From NCBI RefSeq assembly GCF_000211855.2, contig NC_015638.1, positions 1,116,001 through 1,180,000 of the forward strand: a stretch of DNA of 64,000 bases. Direction: 5' to 3'. This DNA is from Lacinutrix sp. 5H-3-7-4 (GTDB lineage Bacteria > Bacteroidota > Bacteroidia > Flavobacteriales > Flavobacteriaceae). The first letter of the stretch is position 1; every line of letters begins with the position of its first letter. Below the pieces are notes generated by a model. It did no database searches, was not told where the DNA came from, and was given only the letters and a program-made list of their open reading frames with translations. The translations under genes were made by a program, and so were the position numbers. Shown piece by piece: positions 1-64,000 of the stretch.

Positions 1-648
1 GTACAAAAACAATTAGTACTTAGAGCTAAAAAAGCAAGAATACCAGTAATTATTGCAACGCAAATGATGGAAACTATGATAGATAGTTTAACACCAACGC
101 GTGCAGAAGTTAACGATGTTGCCAACTCTGTAATGGATGGTGCAGATGCTGTAATGCTATCTGGAGAAACAAGTGTTGGTAAATATCCAGTGCAAGTAAT
201 CAAGCAAATGGCAAGTATAATAAAAAGCGTAGAAGACAGTGATTTAATTTCTGTACCTCACGAGCCACCAACAATACGTACAAAAAGATACATAACAAAA
301 TCTATATGTTATCATGCTGCACATATGGCAAACGAGATAGATGCAAAAGGGATTTCCACACTAACAAATAGTGGTTATACAGCCTTCCAAATATCTGCGT
401 GGCGACCAAAAGCACACATATTAGTTTTTACCTCAAACCATCGTATTCTAACACAGCTAAACCTTCTTTGGGGAGTAAAAGCATTCTTCTACGATAAATT
501 TGTAAGTACAGACGAGACTATAGAAGATGTAAATAAAATGGCCCAAGATATGGGTTATTTAGAAAAAGGAGATATGTTAGTAAGCCTTGCAGCCATGCCA
601 ATTCAAGAAAAAGGAATGGTAAATACACTTAGAGTTACAGAAATATAG
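1..648 (+). CDS. pyk: pyruvate kinase, C-terminal part (5' end outside window)
   Basis: This is the downstream part of pyruvate kinase, the cytosolic glycolytic enzyme that turns phosphoenolpyruvate and ADP into pyruvate and ATP. The reading frame is open from the first base, so the start lies outside the window. The opening residues (RAKKARIPVIIATQMMETM) continue into SLTPTRAEVNDVANSVMDGADAVMLSGETSVGKYP, the conserved end of the pyruvate kinase barrel. The remainder has the length and character of the C-terminal alpha/beta domain. It ends just before a structured element and a bidirectional terminator shared with dinB. Family assignment is secure; only the length of the missing part is unknown. 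Confidence 0.97.
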   Translation, partial: VQKQLVLRAKKARIPVIIATQMMETMIDSLTPTRAEVNDVANSVMDGADAVMLSGETSVGKYPVQVIKQMASIIKSVEDSDLISVPHEPPTIRTKRYITKSICYHAAHMANEIDAKGISTLTNSGYTAFQISAWRPKAHILVFTSNHRILTQLNLLWGVKAFFYDKFVSTDETIEDVNKMAQDMGYLEKGDMLVSLAAMPIQEKGMVNTLRVTEI

Positions 649-657
649 TTGTTTTTT

Positions 658-731
658 GGGCGTTACCTAAAGGTCGCGCTATTCACTATATCTTTTGTAA
701 AACAAAAGGATGCCGTTACTATCGCTAACGC
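658..731. repeat. structured intergenic element with GCGTTA/TAACGC ends
   Basis: A 74-base block that is more GC-rich than its surroundings sits 9 bases after the pyk stop. Its ends are inverted (GCGTTA at 660-665, TAACGC at 726-731). Inside there is a small ACCT/AGGT hairpin (665-674) and a longer hairpin pairing 690-698 with 702-711, in which a single G bulges. From memory, very similar blocks (GGGCGTTACC...AAAAGGATGCCG...TAACGC) follow genes in many flavobacterial genomes, with compensating changes in the small hairpin; I cannot verify this here. No second copy was seen in this window. Function is unknown; a mobile miniature element or a transcript-end structure are both possible. Confidence 0.5.
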
Positions 732-753
732 AAACTAAGGCAAGTAATAAACT

Positions 754-788
754 AAAAAAACCAGCTACAAACCGTAGTTGGTTTTTTT
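754..788. terminator. bidirectional Rho-independent terminator between pyk and dinB
   Basis: A 15-bp stem (754-768 with 774-788, one G-T wobble) carries an A run on its left flank and a T run on its right flank, so it can end transcription in both directions. It separates the convergent pyk and dinB genes and lies only 2 bases from the dinB stop. Confidence 0.85.
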
Positions 789-790
789 AT

Positions 791-1891
791 TTAAAAGCCA
801 AATTTTAATTGTACAGTAACACTTTTAGGCTCAACCTTTTTTACTTTCTTTTCTGTATTTAAATTAGATAACGAGATCCCAAGTAAACGTACAGAGTTAT
901 TCATTTTTTCTTGATAAAGTAACTCTTTAGCTGTTTCTAAAACCACACTTTTATCACTTATAAAATAAGGCAAAGTTTTACTTCTTGTTTGCAATGTAAA
1001 ATCGCTATACTTTATTTTTAGAGTAACAGTTTTACCAGCAACTTTACTTCTTATTAAACGTTTAGAAACCTCTTCGGCAATATGCTCAAGCTTTTCAAGC
1101 ATAAATATTTCAGACGATAGGTTTTCGCTAAACGTACGTTCTGCAGCAAGGCTTTTTCTAATTCTATTTGGCTTTACTTCACTATTATGTATACCTCTAA
1201 CAATATAATAATAGTAGCTACCAGATTTACCAAAATTTTGCTCTAAAAACTCTAAAGATTTAGACTTTAAATCTGTACCAGTAAAAATACCTTTTTGGTA
1301 CATTTTTTCTGCAGTAACTTTACCAATGCCATAAAATTTTCTAATATCTAAAGCCTCTAAAAAGCCTAAAACCTCCTCAGGATTAACTGTTTTTTGTCCG
1401 TTAGGCTTATTATAATCACTAGCAACTTTAGCAATAAATTTATTAATTGAAATACCCGCAGAAGCTGTTAAACCAACCTCATTAAAAATTCGAGTTCTAA
1501 TCTCTTCAGCAATTAACGAAGCACTAGGATTTCCTTTTTTATTTTCAGTAACATCTAAATATGCTTCATCAAGCGATAAAGGTTCAACCAAATCTGTATA
1601 ATCATAAAAAATAGCTCGAATTTTAGAAGAAATTTCTTTATACCTATCAAATCTAGGCTTAACAAATATTAAATCCGGACACAAACGTCTAGCTTTAACA
1701 CCACTAATAGCACTTCGCACACCAAATTTTCTAGCCTCATAACTTGCTGCACTTACAACGCCACGGTTACCGCCACCGCCAACGGCAATGGCTTTGCCTT
1801 TTAATTCTGGATTATCCATTGCCTCAACAGATGCATAAAAGGCATCCATATCAACATGAATAATTTTTCTTAACGCAAAATCTAAAGACAT
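791..1891 (-). CDS. dinB: DNA polymerase IV (Y-family translesion polymerase)
   Basis: Error-prone Y-family DNA polymerase that extends primers past damaged template bases. The first metal-binding motif is HVDMDAFYASVE (Asp14, Asp16) and the second is SLDEAYLDVT (Asp108-Glu109). The YEARKFGVRS finger motif and the helix-hairpin-helix segment FYGIGKVTAEKM follow, and the little-finger domain fills the C-terminal third. At 366 aa it is full length. The protein ends in VQLKFGF, a loose version of the QLxLF beta-clamp-binding peptide usual in this family. The start ATG is preceded by a -7 promoter box only 4 bases upstream, so the message may be leaderless. The gene is divergent from the CYTH gene. 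No LexA-type operator was recognised. Confidence 0.96.
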   Translation of the reverse strand: MSLDFALRKIIHVDMDAFYASVEAMDNPELKGKAIAVGGGGNRGVVSAASYEARKFGVRSAISGVKARRLCPDLIFVKPRFDRYKEISSKIRAIFYDYTDLVEPLSLDEAYLDVTENKKGNPSASLIAEEIRTRIFNEVGLTASAGISINKFIAKVASDYNKPNGQKTVNPEEVLGFLEALDIRKFYGIGKVTAEKMYQKGIFTGTDLKSKSLEFLEQNFGKSGSYYYYIVRGIHNSEVKPNRIRKSLAAERTFSENLSSEIFMLEKLEHIAEEVSKRLIRSKVAGKTVTLKIKYSDFTLQTRSKTLPYFISDKSVVLETAKELLYQEKMNNSVRLLGISLSNLNTEKKVKKVEPKSVTVQLKFGF

Positions 1892-1895
1892 AGTG

Positions 1896-1903
1896 CAAAT
1901 TTA
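1896..1903 (-). promoter_or_regulatory. -7 box of the dinB promoter, almost touching the start codon
   Basis: On the minus strand this reads TAAATTTG, an exact match to the Bacteroidota -7 consensus TAnnTTTG. Only CACT separates it from the dinB ATG (1889-1891), so the predicted transcription start falls on or next to the start codon. No TTG -33 element at the usual spacing was found. Confidence 0.45.
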
Positions 1904-1929
1904 TTAATTCCTCTCCAAGCAGAAATCTC

Positions 1930-1937
1930 TATTTTTG
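1930..1937 (+). promoter_or_regulatory. -7 box for the CYTH gene
   Basis: TATTTTTG matches the Bacteroidota -7 consensus TAnnTTTG about 48 bases upstream of the CYTH start codon. It is divergent from the dinB box. No clear -33 element was seen, so the call rests on the box alone. Confidence 0.4.
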
Positions 1938-1985
1938 TAATTTAGAACAAAATTAATAACAATATCTTGGTAAATAACCATAAAC

Positions 1986-2453
1986 ATGATTGAAATAGAA
2001 CGCAAATTTCTAGTAAATTCTAATAATTTTAAAACACAATCTTACAATAGTTTTAAAATTAAACAAGGCTTTTTAAATACTCATAAAGAAAGAACTGTAC
2101 GTGTAAGGTTAAAAGACGATATAGGGTATATTACTGTTAAAGGCGCATCATCAAAAAACGGATTATCTAGATTTGAATGGGAAAAAGAAATAACAACAAA
2201 TGAAGCCAATTCACTATTAAAACTATGTGAAAATGGAGTTATAGATAAAACCAGATACGAAGTAAAAACCGGAAATCATATTTTTGAAATTGATGAATTC
2301 TACGGCGAAAATGCTGGTTTAATAATCGCAGAAATAGAGCTAACATCAGAAAATGAAAGTTTTGAAAAACCTAATTGGTTAGGAAAAGAAGTAACAGGAG
2401 AAATAAAATATTATAATTCGCAATTAAGTATAATACCTTTTAACAAATGGTAA
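1986..2453 (+). CDS. CYTH-domain triphosphate tunnel enzyme
   Basis: A 155-aa protein made of a single CYTH domain, the tunnel-shaped fold of class IV adenylate cyclases and inorganic or thiamine triphosphatases. It opens with MIEIERKFLV, the ExExK signature in which the two Glu bind metal and the Lys binds phosphate. The later strands TVRVRLKDD, YITVKG and FEIDEFYGENAGLIIAEIEL supply the other charged tunnel residues. Short bacterial members are mostly tripolyphosphatases rather than cyclases, so the substrate is probably inorganic triphosphate; this is inferred from the family. It overlaps no RNA element and leads directly into the next gene with an 11-base gap. Confidence 0.88.
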   Translation: MIEIERKFLVNSNNFKTQSYNSFKIKQGFLNTHKERTVRVRLKDDIGYITVKGASSKNGLSRFEWEKEITTNEANSLLKLCENGVIDKTRYEVKTGNHIFEIDEFYGENAGLIIAEIELTSENESFEKPNWLGKEVTGEIKYYNSQLSIIPFNKW

Positions 2454-2464
2454 ACAATTTATAT

Positions 2465-2977
2465 ATGAAAAAAATACTATTATTAGCATTATTTGTATTA
2501 ACGGCATGTAATCAAACAGAAAAATCTGATAATAAAAATATAGAAGTTTCTAGCAGTCTTAAAAAAAGTTTAGAACAAAAACCTTTACTAACTTCAAAAC
2601 AACAATTAGAAGCCTTAAAAAATGATGGTTTTAAGGTTATGGACTATGTTGACGAGAAAACAAAAGACACTGTAATTATGCAACAGTATTTTATGGCGTT
2701 TTTAAAATCTGGTCCAATTAGAAATCAAAATGAAGAAGAAGCGACACGGTTACAAAAAGAACATTTAGCGCATTTGGGCAAAATGTACGATTTAGGTTAT
2801 GCAGATATTTCTGGCCCTTTTGGAGACAATGGCGATTTAAGAGGTATTACAATTTATAATGTACCTAACCTAAAAATGGCAGATAGTTTAGCAAATGCAG
2901 ACCCAATGGTTAAAGCAGGAAGATTAGAAATAGAAATACATCCTTGGTGGGCAGCCAAAGGTTACAGTTTACGTTAA
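2465..2977 (+). CDS. lipoprotein with YCII-like domain
   Basis: The chosen start (MKKILLLALFVLTACNQ) gives a textbook lipoprotein signal with lipobox LTAC; an in-frame ATG 18 bases upstream overlaps the preceding gene and would spoil the signal. After a charged linker, the C-terminal about 110 residues (from MQQYFMAFLKSG to PWWAAKGYSL) resemble the YCII family. They include the His-Asp pattern around EHLAHLGKMYDLGYADISGPF, a ferredoxin-like fold of unknown chemistry. The protein is predicted to be membrane-anchored in the envelope. It probably shares a transcript with the CYTH gene and is followed by a bidirectional terminator. The biological role is not known. Confidence 0.8.
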   Translation: MKKILLLALFVLTACNQTEKSDNKNIEVSSSLKKSLEQKPLLTSKQQLEALKNDGFKVMDYVDEKTKDTVIMQQYFMAFLKSGPIRNQNEEEATRLQKEHLAHLGKMYDLGYADISGPFGDNGDLRGITIYNVPNLKMADSLANADPMVKAGRLEIEIHPWWAAKGYSLR

Positions 2978-2978
2978 T

Positions 2979-3011
2979 AAAAAAGCCACAACAAATTGTT
3001 GTGGCTTTTTT
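2979..3011. terminator. bidirectional terminator
   Basis: A 14-bp perfect stem (2979-2992 with 2998-3011) with a 5-base loop is flanked by an A run and a T run. It lies between the convergent YCII lipoprotein and the reprolysin-like protease genes. Confidence 0.88.
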
Positions 3012-3030
3012 ATTTAAACTTGATTTAAAA

Positions 3031-6009
3031 TCATTCTACAATAATCTTTTTAGTAACTACTTTAGAACCATCACTTATATTAAGTAAATACATTCCTGAT
3101 TCTACATTACCAAGGCTTATTGCCTTGTTAAACTCTGCAGAAGTATTATTATAAGTTTTACTAATTATTGAGCGTCCACGAACATCAAATACATCTATAC
3201 CAATATTACTTGAAGTTGTATTAAACTTTACATTAAACTCTCCATTATTAGGATTTGGATATACACTTAAATTACTTAATGAGAATTCATCAACACTTAA
3301 AGGGTTTAATACATTTACAGAATAATCTTCCACTTGCCCAAAAAATCCTGTTTCACAAGGATCATAATCATTATTAACACTATCTGTATTTTTCATACCT
3401 ACTCTCATTGTAGTCGTTCCTAAAACAGCATCGTTTGGAACTGTAATTGCTAATGGAGAGTTAGAACTAGGTTGATCCACCATATTAACTATGGTTCCTA
3501 AATCGTATTCTTCTCCTGGGTCTAAGAAACTACAGTTTTGATTCCAATCTATCCATACTTTTACAACATAGAAAAAGTTTCCATTAGTATCTAAATTAAC
3601 CGTCATATCATGAGTAGAGTTTCTTTCCACATCTGTAGAAATTGAAGTAAAATCTTCGTATGGCGCTGTACTAACAGTAGCATCTAAATTATTAATTGTA
3701 TTATAAATAACACCAGTAATTCTATCTGAATCTGTTGCTTCAGCTGCAGATTGGCACACACTATCTGTTGTTGTAAGCGCTGCCGTTTCAGTTTTAGTTA
3801 TAGATGGCGATGTAGCAGTAACTGTAATTGTATAATTACCAGGTGTACCAGTAGATAAACCTGTTATATCCATAGTAAAAGTACCATCTGTATTTAAAGA
3901 TGTTGGAGAAAAAGTAATATTCGCTCCAGATCCTGCCGGTGAAATTGTGGCAGAAAATGTTGTCGTTTCAGAAAAACCATTTGAAGTTACATAAGAAAAA
4001 TCATAACTAACATTATCTATATTACATACAGATTGTGCACCTGTAGTATTACTTATACTAAAATCCTGAGCACTTGATAAAGAAAAAACATCTGATATTG
4101 CATAAAAAACATTATCTGCTGCTTCGACTAAAATTCTTGAATTATTATTAGTTGCTATATTAGGAACTGTTATTGTAGCAGAACCATTATTAGGGACTCC
4201 AGAGGCTAAAGTTGTATTAAAATTTAATCCACCATCTGATGAAAATAAAATATTAACCGTCTGGCAATTTATAGTTGCATTATTAGTTTGACCAACAACC
4301 CAATTAACTACTTGAGTACTTCCTGGAGCCCAAGTTGGAGGTGTTGAAACAGTAAATGGTGTTACATTTTCTACAGTAACTACCATTTCGTCAGACTGTG
4401 TATTACCTGCAACAGGAGCATTATCTCTTACTGTTAATAAAAAACTCATAGTTCTTGCTACAGATGGCACAACCTCCCAAGTAGAAGCTAAAGAACCCGA
4501 TAAAACAGTATTAAAGTCTGGAAAGTATCTAACTGGTGTTGTTTTTGGGTCTAGTGACCTAAATGTTGGTCCAGCTGTATTTGTTGATTGTGGAGGCATA
4601 GGTGCTGGAGTTGTATCGTTTTGCTCCCAAGAATAAGTTAATGAGTTACCGTCTGGATCTGTACCAACTCCTGTTAGTTTAAATGCTGTTGATGGTGGAA
4701 TAGAGTAATCTACTCCTGCATTTGCAGTTGGTGCAGTATTTCCACTAGAAACAGATGTGCCACAAGTACTACTATTTCCTCCAGAGATATTTAACCACAT
4801 TTCTTTAATGTTTTCACCATTAAAATAATCATCGCTATTATTTTGAATATTTGGCGCGCATATTCCAGCATATCCCATTATTGTAGAAGCACTTCCTGGT
4901 TCTACAGAAACAGAAGAACGTTGACAATTGTTATTTTGAGTATGGTTACCTCCAAACTGGTGACCTATTTCGTGTGCTACGTAATCTATATCAAAAGCAT
5001 CTCCCATAGGAACTGGAGAACCAGTAACACCTTGTGCTTTAAAGCCTGTACAAGGAGAGTTTAATGAGGCTATACCTCCACCACCAGTACTAAATACATG
5101 TCCAATATCATAATTTGGTGAGCCTATATTATTATCACATGTTGTTTGGTTTTGACTAAGCATTGCTCCTCCATTATTATTTGTGTAAGGATCTGAATCT
5201 ACATTTGGGCCTAAAAAAATTATACTTGTATTATCAACCATTGTCATGGTAAGACCTAAATCACGTACATATACACCATTGACGCGATTCATGGTTATAG
5301 TCATAGCGGCCATAACACTACTCATGGTTCCGCCATGAAATTGCGCATACTCTACAGTACAAGCTAAAGCTATACGATACGTTCTTAGTTGTCCATCGTC
5401 TGCATTTTTTAATGCCAAATATTCTTCATTAGAAATGCCACTTTTTTCGAATACTGACTCTGTCTCACAGACAAAATTATCTGTATTTGTATCACCTTCA
5501 GAATTAACAAAAACAATATATGTTTTTAAATCACTAGAATAAGGCTCTATAAAAACAGTTTTCTTTTCTGAAAAAATTGTTCCGCTTAATCCTTTTTCTG
5601 GAGTTATAGTTAAACGAAGCATTGCTGCTGGATTTTCTATACCAACGCCTACATATGTTTTTATATTAGGAAACTTTGCTGCCAAATCTGGTTCCATAAT
5701 TGAAACTTCACTTATTCTAAAAGACTCAAATTTTCCTTCAGCATTAGGCATCTGGACGATAACGTTAGATGTTTTATCGTAACTTATACTTTTTGGAACA
5801 TTATTTAAAGTTTGTGATAAATTATTTAAATCTACATTAAACAGTGTGGATTTTAAAGGAGTCGCTTTATAAAATTTATTTTCTATACTATTAGCTTTTT
5901 GTGTGCTAATTTGTGACCATATAACAGATTTCTTTTGAGCATGTATACTGATGGATAACAGTATTAACAGAAAAAGAAAAAATATATTTTTAAAGTAATT
6001 TTTTTTCAT
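3031..6009 (-). CDS. secreted reprolysin-like zinc metalloprotease with T9SS sorting tail
   Basis: A 992-aa exported protease. Residues 1-24 are a signal peptide ending in IHAQ. A propeptide-like region runs to about 200. The catalytic domain carries the metzincin zinc motif HEIGHQFGGNH (about residue 346) followed by the Met-turn IMGYAG. Then come Ig/PKD-like segments (about 420-780) and a GEVED domain (about 790-905, with WIDWNQNCSFLDPGEEYDLG). Last is a type IX secretion sorting tail beginning LSVYPNPNNGEF and ending KKIIVE. By family it is an M12B-like protease sent through the T9SS to the surface or medium, where it would digest external protein. Cysteines in the catalytic domain probably form disulfides. 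It is monocistronic with its own terminator. Confidence 0.93.
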   Translation of the reverse strand: MKKNYFKNIFFLFLLILLSISIHAQKKSVIWSQISTQKANSIENKFYKATPLKSTLFNVDLNNLSQTLNNVPKSISYDKTSNVIVQMPNAEGKFESFRISEVSIMEPDLAAKFPNIKTYVGVGIENPAAMLRLTITPEKGLSGTIFSEKKTVFIEPYSSDLKTYIVFVNSEGDTNTDNFVCETESVFEKSGISNEEYLALKNADDGQLRTYRIALACTVEYAQFHGGTMSSVMAAMTITMNRVNGVYVRDLGLTMTMVDNTSIIFLGPNVDSDPYTNNNGGAMLSQNQTTCDNNIGSPNYDIGHVFSTGGGGIASLNSPCTGFKAQGVTGSPVPMGDAFDIDYVAHEIGHQFGGNHTQNNNCQRSSVSVEPGSASTIMGYAGICAPNIQNNSDDYFNGENIKEMWLNISGGNSSTCGTSVSSGNTAPTANAGVDYSIPPSTAFKLTGVGTDPDGNSLTYSWEQNDTTPAPMPPQSTNTAGPTFRSLDPKTTPVRYFPDFNTVLSGSLASTWEVVPSVARTMSFLLTVRDNAPVAGNTQSDEMVVTVENVTPFTVSTPPTWAPGSTQVVNWVVGQTNNATINCQTVNILFSSDGGLNFNTTLASGVPNNGSATITVPNIATNNNSRILVEAADNVFYAISDVFSLSSAQDFSISNTTGAQSVCNIDNVSYDFSYVTSNGFSETTTFSATISPAGSGANITFSPTSLNTDGTFTMDITGLSTGTPGNYTITVTATSPSITKTETAALTTTDSVCQSAAEATDSDRITGVIYNTINNLDATVSTAPYEDFTSISTDVERNSTHDMTVNLDTNGNFFYVVKVWIDWNQNCSFLDPGEEYDLGTIVNMVDQPSSNSPLAITVPNDAVLGTTTMRVGMKNTDSVNNDYDPCETGFFGQVEDYSVNVLNPLSVDEFSLSNLSVYPNPNNGEFNVKFNTTSSNIGIDVFDVRGRSIISKTYNNTSAEFNKAISLGNVESGMYLLNISDGSKVVTKKIIVE

Positions 6010-6096
6010 AATATATTGTTTTTTAAAAGTTTAAATATAATTTGATAATTATAGAAAGCCAAAGCTTATGTGTTAAAAAAACAACTATTAAATAAA

Positions 6097-6141
6097 AAAA
6101 GGAGGTAGGTTTTAAATAAAATGCAAATATGCCCTCCTTTT
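6097..6141 (-). other. terminator-like hairpin upstream of the metalloprotease gene
   Basis: Read on the minus strand, AAAAGGAGG pairs with CCTCCTTTT across a 27-base loop and is followed by seven T. It lies about 90 bases upstream of the metalloprotease start and after the accC terminator. It could be a second terminator for accC, or an attenuator if transcription of the protease begins upstream of it. The loop contains CATATTTG, one base away from a -7 box, which argues that transcription may instead start inside it. Confidence 0.4.
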
Positions 6142-6165
6142 GCTAATAATTTTAATTGTATTCAT

Positions 6166-6200
6166 AAAAAAAAGCGACTTATATAAGTCGCTTTTTTTTT
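6166..6200. terminator. terminator after accC
   Basis: A nearly perfect palindrome (A run, GCGACTTA, TAAGTCGC, T run) centred at 6182-6183 has an A run and a T run on its flanks. It overlaps the last bases of the accC stop codon and should end the acc transcript. Confidence 0.88.
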
Positions 6201-7551
6201 ATTCTTCAATTTCCTCTTGCATTACAAAATCTTCCATAAATTTTGTAGTATAATTTCCTGACAGATAATCTGGATGATCCATTAATTGTCTATGGAACGG
6301 GATTGTTGTTTTAATACCTTCTATAACAAACTCATCTAAGGCACGTTTCATTTTATTTATTGCTTCTTCTCTTGTTTGCGCAGTTGTAATTAACTTAGCA
6401 ATCATAGAATCGTAATTTGGAGGTATTGAATAACCTGCATATACGTGAGTATCTAAACGTACTCCATGTCCTCCAGGCGCATGTAACGTTGTAATTCTAC
6501 CTGGTGAAGGTCTAAAATCGTTAAATGGATCTTCCGCATTAATTCTACATTCTATAGAGTGTAATTGTGGTAAATAGTTTTTACCAGAAATAGGCACTCC
6601 TGCTGCTACAAGGATTTGTTCTCGTATTAAGTCGAAATCAATTACTTGCTCGGTAATTGGGTGCTCTACTTGAATACGTGTATTCATTTCCATAAAGTAG
6701 AAGTTTCTATGTTTATCTACTAAAAACTCTACTGTTCCAGCTCCTTCATACTTAATATATTCTGCTGCTTTTACAGCTGCTTCACCCATTTTTTTACGTA
6801 AAGCTGGAGTCATAAAAGGAGAAGGTACTTCTTCAGTTAATTTTTGGTGACGACGTTGTACAGAGCAATCTCTTTCTGATAAATGACATGCTTTACCATT
6901 AGAGTCTCCTACTATTTGAATTTCAATATGGCGAGGCTCTTCAATAAGCTTTTCCATATACATGTCATCATTTCCAAAAGCTGCTTTAGATTCTTGTCTT
7001 GCAGATTCCCATGCTTCTTGTAAGTCTTCTGGTTTCCATACAGCACGCATTCCTTTTCCTCCACCACCGGCAGAAGCTTTTAACATAACTGGGTAACCTG
7101 TTTCTTTTGCTATTTTTTTACAGTCTTCAAATGTTTCTATAACACCTTCACTTCCTGGTACACATGGTACGCCTGCAGCAATCATTGTAGATTTTGCATT
7201 GGCTTTATCTCCCATTTTATCAATCATATCTGGAGATGCTCCAATAAACTTGATATCGTGTTCTGCACAAATTTTTGAGAATTTAGCATTCTCTGATAGA
7301 AATCCGTATCCTGGGTGTATTGCATCTGCATTTGTAATTTCTGCAGCTGCAATAATATTAGACATTTTTAAGTAAGACTCACTACTTGGTGCTGGCCCAA
7401 TGCAAACTGCTTCATCTGCAAATTTTACATGTAGACTTTCGGCATCTGCTGTAGAATATACTGCTACAGTTTTTATGCCCATTTCTTTACAGGTTCTAAT
7501 AACACGTAGTGCTATTTCTCCTCTATTGGCAATTAATACTTTTTTAAACAT
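6199..7551 (-). CDS. accC: acetyl-CoA carboxylase, biotin carboxylase subunit
   Basis: ATP-grasp enzyme that carboxylates biotin on AccB, the first half-reaction of malonyl-CoA formation. The protein begins [20 protein letters not shown], the canonical biotin carboxylase N-terminus. The glycine-rich ATP loop [12 protein letters not shown], the segments HIEIQIVGD and [12 protein letters not shown], and the catalytic loop [18 protein letters not shown] (with the active-site Arg) are all present. At 450 aa it matches a stand-alone AccC. It lies 77 bases downstream of accB; the spacer holds an AT-rich inverted repeat. The carboxyltransferase subunits are not in the window. Confidence 0.98.
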
Positions 7552-7565
7552 AACGTTCTAAAAAA

Positions 7566-7622
7566 TTTAAAATTCAAATTCCAAATTCCAACAAATTGGG
7601 ATTTGTGTTTTGGAATTTTAAA
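7566..7622. repeat. inverted repeat with CAAATTCC units between accB and accC
   Basis: The spacer holds perfect 10-bp inverted arms (TTTAAAATTC at 7566-7575, GAATTTTAAA at 7613-7622). Between them CAAATTC is repeated and is followed by GGGATTTG and TTTTGGAATT. The whole could fold as an AT-rich hairpin in the accB-accC message. Similar CCAAATTCC-rich spacers occur between flavobacterial genes as far as I recall. The function is unknown and nothing here shows that it acts as a terminator, since no T run follows. Confidence 0.5.
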
Positions 7623-7628
7623 ATTGGG

Positions 7629-8111
7629 TTATGATGGGTCTACTAAAAATAATGGTTGATCAAATTCTACCGGAGAGGCATCATCAACTAATATTTTAAC
7701 AATTTTACCTGAAACTTCAGATTCTATTTCATTAAATAGTTTCATTGCTTCAATAATACAAAGTACATCTCCTTCTGCGATTGATTGTCCTACTTCAACA
7801 AATAATGGTTTATCTGGTGATGGTTTTCTATAAAATGTTCCAATAATTGGAGATTTTACAGTTATATATTTTGAATCTTCTTTTTCTGGTGCTGCTGGAG
7901 TTGCAGGTGCTGCCGCTGCTGCTGGAGCAGGTGCCGCTTGTTGCATTTGCATTTGTGGCATTTGAGCCATTGGCATTTGCTGAACAATTGTAGTTTCAGA
8001 ATCTGATCCTGTTCTTATTGTTATCTTAACGTCATCTGTTTCTAATTTAACCTCACTCGCTCCAGATTTGGCTACAAATTTGATTAAGTTTTGAATGTCT
8101 TTTAAATCCAT
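7629..8111 (-). CDS. accB: acetyl-CoA carboxylase, biotin carboxyl carrier protein
   Basis: Carries the biotin that shuttles carboxylate between AccC and the carboxyltransferase. The biotinyl domain contains [12 protein letters not shown], with Lys124 the expected biotin site. The usual Met after the Lys-Leu pair is Phe, as in several Bacteroidota as I recall. Residues 45-76 are a flexible linker rich in Met, Gln, Pro and Ala; the N-terminal part ([13 protein letters not shown]) is the usual AccB assembly region. 160 aa is normal. It sits between fabH (32 bases) and accC, forming the standard fabH-accB-accC cluster. Confidence 0.97.
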
Positions 8112-8143
8112 AATTACAGTTATTAAGTTTTTTTATAGTTAGT

Positions 8144-9142
8144 TTATTTTCCGTTGTAGGCCCATTTAAAATAAATAGATCCCCAAGTAAAGCCACCTCC
8201 AAAAGCGGCAAAAATTAAATTATCTCCTTTTTTTAATTGTGATTCGTAATCATTTAATAATAACGGCAAAGTAGCAGATGTTGTATTACCGTACTTTTCT
8301 ATATTCATCATTACTTTATCTGATTCTAAATCAATTCTATTAGCTGTTGCATCAATAATTCTTTTATTTGCTTGGTGTGCAACAAGCCAAGCGATATCAT
8401 CTTTTGTAAGGTTATTTCGTTCTAATATTTTTACTGCTACATCTGCCATATTAAAAACTGCGTTTTTAAAGACTGTTTTACCGTCTTGAAACACAAAGTT
8501 TTCTCTTTTAGCAATACGCTCTGCTGTTACAGGATATGATGAGCCACTAGATTTTACTTGTAAAAATTCTCTTCCCGCTCCATTACTTCTAAGATACTCG
8601 TCTTGCAGTCCTAATCCTTCTTCATTTGGTTCAAATAAAACTGCACCTGCTCCATCTCCAAAGATTATACATGTTGCTCTGTCTTGATAATCTATCATAG
8701 AAGAGTTTTTATCTGCTCCTATTAGTAGTACTTTTTTGTATCTACCAGATTCTATATATCTAGATGCTGTAGACATACCAAATAGGAAACTAGAACAAGC
8801 GGCTTCTAAATCGAAAGAAAAGGCATTTACTGCTCCAATTTGCGTTGCAGTGTATGCAGATGTTGACGCTGCCTGCATGTCTGGTGTTGCAGTAGATACA
8901 ATTACAAGATCAATTTCTTCTGGATTTATACCTGTTTTATTAATAAGGTCTTGGGCGGCTTTAATGGCCATGTAGGAAGTACCTTTGCCTTCACCTTTAA
9001 GAATGCGACGTTCTTTAATACCAGTTCTGGTAGTTATCCATTCGTCGTTTGTATCAACCATCGTTTCGAGAATCTCGTTGGTTAATATATAGTCTGGCAC
9101 ATATGCGCCCACAGCCGTGATTGCTGCTGAGATTTTACTCAT
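8144..9142 (-). CDS. fabH: 3-oxoacyl-ACP synthase III
   Basis: Condenses an acyl-CoA primer with malonyl-ACP to start fatty-acid synthesis. With the start at MSKISAAITAVGAYVPDY the protein has 332 aa, the usual length. An in-frame ATG 33 bases upstream would add a tail not usual for the family. The catalytic triad is visible: Cys116 in LEAACSSF, His256 in AHQANKR and Asn286 in YGNTTSA. The glycine-rich FGDGAGAVLF and C-terminal FGGGFTWGS are typical of the thiolase fold. In Flavobacteriaceae, branched acyl-CoA primers are common substrates; that is family knowledge. It is first of the fabH-accB-accC run, and a terminator separates it from rpmF. Confidence 0.96.
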   Translation of the reverse strand: MSKISAAITAVGAYVPDYILTNEILETMVDTNDEWITTRTGIKERRILKGEGKGTSYMAIKAAQDLINKTGINPEEIDLVIVSTATPDMQAASTSAYTATQIGAVNAFSFDLEAACSSFLFGMSTASRYIESGRYKKVLLIGADKNSSMIDYQDRATCIIFGDGAGAVLFEPNEEGLGLQDEYLRSNGAGREFLQVKSSGSSYPVTAERIAKRENFVFQDGKTVFKNAVFNMADVAVKILERNNLTKDDIAWLVAHQANKRIIDATANRIDLESDKVMMNIEKYGNTTSATLPLLLNDYESQLKKGDNLIFAAFGGGFTWGSIYFKWAYNGK

Positions 9143-9273
9143 ACTTTTTAAGTTAATTTGACCAAAACGGTTCAAAAATCGTCCAAAAATGGCAAAATTT
9201 TAATGAATTTAATCATTTATTGCCAATAATAATGCAAATTAAGTTCTTTTTAACGTATAGAAAAATATATCAT

Positions 9274-9301
9274 AAAAAAAACGCCCACAAGTGAGCGTTT
9301 T
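9274..9301 (-). terminator. terminator after rpmF
   Basis: On the minus strand, AAAACGCTCA pairs with the GGGCGTTTT arm (one mismatch) and is followed by a run of eight T. It lies 20 bases after the rpmF stop and upstream of fabH, so the yceD-rpmF transcript probably ends here at least in part. Confidence 0.7.
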
Positions 9302-9321
9302 CTGTATGCATGCATAGTAAA

Positions 9322-9525
9322 TTATGCTATATTTTCTTCTGCTACAGCGTTGTCAATTAATACTTGACCTCTGTAATAAAGTTTACCTTCAAACCAGTGT
9401 GCTCTGTGATATAAGTGAGGCTCACCTGTTGTTGGGCAAGTTGCAACTTGTGGCGCAGTTGCTTTATAATGTGTTCTTCTCTTATCTCTTCTTGTTTTAG
9501 AGATTTTTCTTTTAGGATGTGCCAT
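9322..9525 (-). CDS. rpmF: 50S ribosomal protein L32
   Basis: Small basic ribosomal protein of the large subunit. The N-terminus [19 protein letters not shown] is diagnostic. There is a single Cys (in [17 protein letters not shown]), so the two CxxC pairs of the zinc-binding form are missing and this is the zinc-independent variant. At 67 aa it is slightly longer than the usual 56-60 residues, because of a C-terminal tail ([12 protein letters not shown]). It lies 9 bases after yceD, the conserved yceD-rpmF pair found in most bacteria. Confidence 0.97.
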
Positions 9526-9534
9526 TTTATTTTT

Positions 9535-10074
9535 TTATTTATCCGTTAATAGTTTCTTTAATGTATTCCAACGCGGGTCTATTTCCTCTTGGTCTTCTTT
9601 TATGTCCTTTTGTTTAGGGCTTAATTCTTCTAATTTTTCAAGTATGTCTGAATCTAATGTTCCATCTTCAACTCCTGGATGAACTCTTTTTCTTGGCATT
9701 GCAAGTACAATTAACTCATATACGTATTGTTGTATATTAATTTCATACTCTCCATGAGGAATGATTAAAATATCTATATTCTCATCATTATATTCCTCAC
9801 CAAACTTAACTACTAAATCAAACTCATTGTTTAAAGGTTGATTATAAGGTTCATTTGTAACGTCACAGTTAATATTAACTGTTCCTGACACTTCAAAATG
9901 CAGTTCTAAAAGTGTTGTTTTCTTTTCTAATTCAACATCTACTTTTAAATTACTACTATTAAAGTCATCATACTCAAAATATTCAAAGAACTTACTGTCA
10001 ATTTCGTAATCAAAATGATGTTTTCCTACTTTTAGTCCTACAAATGGTATTGTAAACTGTTTCAATGGCTTCAT
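9535..10074 (-). CDS. yceD: YceD/DUF177 family protein
   Basis: Conserved protein that in many bacteria is encoded just before rpmF and whose homologues are implicated in 23S rRNA and ribosome maturation. The start MKPLKQFTIPFVGLK is preferred over an in-frame ATG 33 bases upstream because the latter lies at the predicted promoter. The DUF177 core is the segment FEVSGTVNINCDVTNEPYNQPL, which has the family's Cys position but not a CxxC pair. The acidic C-terminal part ends EIDPRWNTLKKLL, the usual DPR-W-x-L motif. It is 179 aa with the chosen start. Confidence 0.88.
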   Translation of the reverse strand: MKPLKQFTIPFVGLKVGKHHFDYEIDSKFFEYFEYDDFNSSNLKVDVELEKKTTLLELHFEVSGTVNINCDVTNEPYNQPLNNEFDLVVKFGEEYNDENIDILIIPHGEYEINIQQYVYELIVLAMPRKRVHPGVEDGTLDSDILEKLEELSPKQKDIKEDQEEIDPRWNTLKKLLTDK

Positions 10075-10096
10075 TATCACATCTCTTTTGAGCCCG

Positions 10097-10104
10097 CAAA
10101 TATA
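10097..10104 (-). promoter_or_regulatory. -7 box for yceD-rpmF
   Basis: The minus strand reads TATATTTG, an exact TAnnTTTG match, 22 bases upstream of the yceD start. A weak TCAACAA/TTGTTGA hairpin at 10132-10149, just after the pdxA stop, precedes it. Together they suggest that yceD-rpmF has its own promoter rather than depending on pdxA. Confidence 0.5.
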
Positions 10105-10159
10105 CAAATCTTTTTTAAACTAAAAGACTTATCAACAATTTTTTGTTGACTTCTTTTTT

Positions 10160-11221
10160 TTATTTTCTATTATCGAAACGCTTACGCTTACTTATAGCGA
10201 GTGGGTTTTTGTTTAATTCTGTATATTCGTTACGATTGTTAAATATTTTAATTGCTGCAAATAAGGCTTCTTTAAAAGAGCTTATGTCTGCAATTCCTTT
10301 TCCTGCGATTTCATATGCTGTACCATGATCTGGTGAAGTCCTTACTCTATTTAATCCTGCTGTATAATTAACACCTTGACCAAAAGAAAGTGTTTTAAAT
10401 GGTATTAATCCTTGATCGTGATAAGATGCAATTATAGCATCAAAACTTTTATAATTATTGCTTCCAAAAAAACTATCGGCAGCATAAGGACCAAATACTA
10501 ATTTTCCAGAATCTTTAATTTTTTTTATGGTTGGGCGCATTACCGCATCATCTTCACTGCCAATTACACCATTATCTCCAGTATGAGGGTTTATACCTAA
10601 AACTGCTATTTTAGGTTTGTTAATTCCAAAATCCTGTTTTAATGAATTGTAAACCGTTTCAATTTTTTTGGTAATTAGCTCAGGTGTTATATGGCTAGAA
10701 ATATCTTTCACCGGAACATGATCTGTAAGCAAACCAACCCTAAGCGAGTTTGTTACCATAAACATTAAACTTTCTCCTTCAAGTTCTTTTGCCAAATAAT
10801 CTGTGTGTCCAGGAAAATTAAATGTTTTTGATTGTATATTACTTTTATTAATTGGCGCAGTTACCAAAACATCAACCTCTTCGCTTTTTAAAGCTTTAGT
10901 TGCTGCCGATAAAGATTTTACTGCATATTCACCAATTTTTAAATTTTCTTCACCAAAACTAATATGAACATCTTCTTTCCAGCAATTAAATACATTTACC
11001 TTTTTATTTGAAACTTGATTTAAATGTTGAATACTATTTAAATGAACATTTAACTTAAAATGATTTTTAACAAAGTTCATGGTTTTAACTGAAGCAAATA
11101 TTATAGGTGTACAAAACTCTAACATTCTTTGGTCTTCAAATGCTTTTAGTATAATTTCTGGTCCTATTCCATTTAAATCTCCTATTGAGATACCAACTTT
11201 TATATTTTCTTCTCTACTCAT
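10160..11221 (-). CDS. pdxA: 4-hydroxythreonine-4-phosphate dehydrogenase
   Basis: NAD-dependent, metal-requiring enzyme of the DXP-dependent pyridoxal phosphate pathway. Diagnostic segments are GISIGDLNGIGPEIILKAF at the N-terminus, TAPINKSNI, PGHTDYLAKEL (metal-binding His), LGINPHTGDNG, YHDQGLIPFK (metal-binding His) and RTSPDHGTAYEIAGKG near the end. At 353 aa it is slightly longer than the roughly 330-aa norm because of short insertions around residues 55-85. It is divergent from ribE, so two cofactor genes share one 66-base promoter region. Assignment is secure. Confidence 0.97.
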   Translation of the reverse strand: MSREENIKVGISIGDLNGIGPEIILKAFEDQRMLEFCTPIIFASVKTMNFVKNHFKLNVHLNSIQHLNQVSNKKVNVFNCWKEDVHISFGEENLKIGEYAVKSLSAATKALKSEEVDVLVTAPINKSNIQSKTFNFPGHTDYLAKELEGESLMFMVTNSLRVGLLTDHVPVKDISSHITPELITKKIETVYNSLKQDFGINKPKIAVLGINPHTGDNGVIGSEDDAVMRPTIKKIKDSGKLVFGPYAADSFFGSNNYKSFDAIIASYHDQGLIPFKTLSFGQGVNYTAGLNRVRTSPDHGTAYEIAGKGIADISSFKEALFAAIKIFNNRNEYTELNKNPLAISKRKRFDNRK

Positions 11222-11257
11222 TAAATTTGATAACTATTGTTTGTAAATTTACAGTCA

Positions 11258-11265
11258 CAAATTTA
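11258..11265 (-). promoter_or_regulatory. -7 box for pdxA
   Basis: The minus strand reads TAAATTTG, matching TAnnTTTG, 36 bases upstream of the pdxA ATG in the short divergent spacer with ribE. No FMN-riboswitch-like structure fits in this 66-base spacer. Confidence 0.4.
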
Positions 11266-11287
11266 ATTAAATAATACTCGATAAAGT

Positions 11288-11878
11288 ATGTTTACCGGAA
11301 TTATTGAAACCTTAGGTGTTGTAAAAACCTTAAATAGAGAGCAAGATAATTTACATATTACAATAAATAGTAGCCTTGCTAATGAACTTAAAATAGACCA
11401 AAGTGTCTCTCACAATGGTATTTGTTTAACTGTTGTAAATATTGGAGATGAAGAATATACTGTTACCGCAATTAAGGAAACTATAGAAAAAACCAATATT
11501 GGAGATTTAAAGGTAAATGACATTGTTAATATTGAACGTGCAATGAAACTTGGTGATAGGCTTGATGGACATATTGTGCAAGGTCATGTTGATGAAATAG
11601 CAGAATGTATTGAAGCTAAAGAAACTAATGGTAGCTGGTTATTTACTTTTAAATATAGTAACAACTCTATAAACCTTACAATAGAAAAAGGTTCTATTAC
11701 TGTTAACGGTGTAAGTTTAACAGTTGTGAACTCTAAGAAAAATGAATTTAGTGTAGCAATAATTCCTTACACTTTTGAGCACACAAATTTTAATACCTTT
11801 TCTAAAGGTTCTATAGTAAATTTAGAGTTTGATGTTATTGGTAAATACGTAAGTAAATTAAATACTGTAAGAAATTAA
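11288..11878 (+). CDS. ribE: riboflavin synthase, alpha chain
   Basis: Final enzyme of riboflavin synthesis, converting two 6,7-dimethyl-8-ribityllumazine molecules to riboflavin and a pyrimidine. The protein starts MFTGIIETLGVV, the family signature, and contains two tandem lumazine-binding half-domains. GICLTVV at about residue 50 is echoed by GVSLTVV at about residue 145, and the second half starts near GHIVQGHVDEIAE. 196 aa is the normal size. Its stop codon overlaps that of the convergent PID-CTERM gene by a few bases. No riboswitch was seen upstream. Confidence 0.97.
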   Translation: MFTGIIETLGVVKTLNREQDNLHITINSSLANELKIDQSVSHNGICLTVVNIGDEEYTVTAIKETIEKTNIGDLKVNDIVNIERAMKLGDRLDGHIVQGHVDEIAECIEAKETNGSWLFTFKYSNNSINLTIEKGSITVNGVSLTVVNSKKNEFSVAIIPYTFEHTNFNTFSKGSIVNLEFDVIGKYVSKLNTVRN

Positions 11879-12084
11879 GCTAATTTTCTAGTTTTTTTAT
11901 AAGCAACAAAAGCACCATACAATATTCCTAAAATTAAGAGCACTAGTATACCTCCGTCAATTGGCGTACCTGGTGGACCAGGCGGCTGCGGTGGTGGTGG
12001 TGGATCAAATGGACCTTGAGCCGAACACACAAAACTTATTAATATAAATAAGAATGAGGCAAATGTCTTTTTATATTGTTTCAT
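11875..12084 (-). CDS. small exported protein with PID-CTERM-type sorting tail
   Basis: A 69-aa protein starting MKQYKKTFASFLFILISFVCSAQ, a signal peptide ending at AQ. An in-frame ATG 39 bases upstream would fall inside the promoter. The mature part is only about 46 residues: a proline tract (GPFDPPPPPQPPGPPG), the tripeptide PID followed by two Gly, one hydrophobic helix (ILVLLILGILYGAF) and a short basic tail (KKTRKLA). This layout matches what I recall as the PID-CTERM sorting signal of Bacteroidota small proteins. The role of such proteins is unknown. It has its own promoter and overlaps the end of ribE tail to tail. Confidence 0.75.
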   Translation of the reverse strand: MKQYKKTFASFLFILISFVCSAQGPFDPPPPPQPPGPPGTPIDGGILVLLILGILYGAFVAYKKTRKLA

Positions 12085-12094
12085 AACTTGGTGG

Positions 12095-12123
12095 TAAATG
12101 TATAAAAAAAACTGTCTTATCAA
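12095..12123 (-). promoter_or_regulatory. promoter of the PID-CTERM gene
   Basis: On the minus strand TTG (12121-12123) and TACATTTA (12095-12102, one base off TAnnTTTG) are 18 bases apart, within the spacing used by Bacteroidota primary sigma factor. The start codon is 10 bases downstream of the -7 box. Confidence 0.5.
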
Positions 12124-12136
12124 AACTTTTCAACAG

Positions 12137-12183
12137 TTTTTTCGACAAAAAAATCCTATGAACGGTATTTTTTTTCGACAAAA
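12137..12183. repeat. two direct TTTTTTCGACAAAA repeats 33 bp apart
   Basis: The 14-mer TTTTTTCGACAAAA occurs at 12137-12150 and again at 12170-12183, exactly 33 bp apart, about three helical turns. The first copy lies 13 bases upstream of the -33 element of the PID-CTERM promoter, a position suited to an activator. A related AAGTCGTCAAAAATA follows at 12191-12205. The rest of 12184-12313 is AT-rich and holds nothing else I can recognise. Confidence 0.4.
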
Positions 12184-12316
12184 TACCTAAAAGTCGTCAA
12201 AAATAGCATATTTGAAAATTTGATATATTTCTATTCGGCTACTAAATTGTTAATAAATAGTAAAATTCAAAATTCTATTTAATAAAGATAAATTTTTGTA
12301 AAAAATACAGCATAAA

Positions 12317-12348
12317 AAAAAAGACTTTAGAAAACTAAAGTCTTTTTT
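12317..12348 (-). terminator. terminator after the tRNA gene
   Basis: A 14-bp perfect stem (12317-12330 with 12335-12348) with an AAAA loop carries A and T runs on its flanks. It lies 9 bases beyond the 3' end of the minus-strand tRNA and should end the tRNA transcript. Confidence 0.85.
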
Positions 12349-12356
12349 AATACTAG

Positions 12357-12430
12357 TGGTCCCACTTGGGCTCGAACCAAGGACCACCTGATTATGAGTC
12401 AGGTGCTCTAACCAACTGAGCTATGGGACC
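12357..12430 (-). tRNA. tRNA with CAT anticodon (elongator Met, or Ile2)
   Basis: A 74-base cloverleaf on the minus strand. The acceptor stem GGTCCCA pairs with TGGGACC, with discriminator A at 12357. The D arm contains AGCTCAGTTGGTTAGAGC, the anticodon stem CCTGA/TCAGG encloses loop CTCATAA (anticodon CAT), and the T loop is GGTTCGAGCCC. The 3' CCA is not encoded. It is not an initiator tRNA, because the GGG/CCC anticodon-stem pairs are absent. The CAT anticodon serves either elongator Met or, after lysidine modification, Ile AUA; sequence alone does not decide this safely. Confidence 0.93.
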
Positions 12431-12477
12431 AAAATTGGTCTGCAAATCTACTATTATTTTTAAAACGCTACAAGAAA

Positions 12478-12894
12478 TTATTTCTTTATTTCACAATTTA
12501 TTTCTTGGCACAGTTCAATTAAAACTCCATTTGATGATTTTGGGTGCAAAAAAGCAACTAATTTATTATCGGCACCTTTCTTGGGTGTTTCGTTTATAAC
12601 TTTAAATCCCTCAGACTTTAAGCGTTTTATTTCAGCTTCAATATCTGTTACATCAAATGCAATATGGTGGATACCTTCGCCTTTTTTTTCTATAAATTTT
12701 GCTATTGCACTATCTTCTTTTGTTGCTTCTAATAATTCAATTTTATTTTCTCCAACTTTAAAAAAGGAAGTATTTACTCCTTCAGATGCTACTTCTTCAA
12801 TTTTATAATGTGGTTCTCCAAATAATTTACTAAATAATGTATTTGATTCTTTTAGGTTTTTTACTGCTATTCCAATGTGTTCAATTTTATTCAT
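12478..12894 (-). CDS. mce: methylmalonyl-CoA epimerase
   Basis: VOC-fold metalloenzyme that interconverts the two epimers of methylmalonyl-CoA in propionate/succinate metabolism. The paired beta-alpha-beta-beta-beta modules start at MNKIEHIGIAVKNLKES and GIHHIAFDVTDIEAEI. The expected metal ligands are His in EHIGIA, Glu in IELLE, His in HHIAF and Glu in VLIELCQ. At 138 aa it is a typical family member. It is transcribed toward the tRNA 47 bases downstream, and it diverges from rbfA. The partner mutase is not in the window. Confidence 0.92.
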   Translation of the reverse strand: MNKIEHIGIAVKNLKESNTLFSKLFGEPHYKIEEVASEGVNTSFFKVGENKIELLEATKEDSAIAKFIEKKGEGIHHIAFDVTDIEAEIKRLKSEGFKVINETPKKGADNKLVAFLHPKSSNGVLIELCQEINCEIKK

Positions 12895-12961
12895 ATATAA
12901 TATTGTAAAATGGTATAATTTATAGTTTATAAATTAATTATTAAGGTACAAATTTTGCTTT

Positions 12962-12969
12962 CAAAAATA
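12962..12969 (-). promoter_or_regulatory. -7 box for mce
   Basis: The minus strand reads TATTTTTG, matching TAnnTTTG, about 70 bases upstream of mce. It lies 19 bases from an identical box facing the other way for rbfA, giving a compact divergent promoter pair. Confidence 0.4.
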
Positions 12970-12988
12970 GTATAATATTTAAAAAGCG

Positions 12989-12996
12989 TATTTTTG
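12989..12996 (+). promoter_or_regulatory. -7 box for rbfA
   Basis: TATTTTTG matches the TAnnTTTG consensus 44 bases upstream of the rbfA start, divergent from the mce box. The -33 element is not clear: the nearest TTG, at 12955-12957, is too far away. Confidence 0.45.
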
Positions 12997-13040
12997 CAGT
13001 CCATTCTTTACTGTTAAAGTATTGAAAGCAATAAAAATAA

Positions 13041-13442
13041 ATGAAAACAGAAGAAAGTCAAAGACAAAAAAAAATAGGATCGGTTTTACAACGCGATCTA
13101 GTAGACATATTACAAACTGCTGCAACACAAGGTGGCATGCGCGGTGTTATAATCTCAGTATCTAAAGTTTCGGTTACTGTAGATTTATCTGTCGCTAAAG
13201 TATATTTAAGTATTTTTCCTAATGATAAAGCAAAGGAATTGGTTGAAGGTATAAAATCTAACCAACCTTTTATTCGTCATGAATTAGCTAAGCGCACAAA
13301 AAATCAACTACGAAGAATGCCACAACTTTACTTTTTTGTGGATGATTCTTTAGAGCATATAGATAAAATTGAACAATCTTTAAAAAGAGAAGATAACCCA
13401 ATTAAAAATCAAGATTTATTGGGGAAACGCAAAAAATCTTAA
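13041..13442 (+). CDS. rbfA: 30S ribosome-binding factor A
   Basis: KH-fold assembly factor that binds the maturing 30S subunit and helps process the 16S 5' end; also tied to cold growth. The protein starts MKTEESQRQKKIGSVLQRDL. The family pattern continues with VIISVSKVSVTVDLSVAKVYLSIF and FIRHELAKRTKNQLRRMPQLYFFVDDSLEHIDKIEQ, ending at the short basic tail. 133 aa is normal. The next gene starts 3 bases after its stop with a TTG codon, so the two are probably co-translated. Confidence 0.95.
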   Translation: MKTEESQRQKKIGSVLQRDLVDILQTAATQGGMRGVIISVSKVSVTVDLSVAKVYLSIFPNDKAKELVEGIKSNQPFIRHELAKRTKNQLRRMPQLYFFVDDSLEHIDKIEQSLKREDNPIKNQDLLGKRKKS

Positions 13443-13445
13443 CTA

Positions 13446-14660
13446 TTGAGTTTTTCGTATTACATTGCTAAACGTTATTTGCGCTCTAAAAGCAGTAATA
13501 ATGCTATAAACTTTATCACTTACATAGCTATTGGCGGTATTATTTTAGGTGCTGCTTCTTTATTTATAGTACTTTCTGGATTTTCTGGTTTACGTGATTT
13601 TACTTTGCAATTTACCACTGTTATAGATCCAGATTTAAAGGCTGAAACTACTATTGGAAAATCATTTTTATTAACCACTTCTAATGAAGATAAATTAAAC
13701 AGTATTGATGGTGTTGTTTCTTATTCTAAAATAGTAGAAGAGCGCGTAATAGGTTCTTTTGATGGTGCTAAACAAGCATTTTATATAAAAGGTGTAGATG
13801 AGAATTTTAGCACTATTAACACCTTAGACTCTATTATACCATACGGGAGTTGGTTAACACCAAAAACCAACCAAGTTGTTGTTGGTTATGGCGTGTCTAA
13901 CAATTTAAATCTTGGTGTTTTAAATTATGGAAAACGCCTTTATTTAGGTGTGCCAAAACCAGGAAAAGGACAAATAAGTTCTATAAACGAAGCTTTTAAT
14001 CAAGTTGAAACAGTTTGCGTAGGTATTTTTACAGTGAATGAAAAACTAGATGCTAGCCATATTTTTTCTTCTATAGAATTAGCGCAGGAACTTTTAGGTT
14101 ATAAAGAAAACCAAATATCAAGTATAGAGTTTAAACTTAAAGATGATGCAGATGAAAACATTGTTAGCTCTAAAATTCAAGATGTTTTAGGAAAATCTAT
14201 AACTATTAAAAATAAAGCACAGCTTAACGACTCGTTAAATAAAATGCTAAACACAGAAAATTTGGCTGTTTACTTAATTTTTACTTTAATATTAATTATT
14301 GCTTTTTTTAATGTTGTTGGGTCTTTAATTATGATGATGCTAGATAAGAAAAAAAGCTTAATAACTTTATTTAATATTGGCGCTACGGTAAAAGATATTA
14401 GAAAAATTTTCTTTTTACAAGGTACTTTAATGAGTATTGTAGGTGGTTTAATAGGCTTAATTGTAAGTACGCTTTTGATTTTATTTCAGCGTTACGGACC
14501 TGAAAATATGAAAGTAATGATTACTGAAAATTTAGCCTATCCTGTTACTTTTAATGTTGTAAACTTATTTATTGTATTTGTAACAATTACTGTTTTAGGT
14601 ATAATAGCATCAAAAATTGCTTCGGTTAGAATTACAAAAGCAATGGTAAAAACCATTTAG
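13446..14660 (+). CDS. FtsX/LolC-E-like ABC transporter permease
   Basis: A 404-aa inner-membrane permease of the MacB/FtsX class, closest in layout to LolC/LolE, which extract lipoproteins from the inner membrane. It begins with a TTG codon 3 bases after rbfA (MSFSYYIAKRYLRSKSSNNAINFIT). The first membrane helix is at about residues 22-45, followed by a periplasmic domain of about 220 residues. Three C-terminal helices start near AVYLIFTLILIIAFFNVVG, MSIVGGLIGLIVSTLLI and VNLFIVFVTITVLGIIA. The characteristic GATVKDIRKIFFLQG loop contacts the ATPase. No ATPase gene is adjacent. The substrate is inferred from the family. Confidence 0.85.
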   Translation: MSFSYYIAKRYLRSKSSNNAINFITYIAIGGIILGAASLFIVLSGFSGLRDFTLQFTTVIDPDLKAETTIGKSFLLTTSNEDKLNSIDGVVSYSKIVEERVIGSFDGAKQAFYIKGVDENFSTINTLDSIIPYGSWLTPKTNQVVVGYGVSNNLNLGVLNYGKRLYLGVPKPGKGQISSINEAFNQVETVCVGIFTVNEKLDASHIFSSIELAQELLGYKENQISSIEFKLKDDADENIVSSKIQDVLGKSITIKNKAQLNDSLNKMLNTENLAVYLIFTLILIIAFFNVVGSLIMMMLDKKKSLITLFNIGATVKDIRKIFFLQGTLMSIVGGLIGLIVSTLLILFQRYGPENMKVMITENLAYPVTFNVVNLFIVFVTITVLGIIASKIASVRITKAMVKTI

Positions 14661-14667
14661 TAATTGC

Positions 14668-15663
14668 TTACTCTGTAAATTGAAAATCACCAAATTTTTC
14701 TAAAACCTCATCAAAGGCAGCAAATACGTCTTTTGAGTCGTCACTTGTTACCATTTTCATGCGATATTCTTTAAAATGCGGAATACCTTTAAAATAGTTA
14801 GTATAATGTCTTCTGGTTTCAAAAACGCCAAGTACTTCACCTTTCCAATCTATAGACATTTGTAAATGTCTTCTAGCTGCTTCTACGCGTTCCTGCATAG
14901 TAATTGGTCTATAATGTTCTCCTGTTTCAAAAAAGTGTTTTACTTGCTTAAAAAACCAAGGGTTTCCAATTGTAGCTCTACCTATCATGCAACCATCTAA
15001 ACCATAATCGTCACGCATTTCCATAGCACGTTCTGGAGAAGTAACATCTCCATTGCCAAATACAGGAATATGCATTCTCGGGTTATTTTTTACTTGAGCT
15101 ATAGGTTTCCAATCGGCTTCACCTTTATACATTTGTGCTCTGGTTCTACCGTGAATAGCAATAGCTTTACAGCCAACATCTTGCAACCTTTCGGCAACCT
15201 CAACAATTTTTATAGAATCATGATCCCAACCTAAACGTGTTTTTACTGTAATTGGAATATTGGTACGTTTAACCATTTCGGCAGTAAGTTGCTCCATTAA
15301 ACAGATATCTTTTAAAATACCAGCACCAGCGCCTTTACTTACAACTTTTTTTACTGGACAACCAAAATTAATATCTATAATATCTGGGTTAGATGCAGAA
15401 ACAATATCAATAGTTTCTAGCATACTGTCCATATTGGCTCCAAAAATTTGGATACCAACTGGTCTTTCTTTTTCGTAAATATCAAGTTTCATAACGCTTT
15501 TAGCGGCATTACGTATTAAACCTTCACTACTTACAAACTCGGTATAAACAACGTCTGCACCTTGTTCTTTGCATAATGCTCGAAATGGTGGATCGCTTAC
15601 ATCTTCCATAGGTGCTAAAAGCAATGGAAAATCAGGTAGTTCTATGTTGTCTATTTTTACCAA
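14668..15663 (-). CDS. dusB: tRNA-dihydrouridine synthase (DusB type)
   Basis: FMN enzyme that reduces uridines in tRNA D loops. The N-terminal TIM barrel begins FPLLLAPMEDVSDPPFRALC. The catalytic Cys is in INFGCPVKKVVSKGAGAGIL. FMN and substrate contacts are in VKTRLGWDH, IHGRTRAQMYKGEADW, GNGDV and GCMIGRATIGNPWFF. 331 aa is the usual length. It converges on the permease with only 7 bases between the stops, and it diverges from the lipoprotein of the Lgt-like cluster. The DusB label rests on overall pattern; the specific tRNA position is not proven. Confidence 0.93.
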   Translation of the reverse strand: MVKIDNIELPDFPLLLAPMEDVSDPPFRALCKEQGADVVYTEFVSSEGLIRNAAKSVMKLDIYEKERPVGIQIFGANMDSMLETIDIVSASNPDIIDINFGCPVKKVVSKGAGAGILKDICLMEQLTAEMVKRTNIPITVKTRLGWDHDSIKIVEVAERLQDVGCKAIAIHGRTRAQMYKGEADWKPIAQVKNNPRMHIPVFGNGDVTSPERAMEMRDDYGLDGCMIGRATIGNPWFFKQVKHFFETGEHYRPITMQERVEAARRHLQMSIDWKGEVLGVFETRRHYTNYFKGIPHFKEYRMKMVTSDDSKDVFAAFDEVLEKFGDFQFTE

Positions 15664-15731
15664 AATGATTTCTTTTTTGCAAAATTAATGTTTTTTGGGT
15701 AATTATAAATGAATGCTATAAATTAGTGACT

Positions 15732-16253
15732 ATGAAAAAAATTATAATACTCTCGTTTATTATTTTTTGTAGTTGTGCTTCAAAAAAAAACACATCCAAA
15801 TTAAAAACCATTAGTAACAACCATTTTGAAATTACTTATCCAAAAAGTTGGGTGAAATTTGGAGCTATGGGATATGTATATTTAACTCCAAAAACATTAA
15901 GAAAAGCAAATCCAGAAGATGAATTAAATAACATATCTGTAAGTAGAAATGTATTAAATGTCGAAAAATTTATAGGCCTAGAAAACACTTTAAAAGAACA
16001 CGCAAACACGCTAAGAAGAAACGAAAGCAATAAAGAATCTAAAATTATAAAAATGGAAGAAAATTCAAAGTTTGTTTATAAAATTGAATCTTTAGTGGAA
16101 TATAAATCTGAAAAAAATAAATATAAGAGGTTAGAGTTTTTCTATATTAAAAATAACAGACTCGATTTTATTCGCTTTCAAATGAAGGAACATTATTTTG
16201 GTATGTATTATAATGAAGCTTTGGCTATTGTAAATTCATTTATACCCAAATAG
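15732..16253 (+). CDS. small lipoprotein, first gene of the Lgt-like/radical SAM unit
   Basis: A 173-aa predicted lipoprotein. The ATG at 15732 gives MKKIIILSFIIFCSCAS, with the lipid Cys in the sequence CSC; a GTG two codons upstream is also in frame. The mature protein has no family I can name. Its pattern (NNHFEITYPKSWVKFGAMGYVYLTP, then alternating charged strands ending with YNEALAIVNSFIPK) resembles PsbP/MOG1-like small sandwich domains. It lies only 4 bases upstream of the Lgt-like gene, so it probably belongs to the same transcript and may be a substrate or partner of those enzymes. Confidence 0.75.
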   Translation: MKKIIILSFIIFCSCASKKNTSKLKTISNNHFEITYPKSWVKFGAMGYVYLTPKTLRKANPEDELNNISVSRNVLNVEKFIGLENTLKEHANTLRRNESNKESKIIKMEENSKFVYKIESLVEYKSEKNKYKRLEFFYIKNNRLDFIRFQMKEHYFGMYYNEALAIVNSFIPK

Positions 16254-16257
16254 CAAC

Positions 16258-17001
16258 GTGATAATTCCTTTCGAACCTGAAGTTTTAGGGTACTACATAA
16301 ACATACATCTTGTTTTAGAGTACTTAGCCTTTTTTATTGCCTTTCGATATTATGTTTATTTAAGAAAACATAGTATTGATGTTATTTCTGGAGGTAATAG
16401 ATTGTCTATAATATTAGGTGCTGCTATTGGTGCTTTAATTGGTTCTCGATTAGTTGGTTTATTAGAAAACCCGTTTGTAGAATGGACTCAAGCAAATATT
16501 TTAAATATTCTAAACACTAAAACCATAATGGGTGGATTGTTTGGAGGATTACTTGGTGTAGAGTTAGCTAAAAAAAGTATTGGCGAAACACACTCTTCGG
16601 GAGATTTGTTTGTTTTCCCTATTATTTTAGGCATCTTTATTGGTCGTATTGGGTGCTTTCTTTCTGGTGTAAAGGAGTTTACTTACGGTAAAGAAACCAC
16701 ATCTATTTTCGGGATGGATTTAGGCGATGGTATACTTCGCCATCCAACAGCTTTATATGAGTTGTTTTTTTTACTAATCTTATTTTTTAGCTTAAATTAC
16801 TTTCAAAACAAGGCAACATTAAAAAATGGAGAACTTTTTAAAATATTTATGCTTTCTTACTTTGGCTTCCGTTTTTATATTGAGTTTTTAAAACCAAATG
16901 TGTTTTATGTGTTGGGACTAAGTACCATTCAAATATTATGTGTAATTTGTTGGTTATACTATTACCGTTTCATTTTAAAAATCATAAAAAATGCCCGTTA
17001 G
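16258..17001 (+). CDS. Lgt-like membrane protein with altered active site
   Basis: A 247-aa multi-span membrane protein starting with GTG. Its plan matches Lgt, the enzyme that transfers diacylglyceryl from phosphatidylglycerol to lipoprotein Cys: LGAAIGALIGSRLVG, TIMGGLFGG, GRIGCFLSG, RHPTALYE and GFRFYIEFLKP occur in the right order. Several catalytic positions differ from E. coli Lgt. The His before the double Gly (His103) is Met91. In the signature GRLGNFINGE the Asn is Cys133 and the Glu is Val138. Arg130, Arg205 and Glu209 are kept. It is therefore likely a paralogue with another lipid-related job, not the housekeeping Lgt. It overlaps the radical SAM gene by 11 bases. Confidence 0.82.
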   Translation: MIIPFEPEVLGYYINIHLVLEYLAFFIAFRYYVYLRKHSIDVISGGNRLSIILGAAIGALIGSRLVGLLENPFVEWTQANILNILNTKTIMGGLFGGLLGVELAKKSIGETHSSGDLFVFPIILGIFIGRIGCFLSGVKEFTYGKETTSIFGMDLGDGILRHPTALYELFFLLILFFSLNYFQNKATLKNGELFKIFMLSYFGFRFYIEFLKPNVFYVLGLSTIQILCVICWLYYYRFILKIIKNAR

Positions 17002-18382
17002 AAAATATACGTATTACGATTTTACATTAAGTTTATGTCCTGAATGTTTGCGACGTGTTGATGCTAAAATAGTGTTTGAAAATGATAAGGTTTATATGCT
17101 TAAACGTTGTAACGAGCATGGTAATAGTAAGGTGCTTATAGCAGATGATATTGAGTATTACAAAAACATAAGAAACTATAACAAACCTAGTGAAACACCA
17201 TACAAGTTTAATACTAAAACACACTATGGTTGGCCTTATGATTGCGGGCTTTGCCCAGACCACGAACAACATTCATGCTTAACCGTTGTAGAAGTTACAG
17301 ACCGTTGTAATTTAACTTGCCCAACCTGCTATGCTGGATCTTCACCAACCTATGGAAGACATAGGACTCTAGAAGAAATTAAAACAATGCTGGATACTAT
17401 TGTAGCTAATGAAAAAGAACCAGATGTTGTACAAATTTCTGGAGGAGAACCAACAATACATCCACAGTTTTGGGAAATTATGGACTATGCAAAGTCACTA
17501 CCTATTAGGCATTTAATGCTAAATACAAACGGAATAAAAATTGCTAAAAATCTCGCTTTCGCAGAAAGACTAAAAACCTACGCTCCAGATTTTGAAATTT
17601 ATTTACAATTTGATTCGTTTGAAAACCATGTACTACGTGAATTAAGAGGAGCAGATTTAAACGATATACGTAAACAAGCAATTAAAAATTTAAACACAGT
17701 AAATCTATCAACAACTTTAGTTGTAACGCTTCAAAAAGAATTAAATGATAACGAAATTGGAAAAATTATTGATTATGCTTTAAAACAAAAGTCTGTACGT
17801 GGTGTAACCTTACAACCAACACAAATTGCAGGAAGATTAGATAATTTTAATCCCGAGACAGATAGGATGACACTTACTGAGGTTAGAAGAAAGATAATGG
17901 AACAAACTTCAATTTTTAATAGTGACGACCTTATACCTGTACCATGCAATCCCGATGCTTTAGTTATGGGTTATGCGCTTAAATTAGAAGAAGAGGTATT
18001 TCCTTTAACGCGCTATATAAACCCTACAGATTTATTAGATAATAGTAAAAACACTATTATTTATGAGCAGGATGAACAGCTTCAAGATAAGATGATTGAG
18101 CTCTTTAGTACTGGAAATTCTGTAGAAGTTGCCGAAGAAAATTTAAAATCTATTATGTGTTGTCTTCCAAATATTGATGCACCAAACTTAGGTTATGACA
18201 ACTTATTTAGAGTTATTATTATGCAGTTTATAGATGCTTATAATTTTGATGTTCGAGCTATAAAAAAATCGTGTGTTCACATTGTTGATAAAGACAATAA
18301 AATTATTCCGTTTGAGACTATGAATTTATTTTATCGTGATGATAAAAAAGAACGATTAGAAGAACTTAGAAATGAAATATAA
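16991..18382 (+). CDS. Cys-rich radical SAM enzyme, COG1964/Tes-like
   Basis: A 463-aa radical SAM protein. The AdoMet cluster motif CNLTCPTC supplies Cys106, Cys110 and Cys113, with GGEP at 151-154 for AdoMet. Ahead of it is a rubredoxin- or zinc-knuckle-like segment (Cys16, Cys19, Cys40, His43) and a second Cys group (Cys85, Cys88, Cys96). Near the C-terminus are Cys319, Cys390, Cys391 and Cys428, enough for auxiliary clusters. This arrangement recalls COG1964 enzymes such as MJ0619/Tes, which joins lipid tails to make archaeal tetraethers. The resemblance is from memory of motifs, not alignment. Its translation overlaps the Lgt-like gene, which points to a lipid or lipoprotein substrate. 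Confidence 0.82.
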   Translation: MPVRKYTYYDFTLSLCPECLRRVDAKIVFENDKVYMLKRCNEHGNSKVLIADDIEYYKNIRNYNKPSETPYKFNTKTHYGWPYDCGLCPDHEQHSCLTVVEVTDRCNLTCPTCYAGSSPTYGRHRTLEEIKTMLDTIVANEKEPDVVQISGGEPTIHPQFWEIMDYAKSLPIRHLMLNTNGIKIAKNLAFAERLKTYAPDFEIYLQFDSFENHVLRELRGADLNDIRKQAIKNLNTVNLSTTLVVTLQKELNDNEIGKIIDYALKQKSVRGVTLQPTQIAGRLDNFNPETDRMTLTEVRRKIMEQTSIFNSDDLIPVPCNPDALVMGYALKLEEEVFPLTRYINPTDLLDNSKNTIIYEQDEQLQDKMIELFSTGNSVEVAEENLKSIMCCLPNIDAPNLGYDNLFRVIIMQFIDAYNFDVRAIKKSCVHIVDKDNKIIPFETMNLFYRDDKKERLEELRNEI

Positions 18383-18447
18383 AATACAGTTACTAATCTT
18401 TATTTAATTGTAAACTATATCACTTTTAGAATATAAAATTAAAAAAT

Positions 18448-18654
18448 ATGTTTTTAGCACCAAATATGAATTTAGATGGGTTTATTGCAATCATTATACT
18501 TATAATGGTTGGTCCTGCAATCTTATTTTTTATAATAGCCTCAATTTTAACAGTAAAAAAGAAAAAGAAAGTTTCTAAAGTTTTTTGGATTTTAGGAGTG
18601 GTTTATTTAATTATAAGCTTTGGAGTTTGCGGCGCATTAATTGCTAGCAATTAA
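18448..18654 (+). CDS. small membrane protein, two helices
   Basis: A 68-aa protein with two predicted membrane helices (about residues 12-33 and 45-65) joined by a basic loop, VKKKKKVSKVF, which should face the cytosol. No family is recognised. It follows the radical SAM gene by 65 bases on the same strand and might be the last gene of that unit, but the gap is larger than the others. It ends 22 bases before the convergent receptor gene. Its length and hydrophobic pattern support a real gene moderately well. Confidence 0.6.
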   Translation: MFLAPNMNLDGFIAIIILIMVGPAILFFIIASILTVKKKKKVSKVFWILGVVYLIISFGVCGALIASN

Positions 18655-18676
18655 ATACTTTAAAATAAACTTTGTT

Positions 18677-21067
18677 TTAATCTCTATTTTGAATTCTATT
18701 TCGCTCTTTATTATAACTATTTTTTTCGTTAGAACTTAATGTTCTATTTCCAAATTTATAACTAAAACCCAGTTTTATATAACGGTTATCTAAGTTAGTA
18801 ATTTGAGAATTTCGTTGATTAAAATAGTTTGTAACAGTATTATAATCGGCTTTATTAAATAAATCTGAGGCTATTAAAGACACCGTTCCTTTTTTGTTCC
18901 AAATGGTTTTTGAAATTGCAATGTCTGAAAAAAGTTGCCCTTTAGAAATTATAAGTCCTTGCAAGTTTTTACTAGAATATGTTAGAGAAAATGATGTTGA
19001 TAAGCTATTGTCTTTTAAAAAACTAATATCTCCTATTAAATAGGTGTAATTAGACCATTGGTCTAGCTTTATGGCTTGATTTTCAATTTGTGTTTTTTCT
19101 ATAGTATTATAAACTTCTGTACCAAAATATAACGATAACTTATCGAAAACTGTAAAATAGCTTTCGTAACTAAAACCTAAAGCTGTTGTTTTTCCAATAT
19201 TTGCTGGTGTATAAGTAATAATATTTGTCTCGTTATTTTGAATTGGTAACTCGTTAATATTATTTTCTGTACTCGTTAAAGTAATATATACTTGATGCCT
19301 ATCATTTATTATGGTACCAACATCCCATTTGTTATTAAATGATGGTTGTAAATTTGGATTACCAGAAACTATTACATTATCATTTAAATAAAACTCAAAA
19401 GGATTTAGAGATTGATAACTAGGTCTTGATATAGTTCTTTTATATTTAGCATAAATAGAAATAGATTCTGTGGTTTGATAGTTTAATAAAACTGTTGGAA
19501 AAAGCTTTAAATAATCTTGAGAGTTTATATTCCCTAGAGATTCTCCTTCAATATTGGTTTGCTCTAAACGTAAACCCGTTGTTATATTAAAATCACCAAA
19601 ACTTTGGTCTAGGCTAGCATAGGCTGCAAAAACATTTTCAGAATAATCAAATATATTAGCGCTATTTAATTCTTCTTGATTGTTTATAACATCTAATCTG
19701 GTTATGTCACTATTTGTATTTACAAACGAACCTTTTACACCAACAGATAAAGAAGTTTCTTCATTAAATGGAATACTATAATCTATTTTAGACGAAACAA
19801 TATCAATATCTTGATTAGAATTTGTGTTAAAAGCTGTTACAAAATCAAGATCACCAGTATTTGTATAATATTGGCTATTTACATTTTGTGCTCTAGTATA
19901 GTCGTAATTAGTATAATGTGCATTTACTGAAAGTTTACTGCTATTTTTAAATGTACTAACATAGTCTGCATCAAAGCCTAAATTATGCTTATCATCTCTA
20001 GATAATGTATTTGCTACAAAACTTGATAATAAACTAGTATTATCATCTGTAATTCTAGTTTGGTTTTTAGTTCTATATTTAAAATATGGTGTTATTGAGA
20101 TGTTAGAAGATAAACTAAAGGTGTTGTTATCATTAATAAAATAATCGAAATTTATATTAGTATTATGGTTTTCAGACCATGTATTTCTATTGAGTTTTGA
20201 TTTCCATAGCTCATCAAGATTATTTTGATTGTCTAAATAATTTATCTCACCATCATTAAATCTATTAATTTTATTTTTCGAATAACTATAATTAGCAGAT
20301 AAACTAACTTTATTTTTTTTAAAAAAATTAGAAACACCTCCGTTATAACTAGGAAAAACACCTTGCTTATAACTACCAAAAACACGACCTCTATATCCAG
20401 TAATTAAGTTTTTGTCCATTACAATATTTAATACCGTTCCACTTGAGGCATCGTATCTTGCTCCTGGAGAAGTAATTGCTTCTATAGACTTTACACTATT
20501 TGCAGGTGAGTTTTCTAAAAGCTGAATAATCTCTGCTCCAGATAAATTTACCTTTTTATCGTTAATATAAATTGTTGGAGACGATCGCTTTATAGTTATA
20601 TTTTCTCCAGAAACCATAACAGAAGGTGTATTACGTAAAACATCAAGTAAATTCCCTTCAGTTAAAGCGGTGTCTTTTACATCAAAAATTAAACGGTCTG
20701 GTTCTATTTGTACAGTAGGTTTTTTATAATTAACAGTAATCTCACCAAGTGATTCCTGAGACATTTTTAAAACTATAGTTCCTATATTTAAATCTTTTGA
20801 TACACTTATTTTTTTAGATATAGACTCGTAACCAATAAAAGAGAGTTTTAAAATAAAGTCACCAAAACTTATGTTTTCAATAATAAAATTTCCCGCTTCA
20901 TTGGTGGTTGATCCTGTAATAATATCTGTCTCGTTTGCATTATAAATAACGGTGTTAACATAAGCAACGGCTTCATTATTCTCATCAACAACATTACCTG
21001 TTATATTAAATTCTTGTGCATTACCTAAAGAGGTGATTAAAAATAGCGTATAAAAAAAACCTTTCAT
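18677..21067 (-). CDS. outer membrane beta-barrel protein, TonB-receptor-like
   Basis: About 796 aa with the start at MKGFFYTLFLITSLGNAQ, a signal peptide; an in-frame ATG 24 bases upstream would add a charged stretch before it. Residues 20-105 are a carboxypeptidase-regulatory-like domain (FNITGNVVDENNEAVAYVNTVIY). Next is a TonB-plug-like region (about 120-220, with TEGNLLDVLRNTPSVMV and SIEAITSPGARYDASSGTVLNI). The rest is a barrel of alternating strands with many Asn and Tyr. This is the outer-membrane-beta-barrel-family layout of Bacteroidota, which lacks an obvious TonB box. No SusD partner is adjacent, so the substrate is unknown. It converges on the small membrane protein and diverges from lepA. 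Confidence 0.88.
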   Translation of the reverse strand: MKGFFYTLFLITSLGNAQEFNITGNVVDENNEAVAYVNTVIYNANETDIITGSTTNEAGNFIIENISFGDFILKLSFIGYESISKKISVSKDLNIGTIVLKMSQESLGEITVNYKKPTVQIEPDRLIFDVKDTALTEGNLLDVLRNTPSVMVSGENITIKRSSPTIYINDKKVNLSGAEIIQLLENSPANSVKSIEAITSPGARYDASSGTVLNIVMDKNLITGYRGRVFGSYKQGVFPSYNGGVSNFFKKNKVSLSANYSYSKNKINRFNDGEINYLDNQNNLDELWKSKLNRNTWSENHNTNINFDYFINDNNTFSLSSNISITPYFKYRTKNQTRITDDNTSLLSSFVANTLSRDDKHNLGFDADYVSTFKNSSKLSVNAHYTNYDYTRAQNVNSQYYTNTGDLDFVTAFNTNSNQDIDIVSSKIDYSIPFNEETSLSVGVKGSFVNTNSDITRLDVINNQEELNSANIFDYSENVFAAYASLDQSFGDFNITTGLRLEQTNIEGESLGNINSQDYLKLFPTVLLNYQTTESISIYAKYKRTISRPSYQSLNPFEFYLNDNVIVSGNPNLQPSFNNKWDVGTIINDRHQVYITLTSTENNINELPIQNNETNIITYTPANIGKTTALGFSYESYFTVFDKLSLYFGTEVYNTIEKTQIENQAIKLDQWSNYTYLIGDISFLKDNSLSTSFSLTYSSKNLQGLIISKGQLFSDIAISKTIWNKKGTVSLIASDLFNKADYNTVTNYFNQRNSQITNLDNRYIKLGFSYKFGNRTLSSNEKNSYNKERNRIQNRD

Positions 21068-21177
21068 TTGTAAGTCAATATAGTTTGCCAAGATAATAAT
21101 AGTTTTTTACTTTTTAGTACGGGAAAAACCGTAAATCTCAACACTTTGTATTCCTAATAAAAACTTAAAAATCGCTA

Positions 21178-21199
21178 ATATTTGCACTATATTTGCACT
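21178..21199 (+). promoter_or_regulatory. tandem -7 boxes upstream of lepA
   Basis: The 11-mer ATATTTGCACT is perfectly duplicated (21178-21188 and 21189-21199). The second copy completes TATATTTG (21188-21195), an exact TAnnTTTG match, 33 bases before the lepA ATG. The first gives TAATATTTG, one base longer than consensus. It may provide two start sites 11 bp apart. Confidence 0.5.
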
Positions 21200-21228
21200 C
21201 TCTTTCATTTTTAAGAGTATTTTAGACT

Positions 21229-23025
21229 ATGAAGAATATTAGAAATTTTTGCATTATTGCACATATTGACCACGGTAAAAGTACACTTGCAGACCGTTTA
21301 CTTGACGTAACTGGATCTGTAACAGCGCGCGAGCAACAAGCGCAGCTTTTAGACAGTATGGATTTAGAACGTGAACGTGGTATTACTATTAAATCTCATG
21401 CCATACAAATGGATTATACATTAAATGGCGAACAATATGTTTTAAACTTAATTGACACTCCTGGTCACGTAGATTTTTCTTACGAAGTCTCTAGATCTAT
21501 TGCGGCCTGCGAAGGCGCTTTATTAATTGTAGATGCTGCACAAAGTATACAAGCACAAACAATATCTAACTTATATTTAGCACTAGAAAATGATCTAGAA
21601 ATTATTCCTGTACTTAATAAGGTAGATTTACCAAGTGCTAATCCAGAAGAAGTAACAGATGATATTGTAGACCTTTTAGGTTGTGATCCAGAAGAAGTTA
21701 TTCATGCCAGTGGAAAAACTGGTTTTGGTGTAGAAAATATTTTAAAAGCGATTATTGAGCGTGTTCCTGCTCCAAAAGGAGATCCAGAAGCGCCTTTACA
21801 AGCCTTAATTTTCGACTCTGTTTATAATACTTTTAGAGGTATAGAAACTTACTTTAGAGTGTTTAATGGTGAAATTAAAAAAGGACAAAAAATTAAATTT
21901 GTCGCTACAGATAAAGAATATTTTGCAGACGAAGTTGGTACTTTAAAACTTAACCAAGTTGCAAAACAAAGTGTAAAAACTGGAGATGTTGGATACTTAA
22001 TAACCGGTATTAAAGCAGCTAAAGAAGTAAAAGTAGGAGATACTATTACAGATTTTGCAAACCCAACAACAAATATAATTGAAGGTTTTGAAGATGTAAA
22101 ACCAATGGTTTTTGCTGGTATTTATCCAGTAGACACAGAAGATTACGAGGAGCTAAGAAACTCTATGGAAAAGCTACAACTTAATGATGCATCATTAGTA
22201 TTCGCTCCAGAAAGTTCTGCGGCTTTAGGGTTTGGTTTCCGTTGTGGATTTTTAGGAATGTTACACATGGAAATTATACAAGAACGTTTAGAACGTGAGT
22301 TTGACATGACAGTAATAACTACTGTACCAAACGTATCTTACTATGCTTATACAAACAAAGAACCAGATGTTCCTTTTATTGTAAATAACCCTAGTGATTT
22401 ACCAGAACCAACCATGATAAATCGTGTTGAAGAGCCTTTTATTAAAGCTACAATAATTACAAAGTCAGATTTTGTTGGTAATGTAATGAGCTTGTGTATA
22501 GAAAAACGTGGTATGATTACTAATCAAACCTATTTAACACCAGAACGTGTTGAACTAACTTTCGATATGCCTTTAGCAGAAATTGTTTTCGATTTTTACG
22601 ATAGATTAAAAACTGTTTCTAAAGGTTATGCTTCTTTCGATTATTCTCCAATAGGTATGAAAACATCAAAATTAGTACGTTTAGATGTGTTACTAAATGC
22701 ACAACCTGTAGATGCGCTTTCTGCATTAATTCACGCAGATAATGCACATACAATTGGTAAAAAAATGACAGAGAAGTTGAAGGAATTAATACCTCGTCAA
22801 CAATTCGATATTCCAATTCAAGCTGCTATTGGAGCAAAAATTATTGCTCGTGAAACTGTTAAAGCATTACGTAAAGATGTAACTGCAAAATGTTATGGTG
22901 GTGATATTTCACGTAAACGTAAGCTACTTGAAAAGCAGAAAAAAGGTAAAAAACGTATGCGCCAAGTTGGTAATGTAGAAATACCTCAACAAGCATTTAT
23001 GGCTGTTTTAAAGCTTAATGATTAA
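21229..23025 (+). CDS. lepA: elongation factor 4 (LepA)
   Basis: Ribosome-associated translational GTPase that influences back-translocation and 30S biogenesis. The G motifs are all visible: [14 protein letters not shown] (G1), RGITIKSHA (G2), DTPGHVDF (G3) and NKVDLPSA (G4). Domains II and III follow. The family-specific C-terminal domain contains [20 protein letters not shown] and [24 protein letters not shown]. 598 aa is the typical length. It is a single gene with its own promoter and a bidirectional terminator. Confidence 0.98.
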
Positions 23026-23041
23026 TTTGAGTTTATAGTAT

Positions 23042-23075
23042 AAAAAAACCTTCAGTTTTCACTGAAGGTTTTTTT
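23042..23075. terminator. bidirectional terminator
   Basis: A 14-bp stem (23042-23055 with 23062-23075) with loop TTTTCA and A/T flanks separates the convergent lepA and antiporter genes. Confidence 0.88.
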
Positions 23076-23099
23076 ATTTTAAAGACATTAAATTATCTT

Positions 23100-24950
23100 T
23101 TAAACTTCTTCGTTTGCTACAACTTCAACATCAAATGGTTTACCTAAATAAACCAATTGCGATTCATTATCTAAATTATCTATATTTTTATTGTACGATG
23201 AGATTATACTTAATTCTCCATCTCCATTTTTAATAAATAACGGAATTATTTCTTTATCATTATTAGAAATTTCAATTAAACTATCGTAATGTTCTTTATC
23301 CTTTAATTCAATTTCTTGAATGCTTGGGTATTTTCTAGTTACATTACTAAGCGTATTATAATCGTCTGTGTGGCTAAAAAGTCCTTCTTTTGGGTTGTTA
23401 GATACATCTTTCATTTCATCTGTAGTCACTAACCTAAAAGACCCATTTTCACCAAATTGTTTACTAAATTTATTTATTGCATATTTATTAATGTCTGAGC
23501 TTCCTGTTAAAGCCATTAAATAGCCAACATCATTTAATTCAATATTATCTAATAATGTATCTGAATAAATGTTAGTAGAAATAGCTTCCAACCCTAAATC
23601 TTTAGCTTTAGCAATATTACTTTGATTGCTATCTATTAAAACAACATGTCTTCCATTAGACTCTAAATAGTGACCAAGTAATCGAGACACTTTAGAGGCT
23701 CCAACAATTAAAATACCATTAGACTGTGTTAAAAATACGCCTACAATTTTAGCAAATAATCTAGCAGTGGTTGCGTTTAACAAAACAGTTCCTAGAACAA
23801 TCATAAATACTAATGGTGTAATATATTCTGCACCACTAATTCCCTCTTTAGCCAACTTTAAACCAAATAATGAAGCAATACCTGCCGCTACAATACCTCT
23901 TGGGCCAACCCAACTTATAAAAAGCTTTTCGTTAAATTTTAAACTAGAGCCATAAGTGCTTAAAAACACCCCTAACGGCCTAACAACAAATACAATTATG
24001 GCAAATAAAATAGCTGTATTCCAACTATAAATTAAGTATAATTCCTCCATATTAATATTTGCTGCTAACAGTATAAATAAAATAGAAATTAATAAAACAC
24101 TTAATGATTCTTTAAAGTATAAAATATCTTTAAGGTGTGGCGATTTTGAGTTTCCTAAAACCATACCCATAACTACAACCGCTAATAATCCAGATTCGTG
24201 TGCAAAAACATCTGACAATACAAAAACACCTAATACTGTAGCCAAAGTAAATACATTCATTAAATAATGAGGAACCAATTTTTTGTTTAAAATAAAATTA
24301 AGTCCATGAGCAAATGTAAACCCAAAAGTTGCACCAAAAAGAACAATTTTGCCAAACTCTATAAATGCAGTTTTTGTAAATTCTCCACCAGCATCAACGC
24401 TAATAAACTCAAAAACTAAAACGGCAACTAAAGCACCTATTGGATCTATTAAAATACCTTCCCATTTTAATACTGCCGAGACGTCTTTTTTTAACGGGAT
24501 ATTTCTTAAAATTGGTGTTATTACTGTAGGACCAGTAACAATTATTAAAGCAGAAAATAAAAAAGAAATCTTCCAACTTAAATCAAAAATATAATGTGCA
24601 GAAGCTCCGGCAGCAAAGAAAGTAACTATAGAACCTATAGAGATTAATTTAGTAATTGCAGGTGCTACATTTTTTATTTCTCCCATTTTTAAAGTCAATC
24701 CACCTTCAAAAAGAATAATACTTATAGCCAGCGAAACAAAGTAAAAGAGGCTTTCTCCTGGAAATAAACCTTCTTCTCCATTCCAAATTGGTTCAATCCA
24801 TTTTGTGCCATCTTCGCTTAAAAACTCTGCAGCAATAGGCCCAACTAAAAGCCCAATAAGTATTAGCGGTAAAATAGCTGGAATTTTAAATTTCCATGCA
24901 ACCCATTGTGCTAATATTCCTAAAATAATTATTCCTCCTAATTCTACCAT
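23100..24950 (-). CDS. CPA-family Na+/H+ antiporter with RCK/TrkA-N domain
   Basis: About 616 aa starting at MVELGGIIILGILAQWVAWKF; an in-frame ATG 72 bases upstream would add a hydrophobic lead unlikely for the family. Residues 1-390 hold roughly 12-13 membrane helices of the Na+/H+ exchanger fold, including LFEGGLTLKMGE and SVLLISILFILLAANINMEELY. From about 400 an RCK_N-type nucleotide-binding domain begins (GILIVGASKVSRLLGHYLESNG ... VVLIDSN). A further cytosolic domain closes the protein. The layout suits a cation/proton antiporter gated by a nucleotide or ion. It diverges from the Usp-SulP pair across 138 bases, which suggests shared ion or pH homeostasis. Confidence 0.9.
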   Translation of the reverse strand: MVELGGIIILGILAQWVAWKFKIPAILPLILIGLLVGPIAAEFLSEDGTKWIEPIWNGEEGLFPGESLFYFVSLAISIILFEGGLTLKMGEIKNVAPAITKLISIGSIVTFFAAGASAHYIFDLSWKISFLFSALIIVTGPTVITPILRNIPLKKDVSAVLKWEGILIDPIGALVAVLVFEFISVDAGGEFTKTAFIEFGKIVLFGATFGFTFAHGLNFILNKKLVPHYLMNVFTLATVLGVFVLSDVFAHESGLLAVVVMGMVLGNSKSPHLKDILYFKESLSVLLISILFILLAANINMEELYLIYSWNTAILFAIIVFVVRPLGVFLSTYGSSLKFNEKLFISWVGPRGIVAAGIASLFGLKLAKEGISGAEYITPLVFMIVLGTVLLNATTARLFAKIVGVFLTQSNGILIVGASKVSRLLGHYLESNGRHVVLIDSNQSNIAKAKDLGLEAISTNIYSDTLLDNIELNDVGYLMALTGSSDINKYAINKFSKQFGENGSFRLVTTDEMKDVSNNPKEGLFSHTDDYNTLSNVTRKYPSIQEIELKDKEHYDSLIEISNNDKEIIPLFIKNGDGELSIISSYNKNIDNLDNESQLVYLGKPFDVEVVANEEV

Positions 24951-25088
24951 ATTGTAAACTGTTGGTTTTTTTAAAAATGTTAAAGTTAAATATAATAAAA
25001 CAATTTTATGGTCAATTAACATTACTACAACGTTTGTGAGATTATTTTAAAACACTATCTTCCCTTTTTTTTTTGAATTAAACCTTAC

Positions 25089-25937
25089 GTGACTAAAAAA
25101 CCATTTCAAACTATAGGAATAGGCATAGCCTTTTCTCCAAACCTTAAAGCAAATTTATATGAAGCCGCACGACTAGCACTTTATTTTGATTGTAAATTGG
25201 TTATTATTCATGTTGGAAATGAATCTGAAGATAAAATAAAAACCCTAAAAAGTATTCTAAACACGTTTAAAAACGACCATTTAGATTATGAGGTAATTTT
25301 TAAAACAGGTAATCCTGTTGAAGTTATTTTAAGAGCTTCAATAGAAAAAGAAATAGACCTTCTAGTTATTGGTGCTGCTAAAAAAGAAAAGTTTTTAACT
25401 TATTATGTAGGCTCCATAGCTAGAAAAATTACGCGTCAAGCAAAATGTTCCTTATTATTATTAATTAATCCTTCAATAGAAAGATTACCTTGTCAACACA
25501 TAGTGGTTAATGGTTTAGAAGACCCAAAAACCGAACAAACTATTGCTACAGCTTTTTATGTGGGTTCAAAATTAAATTCTGAAAAAATAACGGTAGTTGA
25601 AGAAATTAAACAAAATGAAATTTCTGTAAAGGTTGATGATGATAAAACACTTAGAAAAACTCAAATTGTAAAAGAAAGACTTAGAAACCGTGAGCGATCA
25701 AGAATAAACAATATCATTGAAAATATACCAAAAGCCTTTACTAAAAATATTGTAATAAAATCACAACCAATATTTGGTACTCAAGGTTATTCTATTGGGC
25801 ATTACGCACAAATTGCAAGAGCAGATTTATTGGTGATGAATGCACCAACAAAAATGACCTTTTGGGATCGTTTATTTCCTCATGATATAGAACACATTTT
25901 AACCGAATTACCAACCGATGTTTTAATTATTCAATGA
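25089..25937 (+). CDS. universal stress protein, two Usp domains
   Basis: A 282-aa cytosolic protein with two UspA-like modules, starting with GTG. The first (about 1-130) runs from TIGIGIAFSPNLKANLYEAARLAL to LLVIGAAKKEKFLTYYVGSIARKI, with a loose version of the ATP-binding GxxG-x9-G(S/T) loop. The second (about 140-282) is more diverged and ends LLVMNAPTKMTFWDRLFPHDIEHILTELPTDVLII. Its stop overlaps the SulP start (ATGA at 25934-25937), so the two are translationally coupled. The coupling suggests that it senses ATP or stress and acts on the transporter, as Usp domains do on some other carriers; this is inference. Confidence 0.85.
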   Translation: MTKKPFQTIGIGIAFSPNLKANLYEAARLALYFDCKLVIIHVGNESEDKIKTLKSILNTFKNDHLDYEVIFKTGNPVEVILRASIEKEIDLLVIGAAKKEKFLTYYVGSIARKITRQAKCSLLLLINPSIERLPCQHIVVNGLEDPKTEQTIATAFYVGSKLNSEKITVVEEIKQNEISVKVDDDKTLRKTQIVKERLRNRERSRINNIIENIPKAFTKNIVIKSQPIFGTQGYSIGHYAQIARADLLVMNAPTKMTFWDRLFPHDIEHILTELPTDVLIIQ

Positions 25938-28120
25938 GACCAAAAAAGAATAACATAAAAACATTTTTTAAAGCATTACCAAAAAATATATTTTCTGGTT
26001 TTGTAGTAAGTTTAATTGCTTTGCCTTTAGGTTTAGGTTTAGCAATGGCTAGTGATGCGCCACCAATTGCAGGTGTTATAGCAGCTGTTATTGGTGGTGT
26101 TTTGGTCTCTATTTTAGGAGGAAGCAACGTTACAATTGCTGGACCAGGAAATGGTTTAGTTGGTGTACTTTTAGTTGCTATTACAACCTTGGGTTTAGAA
26201 AGTGCTTATGCCGCAATAATTTGTTCTGGAATATTACTTTTAATACTAGGTTTTTTGCGATTAGGAAAACTAGCAGATTTCTTTCCTTCTTCTGCAATAC
26301 AAGGTATGCTAGCTGCAATTGGGCTAATTATTTTAGGAAAACAGTTTCATATCATGCTTGCACATCGCATTAAACGAGAAGATACAATAGAATACTTATT
26401 AGAAATTCCTTTTACTATAAACGATGCTGTACATTATGATAATACAGGACTTATTTACGCTGCCATAGCTGGTATTATAAGCTTTATTATAATGATATTT
26501 TATTCAAAAATTAGAAATAAATACCTACAACTTATTCCTGCTCCAATGTGGATTGTTATTCTATCTATCGCCTTTAGTTATTATTTTGAGTTGGTAGCAC
26601 ATGAAAACAATCCTATTGCGATAGAGTATATGATTTCTGGAATTCCAGAGTTTTCTCAAATTATAGAACAATTACCTACAGTAAATTTTAGTAAAATTAC
26701 AACACTGCCATTTTGGTCTAGTGTTTTAGCACTTACTCTAATTGCTAGCATAGAATCGCTTTTAAGTATAAACGCTGTAGATAAATTAGATCCCGAAAAA
26801 CGTCGTAGTAACGTAAATAGAGATTTAAAAGCACTTGGCCTAGCAACAATTGGAAGTGGATTTTTAGGCGGTTTAAATGTAGTAACTGTAATTGCAAGAA
26901 GCTCTGTAAATGTAAATAATGGTGGTAGTAACCGTTCGTCAAACTTTTTTCATGCTACTTTTTTAATCATTTTTATAGTACTGTTTAGTTCGCAATTACA
27001 ACGTATTCCTTTACCCGCATTAATGGCTATTTTGGTTTACACAGGTTACAAATTAGCATCTCCAGAGAATATTAGAAAAATTTTTAAAATAGGTAAAGAA
27101 CAGCTTATTATTTTTTTTGTAACCTTACTTGTAACACTTAAAGTTGGTTTAATTTCTGGTATAGCTTCTGGTGTAATTGTTACGTTTATTATTCACGTAG
27201 CTATAAATAAGAGTATTTCTCTTTTTGCTAGAAACCTTATGAAACCAAATGTTTTAATGTTTCAAGAAGAAGGTAACTATTACGTAAGCGTAAAACATTT
27301 TTGCAGTTTTTTAAATTTTTATAAGCTAAAAGAAAAACTAGATGCTGTTCCAGAAACACAAGATGTAATTTTAGATTTCTCTTTATGTAAGTTTGTTGAT
27401 CACACAGTAATGGAAAATTTAAATAATTACCAAGAAGTATTTAAAAAACGTGGTGGACATTTTGAAGTTCTAGGTTTAGATTTACACGATACAGACTCTA
27501 AACATCCATTTGCATTAAGGCGATTATTACCAGTACCAAATGTTATTAAAAAAAGTTTAACACGCCGCCAGACAACTATAGAAGAATTTGCTCTAGATTA
27601 TAAACTAAATTATACATCAATAAAAGAAAGAGAAACGCATTTTTTAGACAACTTTTTGTTTTTTAAAACAAAAAAAATAAACTACATCTATAACCAGTTA
27701 TCAAATAAAAATGAAACGCTAAATGTTTTTGATATAGAATTTTCTGAAGGTGAGTTTATTGCAAAAGAAGTGTTACGCTCTACAATGCTTCATATTAAAT
27801 TAGAAAAAAACATTCCAGAATTTACATTAGATCGCGAAGGTTTTTTAGAAAAAATATATGCTTTTGCCGGTTTTAAAGATATTCCTATAGAGAATCACAC
27901 AGATTTTTCTAATCGTTTTTATCTATTAGGTGAAGATACTCGAGCAATTCAAAACTTTTTTACAGATGAAATTACACATTTTTTTGAAAGTAATCCATAC
28001 TACCATGTAGAATCTAATGGAAATAATTTACTAATATTTGGTCGAGAACGAATAGCAAGTATTAAAGAAATAAAAGCACTTTACGATTTTGGAAAACGCT
28101 TGCAAAAAGTGGTTTCTTAA
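25934..28120 (+). CDS. SulP-family anion transporter with STAS domain and extra C-terminal domain
   Basis: A 728-aa inner-membrane anion carrier. The SulP membrane domain (about 15-430) shows LPLGLGLAMASDAPPIAGVIAAVIGG, GSNVTIAGPGNGLVGVLL and the family signature near IESLLSINAVDKLDPEKRRSN. A STAS domain follows (about 445-540; DVILDFSLCKFVDHTVMENL). About 180 more residues then form an extra domain I cannot name (ERETHFLDNFLFF ... RFYLLGEDTRAIQNFF). SulP members carry sulfate, bicarbonate or other anions. A neighbouring Na+/H+ antiporter fits a Na+-bicarbonate symporter like BicA, but the substrate is not proven. It is coupled to the Usp gene by a 4-base overlap. Confidence 0.9.
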   Translation: MRPKKNNIKTFFKALPKNIFSGFVVSLIALPLGLGLAMASDAPPIAGVIAAVIGGVLVSILGGSNVTIAGPGNGLVGVLLVAITTLGLESAYAAIICSGILLLILGFLRLGKLADFFPSSAIQGMLAAIGLIILGKQFHIMLAHRIKREDTIEYLLEIPFTINDAVHYDNTGLIYAAIAGIISFIIMIFYSKIRNKYLQLIPAPMWIVILSIAFSYYFELVAHENNPIAIEYMISGIPEFSQIIEQLPTVNFSKITTLPFWSSVLALTLIASIESLLSINAVDKLDPEKRRSNVNRDLKALGLATIGSGFLGGLNVVTVIARSSVNVNNGGSNRSSNFFHATFLIIFIVLFSSQLQRIPLPALMAILVYTGYKLASPENIRKIFKIGKEQLIIFFVTLLVTLKVGLISGIASGVIVTFIIHVAINKSISLFARNLMKPNVLMFQEEGNYYVSVKHFCSFLNFYKLKEKLDAVPETQDVILDFSLCKFVDHTVMENLNNYQEVFKKRGGHFEVLGLDLHDTDSKHPFALRRLLPVPNVIKKSLTRRQTTIEEFALDYKLNYTSIKERETHFLDNFLFFKTKKINYIYNQLSNKNETLNVFDIEFSEGEFIAKEVLRSTMLHIKLEKNIPEFTLDREGFLEKIYAFAGFKDIPIENHTDFSNRFYLLGEDTRAIQNFFTDEITHFFESNPYYHVESNGNNLLIFGRERIASIKEIKALYDFGKRLQKVVS

Positions 28121-28171
28121 TAAAAACTTAACGTTTACCTTCAATCCTTACATTTTTCATAATTTGCAGCT

Positions 28172-29041
28172 ATGAAATTATATCCTATAAACGCAGGTAA
28201 TTTTAAACTCGATGGTGGTGCAATGTTTGGCGTTGTACCTAAGTCTTTATGGACAAGAACCAATCCTGCAGATTCCAATAACATGATAGATATTGCTGCG
28301 CGATGCCTATTAATTGAAGATGGTAATCGTCTAATATTAATAGACACAGGAATGGGCAACAAACAAAGTGAAAAGTTTTTTGGTTACTATCATCTTTGGG
28401 GAAACGATTCTATAGATAAATCTTTAGCAAAATATGGATTTCATCGTGATGATATTACAGATGTTTTTATGACTCATCTACATTTTGATCACTGTGGAGG
28501 TTCTATACAATACAATAAAGACAGAACACTTTTAGAACCTGCTTTTAAAAATGCACATTTTTGGAGTAATCAAAATCACTGGCAGTGGGCAACACAACCT
28601 AATCGCAGAGAAGTCGCATCGTTTTTAAAAGAAAATATTCTACCAATGGAAGAAAGTGGCCATTTAAAGTTTACTAAACTCCCAGAAAATCAAGAAGATA
28701 TTTTAAAAAAATCGGCATTAGGATTCGATATTTTTTTTGCTAATGGACATACCGAAAAACAAATGATTCCAATGATTAATTACAAAGGAAAAACCATTTG
28801 TTTTATGGCAGATTTATTACCAACAGTTGGTCATTTACCAATACCATTTGTAATGGGTTACGATACTAGACCATTACTTACATTAGATGAAAAAGAAAAA
28901 TTCCTCAATTTAGCCGCAGATAATAATTATTACTTATTTTTGGAGCACGATGCACATAATGAACTTATTACAGTGCAGCATACAGACAAAGGCGTGCGAC
29001 TAAAAGAAACTTACACAAGCAACGATATTTTTAACCTATAA
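28172..29041 (+). CDS. MBL-fold metallo-hydrolase
   Basis: A 289-aa cytosolic hydrolase with the metallo-beta-lactamase fold. The zinc motif THLHFDHCGG supplies His102, His104, Asp106 and His107. LILIDTGMGN precedes it, and the later ligands are probably His in NGHTEKQM, Asp in CFMADLLPT and His in LFLEHDAHNE. The arrangement is that of the lactonase/quorum-quencher-like branch, which is very broad; the substrate cannot be told. There is no signal peptide. It is 23 bases ahead of the S8 protease gene, so a shared transcript is possible. Confidence 0.9.
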   Translation: MKLYPINAGNFKLDGGAMFGVVPKSLWTRTNPADSNNMIDIAARCLLIEDGNRLILIDTGMGNKQSEKFFGYYHLWGNDSIDKSLAKYGFHRDDITDVFMTHLHFDHCGGSIQYNKDRTLLEPAFKNAHFWSNQNHWQWATQPNRREVASFLKENILPMEESGHLKFTKLPENQEDILKKSALGFDIFFANGHTEKQMIPMINYKGKTICFMADLLPTVGHLPIPFVMGYDTRPLLTLDEKEKFLNLAADNNYYLFLEHDAHNELITVQHTDKGVRLKETYTSNDIFNL

Positions 29042-29064
29042 TAAACAAACTAAATATTTTACAA

Positions 29065-30684
29065 ATGAAATTAATAAATAAAACTGTATTATTCTCAGTA
29101 TTTTCTGCTGCTATACTTTCTAGTTGTGGCGGTGGCGCTCCAATTATTTCAACGCCAATTGAAAATATAGATACAACACCAATTAAAGAAGCTGCTTTAA
29201 CAGAAGCCGAAGCTCAAAATTGGGGACACTTAGATCTAGTAAAAGATACTATTCCAGGTATGAGTGTAGATAAAGCTTACGCTGAAATTATAAAAGGTAA
29301 CAAAGGACAAAAAATAATAGTAGCAGTTATAGATTCTGGTATTGATATTGAGCACGAAGATTTAGATGGTGTACTTTGGACAAATAAAGGAGAAATTGCA
29401 GGAAATGGAATTGATGATGACAAAAATGGATATGTAGACGATATTCATGGATGGAACTTTTTAGGGGATGCATACGATGAGCAATTAGAATACATTCGTT
29501 TAGTAGCTAGTGGTAACACAACAGCTCCTAGATACGATGAGGCTAAAGCTAAATACGATGCAGATTATAACAATGCACTTTCAGGAAAGGAACGTTACGA
29601 AGGTATTTATAATAGAGTAAATACAGCACACCAAACTTTAGTTAAACATTTTAATAAAGAAGATTATACTTCAAAAGAAGTTAATGCTATTACTGTTGAA
29701 AATGCAGAGTCAGATTTAGGTAAAGCTGTAGAAACAGCTAAATTTATGTATGCAAACGGAATGTCTTCTTTACAAGCTGGTTTAAAACAAGTAAAAGGAG
29801 GAGTTGATTATTTTTCAGATCAAGTAAATTTTAACCTAAATAAAGATTTTAAAGGAAGAACTACAGGAGATAATCCAGACGATTTTAATGACAAACCAGG
29901 TTATGGTAATGCTAATGTAATGCCAGTAAAAAAATCTGAAAGTCATGGAACTCACGTTGCTGGAATTATTGCTGCCGAGCGTAATAATGGTTTAGGAGCA
30001 AATGGTGTTGCTAATAATGTTGAAATTATGAGTATTCGTGCAGTACCTAATGGTGATGAGTATGATAAAGATGTTGCAAAAGCAATACGCTATGCTGTAG
30101 ATAATGGTGCAAAAGTAATTAATGGAAGTTTTGGTAAAAGCTTTTCTCCTCATGCTGATTGGGTAAGAGATGCTATTAAATATGCAAGTGATAATAATGT
30201 AATATTTGTTCACGCAGCAGGAAACTCAAGTGAAGATGTAGATACAGCTCCTAACTTTCCAGACGATAATGTAGATTATGTAGAAGTTGGTAACACATAC
30301 ATACGTGTTGGTGCATTAGCGCCTAGCTATGGTACAAAAATGGTAGCTAATTTTTCTAATTATGGTAAGAAAAACGTAGATGTTTTTGCTCCAGGTGCAA
30401 AAATATACTCTACTACACCAGAAAACGAGTACGATACTAAAGGTGGTACATCTATGGCTGCTCCTGCAGTTGCTGGCGTTGCTGCATTAGTTTGGTCTCA
30501 ATCTCCAAAATTAACAGCTGCACAAGTAAAACAAATTATTTTAGATTCTGGATTAGCAGTAAATACTAAGGTAATTGTTGGTGGTAACGGTGAAGATATT
30601 AGAGATTTTGGTAGTTTAACTAAATCTGGTAAAATGGTTAATGCTTACAATGCATTAATTATGGCAGCTCAGTTGTCTAAGTAA
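29065..30684 (+). CDS. S8 (subtilisin) family lipoprotein protease
   Basis: A 539-aa surface or periplasmic serine protease. The N-terminus carries a lipoprotein signal with lipobox LSSC, lipidated at Cys21. The catalytic Asp90 is in VAVIDSGIDIEHED, His294 in ESHGTHVAGI and Ser463 in GGTSMAAPAVAGV. The oxyanion Asn lies in VHAAGNSS. About 200 residues separate Asp and His, far more than the 30-40 of simple subtilisins. The insert (about 110-280) is rich in Lys, Asn and Asp and may form a helical domain. The enzyme ends soon after the Ser motif without a T9SS tail, as expected for a lipoprotein. A bidirectional-looking terminator follows. Confidence 0.95.
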   Translation: MKLINKTVLFSVFSAAILSSCGGGAPIISTPIENIDTTPIKEAALTEAEAQNWGHLDLVKDTIPGMSVDKAYAEIIKGNKGQKIIVAVIDSGIDIEHEDLDGVLWTNKGEIAGNGIDDDKNGYVDDIHGWNFLGDAYDEQLEYIRLVASGNTTAPRYDEAKAKYDADYNNALSGKERYEGIYNRVNTAHQTLVKHFNKEDYTSKEVNAITVENAESDLGKAVETAKFMYANGMSSLQAGLKQVKGGVDYFSDQVNFNLNKDFKGRTTGDNPDDFNDKPGYGNANVMPVKKSESHGTHVAGIIAAERNNGLGANGVANNVEIMSIRAVPNGDEYDKDVAKAIRYAVDNGAKVINGSFGKSFSPHADWVRDAIKYASDNNVIFVHAAGNSSEDVDTAPNFPDDNVDYVEVGNTYIRVGALAPSYGTKMVANFSNYGKKNVDVFAPGAKIYSTTPENEYDTKGGTSMAAPAVAGVAALVWSQSPKLTAAQVKQIILDSGLAVNTKVIVGGNGEDIRDFGSLTKSGKMVNAYNALIMAAQLSK

Positions 30685-30695
30685 TTATACAAACC

Positions 30696-30734
30696 AAAAA
30701 AGCCTCAGTGATTTAAAATTACTGAGGCTTTTTT
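30696..30734 (+). terminator. terminator after the S8 protease gene
   Basis: A stem of 14 bp (30696-30709 with 30721-30734), extended by weaker pairs through GATT/AATT, is followed by a T run. It lies 11 bases after the S8 stop and before the M1 gene, which therefore starts a new transcript. Confidence 0.87.
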
Positions 30735-30750
30735 CTTTAAAATAAATAGT

Positions 30751-32601
30751 ATGAAAAAAGGTTTTTTTTTAAGTGTTGCAACTTCTTTATTTTTAATGGG
30801 TTGTGGCACTACAAAAAGTGTTTCTAACACTGCATCCACATCGCAAAACAGTCCAATGGCTGTAACTGCATCTTCAGCAAAATCTACCTATTGGCAACAA
30901 CATGTAGACTATAAAATGGAAATTGATATGGATGTTAATAATTACCAATATCAAGGTAAACAAACACTAGTATACACAAATAACTCTCCAGATGTATTAA
31001 ATAAAGTATTCTACCATTTATACTTTAATGCTTTTCAACCAGGAAGTGAAATGGACGCCAGATTACAATCTATTAAAGATCCAGACGGAAGAATGATGGA
31101 AGAAGTAAATGGAGAAAAAGTAAGTAGAATAAGCAGTTTAAAACCTAACGAAATTGGTTACATAAAAGTTAATACTCTTAAACAAAACGGAAAAAATGTA
31201 AAACATGAAACCGTTGGAACAATTTTAGAAGTTACACTAAACAATCCAATTCAACCAGGAGAAAGTGTAACATTCAATATGGATTTTAACGCACAAGTAC
31301 CTGTACAAATTCGTCGTTCTGGTAGAAATAATAAAGAAGGTGTTGCATTATCAATGACGCAATGGTACCCAAAACTATCTGAGTATGATTTTGAAGGTTG
31401 GCATGCCTACCCATATATAGGAAGAGAATTTCATGGTGTTTGGGGAGATTTTGATTTAAAATTAACCATAGATAAAGATTATGTTGTTGGTGGTACGGGA
31501 TACCTTCAGCCAAATCCTAAAATAAAAGGAAACAAAAAAACGCTTCACTTTAAAGCTCCAAATGTTCATGATTTTACTTGGGCAGCAGATCCAGACTATA
31601 TTCATGATACAATGCAAGTCCCTAATGGACCAATGCTTCATTTTTACTATAAAAAAGATTTACCTGCAGAAAACTTACAATTCTGGAAAGATCTTCAGCC
31701 TAAAACAGTAGAAATGATGCAATATTTTAGTGAGCATATTGGTAAATATCCTTACGAGCAATACTCTGTTATTCAAGGTGGTGATGGCGGTATGGAATAT
31801 GCTATGTGTACTTTAATAACAGGTAAACGTAAATTTGGTAGCTTAATGGGTGTAACCGCGCATGAGTTAGCACATACTTGGTTTCAGTTTTTATTAGCTA
31901 CTAACGAAGGGAAACACGAATGGATGGACGAAGGTTTTACTAGTTACATAAGTGATCATGCAATGGATTATATAAACAAAAAAAATGCAGATAATCCTGC
32001 TGCAAGTGCATATAGAGGTTATACTTATTTAGCAACAAAAGAAGGCTTAGAAAAACCACAAACAACACATGCAGATCGTTACGAAACTAACACTGCTTAT
32101 GGCATTACAGCTTATAATAAAGGTTCGGTTTTCTTATCTCAATTAGGTTATGTTATTGGAGAAAATAATTTAAAACAAACTTTAAAACAGTATTTTAACG
32201 ATTGGGCTTTTAAACACCCAACACCAAACGATTTTATTCGCGTTGCCGAAAAAGTTTCTGGTTTAGAATTAGAATGGTATTTAACAGACTGGACACAAAC
32301 AACTAACACAATAGATTATGGTGTAAAATCTGTAAACGGAAACACTGTAACATTAGAACGTATTGGTTTAATGCCAATGCCTATAGACCTTGAAGTAACT
32401 TATATAGATGGAAGTACAGAGGCTATTTACATTCCATTAACCAGTATGCGTGGAGAAAAGCCAACAACGGCTACAACAATAAAAGATTGGGCTTGGGCAT
32501 ACCCAACCTATACTTTTGAAACCAAAAAAGCTGTAAAAACTGTACAAATAGATCCAAAAAATCTAATGGCAGATATAGATAAAACTAACAATAAAAACTA
32601 A
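30751..32601 (+). CDS. M1-family aminopeptidase-like lipoprotein
   Basis: A 616-aa zinc peptidase of the gluzincin M1 family. The signal MKKGFFLSVATSLFLMGCGTT has lipobox LMGC (Cys18), so the enzyme is membrane-anchored. The catalytic motif is HELAH at 371-375, followed 18 residues later by the third ligand Glu in MDEGFTSYIS. The exopeptidase motif appears as GGDGGMEYAM instead of the classic GAMEN, as in several Bacteroidota homologues as I recall. The N-terminal beta saddle spans about 50-260. It may trim peptides from surface proteolysis together with the nearby S8 and M12B/M36-like enzymes, which is inference. Confidence 0.93.
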   Translation: MKKGFFLSVATSLFLMGCGTTKSVSNTASTSQNSPMAVTASSAKSTYWQQHVDYKMEIDMDVNNYQYQGKQTLVYTNNSPDVLNKVFYHLYFNAFQPGSEMDARLQSIKDPDGRMMEEVNGEKVSRISSLKPNEIGYIKVNTLKQNGKNVKHETVGTILEVTLNNPIQPGESVTFNMDFNAQVPVQIRRSGRNNKEGVALSMTQWYPKLSEYDFEGWHAYPYIGREFHGVWGDFDLKLTIDKDYVVGGTGYLQPNPKIKGNKKTLHFKAPNVHDFTWAADPDYIHDTMQVPNGPMLHFYYKKDLPAENLQFWKDLQPKTVEMMQYFSEHIGKYPYEQYSVIQGGDGGMEYAMCTLITGKRKFGSLMGVTAHELAHTWFQFLLATNEGKHEWMDEGFTSYISDHAMDYINKKNADNPAASAYRGYTYLATKEGLEKPQTTHADRYETNTAYGITAYNKGSVFLSQLGYVIGENNLKQTLKQYFNDWAFKHPTPNDFIRVAEKVSGLELEWYLTDWTQTTNTIDYGVKSVNGNTVTLERIGLMPMPIDLEVTYIDGSTEAIYIPLTSMRGEKPTTATTIKDWAWAYPTYTFETKKAVKTVQIDPKNLMADIDKTNNKN

Positions 32602-32623
32602 AGTATAGTTTTATATTACATTT

Positions 32624-32653
32624 AAACGGTGGCCTTGTGCTACCGTTTTTTTT
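32624..32653 (+). terminator. terminator after the M1 gene
   Basis: AAACGGTGG (32624-32632) pairs with CTACCGTTT (32640-32648, one G-T wobble) around a 7-base loop, followed by eight T. It lies 23 bases after the M1 stop and argues against any upstream start for gltX. Confidence 0.8.
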
Positions 32654-32668
32654 ATACTACAATTTATT

Positions 32669-32699
32669 TTGGGCTTCCCACTACTCTGCTCTATCTTTG
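32669..32699 (+). promoter_or_regulatory. gltX promoter with both -33 and -7 elements
   Basis: TTG (32669-32671) and TATCTTTG (32692-32699) are separated by 20 bases, an excellent match to the Bacteroidota consensus TTG-N19/20-TAnnTTTG. The predicted start is about 14 bases upstream of the gltX ATG. This is the clearest promoter in the window. Confidence 0.75.
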
Positions 32700-32718
32700 C
32701 AGTCTTAAACTTAAAAAA

Positions 32719-34227
32719 ATGTCAAAACAAGTTCGTGTGCGTTTTGCACCAAGTCCAACAGGACCTTTACATATAGGTGGTGTTCGTACTGCCCTATTTA
32801 ATTATCTATTTGCTAAAAAACATAACGGTACTTTTGTACTTAGAATAGAAGATACAGACCAAAACCGTTATGTTGAAGGTGCAGAACAATATATAATTGA
32901 TGCCTTGAACTGGTGCAATATTCCTTTTGATGAAGGACCAGGTAAAAACGAAAAATTTGGACCTTATAGACAAAGCGAACGCAAACATTTATATAAAGAT
33001 TATGCCGAGCAACTTATAGCTTCTGGTAATGCATATTATGCTTTTGATACTGCCCAAAGTTTAGATGCACACCGTAAAGATCACGAAGCTAATGGTAAAA
33101 CATTTATTTACAACTGGCATAACCGTTTAAAATTAGATAATTCTTTAGCGCTTTCTCAAGAAGAAGTACAAGCAAAATTAGATAATAGTGATGATTATGT
33201 TATCCGTTTTAAGTCTCCTCAAGACCAAACATTACATTTAAAAGATATTATTCGTGGAGATATAAAAATTGATACTAATATTTTAGATGATAAAGTATTA
33301 TTTAAAAGCGATGGTATGCCAACCTACCATTTAGCAAATATTGTAGACGACCATTTAATGGAAATCTCTCACGTTATTCGTGGTGAAGAATGGTTACCAT
33401 CTTTAGCATTACACATGCAATTATATACTGCTTTTGGTTGGGATGCTCCAGAATTTGCGCATTTACCATTAATTTTAAAACCTACTGGTAAAGGAAAATT
33501 AAGTAAACGTGATGGCGATAAATTAGGCTTTCCAGTATTTCCTTTAGAGTACACATCGCCAAATGGTGACGTTTCTAAAGGTTATAAAGAAGAAGGATAT
33601 TTTGCAGATGCTGTTATTAATTTCCTATCCTTTTTAGGTTGGAATCCTGGTACAGAACAAGAAATTTTTAGTTTACAAGAGCTTATTGAAGCTTTCGATT
33701 TAGACCGTGTGAATAAAGCAGGAGCGCGTTTTGATCCAGATAAAACAAAATGGTTTAACCACCATTACATGCAAGAACAAAATAACGATGAGTTAGCCGA
33801 AGCTTTTAAAAATAATCATGAGGCTTTAAAAGATATCGATGTTAATTACATTGCTATGGTTGTTAATTTAGTTAAAGAACGAGCAACGTTTGTAAACGAC
33901 TTTTGGGACTTAAGTAGCTTCTTCTTTGTAGCGCCAGAAAGCTTTGATGAAAAAGCATCTAAAAAAGCTTTTAAAGACGAAACCAAAGAACTTATGACAA
34001 GGCTTGTTTCAATTGTATCTAATATTGAAGATTTTGAAGTAGAAACACTTCAAAAAGAAATAAAAGGTTGGATTACTAAAAATGAAATTGGTTTTGGTAA
34101 AATAATGATGCCTTTACGTTTAGCTCTTGTTGGAGCTTTAAAAGGGCCAGACGTTTTTGATATTATGTATATGATTGGAAAAGCTGAAACAGTAAAACGT
34201 ATTGAAAAGGTCATTTCGGTTTTATAA
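32719..34227 (+). CDS. gltX: glutamyl-tRNA synthetase
   Basis: Class I synthetase that charges tRNA-Glu. The start at MSKQVRVRFAPSPTGPLHIGG puts the ATP-binding HIGH-type motif (LHIGG) in its usual place and follows a strong promoter. An upstream in-frame ATG at 32629 lies inside the previous terminator and is rejected. The second signature is KGKLSKRDGD, the KMSKS loop. FVLRIEDTDQNRYVEGAE and the anticodon-binding C-terminal helical part are present. 502 aa is typical. The separate glnS gene in the window shows that Gln-tRNA need not be made by transamidation, so a discriminating GltX is expected. Confidence 0.98.
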   Translation: MSKQVRVRFAPSPTGPLHIGGVRTALFNYLFAKKHNGTFVLRIEDTDQNRYVEGAEQYIIDALNWCNIPFDEGPGKNEKFGPYRQSERKHLYKDYAEQLIASGNAYYAFDTAQSLDAHRKDHEANGKTFIYNWHNRLKLDNSLALSQEEVQAKLDNSDDYVIRFKSPQDQTLHLKDIIRGDIKIDTNILDDKVLFKSDGMPTYHLANIVDDHLMEISHVIRGEEWLPSLALHMQLYTAFGWDAPEFAHLPLILKPTGKGKLSKRDGDKLGFPVFPLEYTSPNGDVSKGYKEEGYFADAVINFLSFLGWNPGTEQEIFSLQELIEAFDLDRVNKAGARFDPDKTKWFNHHYMQEQNNDELAEAFKNNHEALKDIDVNYIAMVVNLVKERATFVNDFWDLSSFFFVAPESFDEKASKKAFKDETKELMTRLVSIVSNIEDFEVETLQKEIKGWITKNEIGFGKIMMPLRLALVGALKGPDVFDIMYMIGKAETVKRIEKVISVL

Positions 34228-34246
34228 AACTAATATATATTAAAAC

Positions 34247-34275
34247 AAAAAGCGAGCTGTTTAGCTCGCTTTTTT
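34247..34275. terminator. bidirectional terminator
   Basis: A 12-bp stem (34247-34258 with 34263-34274), GC-rich at its tip with loop GTTT, has A and T flanks and separates the convergent gltX and thermolysin-like genes. Confidence 0.88.
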
Positions 34276-34292
34276 ATTCTTTATAAGCTGTT

Positions 34293-36122
34293 TTATTTTT
34301 TTATAAATTTTAAAACTTTATCTACTCCAGTTAATTTTATAAAATAAGTACCTGTAAACAATTTTGAAACATTTAATACATTATTAGTAGTATTAATAGT
34401 GCCTGTCATTACTTTTTGTCCTAACATATTAATTACACTCACATTATGTAATCCAGTAAGGTTTTTAAAAGATATTAAACCATTTGTAGGGTTTGGATAT
34501 ATTGCAACCGTATTTACATTAAACTCATCTACACTTAAATTACAGTTGTAAGCTGGCATATTATAACCTTGAGCTGTAAACCTATTTGTTATTGCTTGAA
34601 TATCTTCACAAGTATAACCATGAGCTGTTCCCATATCTATAGCAGCTTGTCTTACTGCTATTGCAGCATTTTGTTGGTTTGTACCACTATTTGTCATGGC
34701 TAAACCTTCTAAAAAAGCTTTGTCTGTTTTTTCACGACCTATATCTTCCCAAATTTCCATTAAAGTCGTTGCCCACATTTGTCCGTCTGTATGAATTTGA
34801 CCAATTAAACCACTTGGATATTGTGCACCATAATTAGTTACTCTACCATTCCAGCAAGTATTATGGCCATCCCAACCAAAAACATAATAGTAAGACGCGT
34901 CTGTAGTATTCCATTGCCCTAAACTTCTTTTATAAGAGTTTGCCCAATAATCTCCACAACCTTCACTTAATCCGTTTACTTGAGATAATCCACCGTTTGT
35001 TAACCAATCGTGCAAACCATGACCTAATTCGTGTAAAACCACATCTGCATCTTCTGCATCATCTACACAACCTTCTCCAAAAGACAAACTACCAGATCCA
35101 CCTAAATAATGTGAATTATCACTACCGCTTAATCCAGAAGGATCAACTTTTACGCCAGTAGTATATTGGTACGGCATTAAATTAATACCTAACGTTTCAT
35201 TTATGTAACGCATACTTTTATCTATGTGGTAATAAACATTTACAGCTTCAAAGCCGTCTTGCTGTCTATTAAAATTAAATGCACTTGATACTTGATTAAA
35301 TAAACCTTTACTTGGCGATTCGAAATCTACAACCTCAGCATAAGGTCCTTCTAAATAATATTGGCCACCAGTTTGGGTAATATCTAATAAAGTTACATTT
35401 GTTCTTGCCGCATCTAATGCTGCATTAGTCGCATCATTATTATCTACATATTGGCCACCATAAACATTATTTGTTGCTGTTAGTGGGTCGGTTTCAAAAA
35501 CAAAACCACTTCCATTTACTAACATCATCATGTTACTATTTTTTGCTTTTGGTTCTTCCTTTTTCTTGTTCTTGTCTTTATGGTTTAATGCTTTATTTTC
35601 AACATTAATAACTGTTCCTGTTTCTGCGTTTACAATTATTTCCCAACTACCTATTGGTGTTTGTTTAGGTTCTATTTTAACCACATAAGCTAGTATTGTA
35701 GTTTCTTGCTTATTGTAAATGAAAAGCTCTTCTTTTTTAAAAGCAATTTCTCCTGCATTAATTTCATTTTTAGCAATCTCAAAAGCCTCATTTTGTGTTA
35801 TTTGTGGTATTGTATTTATTGTTTCTACACTAGCATCATAAGTACTAGCGTAATAAGTAACGACATTGTTATTTGATACATGAATAGTAATTTCTGCATC
35901 AAAAACCTGAATACCGTTAAGTATTTGGTAAAACCTAAAGGTTTCTCCAGAAAATCCCGCTTTACTAAAAAGCATTTCGAAAGTATGGTTTTCTTGTATC
36001 TCTAACACCTCACGGTTTTGAGTTAACCATGTTTTTGCTATAATTTCCTTATTATATTGAGCTTGTAAATTTTGCGAAATAGCTAAAAAGAATGCAATAA
36101 TTATAAGCAGGTAATTTTTCAT
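34293..36122 (-). CDS. secreted thermolysin/fungalysin-like metalloprotease with T9SS tail
   Basis: A 609-aa exported protease. The signal peptide ends near LQAQ. An FTP/PepSY-type propeptide follows (about 30-180; TFRFYQILNGIQVFDAEITIHV, then GSWEIIVNAETGTVINVENKA). The zinc site is HELGHGL (His364-Glu365, His368), with the third ligand Glu in LSEGCGDYWANS about 20 residues later, the pattern of M36-like gluzincins. The C-terminus is a type IX sorting tail (VAIYPNPTNGLISF ... LKFIKK). It should therefore be exported and cleaved at the cell surface. It is a monocistronic gene. Confidence 0.92.
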   Translation of the reverse strand: MKNYLLIIIAFFLAISQNLQAQYNKEIIAKTWLTQNREVLEIQENHTFEMLFSKAGFSGETFRFYQILNGIQVFDAEITIHVSNNNVVTYYASTYDASVETINTIPQITQNEAFEIAKNEINAGEIAFKKEELFIYNKQETTILAYVVKIEPKQTPIGSWEIIVNAETGTVINVENKALNHKDKNKKKEEPKAKNSNMMMLVNGSGFVFETDPLTATNNVYGGQYVDNNDATNAALDAARTNVTLLDITQTGGQYYLEGPYAEVVDFESPSKGLFNQVSSAFNFNRQQDGFEAVNVYYHIDKSMRYINETLGINLMPYQYTTGVKVDPSGLSGSDNSHYLGGSGSLSFGEGCVDDAEDADVVLHELGHGLHDWLTNGGLSQVNGLSEGCGDYWANSYKRSLGQWNTTDASYYYVFGWDGHNTCWNGRVTNYGAQYPSGLIGQIHTDGQMWATTLMEIWEDIGREKTDKAFLEGLAMTNSGTNQQNAAIAVRQAAIDMGTAHGYTCEDIQAITNRFTAQGYNMPAYNCNLSVDEFNVNTVAIYPNPTNGLISFKNLTGLHNVSVINMLGQKVMTGTINTTNNVLNVSKLFTGTYFIKLTGVDKVLKFIKK

Positions 36123-36186
36123 GGTATTGGTATTTAGTTAACTAGCAAAAACCAAATGTACAAATTACAATTTATTTACTGCTTTA

Positions 36187-36867
36187 TTAAAATGTTACTT
36201 GTGCAGTAAAAACTAACATGGATTGGTTTCCTTTAAAAGATGTACGACTAATTTCATTAAACGTTTCATCGTTTAATTTATTTAAAGTATTTAAAAATCC
36301 ATAAACATAATGTGCTTTTAATTTAAAGTGATTAAATCCTGCACTTATACCTACTACTCCATTTACATTAAATCTAGAAATTGGAGTAATATCTTGTGCG
36401 GTTAATGTTTCAAAATTATTTATTAAATAATTCTCTTGATTTTCATCTTTTAATTCTAAATCTGCATTGTATTGTAACATTGGTCCAAGATCAAAAGTTA
36501 CATAGCTTTCAATTAATTTAATATGTAATAAAAAAGAAAGTTGTGCAGTAAGTAGCTTGTATTCTATATCTTCAGTAGTATTAAAAATATTAGATTGCCT
36601 ACCTTCTACACTAAAATTATTTTCGGCTAACTGCATATTATAACTCACGCCATACCATTTGTGAGGTAATATTACAGAAGCTGTTAATCCAGCTGCCCAA
36701 CCATTACCTTGTTTTGTATTAAAATTATCTGTAATAATATTGTATTGTGTTAAACCTCCAGAAATACCAATACCGTTTTTTATGTTATAATTTCTATTTT
36801 GTGCGTAAGAAAGTGTAACAAAACCAATAGTAATTACTACTAATAGTATGTGTTGAATATTTTTCAT
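36187..36867 (-). CDS. outer membrane beta-barrel protein (PorT-like size)
   Basis: A 226-aa protein with signal peptide MKNIQHILLVVITIGFVTLSYAQ; a second ATG directly upstream would add one Met. The mature part alternates hydrophobic and polar residues with Gly and aromatic girdles, and ends TSFKGNQSMLVFTAQVTF, with the terminal Phe expected for BAM-inserted barrels. This size and pattern suit an 8-strand barrel of the outer-membrane-beta-barrel class. The exact family is not certain and the T9SS protein PorT is only a size analogue. It diverges from the stomatin homologue. Confidence 0.75.
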   Translation of the reverse strand: MKNIQHILLVVITIGFVTLSYAQNRNYNIKNGIGISGGLTQYNIITDNFNTKQGNGWAAGLTASVILPHKWYGVSYNMQLAENNFSVEGRQSNIFNTTEDIEYKLLTAQLSFLLHIKLIESYVTFDLGPMLQYNADLELKDENQENYLINNFETLTAQDITPISRFNVNGVVGISAGFNHFKLKAHYVYGFLNTLNKLNDETFNEISRTSFKGNQSMLVFTAQVTF

Positions 36868-36889
36868 CATTAATTTGGGTCTATATGCA

Positions 36890-36897
36890 CAAATATA
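36890..36897 (-). promoter_or_regulatory. -7 box for the outer membrane barrel gene
   Basis: The minus strand reads TATATTTG, an exact TAnnTTTG match, 22 bases upstream of the start codon. No -33 TTG lies at the usual distance. Confidence 0.5.
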
Positions 36898-36946
36898 ACT
36901 TAAATTAGTAATCATTATCTAACCACAAAAAAATCTATTATCTATT

Positions 36947-37876
36947 ATGGGACAATTTATTCTTATTCCGATTATATTTTTCGGACTTATTATTTTAATA
37001 TCTGCTTTCTTCGTAGTAAAGCAACAAACCGCTGTTATTGTAGAGCGTTTTGGTAAATTTCATAGCATACGTCAATCTGGTTTACACTTAAAAATACCAT
37101 TAGTAGACCGTATTGCAGGACGTTTAAGTTTAAAAATACAGCAATTAGATGTTATTATAGAGACAAAAACGTTAGATGATGTGTTTGTACGTTTAAAAGT
37201 TTCTGTACAGTATAAAGTAATAAAAGACAAAGTGTATGATGCATTTTATAAACTAGATTACCCACATGATCAAATAACATCTTATGTATTTGATGTTGTA
37301 CGTGCCGAAGTACCAAAAATGAAATTAGACGATGTTTTTGTTAGAAAAGATGATATTGCCTTAGCTGTAAAAGCAGAATTAAATGATGCTATGATGGATT
37401 ACGGATTTGATATTATTAAAACCTTAGTTACAGATATCGATCCAGATGCACAGGTAAAAGCTGCCATGAACCGCATTAACGCATCTGAACGTGAAAAAAC
37501 TGCTGCACAATATGAAGGTGATGCTGCACGTATTTTAATTGTAGAAAAAGCAAAAGCCGAAGCAGAAAGTAAACGTTTACAAGGTCAAGGTATTGCAGAC
37601 CAACGTCGTGAAATTGCTCGTGGTCTTGAAGAAAGTGTAGAGGTTTTAAATAAAGTTGGTATTAATTCTCAAGAAGCATCTGCTTTAATTGTTGTGACAC
37701 AGCATTACGATACTTTACAATCTATAGGTCAAGAAACAAACAGTAATTTAATTTTACTACCTAATTCGCCACAAGCGGGAAGTAATATGTTAAACGATAT
37801 GGTTGCTAGTTTTACTGCTAGTAATCAAATTGGAGAAGCTATGAAAAATGCAAAAAAGAAAAAGGAATTAGAATAA
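36947..37876 (+). CDS. SPFH/stomatin-like membrane protein
   Basis: A 309-aa prohibitin-homology protein. One N-terminal membrane helix (about 4-24: LIPIIFFGLIILISAFFVV) is followed by the SPFH domain (QQTAVIVERFGKFHSIRQSGLHLKIPLVDR). A long charged helix starts near MNRINASEREKTAAQYEGDA and contains alternating Glu-Ala-Lys segments that form a coiled coil, then ALIVVTQHYDTL. These proteins form large oligomeric membrane microdomain scaffolds. The partner NfeD-type protease often encoded nearby is not present here. It is followed by a strong bidirectional terminator. Confidence 0.93.
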   Translation: MGQFILIPIIFFGLIILISAFFVVKQQTAVIVERFGKFHSIRQSGLHLKIPLVDRIAGRLSLKIQQLDVIIETKTLDDVFVRLKVSVQYKVIKDKVYDAFYKLDYPHDQITSYVFDVVRAEVPKMKLDDVFVRKDDIALAVKAELNDAMMDYGFDIIKTLVTDIDPDAQVKAAMNRINASEREKTAAQYEGDAARILIVEKAKAEAESKRLQGQGIADQRREIARGLEESVEVLNKVGINSQEASALIVVTQHYDTLQSIGQETNSNLILLPNSPQAGSNMLNDMVASFTASNQIGEAMKNAKKKKELE

Positions 37877-37895
37877 CAAATTACTCTCAAATAAA

Positions 37896-37927
37896 TAAAA
37901 AAGCCTCTAAAAATTAGAGGCTTTTTT
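37896..37927. terminator. bidirectional terminator
   Basis: A 14-bp stem (37896-37909 with 37913-37926) with an AAA loop and A/T flanks lies between the convergent stomatin gene and the small hypothetical gene. Confidence 0.88.
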
Positions 37928-37931
37928 TATG

Positions 37932-38132
37932 CTATTTTTTATAACGTTCTTTAAGTTCTACTAGCGTATTTCTATAATTCTCTAAAGACTCTTTGTCTAA
38001 AGTTGCTTCATCGCCATGAGGTAATGTGTCTCTAGTTTCTTTTAGATATTTTTGTAGTTCTGGATAATTTTCCTCAATATCTCTAGTAATTTGACTAATT
38101 TCTGTTAAAATTTGTTGTGCTTCTTTATCCAT
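37932..38132 (-). CDS. small acidic helical protein, function unknown
   Basis: A 66-aa protein, all charged and probably helical (QQILTEISQITRDIEENYPE ... ENYRNTLVELKERYKK). It has no signal peptide, membrane helix or Cys. I do not recognise the family. The gene is credible because it fills the space between a terminator and the next gene, starts with a good ATG and has the codon use of its neighbours. It lies upstream of nothing on its strand, so it is probably monocistronic or follows the downstream-lying acyltransferase gene by 78 bases. Confidence 0.65.
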   Translation of the reverse strand: MDKEAQQILTEISQITRDIEENYPELQKYLKETRDTLPHGDEATLDKESLENYRNTLVELKERYKK

Positions 38133-38210
38133 AATTTCTTGGTTTTACTCTAAAATTAATAGTAAAATTGAAGAAATTAAAATTTTTGATGCTAATTGAT
38201 TGTTAAAAAC

Positions 38211-39368
38211 CTATTTAAAAGGATGGCGCTCAACCCAATCTCGTGCAGGATTTAAGTACTTAACAATAAATCTTAATAGCATATTTGAAGGAAACGTATT
38301 AGTATGTTTCATATAAACATCCATAGCTTTTGCTTTTGCACCTATAGAACTTTTTATTTCCATTGCAGTACGTGCGTATATAATAGTATTAAAATTATTT
38401 TCTATACCAAAAACAGCCATATCATAAAGCATATTAAGATACATTTGATGCTTTTTCTGTAAACTATTATTATAGCCTAAAAAGTAAGTTTCTAATTTTC
38501 TTTCGTTTATTATTAGACTAAAAAAACCTACTAATTCTTGATTTATAAAATAGCCAAAAACTTTAAAATTATCTTTTAGAGCTGTTTTTAAATCTATAAA
38601 ATGACAAGAGTTTAATATAAATGAATTTACCCTAGCATTATCTGAAACATTCTTATAAAGCTGAAATATTTGTGGTTTTAATTTAATAAGTTCGTTTAAA
38701 TCAAGCTCTTTTTTTTCAATTACCTTTCCTTTTTTTAATGCCGATTTATAACGGTCACGATATTTTTTACTTAAAGCACTACTATAATCCTGTTTTGTTT
38801 TCCACACTTCTGGAATTGTAAAAACCATATTAGGTTGTACTTGCACTTTATATAGTTTTTCTCTTTTAAAAACATGCCCATATTTGTGTATAGCATCAGC
38901 TTTAAAATAATCTTTAAAAGCTATAATTCTAACGTTTTTTTTATTTGTGTTTTTTATTTGTTGTGCAATGCTTTTTAAAGCTTTAAAAACTTCATTTAAA
39001 AATTGAGTATACTCAATTTCATGTCTATTAAAATACAAACCATGTTGTCCTGTATGCATTATATTACCTACAATTAAAGCATTACCTCTTACTATTTTTG
39101 AAATTACTTGTTTAGATTTTCTAATTAAATAGTTATCGTTTGTATTTCTAAAAATATCATCAAGATACATTTCTACACGTTGAACAATAGCTATTGCTAC
39201 AAGTTTTTCAGCTTTAAAAACACCAATATAATATGGCGTAACATTATTTGGGCATGAATTTTCTAAGGCTTTAAGAAACTGTTGTTTTAAAAAAATATCA
39301 TTATGATTTAAACAATCCCAAGATTTTGGGAGCGCGTTTGATGTATGATAAATTTTATAAGTAATCAA
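38211..39368 (-). CDS. GNAT/FemAB-like acyltransferase
   Basis: A 385-aa cytosolic protein with two GNAT-like halves. The N-terminal half contains VTPYYIGVFKAEKLVAIAIVQRVEMYLDD. The C-terminal half (from about 190) has LSKKYRDRYKSALKKGKVIEKKELDL, FKVFGYFINQELVGFFSLIIN and ARTAMEIKSSIGAKAKAMDVYM. This resembles acyltransferases related to FemAB and to the peptidogalycan-type DUF482 proteins, which act on cell-wall or lipid-linked amino groups. The substrate is unknown. It follows the glnS terminator on the same strand, so it has its own transcript. No usual membrane anchor is present. Confidence 0.65.
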   Translation of the reverse strand: MITYKIYHTSNALPKSWDCLNHNDIFLKQQFLKALENSCPNNVTPYYIGVFKAEKLVAIAIVQRVEMYLDDIFRNTNDNYLIRKSKQVISKIVRGNALIVGNIMHTGQHGLYFNRHEIEYTQFLNEVFKALKSIAQQIKNTNKKNVRIIAFKDYFKADAIHKYGHVFKREKLYKVQVQPNMVFTIPEVWKTKQDYSSALSKKYRDRYKSALKKGKVIEKKELDLNELIKLKPQIFQLYKNVSDNARVNSFILNSCHFIDLKTALKDNFKVFGYFINQELVGFFSLIINERKLETYFLGYNNSLQKKHQMYLNMLYDMAVFGIENNFNTIIYARTAMEIKSSIGAKAKAMDVYMKHTNTFPSNMLLRFIVKYLNPARDWVERHPFK

Positions 39369-39386
39369 TGTTTGTAAAAAAAGAAA

Positions 39387-39415
39387 AAGACTGAAACTAT
39401 TATAATTTCAGCCTT
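39387..39415 (-). terminator. terminator after glnS
   Basis: On the minus strand AAGGCTGAAA pairs with TTTCAGTCTT (one G-T wobble) around a 9-base loop, followed by a T-rich stretch. It lies 27 bases after the glnS stop and before the acyltransferase gene. Confidence 0.72.
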
Positions 39416-39442
39416 TGTAAAGTTATGTTTTTAATTAGTTAA

Positions 39443-41446
39443 TTACAAAGCTTTTGCCTCTGTTACTAATAATTGATTTTTATCGTCTAAAGCTTTAGTG
39501 ATAAATGCATTTATAGCTTCGTTTTTTTCTAATCCATTTTTTAATAAAACACCTAAACTAATCATGGTAATTATTCGCGTTCCACTTTTTTTAACCGATG
39601 TGCCAAATAATGGTTCTAGATCTTCGTAAGTGATGCTTTTTGCTAATTCTTGAATCTCTGCTTTCGCTTTTGCTTGCTTATCTTCTGGCATACGATCGTA
39701 CTTTTTACCATAAGATTTTATTTGCTCTATAGTTGGACGGTTATTTTGTTGTGGTTGTTTTTGTTGGTTGTTATTACTTGCTTTGGGTTTTGCTTTTGCC
39801 CAAGAGTCGCGTAATCCAACCGTTTTATTAAAAACTAAATTAGTTGCAGTAGAATCGTTATCTACATTAAAATAACCTAAACGTTGAAACTGGAATTGTT
39901 CACCAACTTTAGCATTAGCTAAACTTGGTTCTACAAATGCTTCTATAACTTTTAAAGAATTTGGGTTTATAAACTCCATAAAATCTTTTTCTGCATGGCT
40001 ATCTGGCGCTTCGTTTGTAAATAATCTATCATATTCTCTAACTTCTGCTTTTAAAGCATGTTTTATAGATACCCAATGTAATGTTCCTTTTACTTTCTTT
40101 TCGGTATCTGTAGAATACGTACAATTTATTTGTATAACATTACCATTTGCATCCTTTTCTACATTTTCTGCCTTAATAATGTATGCATTTTTAAGTCTTA
40201 CTTCTCCTCCTAATTTTAACCTAAAAAACTTGTTTCCAGCTTCTTCTTTAAAATCTTCTTTTTCAATGTATAATTCACGAGAAAATGGTACTTTTCTAAA
40301 TCCTGCAGTTTTATCTTCTTGGTTATTTTCGGCTTCAAGCCATTCTTCTTTATCTTCAGGATAGTTTGTAATTACAACTTTTACAGGATCTAAAACAGCC
40401 ATTACTCTATCGGCTTTTTTATTTAAATCTTCACGAATACAAAATTCTAAAAGTGATACATCTATAACATTTTCACGCTTTGCAACACCAACAGTTTCTA
40501 CAAATTTTCTAATAGATTGTGGTGTATAACCGCGACGACGCAAACCAGAAATAGTTGGCATTCTTGGGTCATCCCAACCGTTTACAATACCTTCTTCTAC
40601 TAATTTAAGTAACTTACGTTTACTCATAATTGTGTAGCTTAAGTTTAAACGTGCGAATTCTCGCTGTTTAGGCTGCATTGGGTACTTGTCTTTAGCAAAG
40701 TTATATACTTGCTCCTTAAACCAATTATAAAGCTCTCTATGTGGTTTAAATTCTAGTGAGCATAATGAATGTGATATTTGCTCTATGTAATCACTTTCAC
40801 CGTGTGTCCAGTCGTACATTGGGTATATACACCAATTACTACCGGTACGGTGATGATCTTTTTTTAAAACACGATACATAATAGGATCTCGCATAAGCAT
40901 ATTAGGATGCTGCATGTCTATTTTTGCACGTAAAATATGCTCTCCTTCTTTGCAATCTCCAGCTTTCATTTTTGCAAAAAGTTCAAGATTTTCGTCTACA
41001 GTTCTATTTCTAAAAGGACCATCTACTCCTGGTTGTGTTGGTGTTCCTTTTTGTTCTGCCATGGCTTCACTAGATTGAGAATCTACGTAAGCTTTACCGC
41101 CTTTTATTAGTAAAATTGCCCAATCGTAAAGTTCTTGAAAATAGTCTGATGAGTAACACTCTTCTGCCCATTTATAGCCTAACCAAGATACATCTTCTTT
41201 AATAGCGTCTACATATTCCTGCTCTTCTTTAGCAGGATTTGTATCGTCAAAACGTAAGTTAACAGGTGCGTTATATCTTTCTCCTAAACCAAAACTAATA
41301 CCAATGGCTTTAGTGTGCCCAATGTGTAAATAGCCATTAGGTTCTGGCGGAAAACGAAAGCGTAACTTATTTTTTTCTAATCCGTTTGCTAAATCTTCTT
41401 CTATAATATGCTCTAAAAAATTGAGCGATTTTGTTTCTGTAGACAT
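39443..41446 (-). CDS. glnS: glutaminyl-tRNA synthetase with C-terminal extension
   Basis: Class I synthetase that charges tRNA-Gln. The HIGH motif is at 41-44 in GYLHIGHTKA and the KMSKS-type loop is YTIMSKRKLL near residue 273. The anticodon-binding barrels end near GLRDSWAK at about 550, where ordinary GlnRS stops. About 112 residues follow: a Gln/Asn-rich linker (556-571) and a helical domain containing TIEQIKSYGKKYDRMPEDKQ and a Leu-rich stretch. Some bacterial GlnRS carry a GatB/YqeY-like tail, but I do not see its signature clearly here. It has its own terminator. Confidence 0.95.
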   Translation of the reverse strand: MSTETKSLNFLEHIIEEDLANGLEKNKLRFRFPPEPNGYLHIGHTKAIGISFGLGERYNAPVNLRFDDTNPAKEEQEYVDAIKEDVSWLGYKWAEECYSSDYFQELYDWAILLIKGGKAYVDSQSSEAMAEQKGTPTQPGVDGPFRNRTVDENLELFAKMKAGDCKEGEHILRAKIDMQHPNMLMRDPIMYRVLKKDHHRTGSNWCIYPMYDWTHGESDYIEQISHSLCSLEFKPHRELYNWFKEQVYNFAKDKYPMQPKQREFARLNLSYTIMSKRKLLKLVEEGIVNGWDDPRMPTISGLRRRGYTPQSIRKFVETVGVAKRENVIDVSLLEFCIREDLNKKADRVMAVLDPVKVVITNYPEDKEEWLEAENNQEDKTAGFRKVPFSRELYIEKEDFKEEAGNKFFRLKLGGEVRLKNAYIIKAENVEKDANGNVIQINCTYSTDTEKKVKGTLHWVSIKHALKAEVREYDRLFTNEAPDSHAEKDFMEFINPNSLKVIEAFVEPSLANAKVGEQFQFQRLGYFNVDNDSTATNLVFNKTVGLRDSWAKAKPKASNNNQQKQPQQNNRPTIEQIKSYGKKYDRMPEDKQAKAKAEIQELAKSITYEDLEPLFGTSVKKSGTRIITMISLGVLLKNGLEKNEAINAFITKALDDKNQLLVTEAKAL

Positions 41447-41583
41447 ACTTGTATTCTTGATTTTAATTGATTATTTGCTATTAAATCAACTTAAAAATAG
41501 TTTGTAAAATTAATGAAAATACGTAACAAAATAACCGTTTATTATACATATACTTTATAACATTAATTAAAACAATAAAACTT

Positions 41584-41784
41584 ATGAGTTATTGCTGCCC
41601 AAAATGTAATAATACTACATACGAAACAGGACAAATGCGTGCTACTGGTGGAACATTATCTAAAATTTTTGATGTACAAAACAAAAAATTTACATCTGTA
41701 ACTTGCAAAAATTGTACTTATACAGAGTTTTATAAAACTAAAACTAGTGCGATAAGTAATGTTTTTGATTTTTTTACAAGCTAA
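41584..41784 (+). CDS. small zinc-ribbon protein
   Basis: A 66-aa cytosolic protein with two CxxC pairs, CPKC near the start and CKNC at about residue 41, that form a zinc ribbon. The rest (YETGQMRATGGTLSKIFDVQNKKFTSVT, then TYTEFYKTKTSAISNVFDFF) matches small nucleic-acid-binding zinc-ribbon proteins of the COG3478 type. Function in the cell is not known. It lies 66 bases upstream of folB on the same strand, but folB has its own promoter-like box. Confidence 0.83.
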   Translation: MSYCCPKCNNTTYETGQMRATGGTLSKIFDVQNKKFTSVTCKNCTYTEFYKTKTSAISNVFDFFTS

Positions 41785-41838
41785 AATAGCTTTGAAAATT
41801 TATTTTAAAAATAATAGCTAAACTGAAAAAACTCGCAT

Positions 41839-41846
41839 TACATTTG
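41839..41846 (+). promoter_or_regulatory. -7 box of the folB promoter, 4 bases from the start codon
   Basis: TACATTTG is an exact TAnnTTTG match and only CGCT separates it from the folB ATG. The predicted start site therefore coincides with the start codon, as at dinB, where the gap is also 4 bases. The 13-mer TACATTTGCGCTA occurs again upstream of the OmpH-like gene at 61051. Confidence 0.5.
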
Positions 41847-41850
41847 CGCT

Positions 41851-42222
41851 ATGGGAATAATTAAAGTTGAAAACATACGCGTTTATGCACATCATGGTTG
41901 TTTAAAAGAAGAAACAGCAATAGGTAGTGATTATCGTGTAGATTTAAAGGTAAAAGCCGATTTACAAAAAAGTGCAAGTTCTGATGCTTTAAAAGATACT
42001 GTAGATTATGTACTTTTAAATAAAATTGTAGTTGAAGAAATGGCTACGCCAAGTGCACTTTTAGAACATGCTGCTAAGCGTATTTTAGATAGAATTTTTG
42101 CTGAAGATAAGCTAGTTACAGTTGTAACTGTTGCAGTAAGCAAAATAAATCCTCCAATTGGTGGTGATGTTGAGATGGTTACCATAGAAATAACCGAAAA
42201 AAGAAAAACAGGAAGTAAATAG
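41851..42222 (+). CDS. folB: dihydroneopterin aldolase
   Basis: Folate-pathway enzyme that splits dihydroneopterin into 6-hydroxymethyl-dihydropterin and glycolaldehyde. The 123-aa length is normal. The N-terminus reads MGIIKVENIRVYAHHGCLKEETAIGSDYRVDL, the standard family opening, with Glu and Tyr catalytic positions in the usual places. DTVDYVLLNKIVVEEM and SALLEHAAKRILDRIF are the core helices, and NPPIGGDVEMVTIEI ends the fold with the conserved KxNPP-type motif. It is followed by tRNA-Cys after 74 bases. No other folate gene is in the window. Confidence 0.95.
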   Translation: MGIIKVENIRVYAHHGCLKEETAIGSDYRVDLKVKADLQKSASSDALKDTVDYVLLNKIVVEEMATPSALLEHAAKRILDRIFAEDKLVTVVTVAVSKINPPIGGDVEMVTIEITEKRKTGSK

Positions 42223-42242
42223 TGTAAAAAGGGAATTATTTT

Positions 42243-42250
42243 TATATTTG
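42243..42250 (+). promoter_or_regulatory. -7 box for tRNA-Cys
   Basis: TATATTTG matches TAnnTTTG exactly, 46 bases upstream of the mature tRNA 5' end. The leader would be removed by RNase P. No -33 TTG was found. Confidence 0.5.
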
Positions 42251-42296
42251 CCTTCTCGTTATAATTAATGAGTCTCCTATTTTTTTAGGAAATTAG

Positions 42297-42367
42297 GGTG
42301 TCGTGGCCGAGTGGCTAGGCAGTGGTCTGCAACACCATCTACAGCGGTTCGAATCCGCTCGACACCT
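42297..42367 (+). tRNA. tRNA-Cys (anticodon GCA)
   Basis: A 71-base cloverleaf. The acceptor stem GGTGTCG pairs with CGACACC, the D arm reads GGCCGAGTGGCTAGGC, the anticodon loop TCTGCAACA carries GCA, and the T loop is GGTTCGAATCC. The discriminator base is T (U73), the identity element for cysteinyl-tRNA synthetase. The 3' CCA is not encoded. A Rho-independent terminator follows 6 bases later. Confidence 0.97.
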
Positions 42368-42373
42368 CGAAAC

Positions 42374-42402
42374 AAGCGTTACTTTTTAGTAGCGCTTTTT
42401 TT
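42374..42402 (+). terminator. terminator after tRNA-Cys
   Basis: AAGCGTTACT (42374-42383) pairs with AGTAGCGCTT (42388-42397, one G-T wobble), followed by a T run, 6 bases after the tRNA. It also faces the end of the convergent lipoprotein gene. Confidence 0.83.
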
Positions 42403-42412
42403 ATTATATAGT

Positions 42413-42874
42413 TTAATAACCATTAATATTTAAATCAAAAGCTTTTTTAGTATCTATATTTATTTTAATGTTCCAAAAACAAGCTCCTCCATCATCTATT
42501 ATTAAATAATAATTTTTCCAATCAAATAGCTCATCAAAATTATCTTTAGTAGGACTTCCAGGTATTCTACAGAAAGTATTAACTAAAATAATTCGTTCAT
42601 TATCCTTATTATAATAAGGAACATACTGTTTGTAAAGCTTATTATAATTAGTGATCTTAGGATTTTTAATAAAACTAAATTTAGAGCCTCTTATAGTATT
42701 TATAATAACAGAATCTAAAATTTTTAAATCGAATTTTGTTGGTTTCCAACTTCCATTATTTTCTACAATCACTTCGATTTTAGATAAATCTTCAAATATT
42801 ATAATTCTTTCTTTTTTATTCATTTTACATGAAAACAAAAAAATAAAAATTATAGAAATTATAGTAAATTTCAT
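42413..42874 (-). CDS. hypothetical lipoprotein
   Basis: A 153-aa predicted lipoprotein: MKFTIISIIFIFLFSCKMNKK has lipobox LFSC (Cys16). The mature part (about 137 residues) has alternating strand-like segments (RIIIFEDLSKIEVIVENNGSWKPTKFD) and acidic loops (DWKNYYLIIDDGG). I do not recognise a family. Base composition is very AT-rich, even for this window, and the gene sits alone between tRNA-Cys and the GIY-YIG gene, a common landing spot for lineage-specific genes. Confidence 0.6.
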   Translation of the reverse strand: MKFTIISIIFIFLFSCKMNKKERIIIFEDLSKIEVIVENNGSWKPTKFDLKILDSVIINTIRGSKFSFIKNPKITNYNKLYKQYVPYYNKDNERIILVNTFCRIPGSPTKDNFDELFDWKNYYLIIDDGGACFWNIKINIDTKKAFDLNINGY

Positions 42875-42900
42875 CTGTTCAAATTTTATAAAAAAATTAT

Positions 42901-43251
42901 TTAATTAAACCAAACGGCGTAACGCTTTTTACGTAACTGTAAAGCTAGTGCTTTTTCCATTTTTAATGCTTCGGCTCTTGTTGCTAATGGTTTTATATGG
43001 TTATATAAACTTGGCCTTAAGTAAGATCCATATTTTTCTACAATGTTTGAAGATAACTTATAGCCTTTTGCATTTCTATATCCTGTTTTATGCTGTAGAA
43101 AACGCTCTTTTGGTGTCTTACTTGTCATACCTACATATAAACATTCTAAAACGCCGTTAAATTGTGGATTTGCAGCTCTAAACTTAGCGTTTTCTGTAAA
43201 TACCTTTTTACGTAATTCTATAACGTAAATATGGTATTGTGTTTTAGCCAT
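42901..43251 (-). CDS. GIY-YIG-type small protein
   Basis: A 116-aa cytosolic protein with a GIY-YIG-like core: YHIYVIEL replaces the first GIY strand, ECLYVGMTSKTPKERFLQHKTG supplies the YIG-type strand and following Arg, and RAEALKMEKALALQLRKK has the Glu on the last helix. The segment between GIY and YIG is longer than usual (about 30 residues). The protein may be a minimal nuclease, but substrate and activity are not shown. It starts 6 bases after the LysE-type gene and probably shares its transcript. Confidence 0.68.
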   Translation of the reverse strand: MAKTQYHIYVIELRKKVFTENAKFRAANPQFNGVLECLYVGMTSKTPKERFLQHKTGYRNAKGYKLSSNIVEKYGSYLRPSLYNHIKPLATRAEALKMEKALALQLRKKRYAVWFN

Positions 43252-43257
43252 GTGTAT

Positions 43258-43938
43258 TTAATTGGTTTGGTGTTCTATTTTATCAATTATTTGCTGCGGA
43301 TTTAATTGATCTTTTGGTAAAAAGCCTTTTACTATTAATACAGTACCACAAACTACTAATATTAAACCTAATAATCGCTTTATTTTTATAATTCTAGTTG
43401 GTGTTAGCTTACTTTTAAGTTGCTTGGCAAGTAGTATTTTTATAACATCGGTTACAAAGTAAGCACCAATCATGGCACCAAAAAATATAAAAAACCTATT
43501 GGTATCTCCATCTAAATTTGGTCCAACAACTATTATTATTCCTAACCAGAAAACTAAAACACCAATATTTATAAAGTTTAGAAAAAAGCCTTTTGCAAAA
43601 AGTGCTAAGTAATTTGTTTTAGGAGAGGCAATTTCGGCAGTGGTTTCTAATCCTTTTTTAGATTTTTTAAAGTAGATTATAAAACCGTATATGGTTAATA
43701 TTGTACCACCAAAAACATATAATCCAGGATGGTTGCTTAAGTTTTCTAATAATTGAAAACTAGAAAAATAGGCAACAGCAATAAATAAAGCATCTGCTAC
43801 TATTACACCTAAATCGAAAGCTACTGCTGCACGAAAACCTTTTAAAACACTGGTTTCTAATAATACAAAAAAAACAGGACCAATCATGAAAGCTAAAAAA
43901 AAGCCTAGTGGTATCGCTGCCTGAATGTCTTCTATCAT
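43258..43938 (-). CDS. LysE/RhtB-family exporter
   Basis: A 226-aa inner-membrane protein with six predicted helices. The opening IQAAIPLGFFLAFMIGPVFFVLLETSVLKGFRAAVAFDLGVIVADALFI has the LysE signature (GPxxFxxxxxxxxxGxRxG and the later D-A). Members export amino acids or homoserine lactones; the substrate here is not predictable. It shares a transcript with the GIY-YIG gene downstream (6-base gap). A terminator precedes it, so it starts its own transcription unit. Confidence 0.88.
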   Translation of the reverse strand: MIEDIQAAIPLGFFLAFMIGPVFFVLLETSVLKGFRAAVAFDLGVIVADALFIAVAYFSSFQLLENLSNHPGLYVFGGTILTIYGFIIYFKKSKKGLETTAEIASPKTNYLALFAKGFFLNFINIGVLVFWLGIIIVVGPNLDGDTNRFFIFFGAMIGAYFVTDVIKILLAKQLKSKLTPTRIIKIKRLLGLILVVCGTVLIVKGFLPKDQLNPQQIIDKIEHQTN

Positions 43939-44015
43939 ATAGTATATTGTGTTTAATACAAAAGTAAAGAAATTATACTATTAAAGTAAAGTAAATGGTT
44001 TAAGCATTTTAATAA

Positions 44016-44049
44016 AAAAAAGCTTTAGCGCAGTTGCTAAAGCTTTTTT
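44016..44049 (-). terminator. terminator after the GIN-domain gene
   Basis: A 14-bp stem (44016-44029 with 44036-44049) with loop GCAGTT and A/T flanks lies 22 bases after the GIN-domain stop. It isolates the LysE-type gene from the rnr-side genes. Confidence 0.85.
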
Positions 44050-44070
44050 AAAAAATAATTTAAAGTGGTT

Positions 44071-44748
44071 TTAGTTGTTATGTACTTTAATTCTACCACC
44101 AAAAGTTTGTTTTTTATTTACAGTATTTGGGTTACCATAAATATCTATATCACCACCAGCAGTAATTCTAGCGTCTACAAGTTCACTTGCATTAACTTCT
44201 GCTTCTCCAGCAGCTCTTACTTTTACATTGGTGTTTTTAGTTAAAAATGTTCTGCCGTTATAAATACCACCTGTATTTAAGGTAATATCTTGATTTTTTG
44301 CTTTTCCTTTAGTTTCTATAATGCCTCCAGATACGGCTCTAACTTCTAGTTTTTTTACATCTAAACCTATTTTTAAAATAGCACCTTCTTGAGCTCTTAA
44401 TTCTATATTGTCTTGAACAATAAGTTCGTTTCCTATAATTTTTGCTCCTTCATTACCATCAATTACATCTAAATTTTTATAGTGTACTGCTACAAATGTT
44501 TTAGTACCATCAAAAATACGTTCAAATTTCATTTTCACTTTTAATGTTCCGTTTTTACTTATAACTTCTACATCTTGAGCATCTTCACCAGAAATAATAA
44601 CTTTATTTTCGTTTGCTTTTACTAAGCTAATATGTATTAAATCGAAGACTTTAACGGTTGTAAAATCGTCAACTTTTTGTTCTATTGGGTTTTGAGAAAA
44701 TAAAGAAATTGATATAAAAAATAAGAATACTGTTGCTAATTTTTTCAT
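44071..44748 (-). CDS. exported DUF2807 (GIN-domain) protein
   Basis: A 225-aa exported protein with a signal peptide (MKKLATVFLFFISISLFSQ). The mature part is a head GIN domain of the DUF2807 type: repeated short beta-helix-like segments such as KVIISGEDAQDVEV, NIELRAQEGAILKIG, LEVRAVSGGIIETKG, VKVRAAGEAEVNASE and ARITAGGDIDIYG. These are predicted beta-helical adhesin or envelope-stress proteins of unknown function, common in Bacteroidota. It follows the YbjQ gene by 58 bases and may share the rnr transcript. Confidence 0.85.
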   Translation of the reverse strand: MKKLATVFLFFISISLFSQNPIEQKVDDFTTVKVFDLIHISLVKANENKVIISGEDAQDVEVISKNGTLKVKMKFERIFDGTKTFVAVHYKNLDVIDGNEGAKIIGNELIVQDNIELRAQEGAILKIGLDVKKLEVRAVSGGIIETKGKAKNQDITLNTGGIYNGRTFLTKNTNVKVRAAGEAEVNASELVDARITAGGDIDIYGNPNTVNKKQTFGGRIKVHNN

Positions 44749-44806
44749 TGTAAATAGTGTTTCTTTAAAGAGTACTAAAAAATAAAAGTGTTACAGTTTT
44801 ACAAAT

Positions 44807-45109
44807 TTATTTTTCTGGAACTACATGTACTGCGGTTCCTATAGCATTTACAAAAAAAGAAGTACCGTTTACTGTTTCTAAATCTATTGATATGCCAACT
44901 ACTGCATTGGCATTTAGATTTTTAGCATTTTCTTTTAATTTTTGAAAAGCGATTTCATTGGCTTCATCTAAAACATCATTTGTAATGGCTTTACTTTTTT
45001 CTACTTTAAAAGAGAATTTTGTTTTATACTCAAAACTACTGCCGGCTACAATGCCTTTATAATCTATTATTTTGAAACCTTCAATAGAGTTTGTTGTTGT
45101 TAAAATCAT
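44807..45109 (-). CDS. YbjQ/UPF0145-family protein
   Basis: A 100-aa cytosolic protein with the UPF0145 core: ILTTTNSIEGFKIIDYKGIVAGSS near the start and ANEIAFQKLKENAKNLNANAVVGISIDLET in the middle, with a terminal strand ending NAIGTAVHVVPE. Members form pentamers and were once called heavy-metal-binding, without firm evidence. It lies 47 bases downstream of rnr on the same strand. Confidence 0.88.
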   Translation of the reverse strand: MILTTTNSIEGFKIIDYKGIVAGSSFEYKTKFSFKVEKSKAITNDVLDEANEIAFQKLKENAKNLNANAVVGISIDLETVNGTSFFVNAIGTAVHVVPEK

Positions 45110-45156
45110 TAGTTATATAGTTTTTAATTGATTGTTATAACCATGAATTATAAAAT

Positions 45157-47361
45157 TTAAGCTTCAGTTTTAGCTTTTCCTATTAATTCAAAATCTAGGT
45201 GACGTTTTACTAAATCGGCTTGTTTTACTTTTACAATAACCTCGTCTCCAAGTTGATACATTATTTTTGTTTCGCGACCTATTAATGTAAATTGGTCTTG
45301 ATCAAACTCATAATAATCGCCTTTTATATCTCTGGTTCTTACCATGCCTTCACATTTATTTGAAATAATTTCTACATAAATTCCCCAATCTGTTACGCCA
45401 GAAATTACACCTCTAAATTCTTCATCTTGATGGTCTTGCATGAAACGAATTTGCATGTATTTTATAGAATCTCTTTCGGCTTTTGTTGCTAGATATTCCA
45501 TAGTACTAGAATGTTTACATTTTTCTTCGTAAACTTCTTCATTTGCCGATTTTTCTCCATCTAAATACCTTTGTAATAAACGGTGTGCCATGACATCTGG
45601 ATAACGACGTATTGGCGAAGTAAAATGGCTATAATAGTCGAAAGCTAAACCATAATGTCCAATATTATGTGTTGTATACTCTGCTTTAGACATGGTTCTA
45701 ATTGCTAAAGTATCTACTAAATTTTGCTCTTTTTTACCTTGTACATCAACCAATAATTTATTTAATGATTGCGATACATTGCCTTTATTAAAGTTTAATT
45801 TATGACCAAATTTTGCGACAACACCTTGTAATGCTGCTAGTTTACTTTCGTCTGGTTCATCGTGTACACGATATACAAATGTTTTTTCTGGTTTTTGTTT
45901 TCCAACAAATTCTGAAACTTTTCTATTTGCTAATAACATAAATTCTTCAATTAATTTATTAGCATCTTTACTGGTTTTAAAAAATACACCTACTGGATTT
46001 GCATCTTCGTCTAAATTAAATTTTACTTCAACTTTATCAAAAGAAATAGCTCCAGAACGCATACGTTTACTACGCATAATTTTTGCAAGTTCGTCCATTT
46101 TTAAAACAGCATCTGCAATGGCTTGATCTGTTTTATATTCTTTTCCTGTTAAAGAGACATTGGCTGGAATGGTATTGTTTTTATTTTCTATAATGGCTTG
46201 TGCTTCTTCGTAAGCAAAACGGGCATCAGAGTAAGTTACTGTTCTACCAAACCATTCGTTTTTAATTTGTGCTTTATTATCTAATTCAAAAACAGCTGAG
46301 AATGTATATTTTTCTTCATGCGGACGTAATGAACATGCACCATTACTTAAAATTTCTGGTAACATTGGTACAACTCTATCTACTAAATAAACAGAGGTTG
46401 CACGCTCGTAAGCTTCATCGTCTAAAACGGTTCCTTCTTGTAAATAATGTGAAACGTCTGCAATATGTATTCCTATTTCGTAATTTCCGTTTTCTAAAAC
46501 TGTAAAAGATAAAGCATCATCAAAATCTTTAGCATCTTTAGGGTCTATGGTAAAGGTTAAATCTTTACGCATATCTCGACGCTTTTTAATTTCTTCAGGT
46601 TGTATTTTTAAGTCTATATTATTTGCATAATCTTCAACTTCTTTAGGAAACTCGTATGGTAAACCATAATCTGCTAAAATGGCGTGAATTTCGGTATTAT
46701 GTTCTCCAGCTTTACCTAAAACTTTTAAAACTTTTCCGTTAGGAGAATCGGCTTTTTCTGGCCAATCTTCTAGTGTTACTAATACTTTATCACCATCTTG
46801 GGCTTTTAATGTTTTGTTAATAGGTACAAAAATGTCTTTGTTCATTTTATTACCATCAACCACTACAAAAGCATAGTTATTTTTTGGGTGTATTTGTATT
46901 ATACCAACGTAATCTGTTTTCGCACGCTCAATAATATTTGTTATTTCACCTTCAAGTTTACCGCGTTTTCTTCTTTTGTAAACATATAATTCTACTTCAT
47001 CGCCGTTTAGCGCTTTGTTTACATTATTTGAAGCTATGTATATATCTTCATCAAAATCATCGCAAATAACGTATCCAGATCCTCTTGAAGAGGCATCAAA
47101 AATTCCTGTATGATATTCTGTATTGTTTATAATTTGAAATTTACCGCGATCTATCTCCTTTATTTCTTCTTTAGCTTTAAGTTGTGCTAATTTTTTTATT
47201 ATCTGGTTACGGCTACTAGCATCGTTAACGCCTAGTTTAGCAGCAATTTGTTTATAATTAAAGGTTTTATTTCTATCTTTTTTTAAAATACTTAGAATTG
47301 TATTTGTTAGGTTGGAAATCTTGTTATGACTTGGTTTCCTTTTCTTTTTATTTTTTGTCAT
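45157..47361 (-). CDS. rnr: ribonuclease R
   Basis: Processive 3'-5' exoribonuclease of the RNB family, able to unwind structured RNA. The protein (734 aa) begins with a short basic tail and a winged-helix domain (KDRNKTFNYKQIAAKLG). Cold-shock domains follow from about 85. The RNB domain contains FTIDPKDAKDFDDALSF (the catalytic Asp cluster), HIADVSHYLQEGTVLDDEAYERATSVYL and DRVVPMLPEILSNGACSL. A C-terminal S1 domain (EEFRGVISGVTDWGIYVEI) ends with a short charged tail. It is the first gene left of the proposed replication origin. Confidence 0.98.
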   Translation of the reverse strand: MTKNKKKRKPSHNKISNLTNTILSILKKDRNKTFNYKQIAAKLGVNDASSRNQIIKKLAQLKAKEEIKEIDRGKFQIINNTEYHTGIFDASSRGSGYVICDDFDEDIYIASNNVNKALNGDEVELYVYKRRKRGKLEGEITNIIERAKTDYVGIIQIHPKNNYAFVVVDGNKMNKDIFVPINKTLKAQDGDKVLVTLEDWPEKADSPNGKVLKVLGKAGEHNTEIHAILADYGLPYEFPKEVEDYANNIDLKIQPEEIKKRRDMRKDLTFTIDPKDAKDFDDALSFTVLENGNYEIGIHIADVSHYLQEGTVLDDEAYERATSVYLVDRVVPMLPEILSNGACSLRPHEEKYTFSAVFELDNKAQIKNEWFGRTVTYSDARFAYEEAQAIIENKNNTIPANVSLTGKEYKTDQAIADAVLKMDELAKIMRSKRMRSGAISFDKVEVKFNLDEDANPVGVFFKTSKDANKLIEEFMLLANRKVSEFVGKQKPEKTFVYRVHDEPDESKLAALQGVVAKFGHKLNFNKGNVSQSLNKLLVDVQGKKEQNLVDTLAIRTMSKAEYTTHNIGHYGLAFDYYSHFTSPIRRYPDVMAHRLLQRYLDGEKSANEEVYEEKCKHSSTMEYLATKAERDSIKYMQIRFMQDHQDEEFRGVISGVTDWGIYVEIISNKCEGMVRTRDIKGDYYEFDQDQFTLIGRETKIMYQLGDEVIVKVKQADLVKRHLDFELIGKAKTEA

Positions 47362-47460
47362 TTAATTTGTAATCTATTGAATTTCTAAGTTACGAAGTAA
47401 AAGTTTGAAATTCGGTTATTTTTTAACTTAATAGCGAGGAGTGAAGTAATTAAGTTTATA

Positions 47461-47468
47461 CAAAGCTA
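47461..47468 (-). promoter_or_regulatory. -7 box for rnr
   Basis: The minus strand reads TAGCTTTG, an exact TAnnTTTG match, 99 bases upstream of the rnr ATG. No TTG -33 was seen at the expected spacing. Confidence 0.4.
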
Positions 47469-47519
47469 CGTTTTTATTATTAAATGTATGTGTCTTTAAG
47501 TTTAAGTTAACTAAAACAG

Positions 47520-47528
47520 TTATCCACA
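47520..47528 (+). other. DnaA box, perfect consensus
   Basis: TTATCCACA matches the high-affinity DnaA box consensus exactly and is preceded by CAG. It lies 158 bases from the rnr start, inside the large gap. Confidence 0.6.
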
Positions 47529-47657
47529 TTTATATTATATACTATTATTCTTTCTTTTAAAATTTAAAAAAAAAATACTGATTATTATTGCTTGTTAATA
47601 GCGGTATAACTTTTTTAGTATTTTGTTTGGTATGTTACTTTTCTGTTTCTACTAACA

Positions 47658-47725
47658 GGTTATAAACAATATAAAGTGTTGGTTTTTATTATATTTATAT
47701 ATTCTATTAACAACTGTTTATAACC
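47658..47725. repeat. inverted pair of DnaA-like boxes
   Basis: GGTTATAAACA (47658-47668) and its exact reverse complement TGTTTATAACC (47715-47725) form an 11-bp perfect inverted repeat 46 bases apart. Each contains TTATAAACA, two changes from the DnaA box. The pair might be a DnaA-binding element or an unrelated operator. Confidence 0.5.
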
Positions 47726-48183
47726 AATGTTGACAGCTTATTTTTAATAAGTATTTTTATTTTTTGTGTTGGTATATGAAAATTTAATAGTGATAAATTG
47801 GCCAAAAATAAATGCTAACTTTTTTGGTAGTGTAGTTTTAATTCTTGTTTTAAAAATTTATTTAATAATCCTAATAAAAGTTTTCAAAAACTATGAGTAG
47901 ATATTAACAAGTAGTTATAATTAATTTACCTAGTTGTTAACATCGTATACATTTTTAATTAAAAACAGATTAATTTTAAGTGTAAAGTAGCTTATTAAGT
48001 ATAGTAAAAATAGGAGCTAAGCTATATTTTTAAATGGGCTAAATTTTAATTTTTTAAATGTAGTTTATTTGAATAAGTTAGTACTTATTACTTATTAATA
48101 GTTGCGAGCAATTATTAACTTTACACTTTTAATATACAAACAACTATTTTTCGCTTACGCGGAAATAAAAAACTACTACTATA

Positions 48184-48612
48184 ATGACTATCTCAATTGG
48201 AAATGACCACGCTGGAACAGATTATAAATTTGAAATTATTAAACACTTAGAAAATAAAGGTTATACAGTTATAAACCATGGTACCGATACTTTAGAAAGT
48301 GTTGATTATCCAGATTTTGTACATCCTGTTGCTAAAGATGTAGAATATAATAAAGCCACATTTGGTATTTTAATATGTGGTAGTGCAAATGGTGTTGCAA
48401 TGACTGCTAATAAGCATACTCATATTAGAGCAGGAGTTTGCTGGACTAAAGAAATTACAGAGTTAACAAGACAACACAATAATGCTAACGTTATTTGTAT
48501 TCCAGCACGTTACACTGCAGTACAACAAGCTATAGCGATGGTAGATACCTTTTTAGAAACTAAATTTGAAGGCGGAAGACACCAAAACCGTGTTGATAAA
48601 ATACCTTGTTAA
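48184..48612 (+). CDS. rpiB: ribose-5-phosphate isomerase B
   Basis: Isomerase of the pentose-phosphate pathway (ribose-5-P and ribulose-5-P), RpiB family. The 142-aa protein starts MTISIGNDHAGTDYKFEI. LICGSANGVAMTANK contains the active-site Cys and the Gly-rich phosphate loop, and GVCWTKEITELTRQHNNANVICIPARYT is the conserved C-terminal half. The TTG-started CDF gene follows with no gap, so the two are probably co-translated. Confidence 0.96.
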   Translation: MTISIGNDHAGTDYKFEIIKHLENKGYTVINHGTDTLESVDYPDFVHPVAKDVEYNKATFGILICGSANGVAMTANKHTHIRAGVCWTKEITELTRQHNNANVICIPARYTAVQQAIAMVDTFLETKFEGGRHQNRVDKIPC

Positions 48613-49530
48613 TTGGCAAATGCTAGTTTACATAATCACTCCCACAAGCATAACGACTTAAAAGGCCGTAACCTTTTAATATCTATTTTTTTAAATATTT
48701 TAATTACTGCTGCACAGGTGGTTGGTGGATTATTATCTGGAAGTTTAGCTTTATTAAGTGATGCTTTACATAATTTTAGTGATGTTATTTCATTAATAAT
48801 TAGTTATATAGCTAATAAATTATCTAAAAAAGAGGCATCATTACAAAGAACATTTGGATATAAACGTGCCGAAATTTTAGCTGCTTTTATTAATGCTTCT
48901 ACCTTAATTATTGTTGCTGTATTATTAATTATTGAAGCTGTAAAACGATTTAAAAAACCAGAAAGTATAGAAAGTAACCTTGTAATATGGCTTTCTATAG
49001 TAGCTATATTAGGTAACGGTTTTAGTGTTTTATTATTAAAAAAAGATAGTAATTCTAATATGAATATGCGTAGTGCATATTTACACTTGTTAACAGATTT
49101 AATGGCAAGTATTGCTGTTTTAATTGGTGGTTTATTAATGTATTATTACCAGTTTTTTTGGGTTGATAGTGCACTTACTTTTATAATTGCTTTATACTTA
49201 ATCTGGATGGGTTTCGATTTGTTAAAAAGTTCTACAAAAGTACTTATGCTTTTTACTCCAGATACTATTCCTGTTGAAGAGATTGTAAAAGAAATTAATA
49301 CCTTTAAAAGTATTAAAAATGTACACCATATTCATGTATGGCAATTAAATGAAGATGAAACACATTTTGAAGCTCATGTAGATTTTGAGCAAAATATTAC
49401 ATTAACCGAATTTGATGTTATTCTTTCTAAAATAGAAAAACTTTTATTCGAAAAATTTAAAATAAATCATGTTAATATCCAGCCAGAATTTGGGAAAGAT
49501 GATATAAAGGATGTGATTGTACAAGATTAG
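48613..49530 (+). CDS. cation diffusion facilitator (CzcD-like)
   Basis: A 305-aa inner-membrane exporter of Zn or other divalent cations. It begins with TTG directly after rpiB. The His-rich N-terminus (HNHSHKHNDLKGRN) is typical. The six-helix domain carries the ligand pairs LSDALHNFSD (helix II) and HLLTDLMAS (helix V), which bind the transported ion. The C-terminal cytosolic domain (from about 210) has NVHHIHVWQLNEDETHFEAHV, with the second metal site. The specific metal is not determined. Confidence 0.93.
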   Translation: MANASLHNHSHKHNDLKGRNLLISIFLNILITAAQVVGGLLSGSLALLSDALHNFSDVISLIISYIANKLSKKEASLQRTFGYKRAEILAAFINASTLIIVAVLLIIEAVKRFKKPESIESNLVIWLSIVAILGNGFSVLLLKKDSNSNMNMRSAYLHLLTDLMASIAVLIGGLLMYYYQFFWVDSALTFIIALYLIWMGFDLLKSSTKVLMLFTPDTIPVEEIVKEINTFKSIKNVHHIHVWQLNEDETHFEAHVDFEQNITLTEFDVILSKIEKLLFEKFKINHVNIQPEFGKDDIKDVIVQD

Positions 49531-49533
49531 AGT

Positions 49534-49980
49534 ATGTTAAAAATACAGGTAAAAAAATTTAGTGAACTAAACATAGAAGAATTGTACCAATTATTACAAC
49601 TACGTAGTGAAGTTTTTGTTGTAGAACAAGATTGTGTATATCAAGATATAGATGGTAAAGATCAAAACGCTTTACATGTAATAGGTTATAAACAAAATAG
49701 AGTAGTGGCTTACACTCGTATTTTTAAGCCTGGCGATTATTTTAATTTTGCTAGTATTGGTAGGGTAGTAGTTGCTAAAAACGAAAGGCAATTTAAATAT
49801 GGTTATGATATAATGAATGCTTCTATAAATGCTATTGAAACTAATTATAACACTACAGAAATTAAAATATCTGCACAGTGTTATTTAAAGCGTTTTTATA
49901 ATAATTTACAATTTTTTGAAGTAGGAGAAGCGTATTTAGAAGATGGTATACCACATATTGGTATGCTTAGAACAGTTTAA
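49534..49980 (+). CDS. ElaA-type GNAT acetyltransferase
   Basis: A 148-aa acetyltransferase of the ElaA subfamily. The opening FSELNIEELYQLLQLRSEVFVVEQDCVYQDIDGKDQNALHVIGY is distinctive, and SIGRVVVAKNERQFKYGYDIMNASI carries the acetyl-CoA loop (V-x5-R/Q-x-x-G). Substrate unknown. It follows the CDF gene by 3 bases, so rpiB, the exporter and this gene form one operon. Its stop overlaps the convergent OmpA gene by 4 bases. Confidence 0.9.
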   Translation: MLKIQVKKFSELNIEELYQLLQLRSEVFVVEQDCVYQDIDGKDQNALHVIGYKQNRVVAYTRIFKPGDYFNFASIGRVVVAKNERQFKYGYDIMNASINAIETNYNTTEIKISAQCYLKRFYNNLQFFEVGEAYLEDGIPHIGMLRTV

Positions 49981-50846
49981 TTTTCTTTACCTACATAGGT
50001 TACTAAAATTTCTACACGTCTATCGTATTTTGGGTCACCACCAAGTGGAAATTTTCTACGCATTCCAACATATTTCATTCGTCTTTTATCTACGCCTTTT
50101 CTGGCAAGATAATCGTAAATATATTTTGCTCTAGATACAGATAAGTTTCGTTTTTTCGTTTTTTTATCTACAGCATCTCTACTGTTTTGTGTACAGCATA
50201 CATGACCTTGAATAGTGAAATATAAATTATCTTTTTCTACTAGTATTTTTGCTAATTTTTCAAGTGTTTTTTTAGAATCTGATGTTACGTAACTGTAACT
50301 GGTTTTAAAATAAATTTTATCTAAACGAATTTTATCTCCTTTTTTTATGCTACCAGATTTTATGTCTTCGGTTGTTTTTTCTTTATCATCGTCTTCTTTT
50401 GCAACTATAGCTTCTTTGTCTTTTTTAGTAGTTTTTTTAGTTGCTAATTGCTCGTTTACTATAATTTCGACTTTACGGTTTAAGCCACGAATTTGGTGTA
50501 CTTCTTCTTCATTTAAAACTTTTAAAAGTATTTCGCCTTTGCCGTTTACATTGGTTATTAAATTAGGATCTACACCATATCCAGAAAATAACTCTTTTAT
50601 AGTATTTGCTCTGTTTTGAGATAGCTCTAAATTATATTCGTTTGTACCACGATCGTCTGTAAAGCCATAAATTGAAACTTTATTAATATTTATAGAGTCT
50701 AGACTTGAAATAAATAGTAGTAATCTATTTTCTTCGGTTAATGGTACGTTGTACTCATCGGTATCAAAATATACGTCGTGAGTAAATGTTTTTTGGGCAA
50801 AAAGACTTACAGAAAAGAGGAAAAATATTAGAAAAAATGATTTCAT
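49977..50846 (-). CDS. exported protein with two tandem OmpA-like domains
   Basis: A 289-aa exported protein (signal peptide ending LFAQ). The first OmpA-like domain (about 20-130) has VYFDTDEYNVPLTEENRLLLFISSLDS and VSIYGFTDDRGTNEYNLELSQNRANTIKEL. A Lys/Asp/Glu-rich linker follows (about 135-170). The second domain (about 175-289) has IYFKTSYSYVTSDSKKTLEKLAKIL and FTIQGHVCCTQNSRDAV, with a two-Cys insertion. OmpA domains bind peptidoglycan, so it may bridge two glycan strands; there is no barrel. It is the last gene of the XRE-rnpA-S41 operon, 2 bases after S41. Confidence 0.85.
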   Translation of the reverse strand: MKSFFLIFFLFSVSLFAQKTFTHDVYFDTDEYNVPLTEENRLLLFISSLDSININKVSIYGFTDDRGTNEYNLELSQNRANTIKELFSGYGVDPNLITNVNGKGEILLKVLNEEEVHQIRGLNRKVEIIVNEQLATKKTTKKDKEAIVAKEDDDKEKTTEDIKSGSIKKGDKIRLDKIYFKTSYSYVTSDSKKTLEKLAKILVEKDNLYFTIQGHVCCTQNSRDAVDKKTKKRNLSVSRAKYIYDYLARKGVDKRRMKYVGMRRKFPLGGDPKYDRRVEILVTYVGKEN

Positions 50847-50848
50847 CT

Positions 50849-52498
50849 TTAGTTTAGGTATTTTCTATATCTTGAAGTATTGTTAAGTATTTCGGTAGCT
50901 TTTTTAATTTCGGCATTGTGTATTTTATAATAGTCATATAAACCTTCTCTATACACATAACGTTTAATAATCTCGTCGCTTAAGAGACTCATTAATTGCG
51001 ATTTATTTTCGTCTATTGCTTTTAATTTTGAATTATTTAAATTTTCAATTAAAGCATTGTAATCTCTTTTTATATCTTCATCTAAATTTTCGGTTTTAGC
51101 AATTTCTGCAGCTTTAGCGAAAGATTTTTCGGTTTCGGTTTCAAAAGAAAAACCTGTTTTCTTTAAATAATTTTTAAAGTTTATAAAATCGGCATCGGTT
51201 AATTTCCACTTGTTTATATCTTCAATATTTGGATGCATGTAATAGTATTTTGTTGCATAATCAAACACGCTTTGGTTGTTTAAAATTGCAGTTGTAATGG
51301 CAGAATTTTTAGAATAATCTAAAGCTTCGTCTGGTACAACGCCACCACCATCAAATACTTTTCTACCATTTCTGGTTTTAAAAGCATTATAATCTTTTTG
51401 TTTTACTCGTACAGCATTTCCTTTTTCGTCTTTATTCCAGTAATCTAATGCTTGTATACAGCGTCCAGAAGGTGTATAGTATCTAGATATTGTTACTTTT
51501 AATTGTGTACCATATGTTAGTTTTTTTGGGCGTTGTACTAAGCCTTTACCAAAACTTCTTGCTCCTACAATTACACCTCGATCTAAATCTTGTAAAGTTC
51601 CAGATACAATTTCACTGGCCGATGCACTACGACCATTTATTAGCACAACAACTGGAATTTCTGTATCTATTGGATCTCTTTTTGTGTAATATGTACGGTT
51701 GTATTTTTTTACTTTAGATTTTGTAGTTACTACTAATTGACCTTTTGGTACAAATAAGTTAACAACATTTACGGCTTCACTTAATAAACCACCAGGATTA
51801 CTACGTAAGTCTAAAATTATACTTTTTGCGCCTTGTGCTTTTAAGTCTTTTAAAGCATAACCAGTTTGTTGTGAGGCTTTTTCGTTAAATTTTTTTAAAA
51901 CAATATAACCTGTAGTTTCGTTTACCATAGAGAAGTGTGGTACGGCATCTATTTCAATTTCACTTCTTTTTATTGTTGTGCTACTTTTTTTGCCTTGTCT
52001 AATATAAGTGACTTTAGTTGATGAGTTTGGTGTGCCTTTTAAAAGGTTTCCGGCATCATCTTTATAATCTGCTACGTTTTGTCCATCTACATTTATAATT
52101 TCGTCTCCAGCTTTTAATCCTGCTTTATCTGCAGGATAACCTTTGTAAGGTTCTATAACTAGTAATCTATCTTTAAGTGTTTTTATACTGGCTCCAATAC
52201 CAGTATAATCTCCAGTACGTTTTATACGTTCTGCCTCAACATCTTGCTCATTATAAAATTGTGTATAAGGATCTAACTCATTTAGCATATTTTTAATGGC
52301 ATTATCCATTAAATCTGCTGGATTAGTTTCATCTACATAATTCATATTTAACTCTTTAAAAAGCGTAGTAAATATTTCTATTTGCTTAGCAATTTCAAAA
52401 AAGTTATTGTTTGCTGTTTTAAAAGCTGTTCCTGTAAATAGTATAGCAATAGCAAATATTGGTATTAATATTTTGCGTTTTAAAATGGTCTTCATCAT
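50849..52498 (-). CDS. S41-family C-terminal processing protease
   Basis: A 549-aa periplasmic serine protease of the CtpA/Prc type. Residues 1-25 are a signal or anchor helix. A PDZ domain (about 85-170, with TGIGASIKTLKDRLLVIEPYKGYPADKAGLKAGDEI) selects the substrate tail. The S41 core has GAKSIILDLRSNPGGLLSEAVN, GRSASASEIVSGTLQDL (nucleophilic Ser inside SASASE, 291-296) and GARSFGKGLVQ (general base Lys318). It starts with ATGATGAAG and overlaps rnpA by ATGA, so the two are translationally linked. Target proteins are unknown. Confidence 0.95.
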   Translation of the reverse strand: MMKTILKRKILIPIFAIAILFTGTAFKTANNNFFEIAKQIEIFTTLFKELNMNYVDETNPADLMDNAIKNMLNELDPYTQFYNEQDVEAERIKRTGDYTGIGASIKTLKDRLLVIEPYKGYPADKAGLKAGDEIINVDGQNVADYKDDAGNLLKGTPNSSTKVTYIRQGKKSSTTIKRSEIEIDAVPHFSMVNETTGYIVLKKFNEKASQQTGYALKDLKAQGAKSIILDLRSNPGGLLSEAVNVVNLFVPKGQLVVTTKSKVKKYNRTYYTKRDPIDTEIPVVVLINGRSASASEIVSGTLQDLDRGVIVGARSFGKGLVQRPKKLTYGTQLKVTISRYYTPSGRCIQALDYWNKDEKGNAVRVKQKDYNAFKTRNGRKVFDGGGVVPDEALDYSKNSAITTAILNNQSVFDYATKYYYMHPNIEDINKWKLTDADFINFKNYLKKTGFSFETETEKSFAKAAEIAKTENLDEDIKRDYNALIENLNNSKLKAIDENKSQLMSLLSDEIIKRYVYREGLYDYYKIHNAEIKKATEILNNTSRYRKYLN

Positions 52499-52866
52499 TC
52501 TTTTACTTTAGAATTTTGGTCATTAAATTTAGTAAAAAGCGTTTTAACTTTAGAGTTAATAAGGTTAAAATCTGGCATTTCTTTATTATTATATAATATC
52601 ATAAACGAAAAACCTTCTATGTTGTTGTCTTTTAAAAACGTTTTGTTTAGCCTGTAAGCTTCACGTAATAAGCGTTTAATTCTTATTCTATCTACTGCAA
52701 GTTTAAAATTTCTTTTACTTACAGATACACCTACTTTATTAGTTTTTTCGTTTTTTAAATAGACCAATCGCAAAGGCCATGCCGAAACACTTTTTCCTTT
52801 AAGGAAAAGCGCTTCAATCTCTTTTTTACTTTTTAGTTTTTCGGTTTTATTATAAGTAAGCTTCAT
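52495..52866 (-). CDS. rnpA: ribonuclease P protein component
   Basis: Protein cofactor of RNase P, which matures the 5' ends of tRNAs. The 123-aa protein is basic, with GVSVSKRNFKLAVDRIRIKRLLREAYR holding the family's RNA-binding helix. The position normally Asn in the RNR motif is Ile61 here (R60-I61-R62). It lies between the LexA-like gene (1-base overlap, TAATG) and the S41 protease gene (4-base overlap), not beside rpmH as in most bacteria. Usual rnpA-area neighbours dnaA, rpmH and yidC are absent. Confidence 0.9.
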   Translation of the reverse strand: MKLTYNKTEKLKSKKEIEALFLKGKSVSAWPLRLVYLKNEKTNKVGVSVSKRNFKLAVDRIRIKRLLREAYRLNKTFLKDNNIEGFSFMILYNNKEMPDFNLINSKVKTLFTKFNDQNSKVKE

Positions 52867-53678
52867 TAATTTTTATTAGCTTTATTAGTAACCGAAGTTT
52901 TTAATTCGTGTAATTGGTTTTCTAAATCTTCTAACCGATTGTGAATATCTACTGGTTCTTGCATTTGTTTAGAGGCATACATAGTTACGTACCAAACCTC
53001 CATTATTTCTTCTGTATTTATATTATAATCTGGGTAATTTCCGTCTTTATTATCACTTTTTAAAACCAGTTTATTATCCTGTTTTATTTGTTTTAATATG
53101 CGTTTTAAAACTATACCATCATTTTTACTAACTATAACATAAACGTGACCATCTTTAATATCGTTTAGGTTTTCTACGTATTTACCAAAAACCAAATCAC
53201 CATCATAAAAAGTACGTAACATAGAGTTACCTTGAACTTCAAAACATCTAAAAGTCCCGTTTGTAAGTTGTGGCATGTAGAACGAAGGTAATTTTTCTAT
53301 ATACTCTGTATCGCCATAGCCGTCAAGATATCCGGCTCTTGCTTTTACAGGAACATATATTACATTTTCTTGGTCGTTATTATTAACCGCTATAACTTGT
53401 GGTACTCCAGTATATGTTTGAATTTTTGGTGTTTCACTTTTTAGCATAGTATGACTTTTACCAAATAAATAATCTGGATTTATGTCAAACTCGTCTATAA
53501 TTGCTTTAAGCACATCGTACCCAGGTTTTGTTTTTTTACGTGAACCATCATTTTGCGGTCTGCCGTTAACAATACTATCTATAGTAGTTCCTGTAACACC
53601 TATGCGTTTTGAAAAAGCATAATTATTAAGATTAAAATGGTTAATTATAGCTGTTATTTTTTCAGCAATGTCAATCAT
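52866..53678 (-). CDS. XRE-type regulator with LexA/S24 peptidase-like domain
   Basis: A 270-aa transcription factor. The N-terminal HTH (about 5-75) contains NYAFSKRIGVTGTTIDSIVNGRPQ. The C-terminal part (about 105-240) is a LexA-like S24 domain: CFEVQGNSMLRTFYDGDLVFGK gives the catalytic Ser152 and GIVLKRILK gives Lys192. The cleavage site candidate is Ala115-Gly116 in VPVKARAGYL. A short coiled coil closes the protein. It could self-cleave on DNA damage like LexA or CI, but no operator or prophage genes are seen, so the trigger is unknown. It opens a four-gene operon with rnpA, S41 and OmpA-like genes. Confidence 0.85.
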   Translation of the reverse strand: MIDIAEKITAIINHFNLNNYAFSKRIGVTGTTIDSIVNGRPQNDGSRKKTKPGYDVLKAIIDEFDINPDYLFGKSHTMLKSETPKIQTYTGVPQVIAVNNNDQENVIYVPVKARAGYLDGYGDTEYIEKLPSFYMPQLTNGTFRCFEVQGNSMLRTFYDGDLVFGKYVENLNDIKDGHVYVIVSKNDGIVLKRILKQIKQDNKLVLKSDNKDGNYPDYNINTEEIMEVWYVTMYASKQMQEPVDIHNRLEDLENQLHELKTSVTNKANKN

Positions 53679-53876
53679 AAAAATACTTTTGTAGAAAATA
53701 ATAAGCTAATATATAAATTTAATTAACAATCAAACATTTGTTTTAATAAGAATAGCTTGAAATTAAACACCTTAGCTATTAATCATTATTAACATTTTGC
53801 AGTTAACTATAAATAAAATAAAACTGTATTTTAGTGAGTTATAAACGATAAGTAACAATTTATACCATTTTAAACT

Positions 53877-56800
53877 TTGAATAATTTTAAAACCATACAA
53901 TCTAAACTCGAACAGTTTATTAGAAAATATTATACTAACGAGCTTATTAAAGGTGCTATTTTATTTTTTAGTATTGGTTTATTATACTTTTTAATAACAC
54001 TTTTAATAGAACATTTTTTATGGTTAAACTCTACAGCTAGAACCATTTTATTTTGGTTATTTATTGCTGTAGAATTTGGTTTGTTTGTTAAATTTATAGT
54101 GCTACCATTAGCTAAATTATTTAAATTACAACAAGGCATTAATTATGAAAAAGCTTCAACTTTAATTGGTAATCATTTTCCAGAAGTAAGTGATAAATTA
54201 CTTAATGTTTTACAGTTGAATGCGTCACAGTCTAATTCCGAATTACTTCTAGCCAGTATAAACCAAAAATCGCAAGAGCTTACACCAATACCTTTTAAAC
54301 TTGCTATAAATTTTAAAAAGAATATTAAATATTTAAAATATGCAGCTATACCAATAGCCATAATTGCTTTAGTAGCTATTTCTGGAAAATTAAACTGGTT
54401 TAGTGATAGCTACGAGCGCGTTGTAAATTATAAAACAGCTTACGAACCGCCAGCACCATTTCAATTTTTTGTTTTAAACGATAATCTTCAGGCAGTAGAA
54501 AATAAAAGTTTTAGATTAATTGTAAAAACCGCTGGAGACATGACTCCAGAAAATGCGCAAATTACTTATAATAACGAAACATACTTTTTACAACAACGTG
54601 GTCCAGGAGCTTTTGAGTATGTTTTCGAACAACCAAAAAACAATATAACGTTTAATTTACTAGCAAATAACGTAAACTCTAAACCCTATACTTTAAATGT
54701 AGCTCAAGTACCATCATTATTGAGTTTTAATATGGTTTTAGACTATCCTTCTTATACAAAAAAGAAAGACGAAACTTTAAAAAGTACAGGTAATGCAGTT
54801 GTGCCAGTTGGTACAAATATTACATGGAAATTAAAAACCAAAGCAACAGAAGAAGTAAAGCTATACGCTAAAGACACTACCATTTTTACAAAACAAAATA
54901 ATGATAGTTTTTATACAACAAAACGTGTATATAATACATTAGATTATAACATAAGTACCAGCAACACTAAATTGCAAGATTACGAGAATTTAGCTTTTAA
55001 TATTCAGGTAGTTAGAGATCAATATCCAGAATTAAAAATCCAGAGTAAAGTAGACTCTCTCGACTTACAAACACTATACTTTTTTGGTCAAGCTACAGAT
55101 GATTATGGTTTAAAAAAATTACAATTAGTATATTATCCTAGCGGAAAAGAAAGCAATAAAAAGATTAAAAATATACCAATTTCTGGAAGTAATTATACCG
55201 AGTTTATTACTGCATTCCCTAATGCGTTAGAAATAACCGAAGGTATAAGCTACGATTTGTATTTTGAAGTAATAGATAACGATGCTGTAGCAAAAAATAA
55301 AAGCACAAAAAGTAATGTGTTTACTTATAGAAAAAGAACACAAAATGAAGAAGAGCAAAAACAATTACAAGAGCAAAACGAAACCATTCAAGATTTAAAC
55401 AAATCATTAGATAAGTTTGATGAGCAACAAAAAGAATTAGAAGAACTATCTAAAACCCAAAAAGAAAAATCTCAATTAAATTTTAACGATAAAAAGAAAT
55501 TTGAAAGTTTTATTAAACGTCAACAGCAGCAAGAAAAAATGATGCAAAAGTTTAATAAAAAACTTCAAGATAATTTAGAAGATTTTCAAAAAGAAAACAA
55601 AGAGAAAGATCAATTTAAAGAAGATTTAAAAAAGCGATTAAAACAAAACGAAGAACAACTTAAAAAAGATGAAAAATTACTCGAAGAACTTGAAAAGTTA
55701 CGAGAGAAAATGAGTAAAGAAGAATTTTCAGAGAAAATAGACAAATTAGCCAAGCAAGCAAAAAGTCAAAAAAGAAGCTTAGAACAAATGTTAGAGCTTA
55801 CCAAAAGATATTACATTTTTAAAAAAATGGAAAAAATTGGTAATGAGTTAGACAAGCTTGCTAAAAAACAAGACAGCTTAGCAAATAAAAAACCACAAGA
55901 AAACACTAAAGAAAAACAAGATGCTTTAAATAAAGACTTCGAAGAAATTTTAAAAGATTTAGAAGCAATTGAAAAAGAAAACAAACAATTAAAGCAACCT
56001 TTAAAACTTCCTAGAAACGAAAATAAAGAAGAAAATGTAAAAGAGGATCAAGAAAAAGCATCTGATGAATTAAAGAAAAAAGAAGAAAGTCAATCTCAAG
56101 AAGAGAAACAATCACAAAATAGTAAAGCACAAAAAAAGCAAAAAGCTGCAGCTCAAAAAATGAAACAAATGAGCATGCAAATGCAATCACAAATGCAACA
56201 ATCTGGTCAAGATGCTATGCAAGAAGACATAGAAATGTTGCGTCAAATTCTAGATAATTTAGTTTTATTTTCTTTTGATGAAGAAGCAATAATGAACAAA
56301 TTTGAAAGTATAGAAGTTAACCACAACGAGTATGCTACTTATTTAAAAAAACAAAAAAACTTACGTACACATTTTGAACATGTAGACGATAGTTTATTTG
56401 CATTATCCTTACGTCAACCAAAAATATCTGAAGACGTAAATAAAGAAATCTCCAATGTTTATTTTAGTATAGATAAAGCATTAGCACAATTAGCCGAAAA
56501 TAATTTATATCAAGGTACAGCCGCACAACAATATACAGTTACCTCTGCAAATAATTTAGCTAATATGTTAAGCGATACCTTAGATAATTTACAAAATGCT
56601 ATGGCTATGCCATCTCCAGGATCTGGTTCTGGAGAAGGCGGAATGCCACTTCCAGATATAATCATGAGTCAACAAGAACTTAATGAAATGATGAAAAAAG
56701 GAACGCAAAAAGGAAAAGATGGTGAGCCACAAAGTGGAGAAGGTAATAAACCAGGAGAAAAGGCTGGAGAAAAACCTGGGCAAGGAAAAAAACCTGGTGA

Positions 56801-57440
56801 GCAAGGAGAAAACGGAAAAGAAGGAAAAAATGGAAGTAAAGGAGATAAAGGCGGAAAAGGTGGAGAAAATGGTGATAGTGGAGCCAATGGTAATAATGGT
56901 AATTCTGGAAAAGGTAGTAAAGAAGGTAAAAATGGAAAAGATGGAGAAAATGGTGATGGAAACGGAAATGGAAAAAACGGGAAAAACGAAGGCTTAAATG
57001 GATTTAGTGAAGATGTAAATGGAGAATTATTTAAAATTTACCAACAACAACAGAAATTACGTCAAGCTTTAGAAGATAAATTATTACAAGATAAAATTAG
57101 CGGAAAAGGAGAAAGTGCACAAGCAAAGCAACTTGTAAAACAAATGGAAGATGTAGAAGATAATTTAATAAATAAAGGGTTTACAAATGAAACTTTAAAT
57201 AAAATGATGAATATTCAACATCAATTATTAAAGCTAGAAAAAGCAACATTACAACAAGGGCAAGATAATAAGCGTAAATCTCAAACTAATAAAAAAGAAT
57301 TTACCAATACTACAAGTAACCAAATACCAACAGCAAAAGAATATTTTAATACAACCGAAATATTGAATAAGCAAGCATTACCTTTGCAACCAGTTTACAA
57401 ACAAAAAGTACAAGACTATTTTAAGCAAAATAATGATTAG
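53877..57440 (+). CDS. large DUF4175 membrane protein with coiled coil and collagen-like segment
   Basis: A 1187-aa protein starting with TTG. Helices at about 23-45 and 56-80, with another near 150-170, anchor it in the inner membrane. The outer part (about 180-480) has Ig-like strand patterns. From about 485 to 780 a Lys/Glu/Gln-rich coiled coil appears, with repeated Q, K and E (for example QEEKQSQNSKAQKKQKAAAQ). A helical segment follows, then about 941-1040 is a Gly-rich run of G-x-y triplets (GKEGKNGSKGDKGGKGG). The end is again helical. DUF4175 is widespread in Bacteroidota and its role is unknown. The gene overlaps ybeY by 8 bases. Confidence 0.85.
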   Translation: MNNFKTIQSKLEQFIRKYYTNELIKGAILFFSIGLLYFLITLLIEHFLWLNSTARTILFWLFIAVEFGLFVKFIVLPLAKLFKLQQGINYEKASTLIGNHFPEVSDKLLNVLQLNASQSNSELLLASINQKSQELTPIPFKLAINFKKNIKYLKYAAIPIAIIALVAISGKLNWFSDSYERVVNYKTAYEPPAPFQFFVLNDNLQAVENKSFRLIVKTAGDMTPENAQITYNNETYFLQQRGPGAFEYVFEQPKNNITFNLLANNVNSKPYTLNVAQVPSLLSFNMVLDYPSYTKKKDETLKSTGNAVVPVGTNITWKLKTKATEEVKLYAKDTTIFTKQNNDSFYTTKRVYNTLDYNISTSNTKLQDYENLAFNIQVVRDQYPELKIQSKVDSLDLQTLYFFGQATDDYGLKKLQLVYYPSGKESNKKIKNIPISGSNYTEFITAFPNALEITEGISYDLYFEVIDNDAVAKNKSTKSNVFTYRKRTQNEEEQKQLQEQNETIQDLNKSLDKFDEQQKELEELSKTQKEKSQLNFNDKKKFESFIKRQQQQEKMMQKFNKKLQDNLEDFQKENKEKDQFKEDLKKRLKQNEEQLKKDEKLLEELEKLREKMSKEEFSEKIDKLAKQAKSQKRSLEQMLELTKRYYIFKKMEKIGNELDKLAKKQDSLANKKPQENTKEKQDALNKDFEEILKDLEAIEKENKQLKQPLKLPRNENKEENVKEDQEKASDELKKKEESQSQEEKQSQNSKAQKKQKAAAQKMKQMSMQMQSQMQQSGQDAMQEDIEMLRQILDNLVLFSFDEEAIMNKFESIEVNHNEYATYLKKQKNLRTHFEHVDDSLFALSLRQPKISEDVNKEISNVYFSIDKALAQLAENNLYQGTAAQQYTVTSANNLANMLSDTLDNLQNAMAMPSPGSGSGEGGMPLPDIIMSQQELNEMMKKGTQKGKDGEPQSGEGNKPGEKAGEKPGQGKKPGEQGENGKEGKNGSKGDKGGKGGENGDSGANGNNGNSGKGSKEGKNGKDGENGDGNGNGKNGKNEGLNGFSEDVNGELFKIYQQQQKLRQALEDKLLQDKISGKGESAQAKQLVKQMEDVEDNLINKGFTNETLNKMMNIQHQLLKLEKATLQQGQDNKRKSQTNKKEFTNTTSNQIPTAKEYFNTTEILNKQALPLQPVYKQKVQDYFKQNND

Positions 57441-57843
57441 TTTTAATTACGAAAATAACTTTAAGCTTCCTAATGAAGCAAAAATTAGCACGTGGATTTC
57501 TTCTGTAATTTTACAAGAAAACTGTATTGAAGAAGAAATAAATTATGTTTTTTGTGATGATGAATATCTTCATAAATTAAATGTAGAATTTTTAAATCAC
57601 GACACTTTAACAGACATTATTAGCTTTGATTATTCAGTAGGAAAAAACTTACAAGGAGATATATTTATTTCAACGGAAAGAGTAGAGGATAACGCGAAAG
57701 ATTTTAATGTTTCTTTTGAAACAGAATTACAGCGTGTACTTGTTCATGGTATTTTACACTATTGTGGTTATAAAGATAAATCTGATAGTGAAGCAAAACT
57801 AATGCGAGAGAAAGAAAACTTCTACCTTAATCTGCTTAAATAG
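57433..57843 (+). CDS. ybeY: rRNA maturation endoribonuclease YbeY
   Basis: Zinc-dependent single-strand RNase needed for 16S rRNA 3' maturation and ribosome quality control. The 136-aa protein has HDTLTDIISFDYS and the metal motif HGILHYCGYKDKSD (His105, His109). The third ligand position, normally His in HGxLHxxGYDH, is Asp115, which I recall as a common Bacteroidota variation. It overlaps the DUF4175 gene by 8 bases and precedes the first parS-like site by 50 bases. Confidence 0.94.
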   Translation: MISFNYENNFKLPNEAKISTWISSVILQENCIEEEINYVFCDDEYLHKLNVEFLNHDTLTDIISFDYSVGKNLQGDIFISTERVEDNAKDFNVSFETELQRVLVHGILHYCGYKDKSDSEAKLMREKENFYLNLLK

Positions 57844-57860
57844 AATTAACTAATTCGTTG

Positions 57861-57868
57861 TATATTTG
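57861..57868 (+). promoter_or_regulatory. -7 box upstream of mnmG
   Basis: TATATTTG matches TAnnTTTG exactly in the 207-base gap between ybeY and mnmG. If used for mnmG the leader is about 180 bases and includes both parS-like sites. Confidence 0.4.
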
Positions 57869-57893
57869 CAAACTGAATTTTTTAAAAGCAATT

Positions 57894-57909
57894 TGTTCCA
57901 CGTGGAACA
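57894..57909. other. parS: parS-like centromere site 1
   Basis: TGTTCCACGTGGAACA is a perfect 16-bp palindrome and fits the bacterial parS consensus TGTTnCACGTGnAACA bound by ParB. It lies 157 bases upstream of mnmG. ParA/ParB genes are not in the window. Confidence 0.78.
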
Positions 57910-57958
57910 GTATGTTTAATATTGAATAAATTTGTTTTTTATGTGAAATGTTTTTAAA

Positions 57959-57974
57959 TGTTTCACGTGGAACA
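57959..57974. other. parS: parS-like centromere site 2
   Basis: TGTTTCACGTGGAACA, one base from a perfect palindrome and matching the parS consensus, 65 bp from site 1 in the same gap. Confidence 0.78.
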
Positions 57975-58050
57975 TGTAAAATAATTAATAAAAATCATTT
58001 AATCTATTAACTATATTATAGATTAAATTTAATATAAAGTATTTAAAATT

Positions 58051-59922
58051 ATGTTTAACGAAGTATACGATGTTATAGTGGTTGGAGCAGGACATGCAGG
58101 AAGTGAAGCTGCTGCTGCTGCTGCAAATATGGGTTCTAAAACCTTGCTTATAACAATGAATTTACAAAACATTGCGCAAATGTCTTGTAATCCTGCTATG
58201 GGCGGAATTGCTAAAGGACAAATAGTTCGCGAGATTGATGCGCTTGGTGGGTACTCTGGTATTGTAAGTGATACTTCTGCTATACAATTTAAAATGCTTA
58301 ACAAATCTAAAGGTCCTGCAATGTGGTCACCAAGAGTACAAAGTGACCGTATGCGTTTTGCAGAAGATTGGAGGTTGCTTTTAGAGCAAACTCAAAATCT
58401 TGATTTTTATCAGGAAATGGTATCTGGCTTGGTGGTTGAAAATGGTAAAGTTGTAGGTGTAAAAACTTCTTTAGGAATCACAGTAAAAGCTAAATCTGTA
58501 GTATTAACTAATGGTACTTTTTTAAATGGTTTAATACATATTGGAGATAAAAATTTTGGTGGAGGTAGAGCAGGAGAAAGAGCAGCTACAGGAATTACAG
58601 AACAACTTATAGAATTAGGATTTGAATCTGGTAGAATGAAAACAGGAACACCACCAAGAGTAGATGGTCGTTCTCTAGATTATTCTAAAATGATTGAACA
58701 ACCTGGAGATTTAAATCCAGAAAAGTTTTCTTATTTAGATACAACAAAACCATTAGAAAATCAGCGTTCTTGTTTTATGACTTATACAAGCGAAAAAGTT
58801 CACGATTTATTACGTGAAGGTTTCGATCGCTCACCAATGTTTAATGGTAGAATTAAAAGTTTAGGACCAAGATATTGTCCTTCGATAGAAGATAAAATTA
58901 ACCGTTTTGCAGATAAAGATAGACATCAATTATTTGTAGAACCAGAAGGTTGGAATACTGTAGAAATGTATATAAATGGATTTTCAACTTCATTGCCAGA
59001 AGATGTTCAATTTAATGCATTACGATCTGTAGCAGGTTTTGAGAATGTAAAATTCTTTAGACCTGGTTATGCGATTGAGTACGATTATTTTCCGCCAACA
59101 CAATTAAAACATACTCTAGAAACTAAGTTAGTTGATGGCTTATATTTCGCAGGTCAAATTAATGGTACAACTGGTTATGAAGAAGCAGCTTCTCAAGGAT
59201 TAATGGCTGGTATAAATGCTGCTTTAAAAGTGCAAGAAAAAGATTCATTTATATTACAACGTAATGAAGCTTATATTGGTGTTCTTATAGACGATTTAAT
59301 TACCAAAGGTACAGAAGAACCTTATAGAATGTTTACTTCTCGTGCAGAATATAGAACACTTTTAAGACAAGATAATGCAGATATTAGATTAACACCAAGA
59401 GGTTACGATTTAGGTTTAGCTAGTGAAAAACGTTTAAAAAGAATGGAGGAGAAGCTTAATGCTTCAAATCAATTTGTACAGTTTTTTAAAGACACTAGTG
59501 TAACGGCTAATGATGCTAATGTGGTTTTAGAATCTAAAAATTCTGCATCAGTTAAACAGCAAGGTAAGATGTTTAAATTATTTGCAAGACCAAATATTGA
59601 TATGGATGATATGCGTAAATTTGAAAAAGTTGAAACATATATTCAAGAAAATAATCTTGACAGAGAAGTTTTAGAACAAGCAGAAATTCAAGTTAAATAC
59701 GCTGGTTATATTTCTAAAGAAAAAAATAATGCTGATAAATTAAACCGACTTGAGAATATTAAAATTCCAGCTAATTTTAATTACTCACAGTTAAAATCTA
59801 TGAGTTTAGAAGCAAGAGAAAAATTAAATAAAATTCAACCAGTTACTATTTCCCAAGCATCAAGAATTAGTGGTGTATCACCTGCAGATATTTCTGTGCT
59901 TTTAGTTTTTATGGGAAGATAA
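58051..59922 (+). CDS. mnmG: tRNA uridine-5-carboxymethylaminomethyl modification enzyme
   Basis: FAD enzyme (GidA) that with MnmE modifies the wobble uridine of several tRNAs. It begins MFNEVYDVIVVGAGHAGSEAAAAAANMG (Rossmann FAD loop), then NLQNIAQMSCNPAMGGIAKGQIVREIDALGG with the folate/FAD-site Cys and Gly. LFVEPEGWNTVEMYINGFSTSLPEDVQ and GQINGTTGYEEAASQGLMAG are family signatures. 623 aa is normal. mnmG is often close to oriC, and here parS-like sites flank it on both sides. Confidence 0.98.
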   Translation: MFNEVYDVIVVGAGHAGSEAAAAAANMGSKTLLITMNLQNIAQMSCNPAMGGIAKGQIVREIDALGGYSGIVSDTSAIQFKMLNKSKGPAMWSPRVQSDRMRFAEDWRLLLEQTQNLDFYQEMVSGLVVENGKVVGVKTSLGITVKAKSVVLTNGTFLNGLIHIGDKNFGGGRAGERAATGITEQLIELGFESGRMKTGTPPRVDGRSLDYSKMIEQPGDLNPEKFSYLDTTKPLENQRSCFMTYTSEKVHDLLREGFDRSPMFNGRIKSLGPRYCPSIEDKINRFADKDRHQLFVEPEGWNTVEMYINGFSTSLPEDVQFNALRSVAGFENVKFFRPGYAIEYDYFPPTQLKHTLETKLVDGLYFAGQINGTTGYEEAASQGLMAGINAALKVQEKDSFILQRNEAYIGVLIDDLITKGTEEPYRMFTSRAEYRTLLRQDNADIRLTPRGYDLGLASEKRLKRMEEKLNASNQFVQFFKDTSVTANDANVVLESKNSASVKQQGKMFKLFARPNIDMDDMRKFEKVETYIQENNLDREVLEQAEIQVKYAGYISKEKNNADKLNRLENIKIPANFNYSQLKSMSLEAREKLNKIQPVTISQASRISGVSPADISVLLVFMGR

Positions 59923-59929
59923 ATTTAAG

Positions 59930-59945
59930 TGTTCCACGTGGAACG
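59930..59945. other. parS: parS-like centromere site 3
   Basis: TGTTCCACGTGGAACG matches the 16-bp parS consensus at 15 positions and is 7 bases after the mnmG stop. Three sites within 2.1 kb form a cluster, as ParB loading sites usually do. Confidence 0.75.
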
Positions 59946-59996
59946 TGTTTCAGTTTTTAAATATATTAAAGCGTAAAATCAATTCAATTTTAACTT

Positions 59997-60851
59997 GTGC
60001 AAAATTCAAAAAAAATAAACTTTAAAGTAAAAGATTATTCTGTTTCTGGAGAAACATTTACTTTAATACACAATAATGAATTCGATTATTTAGAAACCTT
60101 ACCTAAACCGTCTTTAAACAAACTACCTGAATATTATAAAAGCGAAGATTATATTTCTCACACAAATGCTAAACGAAATTTGTTTGAAAAAGTATACCAT
60201 CAAGTAAGAGTATATTCCTTAAAGAAAAAAGTAAAACTTATAAACTCATTTAATACTGAGAGCAAAAATATTTTAGATTTTGGTTGTGGTACAGGTGCTT
60301 TTTTAAATGAAGCACAAAATCAAGGTTGGAATATTACAGGAATAGAACCAGATGAAAAAGCAAGAATTCTAGCCAATACTCAAACTAATAATGCTGTTTT
60401 ACCTAGTCAAGATTTTAATACTTTACCAGAAAAAAGTTTTGATGTTATTACACTTTGGCATGTATTAGAACATATACCAGATTTACAAGAAAAAATATCT
60501 CAATTAAAAAAACTATTAAAAGAAAATGGTACTTTAATTATTGCTGTACCTAATTATAATAGCTTTGATGCAAAACACTATAAATCGTTTTGGGCTGCTT
60601 TTGATGTTCCTAGACATTTATGGCATTTTTCAAAAAAATCTATAACTACACTTTTTGCTAGAGAAAAAATGAAAGTTGTAAAAATAAAACCAATGCTATT
60701 TGATGCATTTTATGTAAGCTTACTTTCAGAAAAATATAAAACATCAAAAATGAATCCTATTAAATCTTTTTATACAGGATTGCTTTCAAATTTTAAAGCT
60801 ATACGCTCTGGAGAGTATTCTTCTCTAATTTATGTAATAAAAAACATGTAA
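59997..60851 (+). CDS. class I SAM-dependent methyltransferase
   Basis: A 284-aa enzyme starting with GTG. The AdoMet loop is ILDFGCGTGAFLNEAQNQGW (about 93-112), followed by ITGIEPDEKARILA and FDVITLWHVLEHIPDLQEKISQLKKLLKENGTLIIAVPNYNSFDA, the typical type 11 methyltransferase order. The C-terminus (HLWHFSKKSITTLFAREKMKVVKI) is the UbiE/COG2227-like ending. Its substrate is unknown; related flavobacterial enzymes are annotated for cell-envelope or glycan modification. It is followed by a terminator. Confidence 0.87.
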   Translation: MQNSKKINFKVKDYSVSGETFTLIHNNEFDYLETLPKPSLNKLPEYYKSEDYISHTNAKRNLFEKVYHQVRVYSLKKKVKLINSFNTESKNILDFGCGTGAFLNEAQNQGWNITGIEPDEKARILANTQTNNAVLPSQDFNTLPEKSFDVITLWHVLEHIPDLQEKISQLKKLLKENGTLIIAVPNYNSFDAKHYKSFWAAFDVPRHLWHFSKKSITTLFAREKMKVVKIKPMLFDAFYVSLLSEKYKTSKMNPIKSFYTGLLSNFKAIRSGEYSSLIYVIKNM

Positions 60852-60928
60852 AATCTATTTTAGATTATTCTTTTGTGTTTTTATTAGCTGTTATGTAAAT
60901 ATACCTAAGGATTTTGTAAAAGTGTCTT

Positions 60929-60955
60929 AAAACAGCTTATTTGAAGCTGTTTTTT
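60929..60955 (+). terminator. terminator after the methyltransferase gene
   Basis: AAAACAGCTT (60929-60938) pairs with AAGCTGTTTT (60944-60953) around ATTTG, followed by T residues. The 228-base gap around it (60852-61079) holds no gene; an AT-rich frame there is not credible. Confidence 0.8.
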
Positions 60956-61050
60956 ATAAAAGTCATCTATTTATTCTATAGTTTCTATAAATTTTCTATA
61001 TACTATGTTTTTTACCATAAAAAATATAAATGCTACATATTTCTTTTTTC

Positions 61051-61058
61051 TACATTTG
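61051..61058 (+). promoter_or_regulatory. -7 box for the OmpH-like gene
   Basis: TACATTTG matches TAnnTTTG 22 bases before the start. The longer string TACATTTGCGCTA is identical to the folB promoter region. Confidence 0.5.
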
Positions 61059-61079
61059 CGCTAAATCAAAATTTAAAAA

Positions 61080-61592
61080 ATGAAAAAATTAGTTTTAGTA
61101 TTTGTAGCAATAATATTTTTATCTGCTTGTGAGCAACAAAAAATTGGATATGTTGATAACGGAAAAGTTATTAATGAAATTCAAGAGAAAAAAGATATAG
61201 AATCTAAATACACACTTTTAGATGAATCTTTCAAAAAAAGAGCAGATAGTATTGGAAATGTTTATAGAACAGAATTTCAAGCATTGCAAACTAAATATGC
61301 AAGAGCTTCTCAACAAAAGCAGCAAGAGATGATGTTGCCTTTGCAAGCTAAAGCACAACAATTTCAACAGCAAATGCAAAACGAACAAACGCAAATGCAA
61401 ACTGCTTATCAAACAGAAATTGATTCTGTAATTTCAAAAATGAAATTGTATGTTAAAGATTATGCTAAAAACAACGGTTATAACTATATTTTTGGTACTA
61501 ATGAGTCTGTAGGAACTGTATTATATGGAGATGAAGGATCAGATATTTCTCAAAATATTATTGATGGATTAAACGATACTTATAAAAAATAA
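61080..61592 (+). CDS. OmpH/Skp-family lipoprotein
   Basis: A 170-aa periplasmic chaperone-like protein. MKKLVLVFVAIIFLSACEQQKIGYVDNGKVINEIQ has lipobox LSAC (Cys17), then the OmpH/Skp opening (IGYVDxxKV). The central part is one long Gln/Lys-rich helix pair (LQTKYARASQQKQQEMMLPL, then KAQQFQQQMQNEQTQMQTAY), the tentacles of Skp. The end (YAKNNGYNYIFGTNES) is the conserved small core. Skp-type proteins shield unfolded outer-membrane proteins. Being a lipoprotein is unusual for Skp but common in Bacteroidota. Confidence 0.88.
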   Translation: MKKLVLVFVAIIFLSACEQQKIGYVDNGKVINEIQEKKDIESKYTLLDESFKKRADSIGNVYRTEFQALQTKYARASQQKQQEMMLPLQAKAQQFQQQMQNEQTQMQTAYQTEIDSVISKMKLYVKDYAKNNGYNYIFGTNESVGTVLYGDEGSDISQNIIDGLNDTYKK

Positions 61593-61611
61593 TAACTTTT
61601 AAAACATTTTT

Positions 61612-61647
61612 AAAAAGACGCTAAGCATTTTCTTAGCGTCTTTTTTT
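61612..61647 (+). terminator. terminator after the OmpH-like gene
   Basis: A 14-bp perfect stem (61612-61625 with 61632-61645), loop CATTTT, followed by a T run 20 bases after the stop. Confidence 0.88.
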
Positions 61648-61740
61648 ATTTATCTAATCAATTACTTATCAATGCAATTGAAATAAATTCCTATATTTAT
61701 AGTCGAAATAATTTACCGCTATTAATTATTCTATTTTATT

Positions 61741-63606
61741 ATGAAAAACCAACTTTTGGTACTTTTCATAGCTATTGCCATTGTTGGAAAAATAAAAGCT
61801 CAAGAAGCTATTCCTTTTAAAACTCAAAACGAGTTTTATATCTATGGTGATGCTGTTGTGATTGGTAACAACATTCTTAGCAAAAATGCTATAGAACCGT
61901 TTAACGATTTATCTTTTGTTAACGATGATATTGACATGAAATATGTTGATATAGATAACGACGAGTCTACTTTTAGCTCCAGTGCAGCTTATTTAAATCT
62001 TCCAGAAAACCACTCTAAAATTAAGTATGCAGCCTTATACTGGTCTGCAACTTATAGTTATGAGCAAGGTTATAGACAAGAGTCTAATGGGCAGTTTTTA
62101 TTTCAAGGAAAACGCGTTAAAGACCGAAAACCTATAAGTAAAATTAAATTTAAATTACCTAATGACTCTTATAAGAGCATTACAGGTAATGTTATTTTTG
62201 ATGGCGCTAACGAAACCGCATTTACACTTAATTCACCATACGTTTGTATGGCAGATGTTACAAAACTACTACAATCTACTAAAACGGTTAATGGTAGTTA
62301 TACTGTTGCAAATATTAACGCAACTAAAGGCTTTGTTTCTGGAGGTAGTGCTGCTGGTTGGTTATTATATGTTATTTACGAAGCTCCAACAAAAAACCCA
62401 AAATATATTACTACGTATAATGGCTTTGCACATGTAAGTGGAGAGCCAGTAAAACTTAAATTTTCAAATTTTAAAGCTTTAGAGAAAGGAGATGTAAGTA
62501 CATCTGTCACTTTCGCTGCTTTAGAAGGCGATATAGCCTTAAATGAAGACGAATGTATACTTGTTAATCAACAAAGCAAAAGAGTGTCTTTATTAAGCAC
62601 AAATAATAGACCTAGAAACAATTTTTTTAATAGTAAAATTACTATAGATGATGAGTTATTTGCCAAAAGAACACCTAACAGTGAAAATACCTTAGGTTTT
62701 GATATTATTTCTAAAAACATATCTAAAGATTCACAACCAATAGTTGATAATAATACAACCGAAATTGAAATGGCTTTTAATACAGAGTCTGATAGATTTT
62801 ATTTGTTTTTTACAGCTTTTCAAACCGAGATTAGTAAAACTAATTACAATGAAAATAAAACAATAGAAATTTTAGAAGATGAAAGTAAATTTGTTACTAA
62901 ATCTAAACCTGTTAAGGACAAAAAACCTGAAAAAGAACCTATAAAAACTTCAAATAAAGAAGAAATTGCTTTTACTCCTGCAAAAAGCATTCAAGCAGTA
63001 ACAAACACTAAAAAAATAAAAACCAAAGTAAGTAAACCCGAAGTTTTTACGCCTAAAAAAGAAGCGCAATTAAAAGTTACAAATACCGATAACACTTATA
63101 AACCAAATAGAGAAGAAAAACCACTGCCTTTATGGTTACAAAAAAAAGATGGTATTAATCAAACACCAGTAAATGATAATATTTATAAACCAGAAGGTAT
63201 AGTACTGCAAGAAAATAGACCAGAAAATGCGTTAGTTTTAAATAGAGAAAACTACAAAAAAGTATTAACTCCAGAAGACTATGTGTATGAAACACAGTCT
63301 TTTAAACGTGTTTTAAATCAAGACCCTACTTATATACAAGGTTTAGAAAAAGGCTATTATATTATAGCGTCTTTGAGTACAGACTTAGATGAGTCTATTG
63401 CATATCAAAATGAATTAAAAAGCAAAGGTGTTAATTCTAAAATGTTTAAAGATGTACCAAATAGTAAATACTATTTATATCTTTTTAATTCTGAAAATTT
63501 TTATGATGTATTTATGCTTAGAAAAGCATTTATTAAAAGTCCTTTTTTAGAAAATGTATGGATACTAAATATAAATATTGATGCTAAAATTATTAAAAAA
63601 CTATAA
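61741..63606 (+). CDS. exported protein with C-terminal SPOR-like domain
   Basis: A 621-aa exported protein (signal MKNQLLVLFIAIAIVGKIKAQ). The N-terminal about 360 residues are rich in beta strands (NHSKIKYAALYWSATYSYEQGYRQ, GSAAGWLLYVIYEAPTKNPKYITTYNGFAHV), reminiscent of DUF3344/isopeptide-type secreted modules. A Lys/Pro/Glu-rich linker spans about 390-500. The last about 80 residues (YYIIASLSTDLDESIAYQNELKSKGVNSKMFKD) resemble a SPOR peptidoglycan-binding repeat. Together they suggest an envelope protein tethered to denuded glycan. No family name is certain. It has a terminator before it. Confidence 0.7.
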   Translation: MKNQLLVLFIAIAIVGKIKAQEAIPFKTQNEFYIYGDAVVIGNNILSKNAIEPFNDLSFVNDDIDMKYVDIDNDESTFSSSAAYLNLPENHSKIKYAALYWSATYSYEQGYRQESNGQFLFQGKRVKDRKPISKIKFKLPNDSYKSITGNVIFDGANETAFTLNSPYVCMADVTKLLQSTKTVNGSYTVANINATKGFVSGGSAAGWLLYVIYEAPTKNPKYITTYNGFAHVSGEPVKLKFSNFKALEKGDVSTSVTFAALEGDIALNEDECILVNQQSKRVSLLSTNNRPRNNFFNSKITIDDELFAKRTPNSENTLGFDIISKNISKDSQPIVDNNTTEIEMAFNTESDRFYLFFTAFQTEISKTNYNENKTIEILEDESKFVTKSKPVKDKKPEKEPIKTSNKEEIAFTPAKSIQAVTNTKKIKTKVSKPEVFTPKKEAQLKVTNTDNTYKPNREEKPLPLWLQKKDGINQTPVNDNIYKPEGIVLQENRPENALVLNRENYKKVLTPEDYVYETQSFKRVLNQDPTYIQGLEKGYYIIASLSTDLDESIAYQNELKSKGVNSKMFKDVPNSKYYLYLFNSENFYDVFMLRKAFIKSPFLENVWILNINIDAKIIKKL

Positions 63607-63609
63607 GTC

Positions 63610-64000
63610 TTAGCAGTAAAAGGTAAAAGCATTTTTAATAATTAAAACTGAAATTTTTTCAGCTTTAAAAACCTCTCCATCTGCTTGTATGTTAAGGTTT
63701 ATAGAGGTTTTGGGTTCAATTACAACACTATTGCTTTTAAAAACATTAACCTTTTTAACAGTGTGTAACTTGCCATTATAAAGTTTAAATATATGCTTAA
63801 TAATTTCCCATTTACTAACATCGCCAATTATTGAAATATCAAATAAACCATCGTTAGGGTTTGGTGTGTTTGTAAGCCGCATATTATTACCCGAAAACTT
63901 ACATATGCCAACCAATGTCATAAGTGATTTTGTATTTATAGTTTTTTCTGGTGTAACTAATTTTAGTTTAAAGTTTTTAAAGCGAAACATACCCAATAAA
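63610..64000 (-). CDS. diacylglycerol/lipid kinase family protein, C-terminal part (5' end outside window)
   Basis: The reading frame is open to the last base, so the N-terminus lies outside the window. The visible 130 residues show the C-terminal beta-sandwich of DAGK/YegS-like lipid kinases: NNMRLTNTPNPNDGLFDISIIGDVSKWEII, then NLNIQADGEVF, the expected DGE-type motif near the end. Such enzymes phosphorylate diacylglycerol or related lipids. The gene converges on the SPOR-type gene with 3 bases between stops. A TTG at 63996 is inside the frame and is not the start. Confidence 0.85.
   Translation of the reverse strand, partial: LLGMFRFKNFKLKLVTPEKTINTKSLMTLVGICKFSGNNMRLTNTPNPNDGLFDISIIGDVSKWEIIKHIFKLYNGKLHTVKKVNVFKSNSVVIEPKTSINLNIQADGEVFKAEKISVLIIKNAFTFYC

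Follow-up and report, generated by a model that had tools for sequence, protein, structure and literature searches.

A conserved noncoding core between rnr and rpiB as the probable chromosomal origin of Lacinutrix sp. 5H-3-7-4, away from dnaA and mnmG

Replication origins of Bacteroidota are usually predicted from nucleotide skew combined with indicator genes, and a long intergenic gap in Lacinutrix sp. 5H-3-7-4 raises the question of whether the origin of such a chromosome can be placed by its own sequence. The gap separates rnr from rpiB (Table 1) and lies in the window analyzed here, a stretch of 64,000 nucleotides corresponding to positions 1116001-1180000 of a chromosome assembled as a single contig of 3,296,168 bp. 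A preliminary description of the window had singled out this gene-free, strongly AT-rich interval of 822 bases between divergent genes as a candidate oriC, and the gap (47362-48183) indeed has 20.9% GC, its longest open stretch across all six frames being 49 codons. The exact DnaA box attributed to it is found (TTATCCACA, 47520-47528), as is the inverted pair of DnaA-like boxes (TTATAAACA, at 47660 on the forward and 47715 on the reverse strand), and the genes that had been placed 5-12 kb away, rnpA and mnmG, lie 4 to 12 kb from the gap, with parS sites to the right as described. The three parS sites at 57895-59944 are the whole genome's set at up to one mismatch and form a cluster 10-12 kb from the gap. 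We conclude that the rnr-rpiB gap is very probably the chromosomal origin, because a conserved core within it sits at the skew switch, has one match in the chromosome and is preferred by change-point fits in relatives. This computational support bears out the candidate, yet the boxes and oriC-associated genes that had suggested it, while present, are the weakest parts of the case.

GC skew was sampled in 40 stretches of 20 kb (800 of 3,296 kb) and cumulated along the chromosome. The minimum falls in the sampled stretch 1148001-1168000, which contains the gap, and the maximum in the sampled stretch at 2.71 Mb; skew turns from plus to minus at about 2.784-2.836 Mb, where the antipode of the core (2.812 Mb) also falls. 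Raw GC skew, followed without breaks over 184 kb of the same genome, bottoms out at window position 47169, 342 bp from the core. For GC skew, the check named in the preliminary description, for which a minimum elsewhere was the adverse outcome, came out in favor of the gap at both scales. The core coincides with the asymmetry switch to within a few kilobases: over those 184 kb, the minimum for AT, purine and keto disparities is at window position 54.1 kb, 6 kb off and between the core and mnmG, and the strand-adjusted best place described below is 4 kb off. Skew also switches at or near the core in two other single-contig genomes that were sampled coarsely. A search of the Lacinutrix genome for a dif consensus with up to three mismatches gave no match, which is not evidence of its absence.

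Alignment of the gap to three members of the genus recovers 396-470 bases at 77-81% identity, and of 15 further intergenic gaps in the window, only two of which exceed 400 bp, none aligns so in all three. A genus alignment over 47511-47946 takes in nine of ten genomes (Lacinutrix sp. 5H-3-7-4 included) with long invariant blocks, and further conserved blocks occur beyond this core near each gene, at about 47455-47490 and 48068-48130. The gene neighborhood is itself widespread: rpiB is present in 57 of 60 genomes, this one included, and rnr is divergent within 1.5 kb of it in 21 of 30 fetched loci. The best matches of the Rnr search come from Lacinutrix and Bizionia (88-90% identity), and among 80 named Rnr loci rpiB is found in 65, always divergent from rnr and across a gap of 270-3775 bp, five of the 15 loci without rpiB ending no more than about 200 bp from the start of rnr. 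A scan of 110 loci (80 named, of 581 candidates, and 30 unnamed) with a profile of the core yielded 87 matches at E ≤ 1e-6, or 82 once near-identical rows were removed; the alignment used below, A1, comprises 59 sequences picked by coverage and identity. A sequence-only model of 219 positions for the first half of the core, R1, has one match in the Lacinutrix chromosome (1.8e-27, the next being 0.33, and hence a single match at E below 0.3). The same model matches 42 of the 60 genomes, again counting this one: 34 of 37 in the family and eight spread over six further families of its order, with three family genomes (G012, G013 and G029) giving no R1 match. Each of the 42 carries the core in one place, the second match in G020 and G036 being an overlapping one on the opposite strand.

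The distance from the core to rpiB is at most 2 kb in 36 of the 42 genomes, 2.8 kb in G011 and 23 kb in G007; in G023, G037, G043 and G051 the two are on different contigs. Together with an exact parS the core occupies one contig, within 37.6 kb, in 26 of the 30 genomes having both. It is tied to neither neighboring gene alone. Extra DNA of about 1.4-1.8 kb separates it from rnr in five loci (L082, L086, L087, L088 and L113). Three others keep the core next to rnr, with rpiB at a distance of 1.3-3 kb in L079 and L081 and not found within the locus in L078. Relative to the core, the mnmG/parS block lies toward rpiB in the Lacinutrix genome, G008 and G007, and toward rnr in the genus members G001, G003, G005 and G006 and also in G022; this difference of side therefore points to an inversion near the origin that flipped the block.

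The elements of the core are collected in Table 1. The first box divides evenly at its sixth position, C in one half and A in the other, as the 47 aligned sequences with TTATNNACA comprise 24 with TTATNCACA and 23 with TTATNAACA. Beside it, in a core of 20% GC, lies a conserved A/T block that is predicted to act as the unwinding element, and a weak DnaA-trio-like run (CTA TTA TTC TTT CTT TTA) begins 13 nt past the 47520 box, its trio score of 3.48 of 6 against 2.78 for simulated sequence (54 of 59 rows) representing a slight excess. The box at 47660 is retained in part of the genus and is weaker across the family. By themselves the box counts are weak and scarcely above chance, and it is conservation and chromosomal position that carry the origin case. 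The window holds four occurrences of TTATNCACA against 4.9 expected, and TTWTCCACA occurs at 39 scattered places genome-wide. Compared with 500 simulated sequences, the gap contains five sites within one mismatch of TTATNCACA (1.5 expected, p 0.012), three exact TTATNNACA (0.57, p 0.018) and 17 with one mismatch (11.5, p 0.08), which amounts to a box cluster at p 0.012-0.018 with the looser patterns not significant. For the core alone the corresponding figures are three (1.1 simulated, p 0.105), three (0.46, p 0.009) and ten (7.0, p 0.17); a count of ten one-mismatch sites is also reached by 11 of 305 other windows of low GC.

Table 1. Features of the rnr-rpiB gap and its surroundings, in window coordinates
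Feature	Position	Strand	Basis
rnr, ribonuclease R, left neighbor of gap	45157..47361	-	TIGR02063, 723 bits
Conserved noncoding core, probable oriC, ~436 bp	47511..47946	+	profile match, E 7e-112 in own 184-kb region
DnaA box TTATCCACA, first core element	47520..47528	+	TTATNNACA in 47/59 aligned sequences
AT-rich stretch, putative duplex-unwinding element	47529..47582	+	sequence; TTTAAAATTTAAAAAAAAA block conserved
Reverse DnaA-like box CTATTAACA (TGTTAATAG on +)	47593..47601	-	TGTTNATA in 46/59, TGTNNATA in 53/59 rows
DnaA-like box TTATAAACA, left arm of the inverted pair of the preliminary description	47660..47668	+	sequence
DnaA-like box CTATTAACA, closely inverted to the 47715 box	47704..47712	+	TATTAACA in 26/59, [AG]TNAACA in 47/59 rows
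DnaA-like box TTATAAACA (TGTTTATAA on +)	47715..47723	-	TGTTNATAA in 32/59, TGTTNANAA in 43/59 rows
DnaA-like box ATATTAACA	47901..47909	+	TATTAACAA at ≥80% among the 28-45 rows reaching there
DnaA-like box TTGTTAACA	47934..47942	+	TTAACA at ≥80% among rows reaching there (28 at the block's left end)
rpiB, ribose-5-phosphate isomerase B, right neighbor of gap	48184..48612	+	TIGR01120, 146 bits, above cut-off
rnpA	52495..52866	-	TIGR00188, 52 bits, above cut-off
parS GTTCCACGTGGAAC	57895..57908		genome-wide parS search
parS, one mismatch	57960..57973		genome-wide parS search
mnmG, parS sites on both flanks	58051..59922	+	TIGR00136, 862 bits
parS GTTCCACGTGGAAC	59931..59944		genome-wide parS search

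The closest competitor for the origin is mnmG itself, with oriC beside that gene (57.4-60 kb) and the rnr-rpiB gap being something else. PMC11278836 and PMC12843772 report Ori-Finder placements of oriC at or next to mnmG in two other Flavobacteriaceae (in the text of PMC11278836 oriC is next to mnmG and ter next to leuB, and the figure legend swaps the names); in our window parS sites flank the gene, and the AT, purine and keto disparities bottom out between both candidates. Ori-Finder scoring, though, includes lineage-specific indicator genes besides skew and boxes. Moreover, the 207-bp gap before mnmG aligns over 62-67 bases in three genus members, compared with the 396-470 bases given above for the rnr-rpiB gap, which has, however, four times its length. 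To compare the two places directly, we fitted a skew change point to third codon positions with gene strand as a covariate in 12 regions of 12 genomes, hand-picked rather than random for long contigs and mostly a large rpiB-parS distance, with two genomes of displaced core added; G029 was considered and left out, and a thirteenth region, contig C17 of G043 with rnr and rpiB and no core, served as a comparison. The strand covariate was used because raw cumulative minima fall 9-30 kb off the core in 8 of 11 relatives, and places were judged by a threshold of 1.92 quasi-likelihood units, on scores that compare change-point places with one another.

By this rule nine of the 12 regions admit the core, and the Lacinutrix genome (G000, 5.2 units), G005 (2.7) and G022 (3.5) exclude it, favoring a place 4-5 kb away on its rnr side. 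With G015 as the one exception, at 12.8 kb, every region has its adjusted best place 0.3-6.4 kb from the core; the fit intervals are wide in G005, G028 and G043. The same fits speak against a skew switch at mnmG: the gene stays within 1.92 units in a single region, that of G007 (1.56), and is rejected in the other 11 of 12, its better end falling short by 7.5-47 units in seven regions and its only scored end by 2.9-10.6 in four. The unadjusted minima of the 11 other genomes come within 0.7 kb of the core in G010, G019 and G043, and the eight that fall off it all lie on its far side from mnmG. The exact place of the switch in relatives thus depends on strand adjustment, but because both analyses run against mnmG, the core is preferred over that gene with or without it, and an origin beside mnmG appears very improbable.

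Two natural rearrangements make it possible to ask whether rnr, rpiB, mnmG or the core itself marks the origin. In G043, which belongs to another family, the core and the parS/mnmG block lie 8 kb apart on contig C25, and rnr and rpiB are on C17. The fit for C25 (25 ORFs, wide interval of 2.5-22.4 kb) finds its best place 0.5 kb from the core, where the skew changes sign, with mnmG 2.9 units worse. On C17 the fit puts a step of equal size beside rnr and rpiB; here skew is positive on both sides of the step, and all four scored 5-kb steps are positive. In G007, a member of the genus, the full core is inverted and 23 kb from rpiB, and the change point falls 2.4 kb from the moved core, with rpiB 3.5 units worse and mnmG within the limit; the raw minimum, at 40.8 kb, is nearer rpiB (34.2) than the core (56.9). 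This genome carries both the full inverted core and a partial copy (C1:213895-214053 and 236908-237332), the copy beside rpiB covering profile positions 263-433, outside the range of R1, a pattern such as might be left by an inversion or transposition that copied part of the origin. That the fit follows the displaced core in G043 and G007 is suggestive, not decisive.

The remaining explanations concern what else the gap might be, or where else the origin might lie. Both rnr and rpiB start in the gap, which could then be only a long divergent promoter or leader region; the blocks at about 47455-47490 and 48068-48130 may be promoters, and the core keeps close company with rpiB in most genomes that have it. 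Against this, the core persists when extra DNA parts it from rnr or rpiB, is placed elsewhere in G007 and G043, and accompanies a skew switch that promoters leave unexplained, and we consider a purely promoter-like function to be highly unlikely. A long conserved noncoding block could equally be a gene for a structured RNA, but RNAalifold, run on the plus strand of the first half of the core with 59 sequences, returns zero consensus pairs at an energy of 0, and the gap, in which the core has 20% GC, is without an Rfam match; a structured-RNA reading of the core was dropped on these grounds and has next to no probability left. Hardly more credible is an origin next to dnaA, by which base 1 of the record would be right, dnaA starting within the record's first bases. 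On either side of dnaA the sampled skew is about 0.02-0.03, turning negative farther out with no lasting switch, and the last 600 bp before the gene hold one exact TTATNNACA, at the far end, and four with one mismatch. In addition, PMC4755523 describes the oriC of Bacteroidetes as commonly distant from dnaA; the remark in the preliminary description that oriC is often not next to dnaA agrees with this source and with our chromosome, where dnaA lies 1.16 Mb from the gap.

With the rnr-rpiB core as the origin, initiation would follow the DnaA-dependent route. DnaA, encoded 1.16 Mb away, would bind the forward box TTATCCACA (47520) together with the reverse and inverted boxes between 47593 and 47723, and its filament would open the adjacent AT-rich stretch (47529-47582), at which the helicase would be loaded. 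Two forks would then depart in opposite directions past rnr and rpiB toward a terminus near 2.8 Mb, and ParB bound at parS around mnmG would segregate the new origins. The chromosome's own DnaA (475 aa) is a full-length homolog of initiators with solved structures (8btg 1.9e-102, 1j1v 5.7e-17), and its gene occupies the first 1.5 kb of the contig (G000:C1). The signature helix in the C-terminal part of this protein reads GKRDHATV, against GGRDHTTV in 8btg, and the change from C to A at position 6 of the box may go with it.

DnaA-type origins, such as those of Escherichia coli and Bacillus subtilis, are intergenic, AT-rich, single in each chromosome and located at the skew minimum, with a DnaA box beside an AT-rich stretch, more boxes in both directions and parS within tens of kilobases. 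The core resembles them in all of these general features and differs in not being next to dnaA and in its boxes, since 23 of 47 conserved first boxes are TTATNAACA and the inner ones are mostly TATTAACA-like, rather than TTATNCACA. That the locus is of this known kind is well supported by computation; its useful part is the conserved core and its position away from both dnaA and mnmG. As to the basal unwinding system, which has repeated trinucleotides of the 3'-GAT-5' type (DnaA-trios) near a DnaA box, the spacer data in PMC8287927 peak at 10-13 bp between DnaA box and DnaA-trio, and the trio-like run of the core, at 13 bp, is inside that peak; in contrast to the tandem pair of B. subtilis, the core has one clear box before the run, and its trio excess over simulated sequence is slight. 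The Ori-Finder origins described in PMC11278836 and PMC12843772 are likewise away from dnaA and in the neighborhood of mnmG, but they are set at that gene, whereas the rnr-rpiB core is 10 kb from the mnmG/parS block in the Lacinutrix genome. The predicted oriC of Elizabethkingia meningoseptica is described in PMC8994065 as 649 bp with three DnaA boxes (at most one mismatch) and AT-rich elements, and by that description it is like the core in its boxes, its AT-richness and its distance from dnaA. In the open PMC literature we found no origin reported at rnr-rpiB; DoriC, supplements and subscription papers lie outside that search and may record one.

To what extent the core reaches beyond the family was assessed in a class sample of 80 genomes, including Lacinutrix sp. 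5H-3-7-4, one member of the family and one of the order. R1 matches 28 of them and exact parS occurs in 25, with both in ten; 15 of the 25 parS-bearing genomes have no core match. The two features share one contig within 20 kb in eight of the ten, and in six of eight outside the family, at distances of 10 kb in the Lacinutrix genome, 18 in G120, 8 in G060, 5 in G061, 1 in G075, 6 in G098 (for the weaker of two matches), 5 in G105 and 20 in G131; for G080 and G122, which complete the ten, the assembly runs to more than 300 contigs. Outside the family the core matches have modest E-values, from 6e-4 to 5e-11, and G096, G098 and G102 have two matches each. These matches suggest, at the level of sequence, that the core extends into other orders. 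We give even chances to the broader proposal that a homologous core with an altered box, TTAT[C/T][A/C]ACA, persists recognizably throughout Flavobacteriales and in further orders of Bacteroidia, as a portable element that has shifted from one gene neighborhood to another and carried the replication switch with it. If true, origins could be found by core sequence, and placements at mnmG based on indicator genes could be corrected. The core, about 430 bases long, appears to identify the same origin in many related bacteria, and it gives origin plasmids, DnaA footprinting and metagenomic estimates of growth rate a target defined to the base.

Two minor observations concern other noncoding parts of the window. 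The gap between listed ORFs at 9176-9534 shares 91% identity over 311 bp with the G005 region and has no counterpart in the fetched G003 and G007 regions, perhaps reflecting a mis-set gene start. A Flavo-1 RNA (Rfam RF01705) is located at 668-740 on the reverse strand, with a score over the gathering threshold.
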